This document shows, piece after piece, positions 1 through 50,021 of a DNA stretch of 50,021 nt. The stretch is from Spirochaetota bacterium (GTDB lineage: Bacteria; Spirochaetota; UBA4802; UBA5550): assembly GCA_003246895.1 (NCBI GenBank), contig QKCL01000054.1, positions 1 to 50,021 of the forward strand, read 5' to 3'. The position numbers and the translations under genes are program-made. The notes under the pieces were generated by a model. The model saw only the letters and a program-made list of their open reading frames with translations. It made no database searches and was not told the origin of the DNA. Numbering within the stretch: the stretch's first letter is position 1; each line of letters begins with the position of its first letter.

Positions 1-164
1 AACTTGAAAAGAAAGGGGATGCCCTTGTCATTCGTCCGGAAAAGGGCATTAAAACAGGAAGGCTTGAGAGGGACCTGAAGAAACTTGACAATGTCTACAG
101 GCACGGCATTGAAACAGCAAAGGCCAGACTTCATGCCATAAAAGATTTTATCACAGAACCATGA
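1..164 (+). CDS. C-terminal fragment of a patatin-like phospholipase (cut by window edge)
   Basis: The open frame running in from the left edge encodes about 53 residues ending in a TGA at 162-164. It matches, nearly residue for residue, the last 50 or so residues of the next gene (shared run DALVIRPEKGIKTGRLERDL), so it is the end of a paralogous patatin-family lipase. The start and catalytic core lie outside the window. Only 31 bp separate it from the next start, so the pair is a tandem duplication, probably co-transcribed. The tails differ (this copy ends KDFITEP), so it is diverged and not an assembly artefact. Confidence 0.85.
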   Translation, partial: LEKKGDALVIRPEKGIKTGRLERDLKKLDNVYRHGIETAKARLHAIKDFITEP

Positions 165-195
165 CACATATATTTTTTAAACAGGATCATGTATA

Positions 196-1047
196 ATGAG
201 CAGAACAGGACTTATAGTTGAAGGCGGCGGACTCAGGGGGCTCTTTGCATCGGGGGTACTTGACGTATTCATGGACAACAGTATTGAATTTCCATACGTC
301 AATGCTGTGTCATTCGGCAGCGTCAATGCATTTTCATATATCTCAAAACAGAGGGGCCGTACCAAGAAGATCATGGACGATTATATCAATGACCCGCGAT
401 ATATGGGGTTCGGAAATCTCTTAAAAGAGGGGAACCTCTTCGGCACAGAATTTGTCTACAAAACAGTTCCCGACTTCCTGAATGTTTTCGACATGGAAAC
501 ATTCAGGAAGTCAAAAACCAGATTCCACATTACTGCCACAGACTGCAGAACCGGAAAACCTGCATATTTTGAAAAATCAGATCTGGAGAAAGAGGAACTT
601 CTTGAAGCCCTCAGGGCAAGTTCAAGCCTCCCCTTCATTTCAAAAATGGTTCCCATAAGGGGCGGGCTCTACCTTGACGGAGGCCTGGCAGATTCAATAC
701 CCGTGAAGAAGGCCATGGAAGAGGGATACAGAAAGAATATTATAGTTCTCACAAGAGACAGGTCATACAGAAAAAGCCCGGGGAAATTCAGGGGCATGAT
801 CAAATGGGCATACAGGAAATACCCCAACGTTGCAGAAGCCATGATAACCAGATACAGAAGATACAATGAGACCCTGGATTTCATTGATGAACTTGAAACG
901 AAAGGTGATGCTCTTGTAATACGGCCGGAAAAGGGCATTAAAACCGGAAGGCTTGAAAGGGACCTGGAAAAGCTCGACAGAATATACAGTCACGGGGTGG
1001 AAAAAACAGTAAATCTACTCAATGAAATAAAGGAATTCATGAAGTAA
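196..1047 (+). CDS. Patatin-like phospholipase family protein
   Basis: Predicted cytoplasmic serine acyl hydrolase of the bacterial patatin family (RssA/YjjU type), 283 aa, normal length. An oxyanion-hole glycine-rich loop EGGGLRG sits at residues 9-15. The nucleophile elbow is AVSFG, serine at 39; the family normally has GxSxG, so the first glycine is alanine here. The dyad aspartate is D161 in DGGLADSIP. The lid and C-terminal region (residues 200-283) are basic and helical. No signal peptide or membrane segment is visible. The ribosome site upstream is weak. It follows a paralogue by 31 bp. The physiological substrate cannot be told from sequence; phospholipid or another acyl ester is expected for the family. 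Confidence 0.9.
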   Translation: MSRTGLIVEGGGLRGLFASGVLDVFMDNSIEFPYVNAVSFGSVNAFSYISKQRGRTKKIMDDYINDPRYMGFGNLLKEGNLFGTEFVYKTVPDFLNVFDMETFRKSKTRFHITATDCRTGKPAYFEKSDLEKEELLEALRASSSLPFISKMVPIRGGLYLDGGLADSIPVKKAMEEGYRKNIIVLTRDRSYRKSPGKFRGMIKWAYRKYPNVAEAMITRYRRYNETLDFIDELETKGDALVIRPEKGIKTGRLERDLEKLDRIYSHGVEKTVNLLNEIKEFMK

Positions 1048-1071
1048 ATTTACTGTTCAGAAAAAATAAGC

Positions 1072-1278
1072 TCAATCTTCGAGTTCCATCTTTTCAACAC
1101 AATTTCTGCAGACGCATGCGCTGCCGTCGGCCTTTTCGTTATTATAGATTTTCATGCGGACCTTTTCAGAAAAGTTGTAGGTCATGCACCAGCAGGTTTC
1201 AGGCTCCTGACCGTTTGCTATTGCGCAGTTGTTTTCTCCGCCGCAGATTGGGCAGAACTTTGCCTTTTCATCTCCCAT
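1072..1278 (-). CDS. Cysteine-rich CWC family protein
   Basis: A 68-residue protein dominated by cysteines: an N-terminal CPICGGENNCAIA, a central CWC (the pattern that names the family), and a C-terminal CVCRNC. Such proteins are assumed to bind zinc or another metal; no reaction is established. The ATG at 1278 is preferred over an in-frame GTG six bases upstream because AGAGG lies five bases before the ATG. It converges on the patatin gene with 24 bp between stops and seems to be a single-gene unit. Function remains unknown. Confidence 0.75.
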   Translation of the reverse strand: MGDEKAKFCPICGGENNCAIANGQEPETCWCMTYNFSEKVRMKIYNNEKADGSACVCRNCVEKMELED

Positions 1279-1624
1279 ATTCACCTCTCAGGGGCAGGCA
1301 GACTTTTATTCCGGAAAGAGCGGCCATGTCCGGTTCCCATGGACAGCGGAAGTATGAGACTGCACCTTCACCGCAGAGAATGTAACCGCAAGGGACACCC
1401 TGCCCTCTCCTGCAAAATATGCTCACCCTGTTACTTGATTATTTTACAATTGATGTCTTTTAACACATGGAGGCCCGGTCTGTCAACAACAGAACAGAAG
1501 ATCCGCCGGCCCCATGGATGATAATTATTCAGGCTTCACTGACACTACCCCGGTTTCATGGCAATCCCATTACAGACGGACTTTATGCATATGGGCGGCA
1601 TGTAATCTTGGAATGAACAGGGTC
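1279..1624. other. Intergenic region between the CWC gene and the hcp terminator
   Basis: About 350 bp with no convincing gene. Short open frames on the plus strand here lack ribosome sites and recognisable protein character. The right side receives the end of the leftward hcp operon and the left side must carry the promoter of the CWC gene, but I could not pick out a good -35/-10 pair. I see no repeat or strong secondary structure. Confidence 0.5.
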
Positions 1625-1655
1625 TTAAAAAACAAAAAACCACATTCGTGGTTTT
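1625..1655 (-). terminator. Intrinsic terminator of the hcp operon
   Basis: Positions 1636-1643 and 1648-1655 form a perfect 8-bp stem (AAAACCAC / GTGGTTTT) with the loop ATTC. Read on the minus strand the hairpin is followed by a T-rich run (TTTTTTGTTTTTT). It lies about 25 bp after the hcp stop codon, as expected for a Rho-independent terminator. Confidence 0.8.
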
Positions 1656-1677
1656 CTGTTTTAAAGTGAAGAGATGC

Positions 1678-3288
1678 TTAACCTACAAGAGACTTAATGT
1701 CTTCATCAACTTCTCCGATACCTGCGATGCCGAATTTTTCAACAAGAACATTTACCACAGTGGGTGAGAGAAATGCCGGAAGTGTGGGCCCGAGATGTAT
1801 GTTCTTCACACCAAGATATAAAAGGGCAAGAAGAACAGTCACCGCCTTCTGTTCATACCAGGCAATGTTATAAACTATGGGCAGATCATTGATGTTCCCG
1901 AGCCCGAAGACCTCCTGGAGTTTCATGGCAATGACAGCAAGAGAATATGAATCATTACATTGTCCCGCATCGAGCACACGGGGGATTCCCCCTATGTCAC
2001 CAAGATTCAGCTTATTGTATCTGTATTTGGCGCAACCGGCTGTGAGAATTATCGTATCATGGGGCAGTTTCTCTGCAAATTCTGTATAATAATTTCGTCC
2101 CTTCTGCCTGCCGTCACAGCCTGCCATTACAACAAACTTCCTGATTGCACCGCCCTTAACGGCATCAACAACCTTGTCTGCAAGTGCCAGAACCTGGGCA
2201 TGCGCAAATCCACCCACAATGGAACCCTTTTCAAGTTCATCAGGGGGAGAGCATTTCCTTGCCGCTTCTATTACTGCTGAAAAATCCTTTTCTCCCCCCT
2301 CTTCCCTGTCCGGAATATGCGCCACACCTGGGTATGCGGTATTGCCTGTAGTGAAGACCCTGCCTTTATACGATTCCTTCGGAGGTACAAGACAGTTTGT
2401 TGTCATGAGTATTGGCCCGTTAAATGACTCAAACTCCCGGTCCTGGAGCCACCATGAATTTCCGTAATTGCCGATAAAGTGTGAGTACTCCTTAAACGCC
2501 GGATAGTAATTGGCAGGAAGCATTTCTCCATGGGTATATACATCCACACCAGTTCCTTCTGTCTGTTTTAGAAGTTCCTCCATATCCTTAAGGTCGTGGC
2601 CGGATATGAGTATTCCCGGATTTTTGCCGACACCAATATTAACCTCGGTAATTTCAGGATTCCCGTATGTCTCAGTGTTTGCCCTGTCAAGAAGCGCCAT
2701 GGTCTTTACTGCAACCTCTCCGGTCTTCATTACAAGTGAGATCATGTCATCAAGGGGGAGATCTTTTCTTGTTGAAGCCATTCCTTCAATGATGAAATCG
2801 GTTATTGAATCATCCCTGTATCCAAGGACTGCCGCATGATCTGCGTATGCCGCTATACCCTTGATGCCGTAAACAAGCAGCTCCCTCAGAGACCTGACGT
2901 CATCATTCTCAGTTAAAAGGACTCCAGAATTTTCTGCCTTTAAAATAAACTCTTCTTTTGTGGAACATGAAAAATCGGCTGAATCATCACCGATGGCACT
3001 GGCAATATTCTTTTTCAGTTCATCCCTTATGGCAATGCCTTCCCTGATTATCTCAATTAATCGATCATCGTCAAAACTGACATTTGTCACTGTTGTAAAG
3101 AGGGCCTTAATAAGGTAATCCCTTACTTCAGCGGAGACATCTCCGTTTTTTTCCGCAGCAAGAGAGATCCCCTTCACTGTGTATATCAAAAGATCCTGCA
3201 GATTTGCTGTATCGTTCTTTTTGCCGCACACACCGTTCACGGTGCAGCCTGAATTTTTTAAAGTTTCCTGACACTGATAACAAAACAT
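1678..3288 (-). CDS. hcp: Hydroxylamine reductase / hybrid cluster protein Hcp
   Basis: Cytosolic iron-sulfur-oxygen enzyme, 536 aa. The family reduces hydroxylamine to ammonia in vitro and acts in NO detoxification. The N-terminal cluster cysteines are C3, C6, C15 and C21 (C-x2-C-x8-C-x5-C, the anaerobe-type spacing). Hybrid-cluster ligand motifs are all visible: [31 protein letters not shown] and a C-terminal YEQKAV carrying the Glu/Lys pair. The ATG at 3288 gives MFCYQCQ, the usual Hcp start, behind a GGAGGTG site five bases away; an upstream in-frame extension to 3390 is rejected. It is the last gene of the operon begun by the Rrf2 regulator, 23 bp after the zinc-ribbon gene, with its own terminator. 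No Hcr-type NADH reductase is nearby. Confidence 0.97.
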
Positions 3289-3311
3289 ATGACACCTCCA
3301 TATATTTTTTA

Positions 3312-3554
3312 CTAATAGTTCTTTCCCGCAGCCTTTATATTGGCTGCATCGAAGGCATGGCATGGCGTAACTCCATATACCATTCCGCATTCAGGGCAGA
3401 TACCTTCAAATGTCTCCATTAAGAATTCACTGCCGCACTCTTCGCACTTCATATCAACAGGCACAGGCATAAACTGTGAATCAAATCCCATGGACCGTAT
3501 TTTATCCACTACCTGCTTTCCGCTTTCAAAAGTTCCTGAACATCCGTCATGCAT
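3312..3554 (-). CDS. Small zinc-ribbon protein of the hcp operon
   Basis: 80 residues, no family recognised. The central part has CEECGSEF followed by CPECGMVYG, a C-x2-C / C-x2-C pair typical of a zinc ribbon or rubredoxin-like knuckle, then PCH. The N-terminal 35 residues look like a small alpha/beta segment. A good AAGGAG site precedes the ATG. It sits 18 bp after the ABC ATPase gene and 23 bp before hcp, so it is almost surely co-translated with them. Plausible roles are a small electron carrier, metal-delivery partner or zinc-based regulator of Hcp; these are guesses from position only. Confidence 0.75.
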
Positions 3555-3572
3555 GGTTTTTCTCCTTTGCTG

Positions 3573-4583
3573 TTATTTTATTTCAGAGAGTATCTCTCCC
3601 GATCTCAGAGCCGTACGGTATGACAGAATCTTTCTGTCAAGTTTCTCCAGCTCCACAAGGATTGACCTCTCCTCATCTGTTGTTTCTATTATTCCGGCGA
3701 TACCGCCGTTTTTGATTACTATTCTTTTGTCTCCCATGAGGGCAAGAATTGGATCATGGGTTGCCATGAGTACGATCTTCTCCTCAGTTAAAAGAAGGGC
3801 CAGCGCCTTCTTGCGGTCAATGCCGGCATTCTCTATCTCATCAATGAGTATGATGGGAGACCTGCTGAGGATTGCAGTGTCGGCAATCATGAGAGCCCTG
3901 GACTGGCCGCCGCTGAGACTGGTTATGGCTGTCTCAGGTGTAAACTTCTCGCCGGCAAGTTCATTGCCCTGTTCAATTATCCTTGTGATTACATTTTCAG
4001 CATCCTCAACCATTCGGCTCTCTGCATGAAGTTTAATAAACTCATACACAGTAAGGTCCATGACAAAGTTCATGTTCTGTGACAGCTGGGCCACAAGTTT
4101 TGTTGAGGTTGAGAACCGCCACTTCGCATCGGGCACTTCTCCGTTTACCATTACCCGTCTTCCCGTCGGTGTGTCAGCCTGAGCAACCCATTCGATATCA
4201 CCGAGAAGCCTGCTCTTTCCGGAACCGGTGGGCCCTACGATGGAGATCACCTCTCCCCTGCTGATTTTAAGATCACTGAAGCCTTCAGGGTTACCCGACT
4301 TGTCCCTGCCCGGATGAATAGTAATGGAATGTATCTTCTCGTCTTCGGAAAGAAATGAAAGCATCTGGTTTATGAACTCCGCTAGATTTTCACAGACCCT
4401 GTCAAAATCAAGAACCATGTCCTCTGTTTCATCAACACTATAGGAATCAAAAATCTCCTTCAGTGTCATATTCATGGCAGTTCCGGTTTCTATACCGTTA
4501 TCCTCAAAAAATGATACCGTAAAGGGATAATCATCAATGAGGTCACATAACTTTATACAGCCTATATCTTCTTTCCTGATCAT
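3573..4583 (-). CDS. DUF1858-like domain fused to a soluble ABC ATPase
   Basis: 336 aa. Residues ~5-75 resemble DUF1858 (KLCDLIDDYPFTVSFFEDNG, the 'ryP..a.vf...G' pattern), a small helical domain found with redox and iron-sulfur proteins. Residues ~85-300 are an ABC nucleotide-binding domain with Walker A GPTGSGKS, signature LSGGQ, Walker B ILIDE and a switch histidine in MATHD, so it should hydrolyse ATP. No membrane segment is present, and no permease gene is in the operon, so transport is doubtful; SufC-like or other non-transport ABC roles are possible. It overlaps the GTPase gene by 4 bp (ATGA), indicating translational coupling. General family secure; role inferred. Confidence 0.85.
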   Translation of the reverse strand: MIRKEDIGCIKLCDLIDDYPFTVSFFEDNGIETGTAMNMTLKEIFDSYSVDETEDMVLDFDRVCENLAEFINQMLSFLSEDEKIHSITIHPGRDKSGNPEGFSDLKISRGEVISIVGPTGSGKSRLLGDIEWVAQADTPTGRRVMVNGEVPDAKWRFSTSTKLVAQLSQNMNFVMDLTVYEFIKLHAESRMVEDAENVITRIIEQGNELAGEKFTPETAITSLSGGQSRALMIADTAILSRSPIILIDEIENAGIDRKKALALLLTEEKIVLMATHDPILALMGDKRIVIKNGGIAGIIETTDEERSILVELEKLDRKILSYRTALRSGEILSEIK

Positions 4584-5278
4584 TTCTTGTCTTCCATATC
4601 TATTTTTCTCACATTACCCATCTGATAATCCTGTCCGATTCTTGTCTCACCGAGGCAGTATGAACATAAGGCCGAAGGCATGGGGAACCTGAGTTTTTTG
4701 CCCAGAAGAGTTTCGAGCTTCTCATCCTCCATGTAAATTATTGTACTGAGTTCATAACATCCCTGACCAGTGAGGCCGTTGATATTCATTATTACAGCAG
4801 ATGGATTTACCATATTGACCCTTGCGGCAAAGACTTCCCTCTCGGCCTGGGAAACAATATCTCCCTTTGTGATGACAACTATATCAGCTGACTTAAGCAT
4901 TGGCCCGATTTTTTTCGGTGTGTTCACGCCGCTGAGATTGTCAATTACACATACAGCCCTGACCTCTTTTATATAGGGTGAACACCTGTTGCAGAGCCCG
5001 GCCGATTCGCTTATCAGTACATCAAAACCATTATCAAGTCCCCACTGAAGAACTTCTTCAATGTTGCTGACAAAATAGTGATCAGGGCAGAGAGAGCCGG
5101 AGATTCCCTTTTTGACAGGAACACCCGCCTTCCCGTAGATAACATCATCGTCAGTATAAAGGCAGTCAAACTTCGCAACACCCACTGAAAGTCCCCGCTG
5201 TTTCAGGGAATCTATTGTTTTTAATATTACAGATGTCTTCCCCGATGACGGTGGACCGGAAAAAGTTACAAGATTCAT
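4580..5278 (-). CDS. HypB/UreG/CobW-like P-loop GTPase with C-terminal CxxC
   Basis: 232 aa SIMIBI-class NTPase. Walker A GPPSSGKTS begins at residue 8; ITKGD near residue 160 matches the guanine-specificity motif of HypB/UreG proteins; SESAGLCNRCSPY supplies a central C-x2-C and the C-terminal region has CSYCLGE, a second pair suitable for metal binding. Family members load nickel or other metals into enzymes. It overlaps both neighbours by 4 bp, upstream solute-binding fusion and downstream ABC ATPase, so the three are probably made together. HypB itself is unlikely because it lacks the usual N-terminal histidine/cysteine region and is far from hypDEC. A metallochaperone role for Hcp assembly is inference. 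Confidence 0.8.
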   Translation of the reverse strand: MNLVTFSGPPSSGKTSVILKTIDSLKQRGLSVGVAKFDCLYTDDDVIYGKAGVPVKKGISGSLCPDHYFVSNIEEVLQWGLDNGFDVLISESAGLCNRCSPYIKEVRAVCVIDNLSGVNTPKKIGPMLKSADIVVITKGDIVSQAEREVFAARVNMVNPSAVIMNINGLTGQGCYELSTIIYMEDEKLETLLGKKLRFPMPSALCSYCLGETRIGQDYQMGNVRKIDMEDKK

Positions 5279-6507
5279 TGTGCTGCACCTCCGGTTTCGG
5301 AATTAAATATATCCGTACAATGCCTTATGAGTTGTGAAATATCACTTGAGTATATATAATCCCACCCAAGCCACATGAAGGGGCTCTTTTCCGGAACCCT
5401 GTTTTCAACTTCCGGATTTACACTTGGGAACAGGCCGTTATGCGCCAGTATCTCTCCGACTTTCCGGGATGCAAAGAAGTCTATTACAGGCTGAAGTTCA
5501 TCTATTCTCCTTTTCTTTGAAAGAAGAAATATTGGGCTGATTATTGCACCATCCTCGGGCCATACAGCCTCCATGGAACTCCCCTCCCTTACCATCTTTG
5601 TAAAGAAATAGGGCATGATTGTTACTATGGGTCTGCTCACACTCCTGCGTTCACTTTTAACCATCTGCGACGGATGCATTGATTCAAGAAGGCTTCGGCC
5701 AAGTTTTTTCACGCCCTCATCTCCGTATACTTTATGTATATTCAGAAGTATTCCGTTGAAAAGGTCAAAGTCTCCAACCGGAAGAGATACCCTCTTCTCA
5801 AATTCAGGTTTCATTATATCCGCCCAGGTTTTCGGCATATCCCTTTCGCCCAATTCATCCCTGTTTACAAGGAATACCGCAGGCACAACCCCAATCATTC
5901 CGTAATGACCCTGGGGGTCCTTAAGTTTTATATCATCAAAAATTCTGTTGAACCTGTCTATTCCTGTTGTGTCACTGAACACCCCTGCTTTCTTGAACTT
6001 TCCGATCATTTTCTCATCAAAGAACATGTCAAACCCTGCGGAGATGAACAGATCAGGAAGATCATCTGCATTCTCTGTATCTTTAATATTCTCCTCAACC
6101 CACTGAAGCCCCATTGAAGCAGCCTTAAGCTCATAGTTCAGTTCAATACCCAGATCCCTGGTTATGGAGCCGGCAAATTCAGTGAAATTCTCAAGCAGAG
6201 GAACACGTACAGGGCATGGAAGAAGCCCCACTATGTTCAGGCCCTTTTCTTTTTTCTCTGCATTCTCCGACAATGTCACATCACTGCTCAAAGATGATTC
6301 AATGGCTTCCCTGAGTTTTGAACTGAAAAGCTCATAGTCAATTTTTTTCATGACAAGGGCGGTTTCAAGATCAATGGCACGGCCAAACCTTTCCCGCTGT
6401 TCCAGACTCTCCATCTGGGAAAACCCGTTATTAACAAATACAGCTATTGTATCTGGGTACCTTTCAGTTATATCTGCAAGTTTTGTCTTTTTATTAAAGT
6501 ATTCCAT
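5275..6507 (-). CDS. DUF1858-like domain fused to a signal-less solute-binding protein
   Basis: 410 aa. The first ~70 residues are DUF1858-like (KLADITERYPDTIAVFVNNG, then IDLETALVMKKIDYELF). Residues ~95-400 resemble family-1 extracellular solute-binding proteins of the Fe(III)/polyamine type: LPDLFISAGFDMFF, a hinge-like VPAVFLVNRDEL followed by PKTWADIMKPEF, and a C-terminal WLGWDY. Yet there is no signal peptide or lipobox, the protein begins directly with the DUF1858-like domain, so it should stay in the cytosol. GGAG lies seven bases before the ATG. It overlaps the GTPase gene by 4 bp and follows rrf2 by 12 bp. It may bind a metal, cluster precursor or small ligand inside the cell; the ligand is unknown. 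Confidence 0.8.
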   Translation of the reverse strand: MEYFNKKTKLADITERYPDTIAVFVNNGFSQMESLEQRERFGRAIDLETALVMKKIDYELFSSKLREAIESSLSSDVTLSENAEKKEKGLNIVGLLPCPVRVPLLENFTEFAGSITRDLGIELNYELKAASMGLQWVEENIKDTENADDLPDLFISAGFDMFFDEKMIGKFKKAGVFSDTTGIDRFNRIFDDIKLKDPQGHYGMIGVVPAVFLVNRDELGERDMPKTWADIMKPEFEKRVSLPVGDFDLFNGILLNIHKVYGDEGVKKLGRSLLESMHPSQMVKSERRSVSRPIVTIMPYFFTKMVREGSSMEAVWPEDGAIISPIFLLSKKRRIDELQPVIDFFASRKVGEILAHNGLFPSVNPEVENRVPEKSPFMWLGWDYIYSSDISQLIRHCTDIFNSETGGAAQ

Positions 6508-6519
6508 ATATAATCTCCA

Positions 6520-6927
6520 CTAGCTCCCTTGAAAATCTGAGAGTTTTATATCCTTCAGAAGTTCATAAACTTCACGCCTTATTTTTGACATTCTCTCATC
6601 AAAGATACATTTTGAAAAACTGCAGTTCGTGCGTGACAGCGGGCAGCCGGTCATCTCCACCTTCGACTCGATTATCTCATATATATCCAGAAAAGTGATT
6701 GCCTCTGCGGACCGGTTCAGAACAAAACCGCCTGCAGGCCCCCTGACAGAAGAAATAATACCCGCCTTGGTAAGTTTCTGGAAAATCTTTGCAAGATGTG
6801 CCTCTGAGGCGCAGAGTTCATTTGCTATATATTTCACATTAATCCTCTCTGGAGCCTTTTCCGCAATCATGGCAAGACCATGAAATGCAAGAGATGCTCC
6901 TTCCGAAAAACCTAATAAATTGTTCAT
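6520..6927 (-). CDS. Rrf2-family transcriptional regulator with three cluster-type cysteines
   Basis: 135 aa winged-helix protein of the Rrf2 family (IscR/NsrR relatives). The helix-turn-helix covers roughly residues 28-62, followed by the conserved VRGPAGGF wing. Three cysteines, C95, C102 and C107 (C-x6-C-x4-C), lie in the region where NsrR and IscR bind an iron-sulfur cluster; the spacing differs slightly from the IscR pattern. Such clusters sense NO or cluster status. It is the first gene of the hcp operon, and its start codon lies 10 bp from a perfect 54-bp palindrome over the promoter, so autoregulation plus control of hcp is likely. GGAG precedes the ATG by five bases. Confidence 0.92.
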   Translation of the reverse strand: MNNLLGFSEGASLAFHGLAMIAEKAPERINVKYIANELCASEAHLAKIFQKLTKAGIISSVRGPAGGFVLNRSAEAITFLDIYEIIESKVEMTGCPLSRTNCSFSKCIFDERMSKIRREVYELLKDIKLSDFQGS

Positions 6928-6937
6928 AAAGACTCCA

Positions 6938-6991
6938 TGACTTTATTTAACTATTTAGGTATTCAAATACCTAAATAGTTAAATAAAGTCA
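6938..6991. promoter_or_regulatory. Perfect 54-bp palindromic operator upstream of rrf2
   Basis: Two 26-nt arms, 6938-6963 and 6966-6991, are exactly complementary with a two-base centre (CA at 6964-6965). The inner part reads CTATTTAGGTATT and its mirror. It is AT-rich, lies 10 bp upstream of the rrf2 start and covers the predicted promoter, as expected for a repressor site. The length could hold two adjacent dimer sites. If transcribed it would also fold into a very stable stem directly before the Shine-Dalgarno sequence. Binding by the Rrf2 protein is inferred from position. Confidence 0.85.
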
Positions 6992-6992
6992 A
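6964..6992 (-). promoter_or_regulatory. Predicted promoter of the rrf2-hcp operon
   Basis: Read on the minus strand, TTGACT at 6992-6987 is followed after 17 bases by TATTTG at 6969-6964. The -35 box is good and the -10 box only fair. Both elements lie inside or at the rim of the 54-bp palindrome, so bound repressor would block polymerase. No competing promoter was seen within the operon. Confidence 0.5.
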
Positions 6993-7118
6993 CCAAATAA
7001 TCCTTTTTTTTAAAAATACTTAGAAGCAAAACAATCCTATGGAATGCATAATTAAAGGAGTTTTCTCTATGAAAATTCCGAATTAGATAAACCTTAAGGC
7101 ATGATGTAAAATGTATAA

Positions 7119-8264
7119 TCAGCAGATACACAGAATGGACTCACAAACCGCCCCTTCATTATTTTTAAATTCAGCTTCCCCACCGAGCTGTTTTGTAAGG
7201 GCTTTAACAATGGTAAGCCCCAGTGAACAATGCTGATCAACCGACCAGTCTTCCGGATATCCAGGGCCATTATCCCTGTAGACGAATCTATAATGCAGGG
7301 GCTCCGATTCCTGTAATAAAACAGTTATCTCCGGAACCTGAGTCTGTGGAATTGCATATTTTGCTGTATTCGATATGAGTTCACATAGAATAAGAGCCAG
7401 AGAAACGGAAGCTTCTGATCCAATATTAACCTGATCAATTTCAGTATTGATCTTTAAATCAGATCCCACAATATCTTCTGCAAGAATCAATATTAACTCA
7501 TTAAGATAGTTCCCTAAATCAGAGAGCGTAGTGTCTGGGGAACTATATATTTTCTCATGAAGCAGAGACATAGCACGTATCCTTCTTTCAATATCAGCAA
7601 GAATTTCTTCCACATCGACTTCATCACAACTCCCCTTGAGTTTTATCAGACTTATGAGCATATTATAATTATTCTTAACCCTGTGATGAATTTCTCTCAG
7701 TTCAAGATCCTTGCTTGAAAGTTGCTTGTTTAATTCCTCACCAAGAAGGATATTAAGAAGGTCTGTTTCGATTATTTCTTTGAATTCTGTCATAAGATCA
7801 ACAAACAGTGAGGTAAATATATTCGCCCTGTCACTGAGCATGCAGAATGTTCCAAACAATTCACCATCTGACCACTCTATTGGAACACCGAGATAGGACT
7901 TCATCCCAAAACCGGAGTGTGGATTTTTTCTCCAAAACTCTTCAGATTCAGCATCGTGAACAATCATCCTTTTTCTGCTGCCCGCTACGGTTTCACAAAA
8001 CATGCCTATGCCGAGCCTATCACTGTCATCCTTCTTATATGGATTTCCAGAAGTTCTGCTCGCAGTAAATATTTCAAGCTCATCAGCTGTAAAATGTGTT
8101 ATAAGCCCTGCCGGCACTTGCATAATCCTGGCAACAAGATCCACGATCCTTTGCCATTTCCCTTGTATAAGTTCCGGAATTTCCGGTTTATTTGTATCCA
8201 CTGGAATAATTATTTCACTTTCTTCCCCATTTACTTTCAGATATGCATATTTTCTGCTGTTCAA
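7119..8264 (-). CDS. GAF-domain sensor histidine kinase (HisKA_2 type)
   Basis: 381 aa cytosolic sensor kinase. A GAF domain spans about residues 35-175 (AGLITHF ... YLGVPIEW ... LFGTFCML). A HisKA_2 dimerisation helix carries the phosphoacceptor in REIHHRVKNN (H193). The HATPase domain shows the N box ELISNTAKYA, the G1 box DNGPGYP and the G2 region GLTIVKALTKQLGG. The start is TTG at 8264 behind a strong GGAGGAG five bases away; no ATG fits as well. There is no transmembrane segment and no response regulator beside it, so it is an orphan kinase. The ligand of the GAF domain is unknown; position upstream of the hcp operator could be coincidence. Confidence 0.88.
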   Translation of the reverse strand: MNSRKYAYLKVNGEESEIIIPVDTNKPEIPELIQGKWQRIVDLVARIMQVPAGLITHFTADELEIFTASRTSGNPYKKDDSDRLGIGMFCETVAGSRKRMIVHDAESEEFWRKNPHSGFGMKSYLGVPIEWSDGELFGTFCMLSDRANIFTSLFVDLMTEFKEIIETDLLNILLGEELNKQLSSKDLELREIHHRVKNNYNMLISLIKLKGSCDEVDVEEILADIERRIRAMSLLHEKIYSSPDTTLSDLGNYLNELILILAEDIVGSDLKINTEIDQVNIGSEASVSLALILCELISNTAKYAIPQTQVPEITVLLQESEPLHYRFVYRDNGPGYPEDWSVDQHCSLGLTIVKALTKQLGGEAEFKNNEGAVCESILCIC

Positions 8265-8351
8265 ATTCTCCTCCAGTTAAAACATTATAAAAATAACATT
8301 CCGGTTATGAATAAACAAATATAATTTATAAATCTCCATGAATTGTCGTAC

Positions 8352-8708
8352 TTAAGACTTCATCCATACATGAAATTCCTCAACAGATCCGCCTTCATGC
8401 CAGGCCATGTAACCGGCATTCCAGTCGAGGGAACTCTCAAGTTTTTCATGGGTAATATTCAGAGCATCGGCACAGAGTGTAATCACAGCATTTCTCGGAA
8501 GGACTTTATGGAATTTAGACTTCCCAAGCCTTACAATGGCCTCACAAAGCCATGAACTGGGATCAGACCTGCCATGCCAGTAGTTAGAAGGAGAAATAAT
8601 TTCCATGAAATCATCTTCATCAAAACTATACAGATTCCCCATATACTCAACTGAAGCGGACCTGTTGAAATACTCAAACGATTCAACACCGCTATTCCCA
8701 TAAACCAT
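8352..8708 (-). CDS. Hypothetical protein
   Basis: 118 aa, family not recognised. The ATG at 8708 is preferred because AGGAG lies six bases upstream; a TTG at 8735 would place that site inside the gene. The protein is acidic at the N-terminus (FDEDDFMEI) and tryptophan-rich (WHGRSDPSSW, DWNAGYMAWHEGG, VWMKS), with no signal peptide or membrane segment, so a small soluble globular protein is likely. It lies 87 bp upstream of the sensor kinase on the same strand, possibly co-transcribed. Confidence 0.55.
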   Translation of the reverse strand: MVYGNSGVESFEYFNRSASVEYMGNLYSFDEDDFMEIISPSNYWHGRSDPSSWLCEAIVRLGKSKFHKVLPRNAVITLCADALNITHEKLESSLDWNAGYMAWHEGGSVEEFHVWMKS

Positions 8709-9019
8709 AAACATCTCCTGAATATGCAGATTCAAACTTCATTGTATAATAATTTATTTCTCAGAACTAATTCTAAATGTCAATATAGATATACAGTTTC
8801 CAGATTATGTAAACGACATAACTCCCGTAAACCCTTAATCTTTTCAAATTCAAAGCATTGGATATTTCTAATTTGCAGATAACGGTTGTTGTTGTGGAAA
8901 CCGCGAATATTTATTCATAATAAAATCCCTTTTGCAAAGCCGATAAGCCCTGTTGTAAAGCACTCCTGACCAATAGACTCTATAATCTGACAAAAATAAA
9001 ATATTGCAGCAGGTTAAAA
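8709..9019. other. Divergent intergenic region
   Basis: About 310 bp separating two divergent genes of unknown function. It is AT-rich near 8745-8800 and around 8910, as expected for back-to-back promoters, but no convincing -35/-10 pairs stand out. I see no RNA gene, repeat or strong hairpin. Confidence 0.45.
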
Positions 9020-10312
9020 ATGAAGGATTCAGAGCAATGCATAAACATCAGGGACTATCTCAACAGCCAGGAAATAATCAGGGACATCAGGGAACACCGC
9101 CTTACCCCGGAAGAAGCAAGATCCGCTTACTACCGCTGTGTAACCAAAGAGGAGTCAAAAAAAATCAGCATGCTTTCGAAGATCTCACCTGATATGGACA
9201 TGGACAAATCGATAGAAAAAAGTCTTCACGAAATAAAACAAAGGGAACAGTTCCGGCTCAAGCTTGAAATATTCAGGAGAGAATGCCTCATTTACATTGA
9301 AAAAATCATTCTGGGATGTATAAGATTTGACCGGATCTCCACCCGTGAAATTGAGGAGACAGAAACCTCAATTGAAAATATTAAAAATGACCTCCTTGGG
9401 AAATCAAAGGAATATTTCCTGATTTTCAGCAACAGTCATATGCAGGATCCGGCTTCCGCATATTATAATCTCATGAAAGACTACGCCCGAAGAGGAATTT
9501 CAGACCTGCTATGCCTCTCAACTATGCTGTATGAGAAAAAGAAAAACTGCCCTCTTACCTTTAATAAGATCGGGATGCTTGACCTTTGCAATGTATGGCT
9601 ATCAGTGATTACCGACTACAGATTGTATTATGACGAGTTTATGTCAGCCTGCCATGAAAACGAAAAATTCATAACCTCCCTGTTAAAAGGGAAAATGGGG
9701 AAAACAAGAAATACTTTTGAGAAAGATAAAATAATCAAGGAACTGATAATAAACAGGGAAAAGAACGAGCGGGAACAGATAATTGATGAACTCACTTCTC
9801 AGGCACTGCTGATGGCTTCAAAGAGGAAGCAGCTTAAAAAGCAGTTCTCTTTTATGCTGTCATACTATAACGAAAGTCTCGAGAGATACAGAGATGTTCA
9901 GCAATACCTCTTTGATAATATATGCAATAAAGGAGAATTCCACCCGAAAAGCAGCAACACACGCATGATCTTTGTTTCATTTACTGTCATACTCCATGAT
10001 TTGAAGCAGCAGCATAGCAGGCACATTGAAAAGGGCTATGCAGACTTCGGCCCTGCCGGATACTCATATATGGATATCACCTACAGACTACTGCTGACAG
10101 TAGAAGTTCTTCATTCAGTCTTTCTGCAGATGTCGAAAATTTCCATAACTCCTTCTCTATCAAAGGAATACGATATTACAGAAAAGGATACGGCAGTGCT
10201 GTTCAATGGAGAGAGGAAGAGAATTCCCATGACTTCAATCAGGGATTACTGCCGTAATAAAATAGATGAACTTACAGATGAGATACAGATTTTCAGGAGC
10301 GGGATAAGATAG
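9020..10312 (+). CDS. Large helical protein of unknown function
   Basis: 430 aa, not recognised. The composition is strongly charged and helical, with probable coiled-coil stretches around residues 60-130 (IEKSLHEIKQREQFRLKLEI) and 235-300 (runs of Lys, Glu, Gln). No signal peptide or membrane segment is seen. A cysteine-bearing segment (RRECLIYIEKIILGC) lies near residue 90. The upstream ribosome site is weak (GCAGG, seven bases from ATG). It precedes the AraC-propeller regulator by 165 bp on the same strand, so it could be a partner, but the gap leaves room for a separate promoter. Confidence 0.7.
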   Translation: MKDSEQCINIRDYLNSQEIIRDIREHRLTPEEARSAYYRCVTKEESKKISMLSKISPDMDMDKSIEKSLHEIKQREQFRLKLEIFRRECLIYIEKIILGCIRFDRISTREIEETETSIENIKNDLLGKSKEYFLIFSNSHMQDPASAYYNLMKDYARRGISDLLCLSTMLYEKKKNCPLTFNKIGMLDLCNVWLSVITDYRLYYDEFMSACHENEKFITSLLKGKMGKTRNTFEKDKIIKELIINREKNEREQIIDELTSQALLMASKRKQLKKQFSFMLSYYNESLERYRDVQQYLFDNICNKGEFHPKSSNTRMIFVSFTVILHDLKQQHSRHIEKGYADFGPAGYSYMDITYRLLLTVEVLHSVFLQMSKISITPSLSKEYDITEKDTAVLFNGERKRIPMTSIRDYCRNKIDELTDEIQIFRSGIR

Positions 10313-10477
10313 ACAGATGAAAGGAAACACAAAGTCTCATGGGTTTTCTATTACTTCTGGAACTCTGCGTGTAGAAACGAAAACTTTTACCGTTACCATT
10401 CCTATTAAAATATAGATGGTTGACATACTCTTCAAAATCAGGCTACAATGCTCCCATACTTAGAAGAGTGAACAGTC

Positions 10478-12655
10478 ATGGGAATAAATAACAGCAGAGA
10501 AAGAATAACAGAAGTTGTTAATTACATTCACGAAAATCTGGATTCATCTCTAACACTTAGAGAGCTTTCCGGGATTGCGTTTCTCTCTCCCTCTCACTTT
10601 AAAAAAATATTCAGGGAAACATCGGGAGAAAATATAAGTGATTATGTCAAGCGGGTCAGGCTCGAGAAAGCACAGTACATGCTTCTCCACAACCAGTACA
10701 GATCAATTACGGAAATTGCCATGGATACAGGGTTCTCCTCCTCTGCTTCATTTGCCCGCGCTTTCAGGCAATACTTCGGAATCAGCGCATCGGATTTCAG
10801 AAAGGACAACTCAAATGAGGCCTTTATCAATTTCGGCACCCCCTATCTGAAAAACGTTACACCCCATGAATATGACGGCTATGAATCAGTCTATGCCATA
10901 ACAGATGACGGGAATGGAACATTCTATTTCGGGTCTGATTTCGGAGAAATCTACATATACAGCAGGAATGATTTTAAAAAAATATGCATCCACGAACTGT
11001 CTCCGATATTATCCCTGTCATTTGATGAGAAAGGAACCCTCTGGGTCGGCAGTGTGGGAGATATGGGATATATAGAAACCGGTCCTGATTCTTTTGAGTT
11101 CATTTCAATAAAGGGACGCCTTCCTGACAGCGACAGGGACTTCAGCCATGTCTGGCAGATTGTTCCATCCATGGACGGTATATATTTTCAGACAAGATCA
11201 GCCATTTTCAGATGGCATAATGAAAAGTTTTCAGTGATCAGAACAGGAACATCATTTCACTCCCTGACAGCTATATACAATAAAATTTACCTTCTTGAAT
11301 TCAGACAGGGACTGATGTCCATAAAAGGGGATAAACTTCTCAGAGAACCCGGTGCAGACCAGGTCAATGCGGAACATCTTGCAGTATGCAACTTTCTGCC
11401 ATATGATTATGAAAACATTTTCTGCCTCACCCGCAACAAAGGCTGCTGGCTCTACAACGGAAAAGAGTTCAGAAAGTTTCACACAGAAATAGACCATCTT
11501 TTTGATGAAGCGGGTATACTGAGGGGGGTATTCATTCCCGGACTTGGTTATGCCATCGGTACCAGGACAATGGGTATACTGATAATAGACAATGATGGAA
11601 AACTTTTCTGTTCCATAAACTCCAGCCGCGGACTCATGGATAACTATATACGCGCAGTGCACTACACAAAGGATGAAATGCTTCTGGTTGGAATGAATTT
11701 CGGCATAGCCATGTCAAAGGCCACCCTTCCTGTAATGATATTCAGGGAAAATACCGGAATAAGAAATATGGTTGCATCAATTATAAAACACAGAGGCACA
11801 CTGTATCTGGCAACCCAGTACGGAATAGTAAAAGAAAGGCATAACCATAGGGGCGGAGAGGAACTCTTTCAGCGGATTCCCGATATAATAACACAGACCC
11901 ATGATCTCATCGAAAGCAATGAATGCCTCTGTATAGCATACGGTTTTGGTTTATATATTATAGGAGAGGACTGCTGCCAGGACTTCAATCTTGACATTCC
12001 AATCAGGTCTTTATGCCGGTCCAATGTGCACGAGGGAAAACTTTACGGAGCGTCAAACAGCTGTGTATTCTGTTTCTATTTCTATTCCGGGAAATGGAAC
12101 AAAGGTGAAACCATCGGTAAACTTGAAGGCAGCCTGTACCGTGTTGTTGAAGACTCAAAGGGAAGGATTTTCACAAACAGTTCAAACGGAATGGTATACC
12201 GTGTTTCCTTCAATTGTAAAAACTCTCCTGAAATAAAAAGCTATGGCGCAGCAGAAGGGATACCAAGAACGCCCACAAGTCTTTTCAAAATCAAGAACAA
12301 AATATACGCCGCCACACAAAATGGAGTACTCTGCTATGATGAAGAGACTGAAAAATTTACTGATGATAACTTCATGGGAGGATTTTTCAGAAACAGACTG
12401 GTCCATGAAATTGTTGAAGATGGGGAGGACATCTGGGCCATAGAAGGCAGATCACGGAATGTTTATTTCATAAAAAATACTCATGGAGTAAGTTACAATC
12501 CACCAAAACCGTTTTTAAGCAGCCCCGATCTCAGGGCAACAGCAATTTATCCGGAAGGAAACGGCATTGTCTGGATAGGATGCAGCAACAAGCTTGTACG
12601 GTGCGATGTCAGGGATCTTAAAAAAAACCGCCGCCATCAGGCAGAACAGACATGA
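10478..12655 (+). CDS. Soluble AraC-type regulator with C-terminal two-component beta-propeller
   Basis: 725 aa. Residues ~8-108 are an AraC/XylS DNA-binding domain (two helix-turn-helix motifs; LTLRELSGIAFLSPSHFKKI and ITEIAMDTGFSSSASFARAF). The rest is a beta-propeller of the two-component regulator type, with blade signatures such as GTLWVGSVGDMGYIE, LLVGMNFGIAMS, TLYLATQYGIV, IYAATQNGVL and IVWIGCSNKLV. In the known hybrid two-component proteins of Bacteroidetes the propeller is periplasmic and the AraC domain is last, after a kinase. Here the order is reversed, there is no kinase, receiver or membrane segment, so the propeller must sense in the cytosol. Targets are unknown. Confidence 0.85.
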   Translation: MGINNSRERITEVVNYIHENLDSSLTLRELSGIAFLSPSHFKKIFRETSGENISDYVKRVRLEKAQYMLLHNQYRSITEIAMDTGFSSSASFARAFRQYFGISASDFRKDNSNEAFINFGTPYLKNVTPHEYDGYESVYAITDDGNGTFYFGSDFGEIYIYSRNDFKKICIHELSPILSLSFDEKGTLWVGSVGDMGYIETGPDSFEFISIKGRLPDSDRDFSHVWQIVPSMDGIYFQTRSAIFRWHNEKFSVIRTGTSFHSLTAIYNKIYLLEFRQGLMSIKGDKLLREPGADQVNAEHLAVCNFLPYDYENIFCLTRNKGCWLYNGKEFRKFHTEIDHLFDEAGILRGVFIPGLGYAIGTRTMGILIIDNDGKLFCSINSSRGLMDNYIRAVHYTKDEMLLVGMNFGIAMSKATLPVMIFRENTGIRNMVASIIKHRGTLYLATQYGIVKERHNHRGGEELFQRIPDIITQTHDLIESNECLCIAYGFGLYIIGEDCCQDFNLDIPIRSLCRSNVHEGKLYGASNSCVFCFYFYSGKWNKGETIGKLEGSLYRVVEDSKGRIFTNSSNGMVYRVSFNCKNSPEIKSYGAAEGIPRTPTSLFKIKNKIYAATQNGVLCYDEETEKFTDDNFMGGFFRNRLVHEIVEDGEDIWAIEGRSRNVYFIKNTHGVSYNPPKPFLSSPDLRATAIYPEGNGIVWIGCSNKLVRCDVRDLKKNRRHQAEQT

Positions 12656-12712
12656 CCTGCTCAAGTCGCAGTTACCATATGCCGCAGGTTCAGACATAGA
12701 AAATAAATGTCT

Positions 12713-13600
12713 CTATTCAATCCCTCTCTGAATTTTAAATGCCTTCACTGTATTCCCGAGGAGCATAGTGATAGTCATTGGTCCGACCCCCCCGGGAACA
12801 GGTGTAATTGCAGAAGCCTTTTTTTCAACCTCTTCAAAAACAACATCACCAACAAGTTTTGTCTTTTCAGGATTTTCGGGATTTTCAACACGGTTAGTTC
12901 CAACGTCAATCACAACAACCCCTTCCTTGACCATATCACCGGTTATTGTACCCGGCCTTCCTGCGGCAACAACGAGAATATCAGCCTGCTTTGTATAAAC
13001 AGAAATATCAGGAGTACCGGTGTGGCATACGGTCACAGTACAGTTGGCCCTTCCATTCTTCTGGATCATCATATTTGCAATGGGTTTTCCCACAATATTG
13101 CTCCTGCCTACGACCACAACGTGTTTTCCCTTAAGGTCACTGACATGTCTTGAAATAAGTTCCTGACAGCCGTATGGAGTACAGGGCAGCAGACAGTCCT
13201 CCCCTATGACCATTTTGCCGGTATTAATTGGATGGAAACCATCAACATCCTTTACCGGATTAATGGCATTTATGACCCTGTTTTCATCAATATGCCCCGG
13301 CAGGGGAAGCTGTACAAGAATACCTGACACTTCACCGTCACTGTTCAGTTCATCCACAAGTTTTAGAAGGTCCTCTTCAGATGTATCACCGGGCAGTATA
13401 TGCTGGACGGATTTCATTCCCAGCTCCTCACAACCCTTTCCCTTCATGCGCACGTATACCGCAGAAGCAGGGTCATCTCCCACAAGCACCACATCAAGCC
13501 TGGGAACCTGGCCTGTTTTTTTCCGGAGTTCCAGAACATCATCTTTTATTTTTTCCCTGATCTCAGAGGCAATTTTTTTACCGTCAATTATCTGTGCCAT
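12713..13600 (-). CDS. folD: Bifunctional methylene-THF dehydrogenase / methenyl-THF cyclohydrolase
   Basis: 295 aa, standard length. FolD interconverts 5,10-methylene-, 5,10-methenyl- and 10-formyl-tetrahydrofolate in the cytosol with NADP. Visible family motifs are the active-site Y49 and K53 in YVRMK, VQLPLP, PCTPYGCQELI, the Rossmann GRSNIVGKP, VIDVGTN and the C-terminal PGGVGPMTITMLLGNT. GGAGGAG precedes the ATG. The start lies 17 bp inside the end of the GIY-YIG gene, so the two are coupled. Confidence 0.97.
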   Translation of the reverse strand: MAQIIDGKKIASEIREKIKDDVLELRKKTGQVPRLDVVLVGDDPASAVYVRMKGKGCEELGMKSVQHILPGDTSEEDLLKLVDELNSDGEVSGILVQLPLPGHIDENRVINAINPVKDVDGFHPINTGKMVIGEDCLLPCTPYGCQELISRHVSDLKGKHVVVVGRSNIVGKPIANMMIQKNGRANCTVTVCHTGTPDISVYTKQADILVVAAGRPGTITGDMVKEGVVVIDVGTNRVENPENPEKTKLVGDVVFEEVEKKASAITPVPGGVGPMTITMLLGNTVKAFKIQRGIE

Positions 13601-13976
13601 GATTCTCCTCCAGAATTCTGTTCTTTATCTTCGTATTCAGCTTTTCAGGATCCCCGGAACAGAAACAAACTGAATCTGCCATATCCTTTTTACCGCTATC
13701 CATAAGGCTGCTGCAAAGCAGGTCAGGACTGTCTATAAGTTCAAGTTTGCCGGATCTTGGAAGACTCTTGATAAATGCTTCGATTCTCATTGCGTCCCCC
13801 TTTCCGGAAGTAACGCGCCATATACACCTTATTTCCACGGGCCTGAATGCCTTCGTAAATCTGGCCCCGCCCTTGCCTGAAAAATGCTGATACATCCTGT
13901 TCTCTATGTCTTTACAATAACCTGTATAGAGCAAACCTCTTTCACATTCAAGAATATATACAAAATTTTCAGACAC
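13584..13976 (-). CDS. GIY-YIG nuclease-superfamily protein (UPF0213/YhbQ type)
   Basis: 130 aa. The GIY-YIG core is residues 5-85: FVYILE, LLYTGYCKDI, R27, a GARFTKAFRP segment and the later MRIEAFIKSL with the conserved glutamate. Stand-alone proteins of this type (YhbQ/UPF0213) are putative DNA nucleases of unclear role. The C-terminal 45 residues are an extra, poorly conserved tail containing CFCSGD. The gene is 6 bp downstream of the membrane synthase gene and overlaps folD, so the three probably share a transcript. Confidence 0.87.
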   Translation of the reverse strand: MSENFVYILECERGLLYTGYCKDIENRMYQHFSGKGGARFTKAFRPVEIRCIWRVTSGKGDAMRIEAFIKSLPRSGKLELIDSPDLLCSSLMDSGKKDMADSVCFCSGDPEKLNTKIKNRILEENHGTDN

Positions 13977-13982
13977 CTGCCT

Positions 13983-16703
13983 CTAGGCCTTTTTCTTTAG
14001 TATAAATAAAAGAAGCAGGGCTCCAAGGGAATAGGCTCCTATGGCGATCATGAATGTAAATGAAAAACCGAAAGTAACATTCATGTAAAGAGCCCCTGTT
14101 GTGGCAATTGTGCCGGCTGCCCCGCTTATTGCATACATTAGAGTTGCATACTCGGATGAAATATCCCTCTTGATCTGCTCCATTGCGCTGGGGAATGGTA
14201 TTCCCATCATAAAAGAAAGTGGGAACATGAGCCCCAGGGCAGCCCATGGCCTCTGGGCGAAAGTAAGTGTAGAAAAAATACGGAATATGTCATCCATAAA
14301 GTAATGGTACGAGTATATCAGAACAGGAATGAGAAAAACAGCGCAGAATACCCCTCTCCTGCCAAGCCAGGCCGATACAATACTGCCGAGTCCGCTGAAG
14401 AAAAGAAGCCCCCCAAGGGTTATTATGACCGAATAGACCGGAACTCCTATGAAACGCTGGAAAAACTGCATGAGGACAATCTCCACAAGCATGTACCCGA
14501 ATCCGACAGCAGTGAAGAAAAGGGTGTGTTTAAAAAGTGAAGCCCCGTGCGTGCCGTATCTTACCGCAGCAAGCAGGAATACCGGAATAAAGATTAAAAG
14601 AGACAATATGCCGACTATTCTCAGGACAGAGAAAACTTCTTTTTTATTTTCATATACATTGAATGGGAAGGGTTTATCATCTGTTATTGGAGAGATATCC
14701 ATTCTGTAGCTGTAGGGAGTTTTATCAAGGAGCCTGCAGTATCTTGATGTTTCCTCTTTGTTCAGTTTCCTTTTCAGCACATACCTGCCCTGCTTAAAGT
14801 TATAAACAGTGCTTACAAAATCAAATCCCCTTGTCCTGTCCAGTTTCGGATATTTGTTATACAGGGAAAGCACAAAGTCACTGTCGTTTTTATCTTTTAT
14901 ATACTTAAGAATCCTGTTTTCAAAATCATCATACCATATGTAATCGGGCAGCTGAATCTGCTCCTCATTGAATGTACCGCTTATAATATCACCGACAAAA
15001 CCGCTGATTCTCTCTCCGGGAAAGGCAAGTATTGGCTGTCTGCTTGACATAAGAGGGACCTGTTTATTGTCAATGTAGTACTTCAGGTTCTTTTCCAGTT
15101 TTGCCTTTTCGCTTGCCGTAAAGGGGATACGTTTTATGACTATTGACCTTACCGCAGGTTTAGAATAGTTCCAGTAGTCCCACTTGTATACACATATATA
15201 ATCCCATGGTTTTTCTATACCCATCTCCCTCAGGGCATGGACAACTGTATTCATAAACTTATAGAAAAACCATTCGGTCCTGTTGCTCCAGAGTATCTCC
15301 TCATATACCAGAAGCCCCCTGTCTGTAAGTTTTTCAAGCATCTCCCTAACAGCTTCGGTTGTATGGAGATATTCAGGTGCAAGTGAACATACCGCTCCAT
15401 GTTCAGCATGGTTGTTCATGTGGGTGATCATGTCAAACATCTCGGAAGTGTTTCGGAGATATGCTCTTCCCTCAACACGGTGTATTACAGTATTCTCATA
15501 AGCCCTCTGGGACTTTTCGAAAAAATACCCAGATGACATGGTCTTGTGTATGATCGGATTGAATTCAACTCCTGTTATCCTTGAGTTACCCGGAAGTTTT
15601 TTCACAGACTTGACTATGCCGTCGGCAGAAGCCCCCATTATGAATACGTTGGCGTCTTTTAGATAGTTGGGGAACCGCGCATCGTTTGTCGACCCCAGAT
15701 CTCCGAATATAACCCTGTCGTAGAATGAACCGTTATTTATATAAAGAAAATCCTTTTCCGTCTTTGTAATGTACTCAATACGTCCCATGAGGTTATCCTT
15801 TGAATAAAGGAATGAGTAATCCTCAAGCCTCTTTGTATATATCTTGAAACTCTTTTCAGCAGAAAAAGAGGGCCTGTAGTTGCAGCTTAAATCCATTACA
15901 AATGGATAAAAGTCTGTGTGATTAATCACATTCTTCGCCATTTCAAGAAGATACTCATCATCGGTCTTTGCCACATACTTGTCCGAACCTTTGTCATACC
16001 GGTAAACCTGATTCATAATCTTCTTTTCAATAGGTTTTGTAACAAGCGGGTCTATCTTTACACGGTATTCATTTCCGTTTATTGATTTTGGAATATGTAT
16101 ATTCATTATCCACATAAACAGGACAACAGCCATTGCGATCATGGTCAGTGTCTGGAGAAAAATTCTTGCCAGTGTATTTGAAACCTTCAGAAAAAAGAAC
16201 AGCATGAAGGCAAGAGGAAAGAGCATGAGAAATATCAGTGTACCCTCTGACTTGAAGTGTGATACAAAAATTACCGGAAAGAGTACTCCCATGGCGGATG
16301 CAGTGAGATCCAGAAAATAAATCTTGTGGGAGTTATGCCTGGAAAAAATGGATGATACAATGAATGACCCTGAAAAAAACGGCAGTATGAGAAACCACGG
16401 GAAGCTGAAACTGTCGAGTCTGATTATACTGAAATATGAAAGCGGAATGGAAACAGTAAATATCAGCGCCGCAACTGAAGTGAAGAAAACCCTGTAATGC
16501 CTCAGAAGATAAAAACTGAGAACCCCGCCAAGGGATATGCCGAACATGGCAACGGAAATGACCGTCGTGGCATGCATATAGTTTGATACAATCAGAAGGA
16601 GATGGAAAAGTACCGCCTCAAGCGCTATTATGCCGAATGGGAAAACCGTTACAGCAAGAACATTTAAAAACTTGTCAAGAAAGTGATTATCTCTGCAATT
16701 CAT
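13983..16703 (-). CDS. Polytopic membrane protein with spermidine-synthase-like domain
   Basis: 906 aa from the ATG at 16703 (AGG eight bases upstream); a TTG at 16718 is an alternative. The first ~210 residues contain about seven hydrophobic segments. A large soluble middle (about residues 215-690) holds a spermidine-synthase-like Rossmann region: VFIMGASADGIVKSV, then GVEFNPI, and YENTVIHRVEGRAYL followed by MFDMITHMN. A second membrane bundle follows (about 715-905, ending in the lysine-rich KKKA). Membrane spermidine/spermine synthase-like proteins of this plan are widespread and poorly characterised; aminopropyl or methyl transfer are possible, and some key polyamine-site residues cannot be confirmed by eye. 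Confidence 0.75.
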   Translation of the reverse strand: MNCRDNHFLDKFLNVLAVTVFPFGIIALEAVLFHLLLIVSNYMHATTVISVAMFGISLGGVLSFYLLRHYRVFFTSVAALIFTVSIPLSYFSIIRLDSFSFPWFLILPFFSGSFIVSSIFSRHNSHKIYFLDLTASAMGVLFPVIFVSHFKSEGTLIFLMLFPLAFMLFFFLKVSNTLARIFLQTLTMIAMAVVLFMWIMNIHIPKSINGNEYRVKIDPLVTKPIEKKIMNQVYRYDKGSDKYVAKTDDEYLLEMAKNVINHTDFYPFVMDLSCNYRPSFSAEKSFKIYTKRLEDYSFLYSKDNLMGRIEYITKTEKDFLYINNGSFYDRVIFGDLGSTNDARFPNYLKDANVFIMGASADGIVKSVKKLPGNSRITGVEFNPIIHKTMSSGYFFEKSQRAYENTVIHRVEGRAYLRNTSEMFDMITHMNNHAEHGAVCSLAPEYLHTTEAVREMLEKLTDRGLLVYEEILWSNRTEWFFYKFMNTVVHALREMGIEKPWDYICVYKWDYWNYSKPAVRSIVIKRIPFTASEKAKLEKNLKYYIDNKQVPLMSSRQPILAFPGERISGFVGDIISGTFNEEQIQLPDYIWYDDFENRILKYIKDKNDSDFVLSLYNKYPKLDRTRGFDFVSTVYNFKQGRYVLKRKLNKEETSRYCRLLDKTPYSYRMDISPITDDKPFPFNVYENKKEVFSVLRIVGILSLLIFIPVFLLAAVRYGTHGASLFKHTLFFTAVGFGYMLVEIVLMQFFQRFIGVPVYSVIITLGGLLFFSGLGSIVSAWLGRRGVFCAVFLIPVLIYSYHYFMDDIFRIFSTLTFAQRPWAALGLMFPLSFMMGIPFPSAMEQIKRDISSEYATLMYAISGAAGTIATTGALYMNVTFGFSFTFMIAIGAYSLGALLLLFILKKKA

Positions 16704-16907
16704 CAGAAAGACCTGCAATATTATTTATTTACACACAGTTCTGTCACAGATAAAACAGAAACCGTTAACTGCCGAAAATTAGTTTTACATAGCATCAATG
16801 TCATTGACATATTATTTTACGGTGGTTAAGTGGTGAGTATCAAAGTGTGTTTCCATAAATCAACATATTTTTATTATTCACAGCAGAATTAAACATAATA
16901 TTATACA

Positions 16908-17978
16908 ATGAACAGAGAACTGACAAAAAAACTTGCACAGAGATTAAGAAACAGGGAACTGAAGAGGCCGCTGCGTATAATGGAGGTCTGCGGCACCCAT
17001 ACTGTCCAGTTTTTTAAAACCGGGGTAAAAAACCTCTTTCCGGACGGCCTTGAACTCATAGACGGCCCCGGATGCCCGGTATGCGTAACTGAAAACTCAT
17101 ACCTTGACCTTGCAATTGAGACTGCAGGAAAATATAATGCCATAGTAACAACATTCGGTGACATGATAAAGGTCCCCTCTTCATACAGCTCCCTTGCCAG
17201 AGAGAAGGCCCGGGGAATGGATATACGCATTGTATACTCCCCCATGGATGCGCTTAATATTGCAGAAAACAACCCCGGCAGGGAGACAATATTTCTCAGT
17301 GTGGGCTTTGAAACAACAGCTCCCGCGGAAGCAGTAACAATACTTGAGGCAATGAAGAGAAACCTGAAAAACTTTTCGGTTCTCTCTGGTAACAAGGTTA
17401 CACCCCCTGCAGTGAGGGCCCTTCTTGAGGCGGGTGAAACAAAAATTGACGGATTCATACTGCCAGGGCACGTGAGCTCAATCATCGGCAGAGCTCCCTG
17501 GGAGTTCATTTCAGAAGAATTCCGCCTTCCGGGAGTTATCTCAGGTTTTAATTCAATGGATCTTGTGACAGGTGTAATCACCCTCCTTGACCTCATTGAA
17601 CAAGGTGAAACAGAAACAGTGAACGGATACAGGGAAGCCGTCAGGGAGGAAGGGAACAGAAGCGCCATTGGAATAATTGAAAAAGTCTACGACAGATCAG
17701 ATGCCCTCTGGAGGGGACTCGGCAGAATACCCATGAGCGGCCTTGAAATCAAAGACACATACAGCGCCTTTGACACAGAAAAGAAACTTCCGGCCCAGGC
17801 TCCCCCTGCAGTGGAACATGGAGGCTGCAGATGCGGAGACCTCCTGAGAGGACTCATTATACCGCCGCAGTGCCCGCTCTTCGGCAAAACCTGCACACCT
17901 GAAAATGCCGTGGGTCCATGCATGGTGTCCAGTGAAGGGCCCTGTTCAGCATACTACAGATACGGAGGCGGCATATGA
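16908..17978 (+). CDS. hypD: [NiFe]-hydrogenase maturation protein HypD
   Basis: 356 aa iron-sulfur scaffold on which the Fe(CN)2CO unit of [NiFe] hydrogenase is built. Motifs seen: IMEVCGTHT, the GPGCPVCVT loop, TTFGDM, VGFETTAPA, LPGHVS and the Cys-rich C-terminus (GGCRCGD, QCPLFGKTC, PCMVSSEGPCSAYY) that binds a [4Fe-4S] cluster. No Shine-Dalgarno is visible before the ATG; TAATAT and TATTAT lie just upstream, so a leaderless message is possible. The gene overlaps hypE by 4 bp (ATGA). Confidence 0.97.
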   Translation: MNRELTKKLAQRLRNRELKRPLRIMEVCGTHTVQFFKTGVKNLFPDGLELIDGPGCPVCVTENSYLDLAIETAGKYNAIVTTFGDMIKVPSSYSSLAREKARGMDIRIVYSPMDALNIAENNPGRETIFLSVGFETTAPAEAVTILEAMKRNLKNFSVLSGNKVTPPAVRALLEAGETKIDGFILPGHVSSIIGRAPWEFISEEFRLPGVISGFNSMDLVTGVITLLDLIEQGETETVNGYREAVREEGNRSAIGIIEKVYDRSDALWRGLGRIPMSGLEIKDTYSAFDTEKKLPAQAPPAVEHGGCRCGDLLRGLIIPPQCPLFGKTCTPENAVGPCMVSSEGPCSAYYRYGGGI

Positions 17979-18973
17979 AGGAGATTCTTGCAGGCCACGG
18001 AAGCGGCGGAAGGCTCATGAACGACATGATAGAGGGGACAATCCGAAATATTCTGGGGCCCCGCTCAATCCAGTTAGATGACTCTGCGGTCATTGAGTCC
18101 GTCACCGGAAAGATCGCGTTCACAACAGATTCATACACTGTCACACCGCTTTTCTTTCCGGGAGGAGATATAGGATCTTTGGCAGTTAACGGCACAGTTA
18201 ACGACCTTGCGGTAATGGGGGCTGAACCGAAATACCTTTCATGCTCGCTCATAATAGAGGAAGGATTTACATTCACGGAACTGGAGAGGGTTCTCCTTTC
18301 AATGAAAAAGGCAGCAGACCATGCAGGTGTCTCAATTGTAACGGGAGACACAAAGGTTGTTCCAAAGGGGGGAGCGGACCGTATATTCATAAACACCTCA
18401 GGGATAGGAATCTTCAGAGGCCCTCTTCTTAGAGGAGAAATAAAGCCCGGGGACAGAATAATATCAAGCGGAACCCTGGGGGACCACGGAATTACGGTAA
18501 TGTCCATGAGAAATGGTCTTGAGTTTTCATCTGATGTCAGGTCAGACTGTGCCCCCCTCAACAGAATGATAAAAGCTGTTGCTGAAAAATACCCCCATGC
18601 AGTAAAATTCATGAGGGACGCAACACGGGGTGGAGCTGCGTCTGTCCTTAACGAAATAGTAAAGGACAGAAATTTCTCGGCCCTTGTTTATGAAGAAAAA
18701 GTTCCCGTAAAGGATGAGGTTGCGGGGATATGCAGCCTCCTGGGCCTTGACCCTCTCTATGTGGCAAATGAGGGGAAGGTAATATTAATATGTGATGAAT
18801 CATACGCCGAAGGCATTGTTTCAGCCATGAGAACATTCGAAGAGGGCAGTTCCGCGGAAATAATAGGGACAGTGGAAGATAAAAACCCCGGGAAGGTATA
18901 CCTTGAGACATTCATAGGGGGCAGGAGAATACTCCCCCTTCTCACTGAGGAACAGCTTCCCAGAATATGTTAA
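17975..18973 (+). CDS. hypE: [NiFe]-hydrogenase maturation protein HypE
   Basis: 332 aa, AIR-synthase-related fold. HypE dehydrates the thiocarbamoyl group placed on its C-terminal cysteine by HypF to make cyanide for the hydrogenase iron. The essential C-terminal PRIC with C332 is the very last residue. N-terminal GHGSGGRLMNDMI and the DATRGGAASVLNE motif are typical. It is translationally coupled to hypD by ATGA. A short hairpin follows (CCGGT/ACCGG near 18980-18996), so hypC 151 bp further on may be transcribed at a lower level or separately. Confidence 0.97.
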   Translation: MKEILAGHGSGGRLMNDMIEGTIRNILGPRSIQLDDSAVIESVTGKIAFTTDSYTVTPLFFPGGDIGSLAVNGTVNDLAVMGAEPKYLSCSLIIEEGFTFTELERVLLSMKKAADHAGVSIVTGDTKVVPKGGADRIFINTSGIGIFRGPLLRGEIKPGDRIISSGTLGDHGITVMSMRNGLEFSSDVRSDCAPLNRMIKAVAEKYPHAVKFMRDATRGGAASVLNEIVKDRNFSALVYEEKVPVKDEVAGICSLLGLDPLYVANEGKVILICDESYAEGIVSAMRTFEEGSSAEIIGTVEDKNPGKVYLETFIGGRRILPLLTEEQLPRIC

Positions 18974-19124
18974 GAGCCCCCGGTTCGCTATACCGGCTGA
19001 TTTACCTGAATCTGCACCTCCCCACCCCCAAAGTGGGTTTTAAAGTTGATTAATATGCTGAACCAATGGGGAATGACAGAGCAGAGAACACATACTATTA
19101 ATGCTTAAACTTAAGGAGAATAAC

Positions 19125-19367
19125 ATGTGCCTTGCAATACCGATGGAAATCATAAAAGTGAACGACACAACAGCAGTTGCCCTTTTAAAGGGCGTTGAAA
19201 CTGAGGTAAATTCCATGATGACGCCGGGACTGAAAGTGGGCGACAAGGTTCTTGTCCACGCCGGTTTCATAATAGAAAAACTTGACCCCAAAGCAGCCGA
19301 AGAGATTGAGAAGGCCTGGAGGGAATACGACGAAATACTTGAAAGGAATGAAGCTCGGGGGATGTGA
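19125..19367 (+). CDS. hypC: [NiFe]-hydrogenase maturation chaperone HypC
   Basis: 80 aa, usual size. The ATG at 19125 gives MCLAIPMEI; the cysteine at position 2, exposed after methionine removal, is essential for HypC to bind HypD and the hydrogenase large subunit. AAGGAG lies six bases upstream; an in-frame ATG at 19101 would bury this cysteine and is rejected. The beta-barrel pattern (KVGDKVLVHAGFIIEKLD) is typical. It follows hypE after 151 bp with a weak stem (CCCAC/GTGGG) between. hypA, hypB, hypF and the hydrogenase itself are not in the window. Confidence 0.95.
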   Translation: MCLAIPMEIIKVNDTTAVALLKGVETEVNSMMTPGLKVGDKVLVHAGFIIEKLDPKAAEEIEKAWREYDEILERNEARGM

Positions 19368-19445
19368 AGTTTACATTAAAACTTAAATATATCTGAACTG
19401 ACAAAATTTACTTAATTTTCCACTTAAATTATAAAATGTTACACA

Positions 19446-19474
19446 GCCTTAAAAAAAGTTCATTTTTTTAAGGC
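19446..19474. terminator. Intrinsic terminator after hypC
   Basis: GCCTTAAAAAAA at 19446-19457 pairs perfectly with 19463-19474, loop GTTCA. The 12-bp stem ends in ATTTTC downstream. Its 3' arm supplies a seven-T run. It probably ends the hyp transcript and insulates the porin gene. Confidence 0.7.
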
Positions 19475-19736
19475 ATTTTCCGCATTTTAATAAACATTGA
19501 ACACCCCAATGTTTATCTTTGACTCCATAATAAGAAAGTGCTGTTTTTTAATTATTTGACAGTAGTCTATAAAAATTTAAATTTCAAAAAAGAGAATTAA
19601 GCACACATAACACTTAACACACTATCTGTATTTCACTTTTGAATAATGTTACAGATTTACGTTCAGAAAAAATAAAAATATTGTGTTACGGGTATGGACT
19701 AAGCGAGAGAAAAGATAAATTCGGAGGATTCAAAGG
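19475..19736 (+). promoter_or_regulatory. AT-rich leader of the FadL-family porin gene
   Basis: With the hypC tail this makes a 369-bp non-coding stretch. It is very AT-rich. A TTGACA at about 19556 with TAAATT sixteen bases later is the best promoter candidate, only fair at -10, and would leave a long 5' leader of about 150 nt. GGAGG lies nine bases before the start codon. No RNA motif was recognised. Confidence 0.35.
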
Positions 19737-21092
19737 ATGAACAGATTTAAAATGAAATTCATTTCAGCACTTGCAGTTCTTTTTACTGCGGTTTCCGCCT
19801 TTGCAGGAAGTGTGGACTACCTGTCAAACCAGAGTGCAAGATACTTCATGTCAACTTCAAGGGAAGCTGCAACTGACAGTGCAGACATAGTTGTATACAA
19901 CCCTGCTGGTACGGCCTTCTTGAAAGAAGGACTGCATATAAATGTAAGTTCACAGACATTTCTTAAATACTATAAAAATGAGGACGTAAATATCAGCGCA
20001 ATGAGTTTTGCGGAATCATATGAGACAACACAGCCAAGCCTTGTTGTGCCAAGTGCATATGCTGCGTACAACTTCGGCCAGATTGGATCAGGAAAACTCG
20101 CAGTATTCGGCGGTGTAGGAGTACCTGCAGGCGGCGGAACTGTAAAATGGGATGGAACAGCCGGTGTTGTAGGCCTGGCGGCTAAAATGGCTTCAACTAT
20201 TGGCTCAACATTAATTACAAAAACAGATGTGGATCTTGAAGCATATTCAGTTTATTATGGCATTACTGCAGGAGCGGCATACAGCCTTTTAAATGACATG
20301 ATAAGTGTCAGTGCCGGTGTAAGATATGTATACGCAGACAGATGGGGCAAAGCAAAAGGAACAATAAACTTTAACAGCCCAACACATGGTGGTCTATGGA
20401 CAGCGACAGTGGACAAAGACTATGAATACAATGCTCAGGGGTTTACACCGATCATAGGTTTTGATGTCAGGCCCTTGCAGGGACTTACTCTTGGCTTCAG
20501 ATATGAAATGGAGACAGAGCTTGAATTTGAATATTCTGAAAGCAAAAATGAGCTAACAAATACAGGTGGTGATGGAACAGTAACAGCAGTTGTTGCTGGC
20601 ACAAAAGCACAACTAGACTATTCTGACAAAAAAGAAGACAGAAACCTTCCACATATGTTTGCATTTGCAGCAGAATACCTTGTTACACCTGAGCTTGCAA
20701 TATCTGCAGGTGCCAGAATCTGGCTCATGAGCAAGGCTGATATGGATGGAGAAGAGGACCATTACGGAACAGCATATGAGCTTTCCCTTGGCGCAACATA
20801 CAAGATAATCTCACCTCTCAAGATCGGCGCAACTGTCATGTACACAGACCAGGGAGCTAAAGACAGCCTTCTTGAAAGTTCTGACTATCTGTTCACAACA
20901 AGCGCAAACCCTGTACTTAATTCATGGACATTCGGTCTCGGTGCAGTTTACTCCATTAACGAAAACCTCGATATTACAGGTGCATTCGCATGGACACACT
21001 ATATCCCTCAGACATTCCAGCAATCAGCCATGGAATACACCTACAGCAAGGAAGTATACACAATCTGTATCGGTATTGACTACAGAATGTAA
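19737..21092 (+). CDS. OmpP1/FadL/TodX-family outer-membrane transport protein
   Basis: 451 aa predicted outer-membrane beta-barrel importing fatty acids or other hydrophobic compounds. A signal peptide covers residues 1-23 (basic start, hydrophobic core, cleavage after SAFA). The mature N-terminus with ADIVVYNPAGTAFL matches the FadL NPAG plug motif. Alternating amphipathic strands continue to the C-terminal VYTICIGIDYRM. It stands alone between two strong terminators, an arrangement typical of an abundant envelope protein. The substrate cannot be deduced. Confidence 0.92.
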   Translation: MNRFKMKFISALAVLFTAVSAFAGSVDYLSNQSARYFMSTSREAATDSADIVVYNPAGTAFLKEGLHINVSSQTFLKYYKNEDVNISAMSFAESYETTQPSLVVPSAYAAYNFGQIGSGKLAVFGGVGVPAGGGTVKWDGTAGVVGLAAKMASTIGSTLITKTDVDLEAYSVYYGITAGAAYSLLNDMISVSAGVRYVYADRWGKAKGTINFNSPTHGGLWTATVDKDYEYNAQGFTPIIGFDVRPLQGLTLGFRYEMETELEFEYSESKNELTNTGGDGTVTAVVAGTKAQLDYSDKKEDRNLPHMFAFAAEYLVTPELAISAGARIWLMSKADMDGEEDHYGTAYELSLGATYKIISPLKIGATVMYTDQGAKDSLLESSDYLFTTSANPVLNSWTFGLGAVYSINENLDITGAFAWTHYIPQTFQQSAMEYTYSKEVYTICIGIDYRM

Positions 21093-21112
21093 TAGAGGTT
21101 CACATTATATAC

Positions 21113-21140
21113 AAAAAAACCGGCAGCTGCCGGTTTTTTT
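21113..21140. terminator. Perfect palindromic terminator after the porin gene
   Basis: A seamless 28-bp palindrome: seven A, CCGGCAG, then CTGCCGG and seven T. It makes a GC-rich stem followed by a T7 run, a textbook Rho-independent terminator that works in both directions. It lies 20 bp after the porin stop codon. Confidence 0.93.
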
Positions 21141-21353
21141 GTGCCTTCACACATGGAAAATCTACAGGGCTTTACTACGGGGCAATCAGGTGCATTCTTT
21201 AAAAAACAACAAAATTCCTGCGGCCTCTTTTGCATCAGGAGGTATTTTAACCTGTAAAGTCAGGGCATACCTCTTTCCCCTGACTTTCTCAGTCCACCTC
21301 GCCTTCGGGAATATGTCTACTGTCCTGCGCTATTTGGCACTGTTTCCGGCCCC

Positions 21354-21797
21354 TCAGGAACCGGTATCGGGCCAGAAAGGGGCTTTACCATTGCTTAAGG
21401 CCTTGGATAACGGAGTGGTAACGGAGCGGCCCGCCTTATGAAGAGAAGAAAAAGACCGGATAGAGGCTCCATCCATAAGGGAAATATCTGCTGACTGAGC
21501 TGCCCTGTCTGTACCCCCTCTCATGTACTGCGATATGAAATAATTATATCCGTTGCGGAATTTCTTCCTCCCTGCAACAATTTCGTTATAGCGGCCTTTC
21601 TCTTCCTCTGAAAGGGACTGCCATGCCTTGACTGCAGAGGCAAAGAGGTTACGGTTTTCCCTCTGCTTCTCTGTGTCCGGGTTGCCCGGAACAACATATC
21701 TGCGGGCAAAGAGATTTCCCTTTATCCGGTACAATACTATGCCGCAGATTCTCCCTGAGAATGCCCCGAACATGGGGTTCAGTTCCAATTGTGCCAT
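21354..21797 (-). CDS. DUF6266-like, possibly phage-derived small protein
   Basis: 147 aa. The pattern (ELNPMFGAFSGRICGIVLYR, then a VPGNPDTEKQRENRNLFASA stretch, W-SLSEEEKGRYNE, GYNYFISQY) resembles small DUF6266-type proteins and virion-associated proteins with an N-terminal beta strand pair and a helical repeat; similarity is by pattern only. The C-terminal 50 residues look low in conservation. GGAGG lies six bases before the ATG. No other phage genes adjoin, so this would be a lone remnant or a domesticated gene. Confidence 0.6.
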   Translation of the reverse strand: MAQLELNPMFGAFSGRICGIVLYRIKGNLFARRYVVPGNPDTEKQRENRNLFASAVKAWQSLSEEEKGRYNEIVAGRKKFRNGYNYFISQYMRGGTDRAAQSADISLMDGASIRSFSSLHKAGRSVTTPLSKALSNGKAPFWPDTGS

Positions 21798-22073
21798 GGC
21801 CTGCCTCCTTTTTTATAAAAACGAAACAATAGTGCAAAAAAACAAATATAAAGCAGGTTTCACAATAAAATTTTTAACATTGAAAAATTAACCGGAGGTT
21901 AGAGAATATTCACAGATGATTCATGTAATAATATCACCGGGACCGGATCGCAGCAGAATGCAGGGCCTTCATGATACGCCATCTGATCAGTGTATTGCCG
22001 CGGCAAACCAGAAGTACAGAAAATTTTCACCTGCAGAAACAGGTCTGAATACCCTTAAAGATAAACTCTGCTT

Positions 22074-23885
22074 CTAAAACCCGCACTCCATGGAAAACTC
22101 AGTACCATTGTTCTGCCTTATTGAATAAGTTCCCCCGAGCTGGGAAACCAGCATTTCAATGAGTGTTAAGCCGAGCCCCTTCTCCGGGCATTTCTGTTCC
22201 CTGTTAAATCCGACTCCGTCATCCCTGATGAGAACAGAAATAACTTCACCGCAGGTTCTGACTTCGACGGTAAGTACCCCCTTTCCCCTGCCGGCATAGG
22301 CATACTTGAGGGCATTGGAAATAACCTCGTTTACAATGAGTCCCAATGTGGTAAGTTTCCTTGTGGTGACCGAAAAATTATCAATTTCTTTATGTATACT
22401 GATTCTGTCTGAATCGCCATATATATCAAAAATCACAGTAATCAGTTTATCGAAATATTCCTGTACAGAGAGCTGTTCATAGTCATCACTCATTAGGAGG
22501 CATTCATAGAGTATCTGCAGCGACTTTATACGCCCCGTAAGGGCTTCAAAGACATTACGGGATGTACTGTCCGACGCATCCTGCAGCTGCAGGGCCAGAA
22601 AACCGCTTATCATGGCCACATTATTTTTAAGGCGGTGATGGACCTCTTTGAGTAAAATATTTTTCTCTTCAAGCAGGTTTCTGATCATCTTCTCAGCAGC
22701 CATGCGATCTGTGATATCTTCGTAAATACCAAGCATGCCGTAGACATTGCCGTCTGCATCATAGAGCGGAAGTTTGCTTGTATCAATCTGCAATTTTTCT
22801 CCGTCAACGCTGTGGACATGTTCAATAATATGAAATTTTGGAGAATTATTCTTCATGACAAATTCATCATCTGCCCTGTACGATTCGGCCTCGGGCTTAA
22901 AATTTGGTATGTCAAAATCGGTCTTTCCGACAATACTATTTGTGTCGGGAATTCCTATACTTTTAGCAAGCGCCATATTGCAGCCCAGATATACACTGTT
23001 CAAATCCTTCCAGAACACATGCTGGGGTATTGTATCAAGAATGGAACGGAGCATTACCTCGTTCTTCTGGAGTTTAAGCTCAGCAGTCTTGAAATTTGTG
23101 ATATCCTTTGTGGTACCGACAATATAAAAGGGCGAGCCGTCATCATGAAACCTGAAATCCGCAAGGCTGTGAATCCATCTCACAGATTTATCGGAGACCC
23201 TGATAATTCTGTACTGAATATCCAGAGGTGTTTTATTCTTTTTGCATTCAGATATGGCACTGTGTAATTTTTCGCGATCATCGGGATATACTATTTTGTT
23301 ATAGTAAGAATCAATGTTCCGGACAAAATTACTGTCAATTCCGTAAATTTCATCCAGTGTTTCTGAACCTTCCCATAGATCAGACTCAAAGTAGTGTTTA
23401 TATGAACCGATTCTGCCAGCCTTTTGTGATTCCCTGAAAAAGAACTCATTGTCTTCGAGTATCTTTTCCTTTTTCCGAATACTCATTGTAGCATTGAAAA
23501 GCCGGAAAGCCATTTTTATTGAAGCAAGGAGAACCGTCTCCCCTGCGCTTTTGAGAATATAGCCGTATGAAGTTATTTTATCGGTCTTATCCAGAATTTC
23601 CTTTTCTGTATGCCCCGAAAGAAATACAATGGGGACTTCCTGTTTTTCGAGAATAAGCTCTGCTGCTGCTGTGCCGTCAATTCCCCTGCCCAGGTCTATG
23701 TCCATGAGAACCATGTCAATATCATCTCTGCCGTTCATCAGGGCAACTGCCTCTTCACCAGTTGAAGCAAGGACTACATCAAAATTATTCTTTTCCAGCG
23801 TGAGTTTTTCTGAAAAGGCAATAATTCCATCATCTTCTACAAGGAGAATTTTTTTCTGATCACTTTCTCCTGATTGGAACTCCAT
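22074..23885 (-). CDS. Hybrid sensor kinase: REC-PAS-PAS-HisKA_2-HATPase
   Basis: 603 aa from the ATG at 23885, chosen for the AAGGAG eight bases upstream; an upstream extension to 23954 lacks support. An N-terminal receiver domain (LLVEDD, phospho-acceptor D62 in LMDIDLG, K in YILKSAG) is followed by two PAS domains (WSEGSE-like 'DLWEGSETLDEIYGID' and 'HVFWKDLNSVYLGCN', each ending in a DIT motif). The HisKA_2 helix has EVHHRLKNN. The ATPase shows EVISNALKYAY, DDGVGF and GLGLTLIEMLVSQLGG. No membrane segment. A receiver at the N-terminus means it is itself a phosphorelay output. No partner regulator is adjacent. Confidence 0.93.
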   Translation of the reverse strand: MEFQSGESDQKKILLVEDDGIIAFSEKLTLEKNNFDVVLASTGEEAVALMNGRDDIDMVLMDIDLGRGIDGTAAAELILEKQEVPIVFLSGHTEKEILDKTDKITSYGYILKSAGETVLLASIKMAFRLFNATMSIRKKEKILEDNEFFFRESQKAGRIGSYKHYFESDLWEGSETLDEIYGIDSNFVRNIDSYYNKIVYPDDREKLHSAISECKKNKTPLDIQYRIIRVSDKSVRWIHSLADFRFHDDGSPFYIVGTTKDITNFKTAELKLQKNEVMLRSILDTIPQHVFWKDLNSVYLGCNMALAKSIGIPDTNSIVGKTDFDIPNFKPEAESYRADDEFVMKNNSPKFHIIEHVHSVDGEKLQIDTSKLPLYDADGNVYGMLGIYEDITDRMAAEKMIRNLLEEKNILLKEVHHRLKNNVAMISGFLALQLQDASDSTSRNVFEALTGRIKSLQILYECLLMSDDYEQLSVQEYFDKLITVIFDIYGDSDRISIHKEIDNFSVTTRKLTTLGLIVNEVISNALKYAYAGRGKGVLTVEVRTCGEVISVLIRDDGVGFNREQKCPEKGLGLTLIEMLVSQLGGTYSIRQNNGTEFSMECGF

Positions 23886-24353
23886 TACTTCTCTCCTTAC
23901 ACAAATTGTGTTAGAAATATTTCCGGCCTGCCTGCGGAATTTATGACATAACAACTCAGTAATGTTTATATTATGTTCTTTTATGCTGAAATCAAGTACT
24001 AAAAACTAACATAAATTTTTTTTTGTTCAGGAGAAATTAGCAGTTATGGCGGGAGATTTCGATAATCATGAATGATTTTTAATACAGCACAGGATCCTTT
24101 TCCGAAAAAGGATAACCCCTGACAAATCGGGCATCAGGAATGAAAATGAAGTAACCTGAAGTATCATGAGCCTGAGTGGTGTGATGATACCTGAAGAGAA
24201 TCACAACAGAATGCCTGAATTGAATTGTATGTCTGAATTATAATGTCTGTGTGCAGGAGATTGACGCCGGTTGTTTCCCTCAATGGCAAAGCCATTGGGA
24301 ATCAGATTCTCACTGCTCCATGGGAACAACAAAGGCTACTCCATTCCACAGGT
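23886..24353. other. Intergenic region between the peptidase cluster and the hybrid kinase
   Basis: 468 bp with no credible gene. The right part should hold the terminator of the leftward 24354-27279 cluster; a stem CAATGGC-AAA-GCCATTG at 24281-24297 is present but lacks a T-run. At 24155-24240 the hexamer CCTGAA or a one-base variant recurs five times with 16-24-base spacing and a GTATCAT/ATGATAC inverted pair. The AT-rich stretch 23940-24030 probably carries the kinase promoter. Confidence 0.4.
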
Positions 24354-25391
24354 TTATTTCCCTTTACCGGCATTGACTCTTTCATTATCTTTCCCCATGC
24401 AGCACTCTTTATATTTCTTTCCGCTACCGCAGGCACATGGAGCATTGCGGCCGAGCTTTTTCTTCTGTTTACCCATGGTCTTTAGTATTTCATCCTTTAG
24501 CATGAACTTCTCGTCCTGCCTGAAGACCCTGCGCATGAGTTCATATAATCTTTCATGCTTCTCCTTCATTTCATCGGGACGTTCGAAGAAGTACTCACCG
24601 GCAACGGCAAAAAATTCGGCAGGGTCCGTAAGGCCGTAGAGGTTAAAGTCCGACTTTCCCTGTTCCATGGAGTGCATCTCCTCCTCGACTAACCTTCTCC
24701 ATTCACCGGCTTCTTCCCTTGAAAGCATAAGCGCCGGCAGGCCGTCAATATTACCGTCACCTTCATCAATCTTGTGAAGAAACTCATGTATGGCAGTATT
24801 ATGGCCCTCAAGTTTTGAAAACCCTGCGAGGAGCGCCCGTTTTGAAATTATGACCGATGATGTATTCTGTATGACCATCCCCAGAACATCACGCCCTTCC
24901 CCCTGCTGATTGAAGGATGTGTCAAAGCTGTCAGGATATATGAGTATCTCGCTTACAGTGTCATATTCCCATTCTTCAATTTTAAAGACAGGAATAACAG
25001 CAGCTGCAGCGGTAAGAACCCTGGTTCTTTCATCAACATCTGTTCCGATACCGGTTATGCGTTTTTCCGCCAGAAAGAACTGCACCCTCTTCCTGAATAG
25101 ATGCCTTTCATCTTCACCAAGCGACACATAAAAGTGGACGCACGAAAGAAGAATCTCCTCCCAGCTTTCCGGAAATTCAGAGAGCAGTATTTTTTTTCTC
25201 CGCCTGTACTTCCGTGTGAAAAACAGATGAAGAAAAACAAACAGAGCCGCTCCCGAGACTGCCCTGATATTACCGGCAAAATCTTCATATATGAAAGGGA
25301 GAGAAATCACCAGCAGGGATGTTATTACTCCGGAAAGGAGAACAGAAAAAAGCAGATTGATCTTGTAACGGGTTGTATAAAGAAGCTCCAT
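24354..25391 (-). CDS. MtfA-like zinc peptidase with two TM segments and C-terminal SEC-C motif
   Basis: 345 aa. Two hydrophobic helices (residues ~10-60) are followed by an MtfA (Mlc titration factor A)-type peptidase domain: ILIYPDSF, then the zinc motif HEFLH at residues 202-206 and a downstream DPAEFFAVAGEYFFERP that carries the third ligand region. The last ~25 residues are a SEC-C zinc motif (GRNAPCACGSGKKYKECC), the C-terminal module of SecA. The combination suggests a membrane-tied peptidase with a protein-binding tail. The ATG at 25391 is chosen (AAGGAG five bases upstream); it overlaps the previous stop as TGATG. Confidence 0.87.
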   Translation of the reverse strand: MELLYTTRYKINLLFSVLLSGVITSLLVISLPFIYEDFAGNIRAVSGAALFVFLHLFFTRKYRRRKKILLSEFPESWEEILLSCVHFYVSLGEDERHLFRKRVQFFLAEKRITGIGTDVDERTRVLTAAAAVIPVFKIEEWEYDTVSEILIYPDSFDTSFNQQGEGRDVLGMVIQNTSSVIISKRALLAGFSKLEGHNTAIHEFLHKIDEGDGNIDGLPALMLSREEAGEWRRLVEEEMHSMEQGKSDFNLYGLTDPAEFFAVAGEYFFERPDEMKEKHERLYELMRRVFRQDEKFMLKDEILKTMGKQKKKLGRNAPCACGSGKKYKECCMGKDNERVNAGKGK

Positions 25392-26188
25392 CACATCTCC
25401 TTCTTCAGGGTATCAATATCCCTTTCAAGCTTTGCAAGCTTTGCAGTGAGCCTGTCAAGGGTCTGTTCCAGCCTGTACTTTTCCCCTTCAAGGAAGCTGA
25501 GGCGGCTGTCGAAACGTTCAGGAGGGTTAAGCTCCGACTTTATCATATCTGCGGTGTAGTTGTTCATGAATGCGTTTTCAACTTCCCTGCGCATGTCCTC
25601 ATCCTTCACACGTGCTACAACCTTCATGTTCTCGTAGCCTATTTCAGGGTTTATATCCAGCTGATGGGTCTTCATGAGGGTCTTTGCATCATTGCGGTGT
25701 ATTCCAAGTACACGGTCAACATAATCTTCAAAACTTGCATGATACATCTGGCAGAGTTCCATGGCCTTCATGAGAAGTTCACCCAGTTCCTTCATGAGGT
25801 GGCCGTTCTTTGCAAGATAACTCCCTTTCAGCTTCTCTGTAAGTTCCCGGAACTCATTGACCTCTTCAAATACATTTCTGTAAACCCCGGCCTCTTCTGC
25901 CCTGTACAGAAGCCTGTGAAAGATATTCCAGAAGTCCTTTGTATGGGCCCTGTTTGATGCTGTGCCGTTTGACTTGGTGAAATGGACATGATGGGCAAAT
26001 TCATGAATCGCAGTATACATCATCTGGTTGTTATCGGCAAAATTTTTATTATGAAGAATTATTTCACACCGGTCAGGATAGTAAAGACCGTCGACCTTTT
26101 TGCTGGCCTTGCCGGAAAATGTTACTGTAAAATTATCGACCTCGCTGTCCAGAAGGAGAAGCTGATCCTTTACCTGATCCTGATTCAT
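25391..26188 (-). CDS. HExxH putative metallopeptidase-like protein
   Basis: 265 aa, family not named. A zinc-site motif TAIHEFAHHVHF (H62, E63, H66) follows a small beta segment (DRCEIILHNKNF), like a compact gluzincin/SprT-type fold. The middle is helical and the C-terminal 40 residues form a strong coiled coil (LEGEKYRLEQTLDRLTAKL). No signal peptide. It is coupled on both sides: its ATG overlaps the cheB-like stop by 4 bp and its stop overlaps the MtfA-like start. A cytosolic protease acting with the neighbouring peptidase is possible. Confidence 0.78.
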   Translation of the reverse strand: MNQDQVKDQLLLLDSEVDNFTVTFSGKASKKVDGLYYPDRCEIILHNKNFADNNQMMYTAIHEFAHHVHFTKSNGTASNRAHTKDFWNIFHRLLYRAEEAGVYRNVFEEVNEFRELTEKLKGSYLAKNGHLMKELGELLMKAMELCQMYHASFEDYVDRVLGIHRNDAKTLMKTHQLDINPEIGYENMKVVARVKDEDMRREVENAFMNNYTADMIKSELNPPERFDSRLSFLEGEKYRLEQTLDRLTAKLAKLERDIDTLKKEM

Positions 26189-26772
26189 TTTTTCCTGCTC
26201 CTGCTGTTTATAAACTCTACTATTTCGTCTGGCGACATCACATAGACTGCGGCTCCCTTTTCAACCGCCTCCCTGTTCATGCCGTAAACCGGAGAAGTTT
26301 CCTTATTCTGAGCTATTGTCTCACAGCCCATTACACGTAGTTTTCTCATGGTTTTAACACCGTCACTGCACATCCCTGAAAGCATGACAGGAACTATTAC
26401 ATCTGAAGGGTATACAAGTGCAGACCCGAACAGGACTTCAATGGACGGCCTGAAAAGATTTACCGGAGGTTCATCGTTAATTTCAACGGTATACTTTTCC
26501 CTGCTGCTAAGTACCAGATGTTTGTTCCCGGGAGCAACATAGACCCTCCCCGGTTCCACAACATCTCCTGTTGCCCCCTCCTTCACAAGAAAGTTACAGT
26601 GATTATCCATTCTTTTGGCCCACTGTTCCGTATAGCCCTCGGGCATATGCTGCGCTATAAGAACGGCAACAGTCTCAACGTCAAGGCCTTCAAGAAGATG
26701 CTCAATGATCGGTATCCCTCCGGTTGATGATCCGATGAGTACAATTGTTCCAGGGAACTCCATCTCCTTCAT
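26185..26772 (-). CDS. Stand-alone CheB-type methylesterase domain protein
   Basis: 195 aa consisting only of the CheB catalytic domain that removes methyl groups from chemoreceptor glutamates (or deamidates glutamine). The triad is intact: S16 in GSSTGG, H42 in AQHMP and D137 in LSGMCSDG (normally GMGxDG, so one glycine is cysteine here). It lacks the N-terminal receiver that normally controls CheB, and there is no cheR or receptor gene nearby. It sits 3 bp after the unknown gene upstream and overlaps the HExxH gene by 4 bp, so it may serve a non-chemotaxis protein-modification role. Confidence 0.88.
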   Translation of the reverse strand: MKEMEFPGTIVLIGSSTGGIPIIEHLLEGLDVETVAVLIAQHMPEGYTEQWAKRMDNHCNFLVKEGATGDVVEPGRVYVAPGNKHLVLSSREKYTVEINDEPPVNLFRPSIEVLFGSALVYPSDVIVPVMLSGMCSDGVKTMRKLRVMGCETIAQNKETSPVYGMNREAVEKGAAVYVMSPDEIVEFINSRSRKK

Positions 26773-26775
26773 AGA

Positions 26776-27279
26776 CTACTCAGCAGCCCCCTCTTTTAAA
26801 CCGTAAGTTGCCGGAAGATCTATGAGAGTATATGGAACTGCCTCGGCCATGACACTGCTCTCATTCATTCCCTTTAATACATCAAGGGCGCCTATTACAT
26901 AGTTATGCTGCCAGAACCCCTGCTGCTTCCTCGCGGCAAGGACCTCCACTATATTAAACCATCCCTCTTTATTGGCCTCATTAAAGATCGGCTGGCCATG
27001 GAGATAATTTTCAAGTGCCGCGCGCCTGTCTTCACGTGTCTTGAAATATGAAAAATTCCATGCCAGTGCTGCCACATAGAGCATGATCTTGAACTGTACA
27101 AAATTACCTTCTTCTATTTTCGATACATAGGGGCTGGCAAAATCTATGAGAATATTTGAAATTCTCCTCCCCTGAAACTCGGTTATTACCGATTCCTCAG
27201 GATAAAGACTCAGCGGCAGAAGTTTGACCGACAGCTTGTCCTTTTCCTTTCTTCTCTTTCTGAAGCCCGTTTTGCTCAT
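26776..27279 (-). CDS. Conserved-looking hypothetical protein, first gene of the CheB/peptidase cluster
   Basis: 167 aa, not recognised. A very basic N-terminus (KTGFRKRRKEKDK) precedes a helical body with aromatic-rich segments (MLYVAALAWNFSYFKTREDR, GFWQHNYVIGALDVLKGM). No signal peptide or transmembrane segment is clear. AGG lies about nine bases before the ATG. The gene is 3 bp from the cheB-like gene, so the four-gene set is one operon. The basic N-terminus may bind nucleic acid or membrane; this is speculation. Confidence 0.68.
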   Translation of the reverse strand: MSKTGFRKRRKEKDKLSVKLLPLSLYPEESVITEFQGRRISNILIDFASPYVSKIEEGNFVQFKIMLYVAALAWNFSYFKTREDRRAALENYLHGQPIFNEANKEGWFNIVEVLAARKQQGFWQHNYVIGALDVLKGMNESSVMAEAVPYTLIDLPATYGLKEGAAE

Positions 27280-27476
27280 AATGATTACCTGTCTGATAGC
27301 TTTTAATTACCTTGATTTCTGACATATTTTAGCCCATTTGATATTTGTAAAGAACCTTATTTTTCATAAAGAGTAATTAATTTGCCAAAAAAATGAATTC
27401 ATTGACAAATCCCGGCTTAAAGATATAAATATATTCCAGAGCCATGAAAATTTTATGCTTATTGTAGGAGAATACC

Positions 27477-28025
27477 ATGACAAAACCTGAAGAAGTCATA
27501 CTTTACAGCGGAGGGCACAAGGGAACAGAGGCAGAATTCGGCAAAAACGCCGAAATATCGGGAATCAGGGAAGTCACATTTACCTTTGAAGGGCACGACC
27601 TTTCAAGGGACGCAAGTCTGACCCATCTTGATGATGAAGCCCTCAGGGCCGGAGACATAAGCATGGAGATTGTATCAAAGCATATGGGCAGGAGATATGC
27701 CTCAGCTGAAAAGATACGAAAGGTGATCCAGTCAATATACCACATGGTGAACAGCAGCGAACAGGTATTTGCAGTGGGCTGGATACAGGAGGATGAAACA
27801 GTAAAGGGCGGAACCGGATGGGGCGTTGAACTTGCAAAGATGTTTCACAAACCCGTAAGTGTATTTGACCAGGACAAAAACCTCTGGTATTCCTGGTCCG
27901 ACAGCCACTGGAAAGAGGATGTTCCCGTAATAAACACAAAATCATTCTGCGGAACCGGCACAAGGAATCTCACTCCACAGGGTATAGATGCCATCAAAGA
28001 ACTTTTTGAACGATCATTTAAATAA
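27477..28025 (+). CDS. SLOG/DprA-like Rossmann-fold protein
   Basis: 182 aa. Features resemble the SLOG superfamily of nucleotide-binding Rossmann folds: an N-terminal YSGGHKGTEAEFG loop, a central GGTGWGVELAKMFHKPVSVF and FCGTGTRNLTPQGIDAI near the end. SLOG proteins bind nucleotides or nucleotide-derived signals; enzymatic activity here is unknown. GGAG lies about eight bases before the ATG. It is a single gene followed by a strong hairpin. Confidence 0.65.
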   Translation: MTKPEEVILYSGGHKGTEAEFGKNAEISGIREVTFTFEGHDLSRDASLTHLDDEALRAGDISMEIVSKHMGRRYASAEKIRKVIQSIYHMVNSSEQVFAVGWIQEDETVKGGTGWGVELAKMFHKPVSVFDQDKNLWYSWSDSHWKEDVPVINTKSFCGTGTRNLTPQGIDAIKELFERSFK

Positions 28026-28035
28026 AATAAACAGA

Positions 28036-28066
28036 TTCATACAGGTGTCAATTACACCTGTATGAA
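28036..28066. terminator. Hairpin after the SLOG-like gene
   Basis: Thirteen-base perfect arms at 28036-28048 and 28054-28066 (core ACAGGTGT / ACACCTGT) with loop CAATT, 10 bp after the stop codon. The T-run that follows is poor (CTAATTTATGG), so termination may be partial. Confidence 0.6.
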
Positions 28067-28154
28067 CTAATTTATGGAATTAATACTAAAAAATCATTGA
28101 ATCCTGCTCCCGCTGTTTTAACCTGACCCCAACTACTTAAATTAAGGAATAATT

Positions 28155-28439
28155 ATGTTAAAAAGAACGCCTATTCTGGCCTTGATATTTGCAGCACTCA
28201 TGTCGGCTCTGATTATTTTTATATTCCAGGTTGATGCAAGGCCATTCACAAAGGGACAGATAGCAATGCTGTACTTTTTCTCATTTTTCCCTTCAATGGG
28301 TATTGCCATGCTCTTTGACCCCTTCCCCAAAAAGGTCAAGGAAAGATATCTGAAAATAAATTTTTATATTCAGGAAGAAGACCCTGCGGACCAGGTTGCA
28401 AAGGTTATTGCGGAAGAAGAAAAGGAGAAAGGCAATTAA
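28155..28439 (+). CDS. Small membrane protein of unknown function
   Basis: 94 aa with two predicted membrane helices (residues ~5-26 and ~36-55) joined by a short loop, then a charged C-terminal tail (KKVKERYLKINFYIQEEDPA) that should lie in the cytosol. AAGGA stands seven bases before the ATG. The end of the gene overlaps the HAD gene: its TAA stop shares bases with the apparent ATT start of the next gene. Function unknown. Confidence 0.72.
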   Translation: MLKRTPILALIFAALMSALIIFIFQVDARPFTKGQIAMLYFFSFFPSMGIAMLFDPFPKKVKERYLKINFYIQEEDPADQVAKVIAEEEKEKGN

Positions 28440-29118
28440 GGCTGTACTCTTTGATATTGACGGCACAATTCTAAACTGTAACGGAGCGGGAAAACGGTCC
28501 CTTCTTCAGGCTTCTGAAGAGGTATTCGGAACCTCCGGAACAATGAGACATGTGCAGTTTCAGGGCAAGACAGACCCGAATATTATAAAGGAAGCTCTGG
28601 CCGAACATCATGTTCAGGTACAGAACATCCGGAGAGAAATGGACAGGTTCAAGTCTGTGTACTTTGAAATTCTGAAAAAGAATATCAGTGAAGCCGAGGT
28701 AACCGTTTATCCCGGTATTTTTGAAATTCTCGAAGAGCTCAGCAGAAACGACAATATCCTTGTGGGACTTCTTACGGGGAATTTTACAGAGGGTGCCAGA
28801 ATCAAACTGGATAAACACAACCTCAACAGGTATTTTACCTTCGGCGCATACGGAGACGATGCTGAAACCAGAAACGGTCTTCCGGAAGTTGCAAGAAGGC
28901 GTATCTCGGAAATTCATGGAATGAACATGGATTTCAGCAGCATCTACATTATCGGTGACACCATTCACGATATTGGATGCGCAAAATTTTCCGGTTCAGT
29001 ATCTGTAGCAGTTGGAACCGGCTGGTCGGACATTGATGAACTCAAAAATGAAAAACCGGACTACTACTTTGACGATTTAAAAAACTTTAATGATTTTATA
29101 AAAATTCTGGAGGACTAG
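28435..29118 (+). CDS. HAD-superfamily phosphatase, apparent ATT start codon
   Basis: 227 aa from ATT at 28435. The protein then begins (M)KAVLFDIDGTIL, exactly where HAD phosphatases normally start, and AAGGAG lies about seven bases upstream. The only other in-frame starts are TTG at 28396 and 28408, which add a basic arm (QRLLRKKKRRKA) and have poor ribosome sites. HAD motifs: D7/D9 in DIDGT, LLTGN (motif II), K in the cap region and IGDTIHDIGCA (motif IV). Phosphoglycolate-phosphatase-like enzymes are the closest pattern. Start overlaps the preceding stop (ATTAA), so coupling could aid the rare codon. The gene touches the YdjM-like gene (TAGATG). Confidence 0.88.
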   Translation: MKAVLFDIDGTILNCNGAGKRSLLQASEEVFGTSGTMRHVQFQGKTDPNIIKEALAEHHVQVQNIRREMDRFKSVYFEILKKNISEAEVTVYPGIFEILEELSRNDNILVGLLTGNFTEGARIKLDKHNLNRYFTFGAYGDDAETRNGLPEVARRRISEIHGMNMDFSSIYIIGDTIHDIGCAKFSGSVSVAVGTGWSDIDELKNEKPDYYFDDLKNFNDFIKILED

Positions 29119-29616
29119 ATGCAGTTAGGACACGTAGCAGTTGCATTGACCATAGCATCATTTGCGCCCGAACTAAGCGGCGGACAGATAGAGGCACTGT
29201 CACTTGAGAGTATTCTCGTGGCAATTTTCGCCCATGAATTTCCAAACTTTGACGGTTTTCTTATCATGTCGGGGCTTGCTCCGAAAAAATTTCACTGTAC
29301 ATGGTCCCACTCACTCATTGTGGGATTTTTAGCCGGACTTATAACATGGTTTATAAACCCGGCATGGGGATATATATTCTGGCTGAGTATATTTCTCCAC
29401 TACCTGGCTGACATGCCAAGCAGTGTTGGAATTCCGATTTTTCTTCCATTCTCAAAGAAAAGATATACATTCAATCTCTGGGCAGATACAGGTTATTTCG
29501 GATGGGTCAGCTTCAAGGGTACTTACCAGCAGTCATGGACATGGATCCTTGAGGGAGGAGCATTCCTTGTTCTCTATGTGAGACTTTACGTTATTGGATT
29601 CTGGCCTTTCAGCTGA
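29119..29616 (+). CDS. YdjM-like membrane-bound metal-dependent hydrolase family protein
   Basis: 165 aa with about four hydrophobic segments. It resembles the YdjM/DUF457 family of integral-membrane proteins annotated as metal-dependent hydrolases: N-terminal LGHVAVALTI, HEFPNFDG (where the family has PDLD), WSHSLIVG and HYLADM. These conserved His/Asp residues are all present. GGAGG overlaps the end of the HAD gene, and the start directly follows its stop, so the two are co-translated. Reaction unknown. Confidence 0.72.
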   Translation: MQLGHVAVALTIASFAPELSGGQIEALSLESILVAIFAHEFPNFDGFLIMSGLAPKKFHCTWSHSLIVGFLAGLITWFINPAWGYIFWLSIFLHYLADMPSSVGIPIFLPFSKKRYTFNLWADTGYFGWVSFKGTYQQSWTWILEGGAFLVLYVRLYVIGFWPFS

Positions 29617-29768
29617 AAGGTCAAATTCAGTCTGCGGCAGTCCTGCTGTTAAACCGGCAGGGCAAGCTGTTTTTCTTCACTGCCCCGGGTCCATGGCGGC
29701 CCTGCGGCAATTGCCATACATAATATGATTCACCGCCATTCACTTAGACAACAGGGGGGTATTTCAGA

Positions 29769-31331
29769 ATGAAAGACATGAAAATTAAAAAAAATTATGA
29801 CTATATAATTGTCGGTTCCGGTTTCGGAGGTGCAATGACCGCCAAAAACCTCATTGAAAAAGGGAAAAGCGTTCTCATCATTGAAAGGGGAAAATGGCCT
29901 GTAAGGGATGATTCCTGCTGGGATGAAGTCAGGCTTCACCTGAAAGACCCCATGTACAGAAGCAGAACACCCTTTCTTGTAGATCAGAAGAAGGGAAAAA
30001 TTGAGGAGATGTGGGCCGATGATACAGTGGGAGGCATGTCAACTCTTTACGGCGCTGTATCATTCAGAATGCGCGAAGAAGACTTTCTAGGAGCCCCGGT
30101 TGCCGGAACAGAAGAAAGGGATTCCTCAACAGAATGGCCATACGGCTACAAGCAGCTCACCAAATACTATAAATCCGCCGAGAAAATACTCGGCATCGCC
30201 GGAATAAAGGAGAAGGACATAACAGAGCCTCCTATTGCAGGAGATTATCTCCATGAACCGTCAACTGCCCTTTCAAGGCCCTCAAAAAAAATATGGGCCG
30301 CATCTGAAAAACTTGGGCTGCATCCCTTCTTTCTCCCAATGGCCATAAACTACAGCGGAAAATACGGGAAGGAGAAATGTATTCTCTGCCCCACCTGCGA
30401 CCACTACCTGTGCAAAATTGAAGCCAAGAACGACATTGCTGTTATGGTTCTGCCTGAACTCGCGGAAAAGGGGCTTCATATTCTTGCGCAGACAAGGGTG
30501 TTAAAAATAAACTTTGAGAAAAAAAGAGCCGTATCAGTTGACATTGTCGATGAAAATACAGGCGAAAAGTCTACAATAAAGGCGAAGAATATTGTTGCTG
30601 CGGGAGGAGCTCTCTCATCTCCGCACCTGCTCCTTGCATCTGAAGTTGATATACTGACCGGGAACAAAAACATAGGCCGCTATCTCATGAGGCATATAAA
30701 CGGTGTTGTTGCAGGGGTCTTCCCAACAAAGGCAAACCCTGAAAATGTTCTGCAGAAACAGATAGGCATACCGGATTTCTACCATGGCGGCAAAACAGAT
30801 GATGCCTACCCCAAGGGACCCTGGGGAATGATACAGGACGTTTCAAATATAGGCAAAGGGGTTATTAAGGCAAACGCACCCATGGGCTTGAAGAACATCG
30901 CCGCAATGGTTGCCGACTACCTCATAAACCTTCTCTGCATTGCAGAGGACACACCGGACTACGAAAACCGTGTTTTCATAGACAAAAATTCAGTGGACGA
31001 ATTCGGCATGCCGAACCTGCAGGTCTATCACAGATATAACCGGAGGGATATCGCGGCAAGGGAGGCCCTCTACACTGAGGCCCGTAAAATACTGAAGAAA
31101 GCCGGAGCGCTTTTCTTTTACAATATGCCCATAGAAACATTTTCCCACGGCCTTGGGACCTGCAGAATGGGCAAAGACATTGAGACATCTGTTGTTGACC
31201 AGAACTGTAAAGTATGGGGAACAGATAATCTCTATGTAATAGACGGAAGTGTAATGCCTTCTGGAGGTTCAGTCAACCCGAGCCTCACAATTGCAGCACT
31301 TGCCCTCAAGGCATCGGAAAAACTTAACTAG
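29769..31331 (+). CDS. GMC-family FAD oxidoreductase with four-cysteine motif
   Basis: 520 aa flavoprotein. The FAD-binding dinucleotide loop is IIVGSGFGGAMTAKNL at residues 13-28, followed by IERG and a GGMSTLYGAV segment. C-terminal HGLGTCRMG and GGSVNPSLTIAALAL carry the conserved His/Asn active-site pair. Unusual for the family is C204-x2-C207-x2-C210-x4-C215, placed where some bacterial cholesterol-oxidase-like GMC proteins have a similar Cys cluster; a zinc or iron-sulfur site is possible. No signal peptide. The substrate (alcohol, sterol or sugar) cannot be inferred. The GGGGG upstream of the ATG is a loose ribosome site. Confidence 0.9.
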   Translation: MKDMKIKKNYDYIIVGSGFGGAMTAKNLIEKGKSVLIIERGKWPVRDDSCWDEVRLHLKDPMYRSRTPFLVDQKKGKIEEMWADDTVGGMSTLYGAVSFRMREEDFLGAPVAGTEERDSSTEWPYGYKQLTKYYKSAEKILGIAGIKEKDITEPPIAGDYLHEPSTALSRPSKKIWAASEKLGLHPFFLPMAINYSGKYGKEKCILCPTCDHYLCKIEAKNDIAVMVLPELAEKGLHILAQTRVLKINFEKKRAVSVDIVDENTGEKSTIKAKNIVAAGGALSSPHLLLASEVDILTGNKNIGRYLMRHINGVVAGVFPTKANPENVLQKQIGIPDFYHGGKTDDAYPKGPWGMIQDVSNIGKGVIKANAPMGLKNIAAMVADYLINLLCIAEDTPDYENRVFIDKNSVDEFGMPNLQVYHRYNRRDIAAREALYTEARKILKKAGALFFYNMPIETFSHGLGTCRMGKDIETSVVDQNCKVWGTDNLYVIDGSVMPSGGSVNPSLTIAALALKASEKLN

Positions 31332-31354
31332 ATTTAATTTACAAAAACCGGCCT

Positions 31355-31393
31355 GCCTTATCGGCTCCTGTAAATATAGGGAGCAGGTAAGGC
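31355..31393. terminator. Possible hairpin terminator after the GMC gene
   Basis: GCCTTA (31355-31360) pairs with TAAGGC (31388-31393) and GCTCC with GGAGC inside it, giving a two-part stem 24 bp after the GMC stop. No proper T-run follows, so it is a weak candidate. Confidence 0.3.
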
Positions 31394-31532
31394 TTAACAT
31401 TTAAAATCTCCGCAAATACCATAATTATTCCACAAAGTTTACATAATTGCCTCACATAAAAAATAAATGTATTGCCTTTGAGCAGATAATTCTGCAATAT
31501 TAAGGCAAGAAACATATTCCGGAGGAATAAAA

Positions 31533-31868
31533 GTGTGGAATGACCCGATACTTGAACTAAAAAAAACTGTATCAGCATCCAGGGTATTAAGCTCTCTTCA
31601 GAAAAAGGACATAAATGAGCACCTGACGCATCTGATTCTGATTTTCGACAACACTCCCGATACTATTACGGCAGAGGAAACTGAAGTTATTTTCGGACAC
31701 ATGAAAACCGTTATTGAGGAATCCACAAAGGAAGACCGCAGCAGTGCAAAAGCATCAAAAGCCAGGAGAGAGTTTCTCCGTGCTGTTCACGACAAAGAGG
31801 ATCAGGCGAATCTTCTTTCTGAAAAGCTCTATGAATTCTGCCAGATACTGGGGTCACTGGGAGTGTAA
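31533..31868 (+). CDS. Small helical hypothetical protein, GTG start
   Basis: 111 aa starting at GTG 31533, with GGAGG seven bases upstream. Mostly helical and charged (TAEETEVIFGHMKTVIEEST, KASKARREFLRAVHDKEDQA); no signal or membrane segment. A single cysteine sits near the C-terminus. No family recognised. It stands alone between the GMC gene and a convergent MBL-fold gene. Confidence 0.68.
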   Translation: MWNDPILELKKTVSASRVLSSLQKKDINEHLTHLILIFDNTPDTITAEETEVIFGHMKTVIEESTKEDRSSAKASKARREFLRAVHDKEDQANLLSEKLYEFCQILGSLGV

Positions 31869-31938
31869 TGCTGTTAACGTTGCAAAATCATGATATATTT
31901 TCCGGTTAATTTTCCGGTATGCATCACAAAATTTTGCA

Positions 31939-32727
31939 TTATCCCAGGCAATTTATGTTTATTATACGGCCGGGCCTGCCCTGCTCTGCAATGTGAAGTT
32001 CTATGCCTGCAGGTTCAGTTATCGGTAAAAACATTTCCCTCACAAGTTTGGGGCAGTTATTCTCCTCACTTAAATGGGCAAGTACCAGATGCTCAAGGCC
32101 GTCATGTATCAGAGACTGAACAAGATCCATTGTATCAGAGTTTGCAAGATGCCCTTCCCTGCTTCTGATCTTCTCCTTCAGATACATTGTATAGCTGCCG
32201 TTCATGAGCATCGCCGGGTCATGGTTTGATTCAACATAGAGAAGGCTGCTCCCCTTAAGACATTCCCTGACATGGTCTGTTACCTCTCCAAGATCAGTTG
32301 TTATTCCTATTCTGCAGTTCGCAAAGTCCAGGCTAAACCCCACAGGATCCGACGCATCATGGGAGACAGAAAAGGAACTTACATGGAGTTCATCAACACT
32401 AAAGGAATCTCCTGCGTTAAAGAGAAAATAATTTTTTACCTTACCCAGTTTTCTGCATGAAGCAAAAGTCTTTTCTGTAATATAAAGCGGAATGCCGTAC
32501 CTTCTGGAAAGAACACCTGCGCCCTTTATATGATCCGTATGATCGTGTGTTATGAGAATTCCTCTGATGCTTTCAGGAGAGAGCCCGACAGCTTCCATGC
32601 GGAGTTCAGTCTCTGCACCGGATATCCCGGCATCGACAAGTACCGCACCGGTACCGAATCCCACGTAAAGAGAATTCCCCTTGCTGCCGCTGGCAAGGGG
32701 GCATATAGTAAGTTTTGATGAATTCAT
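31939..32727 (-). CDS. MBL-fold metallohydrolase (YycJ/WalJ-like)
   Basis: 262 aa. The metal-binding motif THDHTDH spans residues 60-66, with further ligands in VSHDASDP, TDLGEVT and LAHLSEENN. N-terminal CPLASGSKGNSLYV is typical of the YycJ branch, which are exonuclease-like phosphodiesterases linked to DNA repair or cell-wall control in Firmicutes. It is downstream of trpB but separated by a strong terminator, so it probably has its own promoter. Exact role is inferred from family only. Confidence 0.85.
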   Translation of the reverse strand: MNSSKLTICPLASGSKGNSLYVGFGTGAVLVDAGISGAETELRMEAVGLSPESIRGILITHDHTDHIKGAGVLSRRYGIPLYITEKTFASCRKLGKVKNYFLFNAGDSFSVDELHVSSFSVSHDASDPVGFSLDFANCRIGITTDLGEVTDHVRECLKGSSLLYVESNHDPAMLMNGSYTMYLKEKIRSREGHLANSDTMDLVQSLIHDGLEHLVLAHLSEENNCPKLVREMFLPITEPAGIELHIAEQGRPGRIININCLG

Positions 32728-32752
32728 TAAATAGTCTGCTTAAAAGTATATG

Positions 32753-32777
32753 AAAAGGCACCTGAAAAACAGGTGCC
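32753..32777 (-). terminator. Intrinsic terminator of trpB
   Basis: GGCACCTG at 32757-32764 pairs with CAGGTGCC at 32770-32777, five-base loop. On the minus strand the stem is followed by CCTTTTC-type T residues. It lies just after the trpB stop (32785). Confidence 0.8.
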
Positions 32778-32784
32778 TCAATTT

Positions 32785-34014
32785 TTAAAGTGTATTTCCG
32801 AGTCCGTATTTTGCTCCGTACTTCTTCACTACAAAATCTATGTCCTTGTCACCGCGTCCGGAAAGGTTAATAAGAATTGTCTTGTCAGATGAAAGTTTCG
32901 GAGCCATCTTTATTGCCTGGGCCACTGCATGTGCTGATTCAATTGCTGGAATGATCCCCTCTGTTCTTGATATTTCAAAGAACGCGTCTATTGCCTCGGC
33001 ATCACTGACTGTATCATACTCCACTCTTCCGATGTCTTTCAGATAACTGTGCTGAGGGCCCACTCCGGGATAATCGAGTCCGCTTGCAACAGAATAAACC
33101 TCCTGTGGTTCTCCGTTTTCATCCTGAAGGAGATAACATTTGAATCCGTGAATCATTCCCGGCTTACCCTTTGTCAGGGTTGCAGCATGTTCTCCGTCCT
33201 TGAAGCTCAGGCCTGAAGGCTCAACCCCAACAAGGTTTACACTCTCATCTTCCAGGAAGGCCGTGAATATACCCATTGCATTTGAACCGCCGCCCACAGC
33301 TGCCACAATATAATCAGGAAGGGTTCCTGTCTTTTCATTGAACTGTCCCTTTGCCTCCCTTCCTACTATTGACTGGAAGTCCCGTACCATCATAGGAAAT
33401 GGATGAGGGCCAACTACTGAACCTATTGCATAGAACTGGTTTACAGGGTCTGTGAGATATGCCTCAAATGCCGCATCAACCGCTTCCTTCAGGGTTTTTC
33501 TTCCATGAGAAACAGGTACAACCTTCGCGCCGAGAATTCCCATTCTCACAACATTGGGATGCTCCTTCTCAATATCGACTTCTCCCATGTAGATATCGCA
33601 TTCAAGTCCCACTGTTACCGCAGCTGTAGCCAGAGCAACACCATGCTGTCCGGCACCTGTTTCTGCAATGAGTTTCTTCTTTCCCATTCTCTTTGCGAGG
33701 AGAGCCTCTCCCAGACAGTGATTTATTTTGTGGGCTCCTGTGTGATTCAGATCTTCACGCTTGAGGTATATCTTTGCCCCTCCAAGCTTTGCAGAGAGAT
33801 TTTTTGCAAAATAAAGGGGACTCGGTCTTCCTACATAGTCCCTGTAAAGCTCATCAAGTTCAGCAAGAAAGGACGGGTCCTCCTTTATTTTCATGTAGCT
33901 TTCTGTTATGTCATCCATAATCTCCTGAAGCTGCGGAGGAATAAAACTCCCGCCGTATTCACCAAAGAAGCCCTTCTCATCGGGCAGATTCTGAAAATTG
34001 CTTTTTCCTGACAT
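32785..34014 (-). CDS. trpB: Tryptophan synthase beta subunit
   Basis: 409 aa PLP enzyme joining indole to serine to make tryptophan. The cofactor lysine is K96 in HTGAHKINH; the phosphate loop is [17 protein letters not shown] and C-terminal LSGRGDKD are present. It is the TrpB1 (alpha-dependent) type judged by its motifs and length. ATG at 34014 is chosen, GAGGAG five bases upstream, over an in-frame GTG at 34020. No trpA or other trp genes lie near, and its terminator follows directly, so it is a monocistronic trpB. Confidence 0.96.
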
Positions 34015-34382
34015 ATGCACTCCTCATAAGATTTTATAATAACTGCGCAGAATCCATTGAGGGAACATCTGATCTCTCCTCAGGCATGAACTGCGATTCT
34101 ATGCATAGATACGGTCACTTTTTACACATTTGTCCAGAAATAATTTCCAATACCAGGCATTATTTCAAAAAATTTTATCTGTAATCATTAAAAAAAGACC
34201 AATCTTATTTCCGTGGACCATGGCTTAAAGGATTATTGTTCAAATTTTGATTTCAAAAAATAACCATATCAGACTTGACATCACTTCCGGAACTTTTTTA
34301 TGCTGATATTACTTTATTTCCGGTTCTCTGGATAGATAAAATCCGTGATCTGTAACATATAAGAATAGATTAACACCATAAA
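34015..34382. other. Divergent intergenic region between trpB and an HD-domain gene
   Basis: 368 bp, AT-rich, no gene seen. A plausible plus-strand promoter is TTGACA at about 34274 with TATGCT eighteen bases later, 80 bp before the HD gene. No T-box, trp attenuator with tandem Trp codons, or other RNA leader could be recognised on the trpB side. Confidence 0.4.
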
Positions 34383-35150
34383 ATGATGAAAAACAGAAAT
34401 GTAGAAAAAGCCTTCCTTACCTACGCGGATTCTTTTCTAACAGGCAATGAATCTGATGACTACCACTACATTTTAAAACGCGATCATTCCATGAGAGTTA
34501 AAGACCTCTGCAGCAATATCTGCCGCACAGAAGGCATCGAAGATCAATTCACAGAGGCTGCCGTTACTGCCGCAATTGTCCATGACATCGGACGTTTTGA
34601 ACAGTTCAGGCAGTTTCATACCTTCAGGGATGCTTCATCTGTGGACCACGGCAGTCTGGGTGCAGAGATAATTGATAAACTAGACATACTGTCAGATTTC
34701 AGCCCTGAAATACAGACAGCTATAAAATATGCTGTAGCACAGCACAACCAGATGAACACTGAGCCAGGTGGAGAGTTTGAGAATCTCCTGACCAGAATAA
34801 TCCGTGACTCCGATAAACTTGACATCTATAATGTAATATTAAGCCACCTCAACGGTAACAGTCAGGCACAGGAAGTTCTGCTTCATCTGCCTGACACGGA
34901 TGAATATTCACAGGAAATTATCGATGACATTTATGCGGGCAGGACAATCTGCTACACAAAACGCAGAACAGTCAATGACATGAAACTGACGATCCTGAAC
35001 TGGATTCAGGATATGAACTTTAAATTCAGCTACAAACATGTTCTTGAAAAAAACTACATAAACATTTTCTGCGATTCTCTCCCATGCAATCCCGAAATGT
35101 ACAGGCTCAGGGAATTTTTTCTGGAATACGCATCCGCCAGGGCCTCATGA
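34383..35150 (+). CDS. HD-domain phosphohydrolase-like protein
   Basis: 255 aa. Metal ligands of the HD superfamily are in order: H35 (RDHSMRV), H67-D68 (AAIVHDIGRF), H89 (DHGSLGAEII) and D in IRDSDKLD near residue 143. The remainder is helical. HD proteins hydrolyse phosphate esters of nucleotides or cyclic dinucleotides; the missing GYP motif argues against a c-di-GMP phosphodiesterase. No upstream Shine-Dalgarno is obvious. Substrate unknown. Confidence 0.85.
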   Translation: MMKNRNVEKAFLTYADSFLTGNESDDYHYILKRDHSMRVKDLCSNICRTEGIEDQFTEAAVTAAIVHDIGRFEQFRQFHTFRDASSVDHGSLGAEIIDKLDILSDFSPEIQTAIKYAVAQHNQMNTEPGGEFENLLTRIIRDSDKLDIYNVILSHLNGNSQAQEVLLHLPDTDEYSQEIIDDIYAGRTICYTKRRTVNDMKLTILNWIQDMNFKFSYKHVLEKNYINIFCDSLPCNPEMYRLREFFLEYASARAS

Positions 35151-35230
35151 CCAGTCAGGACAGCACCGCATCAAAAAAATATTAAAATAACTGTTGACTC
35201 ATTCCACTGTTATATTGACATCTCCTTATT

Positions 35231-35256
35231 CTGTTTATTTACCCGTTAATAAACAG
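35231..35256 (+). terminator. Hairpin between HD gene and riboswitch
   Basis: CTGTTTATT (35231-35239) pairs perfectly with AATAAACAG (35248-35256), loop of eight. A T-rich stretch (TTTGTATATTT) follows. It may be a weak terminator for the HD gene or a protein site; AT-rich, so stability is low. Confidence 0.35.
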
Positions 35257-35274
35257 TTTGTATATTTCAATATA

Positions 35275-35322
35275 CCGAGCCGGTTCTAGACACCCCCGCT
35301 CGTTAAAAATAAAAACTAGGAG
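35275..35322 (+). promoter_or_regulatory. preQ1-I riboswitch upstream of a queuosine-precursor transporter
   Basis: The P1 arms are CGAGC (35276-35280) and GCTCG about 16 bases later. The loop GGTTCTAGACACCCC matches the preQ1-I core (GGUUCUAGC-ACACCC). The A-rich tail AAAAATAAAAACTAG follows. The CTAG at 35286-35289 can pair with CTAG at 35316-35319 to form the pseudoknot, which captures the first bases of the AGGAG ribosome site at 35318-35322. Ligand binding would therefore switch translation off. The downstream gene is a YhhQ-family transporter, the expected partner. Confidence 0.87.
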
Positions 35323-35330
35323 ACACAGTC

Positions 35331-36056
35331 ATGTCCGAAAAAAAATTCAGCTTCCTCGAAGCTGCCATAGCAGGTTTTGTCGGTCTGCTCATCGTATCAA
35401 ACATCGTTGCACAGAAATTTTTTGAAACGGAATTTCTCGGCATTACCTGGTCGCTTGACACAGGCACACTTCTTCTTTTCCCAATGCTCTATATATTCGG
35501 AGATATTCTTGTTGAGGTATGGGGATACCACACTGCCCGCAGGGTTATCTGGTACGGTTTCGGCTTCAATATACTGGCAGCAGCCATTTTTGTAACAGCA
35601 GTACGTATGCCCCACAGCCAGTATTTCACACATCAGGAGGCATTTGCCGCAGTGCTTGGAGCCACTCCGGGACTTGTTTTTTCATCAATGGCAGGATACC
35701 TTGTGGGAAGCTTTGCAAACTCATTCATCATGGCAAGAATGAAAGAGTGGATGATTCAGTGGGATCCGGAACACAGATGGCTTCCACTCAGAACCATAGC
35801 ATCGACCATTGCCGGTGAATTTCTGGACACATCTGTCTTTGTTGGAGCAGGAGTATTATTCGGAATTTTCCCTGTGGAACTTCTTGTGTCACTCGTACTC
35901 ACACAGTGGATACTTAAAACTGTCATTGAAGTACTCATGACACCACTGACAGTACTTGTTGTTAAGAAACTTAAATACTACGAAGACACAGACATTGTTG
36001 GAACTGAAACATACAATCCCTTCGCTTTCTTCAAAGCCCAGAAACGAAGCGCATAG
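35331..36056 (+). CDS. Queuosine precursor transporter (YhhQ/QPTR family)
   Basis: 241 aa inner-membrane protein with about six to seven helices. Family marks are NIVAQK near residue 26, TGTLLLFPMLYIFGDILVEVWGY, VGSFANSFIMARMK and TIAGEFLDT. E. coli YhhQ imports preQ0 or preQ1, the precursors of the tRNA nucleoside queuosine. The upstream preQ1 riboswitch gives direct support for this substrate. The ribosome site is within the riboswitch, eight bases from the ATG. No queuosine synthesis genes are in the window, suggesting salvage matters here. Confidence 0.93.
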   Translation: MSEKKFSFLEAAIAGFVGLLIVSNIVAQKFFETEFLGITWSLDTGTLLLFPMLYIFGDILVEVWGYHTARRVIWYGFGFNILAAAIFVTAVRMPHSQYFTHQEAFAAVLGATPGLVFSSMAGYLVGSFANSFIMARMKEWMIQWDPEHRWLPLRTIASTIAGEFLDTSVFVGAGVLFGIFPVELLVSLVLTQWILKTVIEVLMTPLTVLVVKKLKYYEDTDIVGTETYNPFAFFKAQKRSA

Positions 36057-36070
36057 GACAATTTAAACTA

Positions 36071-36109
36071 TACTGAACTGATTTTTCTCCAGAGAAATTC
36101 AGTTCAGTA
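36071..36109. terminator. Bidirectional hairpin between transporter and murJ
   Basis: TACTGAACTGA at 36071 pairs with the mirror arm ending at 36109, with a nested TTTCTC/GAGAAA stem, about 15 bp after the transporter stop. It sits between convergent genes, so it can serve both. T residues are only moderate. Confidence 0.65.
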
Positions 36110-36146
36110 TTATGTACTGACCTACAGTGCCTGCAGGAATGCTGTT

Positions 36147-37712
36147 TCATTTCCCGGATACCCTTCTTAAAACTGCTTTAAACTTGTTCACAAGAAATAT
36201 CATTTCCCTTGTTCCGGTCATTATATTTACAATGAAATAGAGACTCCCGCCGGCTCCTACTATGATTCCAAGAATAGATGTGCGGTATAAAAACGTATCC
36301 CTCTCCCAGTCAGCAAAAGAAGCAAGTTTCCATATAACAACCCCCATGACAATTGATGCAAATATAAACCTGATGACAGAGGAAAAAATTCTTTTCATAT
36401 CAAGGCCGCCTGCCTTCTTCTGAACCATTACAAGAAGAATTCCCATCTGAACAAGTGATGAAATGGAATTTGCAAGTGTCAGGCCGGCATGTTTAAGAGA
36501 TGTATGCATCAGTATATAACCCAGAGTAATATTTACAAACAAAGACACAGCGGCACTTATTACAGGAGTCCTTGTATCCTTCATTGAATAATATGCCTGA
36601 GTAGTTATACGCAGAACCGATACAAAGACCACTCCTATACTGGCCGCCATGAGAGCATGATATGTGTTTACCGTATCTGAAAATGTGAAATTTCCTCTCA
36701 TAAAGAAAACAGAAAGTATCTCAAGTCCCACCACAAACAGAGCTGTGGCTGCCGGTATGGCAAGGAAAAGTGCGGAACACAGTGAATCGGAAAAAAGTTT
36801 CCGGAATTCCTCAGTCCGCTCTCCTACCCTGAGCCTTGACATTTCCGGAAGGATCACACTGCCGATGGACACAATAAAAACACCGAGAACAAGCTCAGTG
36901 AGCCTGTTGGTAAAATATATATATGTAACACTACCCTCCGGAAGCATCGTTGCCAGCATGTTATTCACAAGAATATTTATCTGGTAAACTGCGATTCCAA
37001 ATAGCGCAGGAACAAGCATTCTGAATATTTTCCTTATCCCCTCATGTCTGAAATCAACAGAAATCCTGAATTTATATCCATGCCTTATCATATAGGGAAA
37101 CTGCAGCAGCATCTGCATGAACCCTCCCAGCAGCACACCCGCAGCAGCGCCGTATATGGGTGTTTCAAAGAACCTGCTGAAAACAAGGATCCCTGAAATT
37201 ATGCCTACATTAAGAAGAACCGGTGCAAATGCAGGGGCAAAGAAATGTCCGTGTGAATTGAGATAGCCCATGGCAAAGGCCACAAATGCTGCGAAAAAAA
37301 GGTATGGAAACATGAACCTGGTGAGGTTTACCGAAAGACCGAATGTCTCAACTGAATCAAATCTTTTAAAAAATAGAGTCATTATTTCAGGAGAAAAAAA
37401 CATGCCGGCAGCAATAATGAAAACTACCGCAAGACACTGCACTGTCATTGTCTTCTGGGCAAGGTCAAGGGCTCCCTTTCTTCCTTCCCTGTGAAGTGAC
37501 TCCGTATATACAGGCACAAAGGATATTGTAAGCGCACCTTCTGCAACAAGTCTGCGGAAAAGGTTGGGTATCATGAAAGCAATATAGAACACATCAGCAG
37601 TTCTTGCTGCACCGAAATATGAGGCCATCAGTATGTCCCTGAAGAGACCAAGGAACCTGCTGCAGAGTGTTGAAACGGCAACAATTCCAGTTGACTTTAA
37701 AAGTGAGGCCAT
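36147..37712 (-). CDS. murJ: Lipid II flippase MurJ
   Basis: 521 aa, about 14 transmembrane helices, MOP/MATE-like fold. MurJ carries lipid-linked peptidoglycan precursor across the inner membrane. Typical features: N-terminal STLCSRFLGLFRDILMASYF, the conserved RLVAEGALTISFVPVYTE and the charged cavity arginines in those segments; SMKDTRTPV in the second half. AAGGA precedes the ATG. It is divergent from the fetA operon with about 100 bp between starts and is monocistronic here. Confidence 0.96.
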   Translation of the reverse strand: MASLLKSTGIVAVSTLCSRFLGLFRDILMASYFGAARTADVFYIAFMIPNLFRRLVAEGALTISFVPVYTESLHREGRKGALDLAQKTMTVQCLAVVFIIAAGMFFSPEIMTLFFKRFDSVETFGLSVNLTRFMFPYLFFAAFVAFAMGYLNSHGHFFAPAFAPVLLNVGIISGILVFSRFFETPIYGAAAGVLLGGFMQMLLQFPYMIRHGYKFRISVDFRHEGIRKIFRMLVPALFGIAVYQINILVNNMLATMLPEGSVTYIYFTNRLTELVLGVFIVSIGSVILPEMSRLRVGERTEEFRKLFSDSLCSALFLAIPAATALFVVGLEILSVFFMRGNFTFSDTVNTYHALMAASIGVVFVSVLRITTQAYYSMKDTRTPVISAAVSLFVNITLGYILMHTSLKHAGLTLANSISSLVQMGILLVMVQKKAGGLDMKRIFSSVIRFIFASIVMGVVIWKLASFADWERDTFLYRTSILGIIVGAGGSLYFIVNIMTGTREMIFLVNKFKAVLRRVSGK

Positions 37713-37813
37713 GAATTTTTCCTTTGAATTTAACTTGCTTAAGAATATTTCCCTTTACTTATAAGTCAAACAATATTAAAAAGTTCACAAGCAAAGAAAT
37801 TTTGGAAAGCAGG

Positions 37814-38476
37814 ATGACCCAGATTTTAAGGACAGAAAAGCTCACATACAGAAACGGCGGCACATCGGTAATAGAAGACATAGACCTGCTTGTAACAAGG
37901 GGTGAACACATTGTCCTCACAGGGCCATCAGGAGCGGGTAAAACATCCCTTCTGCTTGCGATACTGGGATTCAATATACCAACCAGCGGAACAATTTTCT
38001 TTAAAGGCGCGGCTGTAGGATGTGAAAACATAAATAAACTCCGTTCAGAAATATCCTATATCTCCCAGGAGCCTGTAACAGGGGCTCCCACATTCAGGGA
38101 ATCCCTTCTGCTTCCATTTACATTCAGAAAAAACCGGCATAAAAAACCTGATGAGGAAAAAATACTGAAACTCCTCAAAAGCCTCAAACTGGATAAATCT
38201 TTACTGGAAAAGGATTCCTCTCAGCTCTCTGGAGGAGAGAAACAACGCCTGGCAATTGCCCGTGAACTGCTTCTTGACAAAGAGATATTCATTCTTGACG
38301 AAATCACATCATCCCTAGACCCTGAGAGCAAAGAGGCTGTTATAGAGCTCTTCGGCAAAAAAAAATACACAATAATTTCAATTTCCCATGATTCAAACTG
38401 GATATCAACATGTACCAGAAAAATTGAATTAAGAAATGGAAGAATATACAGAGACACCGGCCTGCAGAAAAAATGA
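37814..38476 (+). CDS. fetA: ABC transporter ATP-binding protein, FetA (YbbL)-like
   Basis: 220 aa complete ABC ATPase: Walker A GPSGAGKT at residues 37-44, Q-loop ISQEP, signature LSGGEKQR, Walker B IFILDEI and switch histidine in ISHD. The ATG at 37814 gives the normal short N-terminus (TQILRTEKLTYR); the open frame continues upstream to a TTG at 37724 but without a ribosome site. It overlaps fetB by 4 bp. With FetB it forms the FetAB exporter, linked in E. coli to iron homeostasis and oxidative-stress resistance. Confidence 0.88.
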   Translation: MTQILRTEKLTYRNGGTSVIEDIDLLVTRGEHIVLTGPSGAGKTSLLLAILGFNIPTSGTIFFKGAAVGCENINKLRSEISYISQEPVTGAPTFRESLLLPFTFRKNRHKKPDEEKILKLLKSLKLDKSLLEKDSSQLSGGEKQRLAIARELLLDKEIFILDEITSSLDPESKEAVIELFGKKKYTIISISHDSNWISTCTRKIELRNGRIYRDTGLQKK

Positions 38477-39264
38477 AAAATATAGATATATCATTCATAA
38501 GCCTTTCCACTCTTTCAGTCCTCATTGCTATTACTGTACTCCTGAGCAGACTCATTGGGCTGAACATCGGGAAACGAACCATCATAGCCTTTTCCAGGAT
38601 GACAGCACAGCTCATGCTTGTAGGTGTTTATCTTGAAGTAATATTCCGCCTCAACAACCTCTGGCTAAACCTGGCATGGATTTTTGCCATGATAATCGTT
38701 GCAAACCTTAATATAATATCCAATGCGGGTCTTAACGGTAAAAAATTCTTCCTCACGGGAATAGGTTCTCTCACTGCAGCACTCTTCTCGGTAATGATTT
38801 ATTTTATGCTGGTAATAGTCACACCAGACCCTGTCTATGACGCCCGATACTTCATCCCAATATCCGGTATGATTCTGGGGAACTGCCTCAGGTCAAATAT
38901 CGTTGCTCTTGAAAGATTCTTTTCATCAATAATGAAGCAGGAGAAGATTTTTCTCTCCTACATAATGATGGGTGCAGCACCACACGAGGCTATTGCACCC
39001 TATGCAAGAGATGCCATCCGTGCCGCAATGAATCCCGGTATATCATCTGTTGCGACCATGGGACTGGTTGCCCTGCCCGGAATGATGACCGGACAGATAC
39101 TTGGAGGAGCCCTTCCCATGACTGCAATCAAATACCAGATCGCGATAATGGCTGCCATATTTTCATCTACACTGGTTTCTGTATCACTTAATATTTATTT
39201 GAGCCTGAGAGTTGCATTTAATGAATATGGAATGCCCGACAAAAATGTCATGAGGAATTTATGA
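38473..39264 (+). CDS. fetB: ABC transporter permease FetB (YbbM/UPF0014)
   Basis: 263 aa, about seven membrane helices. UPF0014 motifs: TVLLSRLIGLNIGKRTIIA, SRMTAQLMLVGVYLEVIF, ISGMILGNCLRS and the coupling region SSVATMGLVALPGMMTGQ-ILGG. Coupled to fetA by a 4-bp overlap and to the following carboxypeptidase gene by another. The pair is expected to export iron or a related ion or lipid; direction and substrate are inferred from E. coli. Confidence 0.92.
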   Translation: MKNIDISFISLSTLSVLIAITVLLSRLIGLNIGKRTIIAFSRMTAQLMLVGVYLEVIFRLNNLWLNLAWIFAMIIVANLNIISNAGLNGKKFFLTGIGSLTAALFSVMIYFMLVIVTPDPVYDARYFIPISGMILGNCLRSNIVALERFFSSIMKQEKIFLSYIMMGAAPHEAIAPYARDAIRAAMNPGISSVATMGLVALPGMMTGQILGGALPMTAIKYQIAIMAAIFSSTLVSVSLNIYLSLRVAFNEYGMPDKNVMRNL

Positions 39265-40688
39265 AACACCTGATTACTGCAATACTGATTTTTTCATCAC
39301 TTATTTCATGCTCAAAAGACAAGCCTGCAATGTCTGCAATAGAGTTTAAGATTCCGAAAAATGATCATTCCGGAATAAGCGGCTGCCCAGCCGGGAGCCT
39401 TTCAGGATATGCTGTTTACGATACAGAGAAGAACATAATAGTAAGACAGCACAACATGGAGAACCGGTTCATTCCGGCTTCTGTAACAAAACTGTTCACT
39501 GCGCTTTATGCGTTGAGTTCACTTGACCCGGATCTACAGATAAAAACAGAGCTTAAAATTTCCGGTGATATCTCGGATTCAACTCTTAACGGCAACATTT
39601 ATCTTGTCGGTCACGGTGACTGCACTCTCACTGTAAATGACCTTATTAAAATGGTTCTTTCACTGCAGGAGGCAGGGATAAAAAAGGTTACCGGAAATCT
39701 CGTATACTGCAGCGGGGATGTCACTCAGAAATACCATGTTTCAGGTACAATGCCGGAAAATGCCTACTACAACAGCGGCTACGGTTCACTTAACCTTGAT
39801 CTCAACAAGATCAGGATTATTAAAGACAGAGGCATGGTTTATTCAGTACCATCCCTCAGCAACATAGTAATAGGCACCAAGGAGGCAGTTAAATCCGGAG
39901 TATACAGCAAGGCTGAATTTATAGGCCGCGGAGAAACCGAAAACTGGTACTATCCTGAAAACAGAATTATTAATGGAGACAGTCTCCCTGTTAAGGACAC
40001 CGGAAAATATACAGCCATGGTTTTTCTGAAATTATGCAAAAATATGGGCATTGATATCCGCAATACTGTTTCCGGGTCTGATGAAGGCAAAAAAACTATC
40101 TCCACAGTAGAAAGCAAAAAACTCATAGATATTGTTACCGGTATTCTGAAATACAGCAATAACTTCAAGGCTGAAACTATAGGTTCCATTGCTTCAGGCA
40201 GTGCCGGGACAGAAAGCAGCATCGAAGGTTTTCTTAAAAATAATTTTAAAGGCATAAACTGGAAAGGGCTTGTTTTAAAAAACTACAGCGGACTGACTAC
40301 AGAAAACAGATGCACTCCAGTTCAGGTTCTGGCAGTTCTCAGATACCTGGACCTCGTAAAACCGGGCGGCAGGAATCTTGAATATATTCTACCGGTAGCC
40401 AGCTATGACGGCACCCTTTTAAAACGTTTCCGAAGCCCGTCTTATTCATACAGGGTATTTGCCAAAACAGGCACGATTTATTACGCAAGCGGTCTCGCGG
40501 GAATTTTTTACGGCCGCTCCGGGAAAAAATATCTCTTTTGTGCCTTTATAAATGATAATGAAAAACGCCTGTCATATAATGCAAAAGAGATTACTGACTA
40601 CAGGATTATCAGATCAGCAGGAGAATGGACAAGGTCTGCTGAAAAAAGTATTGATAATTTCATTAAAAAAAATATTGATATACTATAA
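39261..40688 (+). CDS. dacB: D-alanyl-D-alanine carboxypeptidase/endopeptidase (PBP4, S13 family), lipoprotein
   Basis: 475 aa. A lipoprotein signal ends in LISC with the lipidated cysteine at 17. Active-site motifs of the S13 penicillin-binding proteins: SVTK (S74, K77), SNN (S299) and KTG (402-404). A PBP4-type inserted domain lies between the first and second motif. It trims or cleaves peptidoglycan cross-links in the periplasm. Lipidation is uncommon for E. coli PBP4, which is soluble. It overlaps fetB by 4 bp and is 20 bp from the TPR gene. Confidence 0.92.
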   Translation: MKHLITAILIFSSLISCSKDKPAMSAIEFKIPKNDHSGISGCPAGSLSGYAVYDTEKNIIVRQHNMENRFIPASVTKLFTALYALSSLDPDLQIKTELKISGDISDSTLNGNIYLVGHGDCTLTVNDLIKMVLSLQEAGIKKVTGNLVYCSGDVTQKYHVSGTMPENAYYNSGYGSLNLDLNKIRIIKDRGMVYSVPSLSNIVIGTKEAVKSGVYSKAEFIGRGETENWYYPENRIINGDSLPVKDTGKYTAMVFLKLCKNMGIDIRNTVSGSDEGKKTISTVESKKLIDIVTGILKYSNNFKAETIGSIASGSAGTESSIEGFLKNNFKGINWKGLVLKNYSGLTTENRCTPVQVLAVLRYLDLVKPGGRNLEYILPVASYDGTLLKRFRSPSYSYRVFAKTGTIYYASGLAGIFYGRSGKKYLFCAFINDNEKRLSYNAKEITDYRIIRSAGEWTRSAEKSIDNFIKKNIDIL

Positions 40689-40708
40689 AAAAACGGGACT
40701 ACCTGACC

Positions 40709-42181
40709 ATGATAAAAAAAATAGCAATAATTATTCTGGTAATGTCATATTTACCTCTGTGGGCATCTGCAAATTTTCAAAGGGGAAAAACAGCATATAT
40801 ATACAGAAATTATGACAAGGCTAAAGAGTATTTTCTGAAGGATATCGAACAATATGACCGTGGTGATTCATACTATTTCATGGGTGAGATTGAAAAAATT
40901 CTCAAAAACTACAAGTCAGCTTTTGAATATTACGAAAAAGCAGTAACAAAAAGCATGACAAAAAAATACATGGTCAATGCCTACTGGAATCTAATTGTAC
41001 TCACTGAAGAGCGTAATGACTATGGTAAAGTTGTACATTACTGCAGGGAAATGTGGCGCAAAACACGGGACGGTTCAGCCAGATCAAAAGTCGAAAGTCT
41101 GATTAACAAGATGTTATGGACAAGTAATCAAAGCGCAATCGAGAAGTACAAGAACGGACTTGAACAGTCTAAACGCGGCAAAAAAGCCGAGGCACACGCC
41201 CTTTTTCTGGAAGCATCAGCAATTGACAGCTCATTTCTGGCTCCAAAATTTGAACTAGGCATGCATGCATACAATAACAACAACGAAGCAGAAGCAATGA
41301 GATATCTGAGCGAGATTGCATACAGAATACCATATTATGCAGAAATTCAGCTAATCCTGGGAGATCTTAACTACAAAAACGGCAACTATTCTGCTGCTGC
41401 CGAAAACTTCGATGCAGTAATTGAATACGGATTCATTGACCAGGGACTGATATTTAAGACACTCGTTAAACGTGGGGAATCCTATTACCGCTCCGGTAAT
41501 TACATTTCGGCGGAAAAGGATTTTGTTGAAGTTACAAAATCAAAGACCAGAGATACAAATACCTATCTCCTTCTATCTGCCATATATATAAAACAGTCAA
41601 AATTTGATGAAGCTCTAAATACTCTGAAAATTGCCGATAAAATGGCACCTGATGAACCTTCGGTTCTTTTTCAAATGGGAAGCATATATTATCACAAGCA
41701 GGACTGGAAATATATTTCATATTTTGACAGATTGTTTGAAAAAGTACAGAATGAAAGCCATGAAAAGATGAGGTTATACGACAGGGCTTTTAAAATTTTG
41801 ATAAAGTCCCTCTTCGAAAAGGAAAAATATTCAAGGACAATTACTGTTGCTTCAAAAATCTCAGAGTATTCAAATGATTATGACACGATGCTTGTACTGG
41901 CAAAATCGCATTACTTTGTTAAAAATTACGATAAATCAATAGAATATTTTGAAAAAATTTCACCTTCAAATCTAGATAAGGTTACACTTGCCAAAGCCTA
42001 TTTTTATTCCAGCAGAAAGTCACAGGCCAGTGTAGTTTTAAAAGATATGATGTATGATACAGCAGCTCTTTCAGAAGCCCGCAAGGACAATAATCTCAAA
42101 AAAATTATTAATGAACTTAATAGCGGAAGTGCAGGCCAAAAAAATTCAGGCGGATCTCTAAACGGAACAAAAGCTCAATGA
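40709..42181 (+). CDS. Exported TPR-repeat protein
   Basis: 490 aa. A signal peptide is visible (MIKKIAIIILVMSYLPLWASA). The mature protein is a run of tetratricopeptide repeats, e.g. around residues 35-80 (KAKEYFLKDIEQYDRGDSYY), 165-260 and 270-345 (the RGESYYRSGNYISAEKDF and NTLKIADKMAPDEPS segments). TPR solenoids bind partner proteins, so this is likely a periplasmic scaffold. It shares an operon with the PBP4 homologue and overlaps the ATPase-like gene by 4 bp. Partner unknown. Confidence 0.85.
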   Translation: MIKKIAIIILVMSYLPLWASANFQRGKTAYIYRNYDKAKEYFLKDIEQYDRGDSYYFMGEIEKILKNYKSAFEYYEKAVTKSMTKKYMVNAYWNLIVLTEERNDYGKVVHYCREMWRKTRDGSARSKVESLINKMLWTSNQSAIEKYKNGLEQSKRGKKAEAHALFLEASAIDSSFLAPKFELGMHAYNNNNEAEAMRYLSEIAYRIPYYAEIQLILGDLNYKNGNYSAAAENFDAVIEYGFIDQGLIFKTLVKRGESYYRSGNYISAEKDFVEVTKSKTRDTNTYLLLSAIYIKQSKFDEALNTLKIADKMAPDEPSVLFQMGSIYYHKQDWKYISYFDRLFEKVQNESHEKMRLYDRAFKILIKSLFEKEKYSRTITVASKISEYSNDYDTMLVLAKSHYFVKNYDKSIEYFEKISPSNLDKVTLAKAYFYSSRKSQASVVLKDMMYDTAALSEARKDNNLKKIINELNSGSAGQKNSGGSLNGTKAQ

Positions 42182-42957
42182 TTATATTTGACAAACTATC
42201 TCTCTCCGCATCTGGGAAAAAAGTGTTGGACAGTATATCTCTGACATTCCCGGATGGAATAATCGCAGGAATTTCCGGTCCCGCCGGCAGCGGCAAAACA
42301 TCTCTTGTTGAAACCATGAAAAACATTCCGGACCGTAATATAGAAGGCTCACTTATTATTGACAGCATAAATACACTGAAACTTAAAAGTTCTGAAAGAA
42401 ACAGGATTATATCTTTCTTTTCACAGGATACCTGCAGAATTAACATGGAGTCGTCTGTCTTTGATACTATATTAAAGGGCCGGGCAATTTATAAAAAAAC
42501 TCTTTCCCCATACAGCCGAGAGGACAGGGATTTCACTGAAAAAACGGTCAACCTCTTCAGACTTTCAGCAGTAAAATCTGAAAAACTGAAAAATCTTTCC
42601 TCTTCCTTATTACAGCTAACAATGATTGCTCAGGCCGTTAACCGCCAGTGTCCTATACTTGTACTGTCTTCACCGGAACGTGATTTAAATATTGATCAGC
42701 TTCAAATTATTATTATGGCATTCAAAAACTATATTTCAACCGCAAAAAAAACAGTAATTATTGAATCAAATAATATAAATTTTATATGTTCTGTATGTGA
42801 TAAAATAATTTTTTTAAAAAAAGGGAGAATTCATTGTGATGTGAGTCCTTTTGATATCAATGATAAAATGATAATGGAAATATTTGGAGCGAATACATCA
42901 GTTTCAAAGAACATCATTACAGGCAGGCCTGAGATTCAGCTTATTGACAATATTTAA
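42178..42957 (+). CDS. Degenerate ABC ATPase-like protein
   Basis: 259 aa with the overall ABC ATPase plan but a ruined active site. Walker A GPAGSGKT (34-41) is intact and a Q-loop glutamine remains (FSQD, Q83). The signature LSGGQ is replaced by LSSSL (140-144), Walker B plus catalytic Glu (LLDEP) by LVLSSPE (162-167, both acids lost), and the switch His by Ser/Asn in IIESNN. It can probably bind ATP but hardly hydrolyse it. The rest resembles FhuC/BtuD-class ATPases. It is coupled to the TPR gene (ATGA); its codons are intact, so it is kept, not a pseudogene. A regulatory nucleotide sensor or a dead partner of FetA is possible. Confidence 0.72.
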   Translation: MIIFDKLSLSASGKKVLDSISLTFPDGIIAGISGPAGSGKTSLVETMKNIPDRNIEGSLIIDSINTLKLKSSERNRIISFFSQDTCRINMESSVFDTILKGRAIYKKTLSPYSREDRDFTEKTVNLFRLSAVKSEKLKNLSSSLLQLTMIAQAVNRQCPILVLSSPERDLNIDQLQIIIMAFKNYISTAKKTVIIESNNINFICSVCDKIIFLKKGRIHCDVSPFDINDKMIMEIFGANTSVSKNIITGRPEIQLIDNI

Positions 42958-43308
42958 TCAGTCAAAGTATTCCATTTTTGTCCTGCACTCCTCAGTACTT
43001 TCAGCAAAAATTAAATGACCATAATTATCAGAATAATTTATCAGTGACTTTAAGTCTTCATCGGGATATAAAAAAATAATTTTTTTACCATTTATGCGGG
43101 CATAATAATTAACAGACAACATGGAGTGAATCCCGGAAGAAGTAACAAATTTTACATTCTCCATGTCAATAATCAGATTTTCATCCTTCAAAAAGCTTTC
43201 AGCAATCTGTAAAAACTGCTTTGCAGTTACCGAAGTAATACTCCCGGTTATCTCCAGGGCTCTTAATTCACCTTCCTGCCGCACAGTATAATTAATTCTG
43301 TTTATCAT
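42958..43308 (-). CDS. STAS-domain protein (anti-sigma-factor antagonist-like)
   Basis: 116 aa, single STAS domain: IDMENVKFVTSSGIHSML carries the usual SSG phospho-serine site. Such proteins capture anti-sigma kinases or act in partner switching. No anti-sigma kinase is adjacent. The stop codon is directly against the stop of the convergent ATPase-like gene (zero bases between). It is the last gene of the rnc-nudix block, 6 bp after the nudix gene. Confidence 0.85.
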   Translation of the reverse strand: MINRINYTVRQEGELRALEITGSITSVTAKQFLQIAESFLKDENLIIDMENVKFVTSSGIHSMLSVNYYARINGKKIIFLYPDEDLKSLINYSDNYGHLIFAESTEECRTKMEYFD

Positions 43309-43314
43309 GAAATA

Positions 43315-43761
43315 TTATTCACTCCACAGTTTACCTACATAAAGACAATCCTCGTTTCTTTCAAGTATGTTAATAAGGGAATCATTTATTGGAGGATGTA
43401 TAATGAGACCGGATATCTCATCCCTTGAAAAAAAATCGAAGTCGTGAAGTCTTTCATCAATGCCAAGTCTGAGCTCTCCATCATCAATTGAACAGTAAAA
43501 ACAGATATTCAGCACATGCCTGTCTCCTGATGGATCAATTGAATCAGAAATAAGAGCCACACTCTGAGTTTTAATTTTTATATTTAATTCCTCCTGGAAC
43601 TCTCTCTCAAGAGCTTCAATGAGTGATTCACCGTAATCAACACCTCCACCGGGAAGAAGCCAGTAAATTTCTCCGTTTTTCTTATGGGCAATTAAAAGGA
43701 TTTTGTCATTTTCAAGAATAAGGCCGGCTACTCTGATTCGGATATTGCTGCTAGGGTCCAT
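43315..43761 (-). CDS. NUDIX hydrolase
   Basis: 148 aa. The Nudix box is complete: G39-x5-E45-x7-R53-E54-x2-E57-E58 (GGVDYGESLIEALEREFQEE). The fold is the usual pyrophosphohydrolase acting on nucleoside diphosphate derivatives; the substrate is not predictable. The start overlaps the rnc stop by one base (TAATG), so the pair is co-translated. Confidence 0.92.
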   Translation of the reverse strand: MDPSSNIRIRVAGLILENDKILLIAHKKNGEIYWLLPGGGVDYGESLIEALEREFQEELNIKIKTQSVALISDSIDPSGDRHVLNICFYCSIDDGELRLGIDERLHDFDFFSRDEISGLIIHPPINDSLINILERNEDCLYVGKLWSE

Positions 43762-44507
43762 TAAAAACTTCCCCCATCCTCATTGATTTTCTTTAATACA
43801 AGCTCAGCAGCAGTCATTTCAGCCTTACGTTTGCTGCTTCCGGTACCTCTTGAAACCTCCTTGCCGTCAATGAGGAGTCTCACAATAAATTCTTTTTTAT
43901 GATCCGGACCAATTTCATCCACAACTTCATAGACAGGACGTTCCTTGTATTTTTTCTGAACATACTCCTGGAGAGTTGTCTTTGGATCCCTTAAATATGT
44001 CATACTATCTATTCTTTCAATGTCTTTCTTTAATAGGGAGAGAATAAACCTTCTCGATTCCTTGAGCCCTGAATCAAGATAGACTGCACCGATCAATGCT
44101 TCAAATGAGTTAGCAAGTATTGAGACACGGTTTCTGCCGCCGCTCTGTTCCTCTCCCCTGCCCATGAGGAGAAAGCTGCCTAACTCTATCTCTTTAGCAA
44201 CTTTGGCAAGTGTTGCTTCAGAAACGACCGCAGACTTAATTTTAGCGAGATCCCCTTCGGGATACTCATCAAATCTCTTGAAGAGATATTCATTTACAAT
44301 AAGTCCCAGCACTGAATCTCCAAGGTATTCCAGTCTTTCATTATCCTGAATACTGCTGTTTCCTGATTCATTCACATATGACCTGTGAATCAATGCCCTG
44401 TTAATTAGGCTTTTATTCCTGAACTTTACCTTGATTTGACTCTGTAATCTGTTTAACTGTTTATACCTTTTTTTCTGCTCTTCCTTCTGGATATTTCTCA
44501 TAATCAT
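43761..44507 (-). CDS. rnc: Ribonuclease III
   Basis: 248 aa. RNase III cuts double-stranded RNA in rRNA maturation and mRNA decay. The catalytic signature NERLEYLGDSVLGLI is intact, with the second acidic site in ANSFEALIGAVYLD. The C-terminal double-stranded-RNA-binding domain is DPKTTLQEYVQKKY ... GTGSSKRKAEMTAAELVL. Five bases separate it from acpP; the start may be the ATG at 44507 or 44501, no strong ribosome site favours either. Confidence 0.96.
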   Translation of the reverse strand: MIMRNIQKEEQKKRYKQLNRLQSQIKVKFRNKSLINRALIHRSYVNESGNSSIQDNERLEYLGDSVLGLIVNEYLFKRFDEYPEGDLAKIKSAVVSEATLAKVAKEIELGSFLLMGRGEEQSGGRNRVSILANSFEALIGAVYLDSGLKESRRFILSLLKKDIERIDSMTYLRDPKTTLQEYVQKKYKERPVYEVVDEIGPDHKKEFIVRLLIDGKEVSRGTGSSKRKAEMTAAELVLKKINEDGGSF

Positions 44508-44512
44508 GGGGA

Positions 44513-44761
44513 TCAGTTTTCCATTTCTTTTACTCGTGAATCGATATATTTATACAAATCCTTAAGATATTTAAGTTTTACAATGTCTTCATCAGGTATC
44601 TCAATCCCGAATTTGACTTCTAATGAAATAACGAGCTCAACAATATCTATGGAGTCCACACCCAAGTCTTCAAAAAGCTGAGCATCTTCAGAAATTCTCT
44701 GCTCCTTGATATCAAGTTTATTTATAATAATTTCATTAATAACTTCTGTGATTTCCGACAT
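44513..44761 (-). CDS. acpP: Acyl carrier protein
   Basis: 82 aa acidic four-helix protein carrying fatty acyl chains on 4'-phosphopantetheine attached to S37 in GVDSIDIVE. It lies between rpmF and rnc; a terminator hairpin separates it from rpmF, so it probably has its own promoter. The fab and plsX genes commonly found here in other bacteria are absent. Confidence 0.95.
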   Translation of the reverse strand: MSEITEVINEIIINKLDIKEQRISEDAQLFEDLGVDSIDIVELVISLEVKFGIEIPDEDIVKLKYLKDLYKYIDSRVKEMEN

Positions 44762-44835
44762 ATTCTTCTCATTTTAAAATTATTCGCTAATTTTAAAATT
44801 TTTTTATTAAGTGTCAAATATAATAGTATTCAATA

Positions 44836-44881
44836 AATAATAAAAAAAGGGATCCAAAACAAGATCCCTTTTTTTATTATT
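44836..44881. terminator. Strong hairpin terminator between rpmF and acpP
   Basis: Nineteen-base arms, 44836-44854 and 44863-44881, are perfectly complementary with the loop CAAAACAA. A seven-A and a seven-T run flank the AGGGATC/GATCCCT core, so it can terminate both strands. It lies 15 bp after the rpmF stop. Confidence 0.85.
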
Positions 44882-44896
44882 CAAACCGACAAAATA

Positions 44897-45088
44897 TTAT
44901 TCGCTAACTTTAACCTTTTTTTCAATTACAAGCTGATCCTTGTAATAGCCACACTCAGGACAAACTCTGTGTGGGGCGACATAGGCGCTACATTTGGGAC
45001 ATGGTCTCAAATTTGGTACACCAATAGCATCATGAGATCTTCTCATGCGGGATTTTGATTTCGATTTTCTTCTCTTAGGTACTGCCAC
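44897..45088 (-). CDS. rpmF: 50S ribosomal protein L32
   Basis: 63 aa. Starts [20 protein letters not shown], the L32 signature. The zinc-binding version: C30-x2-C33 and C43-x2-C46 (CPKC, CPEC). Standard large-subunit protein. Its neighbour acpP follows in the same direction behind a terminator. Confidence 0.96.
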
Positions 45089-45142
45089 TTTGCCACTCCA
45101 TATATCATCAAATTTATAAACCCAAAATTTCTATTTAAAACT

Positions 45143-45171
45143 TAGGGGTTTTGCCTTCCGTAGAACCCTAC
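45143..45171 (-). terminator. Possible terminator of the scpA-rpsA-TPR block
   Basis: TAGGG at 45143 pairs imperfectly with CCCTA near 45166-45171, and on the minus strand AGTTTTAAAT follows. It lies about 45 bp after the TPR gene stop. The stem is short and bulged, so support is weak. Confidence 0.3.
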
Positions 45172-45214
45172 AGAGACAAATATATATCCAGTAAAAGAAT
45201 ACTAAAAAAAACAA

Positions 45215-45898
45215 TCATTTACTGTCAATAAGAAAAACTCTTTCTTTTGCTCTAACTGTAAAAATTGAGCCGGGAAAAGAACTAATCAATCTTTCGAACG
45301 CTGATTTCGCCTGAACCTTATTCCCTTTTTTCTGATAAAGTCTCCCAATATTATAAAGAATCTGGTCACTTACGATTCCCTTGCTACTTGATGAATCATA
45401 TTTGTTAAGAAAAGTCAGTGCTTCATCTATTTTCCCGGATTCTTCATAGGAAACAGCAACTTTATTAACTGCAATTGACTTCAATATATTATCATTATTC
45501 GCCTGTTTAATGAATCTGTCAAGATAACTGATTGATTCATCATATTTGCCCTTATCAAAATAAATATTGCCCAGTTCATAGCATGAAAGCTCTACGGCAA
45601 TACCAAAACCTGATTCAGCGACAATTTTCTTTAATCCTTCAATGGCGCTTGCTTTTGCCTTTTCATCGGACTGATTTAACCTATACAATTCAGCAAATTT
45701 CTCATATTTTACAAGGTTCTTTCTTGATGCACTGTCAATAAATACATATGCAGAAAATGCAATAACAGCAGCAACCAGAACAACCACCCCAACAGATAGA
45801 ACAACCTTACGGTTAGCCTTAAAAAATGATTTTGCAGTCATCAGCTCAGTTTCAATGATATTTCTTTTAATATCAATATCGCTTCTTTTACCAGTCAT
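45215..45898 (-). CDS. Membrane-anchored TPR protein (YfgM-like)
   Basis: 227 aa. One transmembrane helix (residues ~32-53, VVLSVGVVVLVAAVIAFSAYVF) after a basic cytosolic N-terminus, then TPR repeats (YELGNIYFDKGKYDESISYL, and YNIGRLYQKKGNKVQAKSAF). This type-II layout resembles YfgM/TPR_21 proteins. The start ATG directly follows the rpsA stop (TAGATG). Confidence 0.85.
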   Translation of the reverse strand: MTGKRSDIDIKRNIIETELMTAKSFFKANRKVVLSVGVVVLVAAVIAFSAYVFIDSASRKNLVKYEKFAELYRLNQSDEKAKASAIEGLKKIVAESGFGIAVELSCYELGNIYFDKGKYDESISYLDRFIKQANNDNILKSIAVNKVAVSYEESGKIDEALTFLNKYDSSSSKGIVSDQILYNIGRLYQKKGNKVQAKSAFERLISSFPGSIFTVRAKERVFLIDSK

Positions 45899-47572
45899 CT
45901 ATTTTTTATCTCCGAAGTCTATATTGATCATATCACCCAATGTAACAGTATTTGGGCTTGTTTTCTTTAAAATTTTGTTTAATTCTTCTTTTTCGGACAT
46001 TATTTCAAAATGTTTAATACTGAGAGAGAGCCGCTTCTTATTAACGTCAACATCCAGCACAACAGCATCAACAGAATCCCCTACTTTAAAATAATCTCCA
46101 AGGTTATCAATACGGTTTCTGGATATTTCAGAAATATGAACCAGCCCTTCAATATCATCTTCAAGCTTCACAAACATTCCAAAATCTGTTAAACCTGATA
46201 TAGTTCCATGTACTTTTGTTCTTGGAGGATACTTTTCCTTTATTTTTTCCCATGGAGATTTTTTTAGCTGTTTGATCCCGCATGATATTTTCATCTCTTT
46301 TTTACTTATATCAAGTATTTTGAACTCCACTTCGTTCCCTTCACTATAAAGAGAATTCAAGTCTTTTATATCATCATCCCAGGAAACATCACTGATATGA
46401 ATCAGTCCATCAATACCGTCTTCAAGCTCAACAAACATCCCGAATTTTACAATTTTCTTTATCTTCTTTGCATGAATAGAACCAACGGAAAAACGGCTGT
46501 CAATTGAATTCCATGGATTTTCCAGGAGCTGTTTGTATCCAAGTGAAATCTTTTTATCCTCTTTGTTTAACTGTAGAACAACGAGTTTTACCTGCTGCCC
46601 CTTTTCAAAATAGTCTTTTGAATCTGCATTATTCTTTGTCCAGGAAAGTTCACTGTTACTCAGGAAACCTTCTATTTCATTTTCCAGTTCTACAAATGCA
46701 CCTATTGGAGTTATTGTGACTACAGTACCATTAACAGCTGTCCCAGGACTGTAATTTTTTTCAACGTTTAACCATGGATCTTCAACAAGCTGCTTGATAC
46801 CAAGAGAGACTTTTCTGTCATCCCTGTTTATTAACAAAATTTTAAAATCTCTTATTTCGCCCTGTTTCAGAATTTTTCTTTGCTTGAACACTTTTTTCCA
46901 TGACATGTCATTTCTATGAAGGAGAGCATCGATGCCAGCAACCTTTACAAAGGCTCCGAATTCAACAAACTTCATCACCTCACCCTGGACAACATCACCT
47001 TCCGTATACTTTTCGATAAAAGAACTCCAGTTATGTTCAAGTTCTTCTTCTACAAGATCTTTTCTTGAAACAACTACAGATTTCTTTTTAAAATCAACAC
47101 TTTTAATCAAAAAATCATATTCAGTATCAGACTCTGTAATATTTTTTAAATCTGCGGTAAGAGAGTATGGAAGAAAAACATTTACACCCAGACATCTTAC
47201 AATTTTTCCTTTATTGGTTGCAGAAACCACTTTACCTTTCACTTTGCTGTTCCCGGCATTATAGTATTCAACAAAATTATGCCACTCACGCTCACTTTCA
47301 GCTGCTTTTTTAGAAAAAACATAGACCCCATCAACAAGTTTTTTGCTAACGAGCTTAACCTCACATATATCTCCAACCGCTGGAACTGTATCAAATTCAC
47401 TGAGAGAAATTCTGCCGTCAGACTTAGCTCCGACACTTACATATGCATAGTCAGTATCAATTGTTACAATTTCCCCCTTAACAATCATACCAGGACTTAT
47501 GTTTTCTAAAGCAGTATCAGCAACTAACTCCATGTCAATAGCTTCGAAATTCTCATCTGTAAATTGACTCAT
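45899..47572 (-). CDS. rpsA: 30S ribosomal protein S1
   Basis: 557 aa with six S1 RNA-binding domains, about one per 85 residues; the last four are typical (GTVVTITPIGAFVEL, KIVKFGMFVELEDGIDGLIH and so on), while the first two are diverged and bind the ribosome in known S1. AAGGTG precedes the ATG. It follows cmk by 29 bp, the common cmk-rpsA arrangement, and touches the TPR gene. Confidence 0.96.
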   Translation of the reverse strand: MSQFTDENFEAIDMELVADTALENISPGMIVKGEIVTIDTDYAYVSVGAKSDGRISLSEFDTVPAVGDICEVKLVSKKLVDGVYVFSKKAAESEREWHNFVEYYNAGNSKVKGKVVSATNKGKIVRCLGVNVFLPYSLTADLKNITESDTEYDFLIKSVDFKKKSVVVSRKDLVEEELEHNWSSFIEKYTEGDVVQGEVMKFVEFGAFVKVAGIDALLHRNDMSWKKVFKQRKILKQGEIRDFKILLINRDDRKVSLGIKQLVEDPWLNVEKNYSPGTAVNGTVVTITPIGAFVELENEIEGFLSNSELSWTKNNADSKDYFEKGQQVKLVVLQLNKEDKKISLGYKQLLENPWNSIDSRFSVGSIHAKKIKKIVKFGMFVELEDGIDGLIHISDVSWDDDIKDLNSLYSEGNEVEFKILDISKKEMKISCGIKQLKKSPWEKIKEKYPPRTKVHGTISGLTDFGMFVKLEDDIEGLVHISEISRNRIDNLGDYFKVGDSVDAVVLDVDVNKKRLSLSIKHFEIMSEKEELNKILKKTSPNTVTLGDMINIDFGDKK

Positions 47573-47601
47573 TATATTACACCTTAATTATTTGTTCATA
47601 T

Positions 47602-48282
47602 TCATTTAAAATCGTTTATTATATTCTTCAAATGTTCAACAACCGAATCATATGGCAATTCAGAAGTATCAATATAAATAGCATCATCCACCCTCTTTAG
47701 GGGACCAACTTTTCTATTCATATCTTCAAAATCACGCTGTATAATCTGATTTCTGATTGAATTTTCGTCAACATTTTTTCCCATTTCAACATATTCTTTA
47801 ACTCTTCTGTCAGCCCTGACCTGTACTGAAGCATCAAGATATATTTTTACATCAGCATGAGGGAAAACAATACTGCCAATATCCCTGCCATCCATTATAA
47901 TTGACTCATGGTGAGACCAGCCCCTTAGCATGGCATTTACAAAATCTCTGATAACAGGTTTGTCTGAAAAAAAGCCGATATTCCCAGTTATTCTCTCATC
48001 CCTTATTTCTCTGCTGACGTCATGTCCATTAAGAATAACCGCTACTGTACCGTCATTTCTGAAATTCTGAATCAAATTAATATCATACAGATCAGTCTTT
48101 ATGTCTGTTACATTGTCAACAGAACCATATTTTTTCAAAAAATAATAGGTTACGGCCCTGTAAAGTGCACCGGAATCAATATATTTTATTCCAAGATCAA
48201 CTGCAACCCTTCTGCAGACAGAACTTTTACCAGACCCAGCAGGGCCATCCACCGCTACAGTGATTCTTACAGATTCATTCAT
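47602..48282 (-). CDS. cmk: Cytidylate kinase
   Basis: 226 aa CMP/dCMP kinase. P-loop GPAGSGKS at residues 13-20, the DSGALYRA substrate loop, and MDGRDIGSIVFP with its conserved Asp-Arg and the LID-region arginines (RADRRVKEY). The start lies one base past the scpB stop, so scpB and cmk are translationally linked. Confidence 0.97.
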   Translation of the reverse strand: MNESVRITVAVDGPAGSGKSSVCRRVAVDLGIKYIDSGALYRAVTYYFLKKYGSVDNVTDIKTDLYDINLIQNFRNDGTVAVILNGHDVSREIRDERITGNIGFFSDKPVIRDFVNAMLRGWSHHESIIMDGRDIGSIVFPHADVKIYLDASVQVRADRRVKEYVEMGKNVDENSIRNQIIQRDFEDMNRKVGPLKRVDDAIYIDTSELPYDSVVEHLKNIINDFK

Positions 48283-48283
48283 A

Positions 48284-48877
48284 CTACTCGCTATCCAATG
48301 AAAATTCTTTTATTTCTGATAATTTTGGAAGATCAGACAATTTATTTAATCCGAAAAATCTTAAAAACTCGTCAGTAGTGCCATAGGCAAGAGGTCTTCC
48401 TGGCAGATCCATCCTCCCAACAGGTTTAACAAGATTTCTTTTCATTAAATTTGCAATCATGAGCCTTGAAGAAGACCCCCTGAGTTCATCAACTTCAGCA
48501 AGAACAAGAGGCTGTTTGTAGGCAATAATTGCAAGAGTCTCCAGCATCCCCTTGGACAAGCTCTCTCTCTTCTTCAAGCCCATTGCATGCCTTAACTGCT
48601 CAGCGTACCGTGCATTTGTTACAAACTGATAGCCATTGGACAATTCAGCCAGACGTATACCGCCATCCCTCTCCTCATACTCATCAACAAGACTATCGAT
48701 TATTATTTTCGCCTGAGTGGGATCTATCATGAAGTTTTTAACAAAAAAGTTTATTGGAACTGGTTCGTTACTGAGGAAAAAAACGGATTCAAACAAGCCC
48801 ATGAGGTCATGCTCTACCTCATTCTCATCTTCCATTTCCTCATTCTCTATCTGATCATTGCTGTCTTTTTCAGTCAT
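48284..48877 (-). CDS. scpB: Segregation and condensation protein B
   Basis: 197 aa. ScpB bridges the SMC-ScpA ring that organises the chromosome. Two winged-helix domains are recognisable; the second holds LETLAIIAYKQPLVLAEVDELRGSSS-type conservation, and GRMDLPGRPLAYGTTDEFLRFFGL is the usual C-terminal signature. The N-terminal ~30 residues are acidic. It follows scpA by 18 bp. Confidence 0.94.
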   Translation of the reverse strand: MTEKDSNDQIENEEMEDENEVEHDLMGLFESVFFLSNEPVPINFFVKNFMIDPTQAKIIIDSLVDEYEERDGGIRLAELSNGYQFVTNARYAEQLRHAMGLKKRESLSKGMLETLAIIAYKQPLVLAEVDELRGSSSRLMIANLMKRNLVKPVGRMDLPGRPLAYGTTDEFLRFFGLNKLSDLPKLSEIKEFSLDSE

Positions 48878-48895
48878 AGTAACCTTTAATGGTGC

Positions 48896-49660
48896 TTAAT
48901 GATTTAACTGTTGTGATGAAAACTGCCTGAAAATAAATATCACGCCAAAGTTCTTTTCCTGCCGGACTTTTATCATCCTTGTCTTGGACATTTCAAGAAT
49001 TGCAAGAAAAGAGGCTATAATCTCCGCCCTTGAAGGGTGATCAGAAAAAATTTCAGTAAATTCAATCTTATCTTTTTCTTTAAGCATCTCGATTATATGC
49101 TCAATTTTGTCGCTCACCAGTATTTCGTCAAATATTATTTCCCTGGTATCAACTTCATGTGTTTCATTCAGAACATTGGAAAATGCCTTTAATAGATCAA
49201 AAAGAGACACATCAAAATAATACTCTTCTTCACCAAGTTCTTTAAGATCATTAAGACGAACATAGGCATCGTTCTGGCTGGAATACTTATCCTTTAGTTC
49301 TTCAGACACAACCTGATATTTTTTGTATTCGAGAAGTTTCTGTATCAGTTCAGGAGGCAGCGGCTGTGTAAAATATTCATCTTCAACATCTCCGGAAGGA
49401 AGCAAGGCCCGGCTCTTGTAAAACAGAAGTTCCGACGCAAGCATAATAAACTCTATGGCTATTTTAACATCCATCTGCTCCATTATCTTTAAAAAACCTA
49501 TATACTGCTCTGTAATTTCAGAAATGGAGATTTCGGTAATATCAATTTTGGATTTCTTAATGAGATTCCACAATACATCCAGGGGACCGCTGAATTTTTC
49601 TATACTTACAATGTAAGCCTTTTCAGCACCATTCTCATTATTAACAATATTTTCAGACAT
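48896..49660 (-). CDS. scpA: Segregation and condensation protein A
   Basis: 254 aa kleisin. The N-terminal helix motif FSGPLDVLWNLIKKSKIDI and EFIMLASELLFYKSRALLP are diagnostic, with the C-terminal winged helix (AEIIASFLAILEMSKTRMIKV) that caps the SMC head. With scpB downstream it forms the standard condensin accessory pair; smc itself is not in the window. Confidence 0.95.
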   Translation of the reverse strand: MSENIVNNENGAEKAYIVSIEKFSGPLDVLWNLIKKSKIDITEISISEITEQYIGFLKIMEQMDVKIAIEFIMLASELLFYKSRALLPSGDVEDEYFTQPLPPELIQKLLEYKKYQVVSEELKDKYSSQNDAYVRLNDLKELGEEEYYFDVSLFDLLKAFSNVLNETHEVDTREIIFDEILVSDKIEHIIEMLKEKDKIEFTEIFSDHPSRAEIIASFLAILEMSKTRMIKVRQEKNFGVIFIFRQFSSQQLNH

Positions 49661-49688
49661 ATTTCTCGATTTTTTTAAATAAAAGTAT

Positions 49689-49709
49689 CCCCTTTTCTAA
49701 AAAAAGGGG
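49689..49709 (-). terminator. Hairpin downstream of the cheY-like gene
   Basis: CCCCTTTT (49689-49696) pairs with AAAAGGGG (49702-49709) around a five-base loop, between the response-regulator stop and the scpA start. On the minus strand ATACTTTTATTT follows. Confidence 0.6.
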
Positions 49710-49737
49710 AATTGGGGTACTGTTTTCAAAGTATATA

Positions 49738-50021
49738 TTAAGATAAAGCTTTTTCTGCTGCTTTTTGGAGTCTTTCCGGCGGAAATGGTTTAACAACAAA
49801 ATCTTTAACACCTAATTTAATAGCCTTTGTAAGAAGACTTTCCTGTCCAAGGGCTGTAACCATAATTATCTTTGCATTAGAATCGATGGCAAGAATTTCA
49901 TCAGCAGCTTCAATTCCATCCTTTTCCCGCATTGTAATATCCATAGTCACTAGATCCGGTTTCAGCTTCTTGTACAATTCCACCGCTTCATTTCCATTCT
50001 CGGCTTCACCAACAATCTCAT
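49738..50021 (-). CDS. CheY-like single-domain response regulator (partial)
   Basis: The gene runs out of the right edge. The visible ~94 residues are a receiver domain: EIVGEAENGNEAVELYKKL, the phospho-acceptor aspartate in LVTMDITM, MVTALGQ with the signalling threonine, and VKPFPPERL with the conserved lysine. It stops right after the receiver (EKALS), so there is no output domain. Its start lies outside the window; the frame continues to the last base. Confidence 0.9.
   Translation of the reverse strand, partial: EIVGEAENGNEAVELYKKLKPDLVTMDITMREKDGIEAADEILAIDSNAKIIMVTALGQESLLTKAIKLGVKDFVVKPFPPERLQKAAEKALS

Follow-up and report, generated by a model that had tools for sequence, protein, structure and literature searches.

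The Reg_prop sensors of Bacteroidota (BT4663, BT3049, BT4673 and their hybrid two-component relatives) are built around a double seven-bladed beta-propeller, which is exported and is followed by a Y_Y_Y domain, a transmembrane (TM) helix and a kinase (or SpoIIE) domain, and any AraC-type helix-turn-helix (HTH) domain in these proteins is C-terminal. In BT4663, two seven-fold propellers are combined with Y_Y_Y and bind disaccharides at the entry faces of both, and in this family Y_Y_Y takes part in dimerisation (PMC5121618). In hybrid two-component systems, ligand sensing by the double propeller is hard to tell apart from transmembrane signalling; a soluble propeller-HTH protein would allow the ligand, the conformation and the DNA binding to be measured in one tube. 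In regulators of the Rob type, the AraC HTH is N-terminal, and the effector domain behind it is a GyrI-like C-terminal domain of ~155 residues. Btr-type AraC regulators possess an extra N-terminal region and an HTH, after which comes a siderophore-binding-protein domain, i.e. a C-terminal ligand-binding domain of extracytoplasmic type. SgrR/DsvR are soluble regulators with an N-terminal HTH and a C-terminal SBP_bac_5 solute-binding domain, a sensor from an otherwise extracytoplasmic family (PMC13060122).

Here we analyse a 725-aa protein encoded within a stretch of DNA of 50,021 nucleotides (the window), in which an AraC-type HTH is combined with a double propeller. It resembles the Bacteroidota Reg_prop sensors end to end in the sequence and fold of the propeller, but it has no export signal, Y_Y_Y, TM helix or kinase, and its HTH comes first. 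With the Rob-type regulators it shares the N-terminal position of the HTH and the nearest HTH sequences (41-52%), whereas the GyrI-like domain gives way to a 600-residue propeller. SgrR/DsvR differ in that they are not members of the AraC family and have a solute-binding protein in place of the propeller, while Btr-type regulators have another sensor fold; the NCBIfam Btr model matches the 725-aa protein only in the HTH.

Gene, domain layout and fold

The gene (10478-12655, +) starts with ATG and comprises 725 codons with no internal stops. Its frame opens only two codons ahead of the ATG (the stop-to-stop open frame has 727 codons), therefore no N-terminal extension is hidden upstream of position 10478. 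A promoter-like site (TTGACA-N18-TACAAT, 10420..10449, +; 11 of 12 consensus positions) ends 28 bp before the start codon; only its position and strength speak for it, as promoter-like sites are no more numerous in this region than expected by chance. GC content and codon usage match those of the neighbouring genes, so acquisition of this gene, if any, was not recent. Because the flanks also contain core genes, contamination of the assembly by a foreign contig is unlikely. The gene was also considered as a part of a prophage or of a defence system, but the PHROGs matches concern the HTH alone, and PADLOC gave none.

The protein consists of an AraC-type double HTH (residues ~7-112; the segment of residues 1-112 is encoded by 10478..10813, +), an 11-residue flexible linker (residues 112-122; 10811..10843, +; pLDDT <50 in the alignment-based model described below), and a propeller that extends to the C-terminal end (residues ~119-711 in sequence alignments). 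Pfam identified HTH_18 at residues 32-109 (E 1.7e-21, 76.7 bits vs a cut-off of 33.6) and HTH_AraC in two stretches at the N-terminus (E 2.6e-15, 56.6 bits vs 26.6), i.e. a domain of ~100 residues with both HTH motifs, above the curated cut-offs, as is characteristic of the AraC/XylS family. The propeller region is recognised as Reg_prop (E 5.5e-9, 35.6 bits vs 20.4). Searches of Pfam with the 725-aa sequence gave no match to kinase, receiver, GyrI or Y_Y_Y domains, no signal peptide was found, and the maximal hydropathy (KD19) of 1.38 indicates no TM helix, compared with 1.6-2.8 for the TM helices of the relatives; export signal, TM helix, Y_Y_Y, histidine kinase and receiver, which define the hybrid two-component proteins, are all absent. 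As the protein begins with an HTH and lacks a signal peptide, we infer that it is soluble and located in the cytosol. An earlier note on this DNA, made from the sequence alone, had described a soluble protein with the DNA-binding domain first and a long propeller behind it, free of kinase, receiver and TM helix, and this description holds.

A structure model from the single sequence was useless (pLDDT 34.5), whereas the AlphaFold2 model calculated from a nine-sequence alignment with relatives reached a mean pLDDT of 80.9. It exhibits seven helices in the HTH domain and 56 strands across residues 124-710 (10847..12607, +), which make up 14 blades of four strands each, the last of them probably closed by the first strand (124-127). 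Foldseek identified the periplasmic domain of BT4663 as the top match (4a2l, E 1.6e-23, TM-score 0.53), with the periplasmic domains of BT3049 and BT4673 also at the head of the ranking. The TM-score is modest, probably because the protein lacks Y_Y_Y, has an HTH in addition, and holds its two propellers at a different angle. Both the strand count in the model and the match to BT4663 identify two seven-bladed propellers, as in the Reg_prop sensors, which settles the blade number that the earlier note had proposed to check.

Origin of the two parts and their distribution

The periplasmic Reg_prop sensors match the propeller at E-values from 4e-29 to 1e-53, far beyond chance, in agreement with the earlier assignment of a propeller of the two-component type. 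The alignment with the sensors of Bacteroidota/Ignavibacteria proteins runs from end to end; loci from Microscilla, Ignavibacteriaceae, Runella and Spirosoma genomes cover the whole propeller with 18-26% identity, and a tblastn search against plasmids revealed a Runella histidine kinase that matches residues 120-711 (E 4e-29). The domain order in these relatives is signal peptide, propeller, Y_Y_Y, TM helix, and kinase or phosphatase (the succession of Y_Y_Y, TM helix and kinase or SpoIIE phosphatase was scanned in the proteins from Runella, Microscilla and Ignavibacteriaceae). The 725-aa protein terminates with the last blade, exactly where its relatives enter Y_Y_Y; a complete propeller cut precisely between blade 14 and Y_Y_Y argues for its use as a module rather than for random truncation.

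The HTH has other relatives. Its best matches within the family of the source genome are N-terminal HTHs (41-45%, E 1e-21 to 5e-25), and the two of them that were scanned (L009 and L024) both carry a GyrI-like C-terminal domain, which makes them Rob-type. The best matches from Bacteroidota are also N-terminal, in frames of ~310 residues (up to 52%), while C-terminal HTHs are more distant (26-40%). By these sequence comparisons, the HTH most likely descends from a Rob-type regulator whose effector domain was exchanged for the propeller; the protein itself retains the N-terminal HTH of this type (residues 7-112) and lacks the GyrI-like domain. A rearranged hybrid two-component protein from the source genome was rejected as the origin: the one with a C-terminal HTH (L002) is only 28% identical in this domain, and no Y_Y_Y domain was found anywhere in that genome. 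The earlier note had called the domain order reversed from that of the hybrid two-component proteins: the HTH does precede the propeller, but it is not a hybrid two-component HTH that was moved forward, and the order appears reversed only because the HTH stems from a different parent, in which it is natively N-terminal.

Neither an orthologue of the protein nor a homologue of its propeller was found in the 46 genomes of the source order, which are all genomes of the class. Among 393 genomes sampled from the phylum, the propeller gave only a weak match, to a membrane sensor kinase in one genome (G319). No HTH-propeller chimera was encountered in 395 Bacteroidota genomes or in 390 genomes from the order to which the closest propeller relative belongs; as both the phylum and this order are represented by samples, these negative results are no proof of absence. 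The two domains were not found together in plasmids or phages, and pattern scans of the genome contigs and IMG/VR revealed no second copy. Unusual propeller matches in short frames were inspected; all five (in G613, G452, L056, G915 and G1156) have a signal-peptide-like leader and none has an HTH, and a match in G023 (L083) is a separate protein, strictosidine-synthase-like by appearance. One of the five, from a Microscilla genome (L056, 1420-3252, genome G393), is a stand-alone exported propeller of 610 aa from the same family, without Y_Y_Y, TM helix and kinase, whose gene adjoins one for a full-length propeller-SpoIIE protein.

The protein thus represents a new combination of known domains, and it is so far a singleton, which limits its significance. 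It suggests that a very large propeller sensor is reusable as a module, swapped at the boundary between propeller and Y_Y_Y, and that it can presumably operate in the cytosol. Like the earlier note, which knew of no characterised regulator with this layout, we found no characterised AraC-propeller protein in the open-licence literature. The combination itself was found in no other genome, plasmid or phage among those searched, but the kind of architecture does have a precedent in SgrR/DsvR, and Btr is comparable.

Proposed function and alternative explanations

We propose, with a probability of about 0.6, that the protein is a soluble cytosolic one-component regulator, in which a monomeric HTH of the Rob type is controlled by a ligand-binding propeller. 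The DNA-binding domain would bind its operator, probably as a monomer, and the place of the GyrI-like effector domain would be taken by the double propeller from a periplasmic Reg_prop histidine kinase sensor. A cytosolic ligand (a small molecule or an oligosaccharide-like compound) could bind to the entry faces of the propellers or to the hinge and alter the seating of the propeller against the HTH via the short flexible linker, thereby switching promoter binding or activation. Direct sensing by the propeller in the cytosol, to which the earlier note had also pointed, is likely; as its identity to the relatives is only 18-26%, the ligand residues are not transferable from them. Rob and MarA are monomeric members of the AraC family (PMC11633057), hence the loss of the dimerising Y_Y_Y is no obstacle to a one-component regulator. 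Against a one-component sensor count its singleton status, the missing Y_Y_Y, the orphan gene upstream, and the lack of neighbouring transporter or catabolic genes that would point to a ligand. The chances are even that this is the first Reg_prop double propeller to act as a sensor inside the cell, where it would be linked directly to a monomeric AraC DNA-binding domain and need no phosphorylation, membrane or Y_Y_Y dimerisation module.

A rather unlikely alternative is that the propeller serves as a platform for protein docking, and that a partner sequesters or recruits the regulator, as with the C-terminal domain of Rob. Propellers commonly bind proteins, and Rob, the nearest HTH family, is controlled by sequestration-dispersal via its C-terminal domain, according to a reference cited in PMC11633057. 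The partner could perhaps be the product of the immediately preceding gene, which lies on the same strand (9020-10312, +) and encodes a 430-aa orphan. This is likewise lineage-specific: no homologue was found in the order, and Pfam, NCBIfam, PHROGs and PADLOC gave no significant match. However, the gap of 165 bp between the two genes and the promoter-like site of the regulator mean that co-transcription is not implied, and the parental propeller family senses ligands, as exemplified by BT4663.

The propeller is rich in cysteines, which constitute 16 of its 611 residues (2.6%), whereas eight exported relatives together have 23 in 4880 (0.47%; p = 6e-8, a somewhat optimistic value, as near-identical Runella sequences make up three of the eight). 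It also exceeds the average of the other proteins of the window (1.15%, p = 0.002); the excess may partly reflect the lineage. Such richness is as expected in the cytosol. Seven of the 16 cysteines (C483, C485, C499, C500, C513, C529 and C532; 11924..12073, +) are clustered within 50 residues of blades 9-10, an arrangement equalled by 0.6% of random placements (P about 0.006). This cluster (CLC, CC, C, CxxC), together with the paucity of cysteines in the exported relatives, could indicate a redox or metal sensor, in which the cysteines bind a metal or form switching disulfides, but we regard this as improbable, given that no other blade of the propeller family is as poorly conserved as blade 10 and that Pfam revealed no recognised metal-binding domain.

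We attach just as little weight to an evolutionary accident, i.e. a chance fusion in which the HTH works alone and the propeller is decaying ballast. That the protein is a singleton, lacking orthologues among the 46 genomes of the order, would fit such an event, but 611 codons without a stop or frameshift, the presence of all 14 blades and normal codon usage speak against decay, as do the divergence of blades 3-6 and 9-14 from the relatives, which is about the same as that among the relatives, and a raised cysteine content in keeping with a long stay in the cytosol. Finally, the earlier note had named a hidden TM segment or a frameshift, which would make the protein a fragment of a longer hybrid sensor, as what would refute its reading, and although Y_Y_Y, TM helix and kinase normally follow the propeller in this family, that possibility is itself refuted by the intact frame opening two codons before the ATG, the lack of a TM helix, the lack of Y_Y_Y in the genome, and the convergent folD gene on the opposite strand, which with its end 57 bp downstream leaves no room for the missing parts.

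Neighbouring genes and minor observations

On the opposite strand, the window encodes a soluble histidine kinase with GAF and HisKA_2 domains (7119-8264, -; HWE/PhyK-like), with no obvious partner adjoining, and a multi-spanning membrane protein of 911 aa (13983-16718, -) with no Pfam match, whose middle part resembles, by eye, a spermidine-synthase-type fold. A gene for a GIY-YIG protein (13584-13976, -) shares its last 17 bp with the start of folD (12713-13600, -). Two sequences deposited as bacteriophage scaffolds, MT835808.1 (L041) and MT836330.1, match the propeller regulators of Bacteroidota; the former is probably bacterial, because it also contains a TonB-receptor-like frame.
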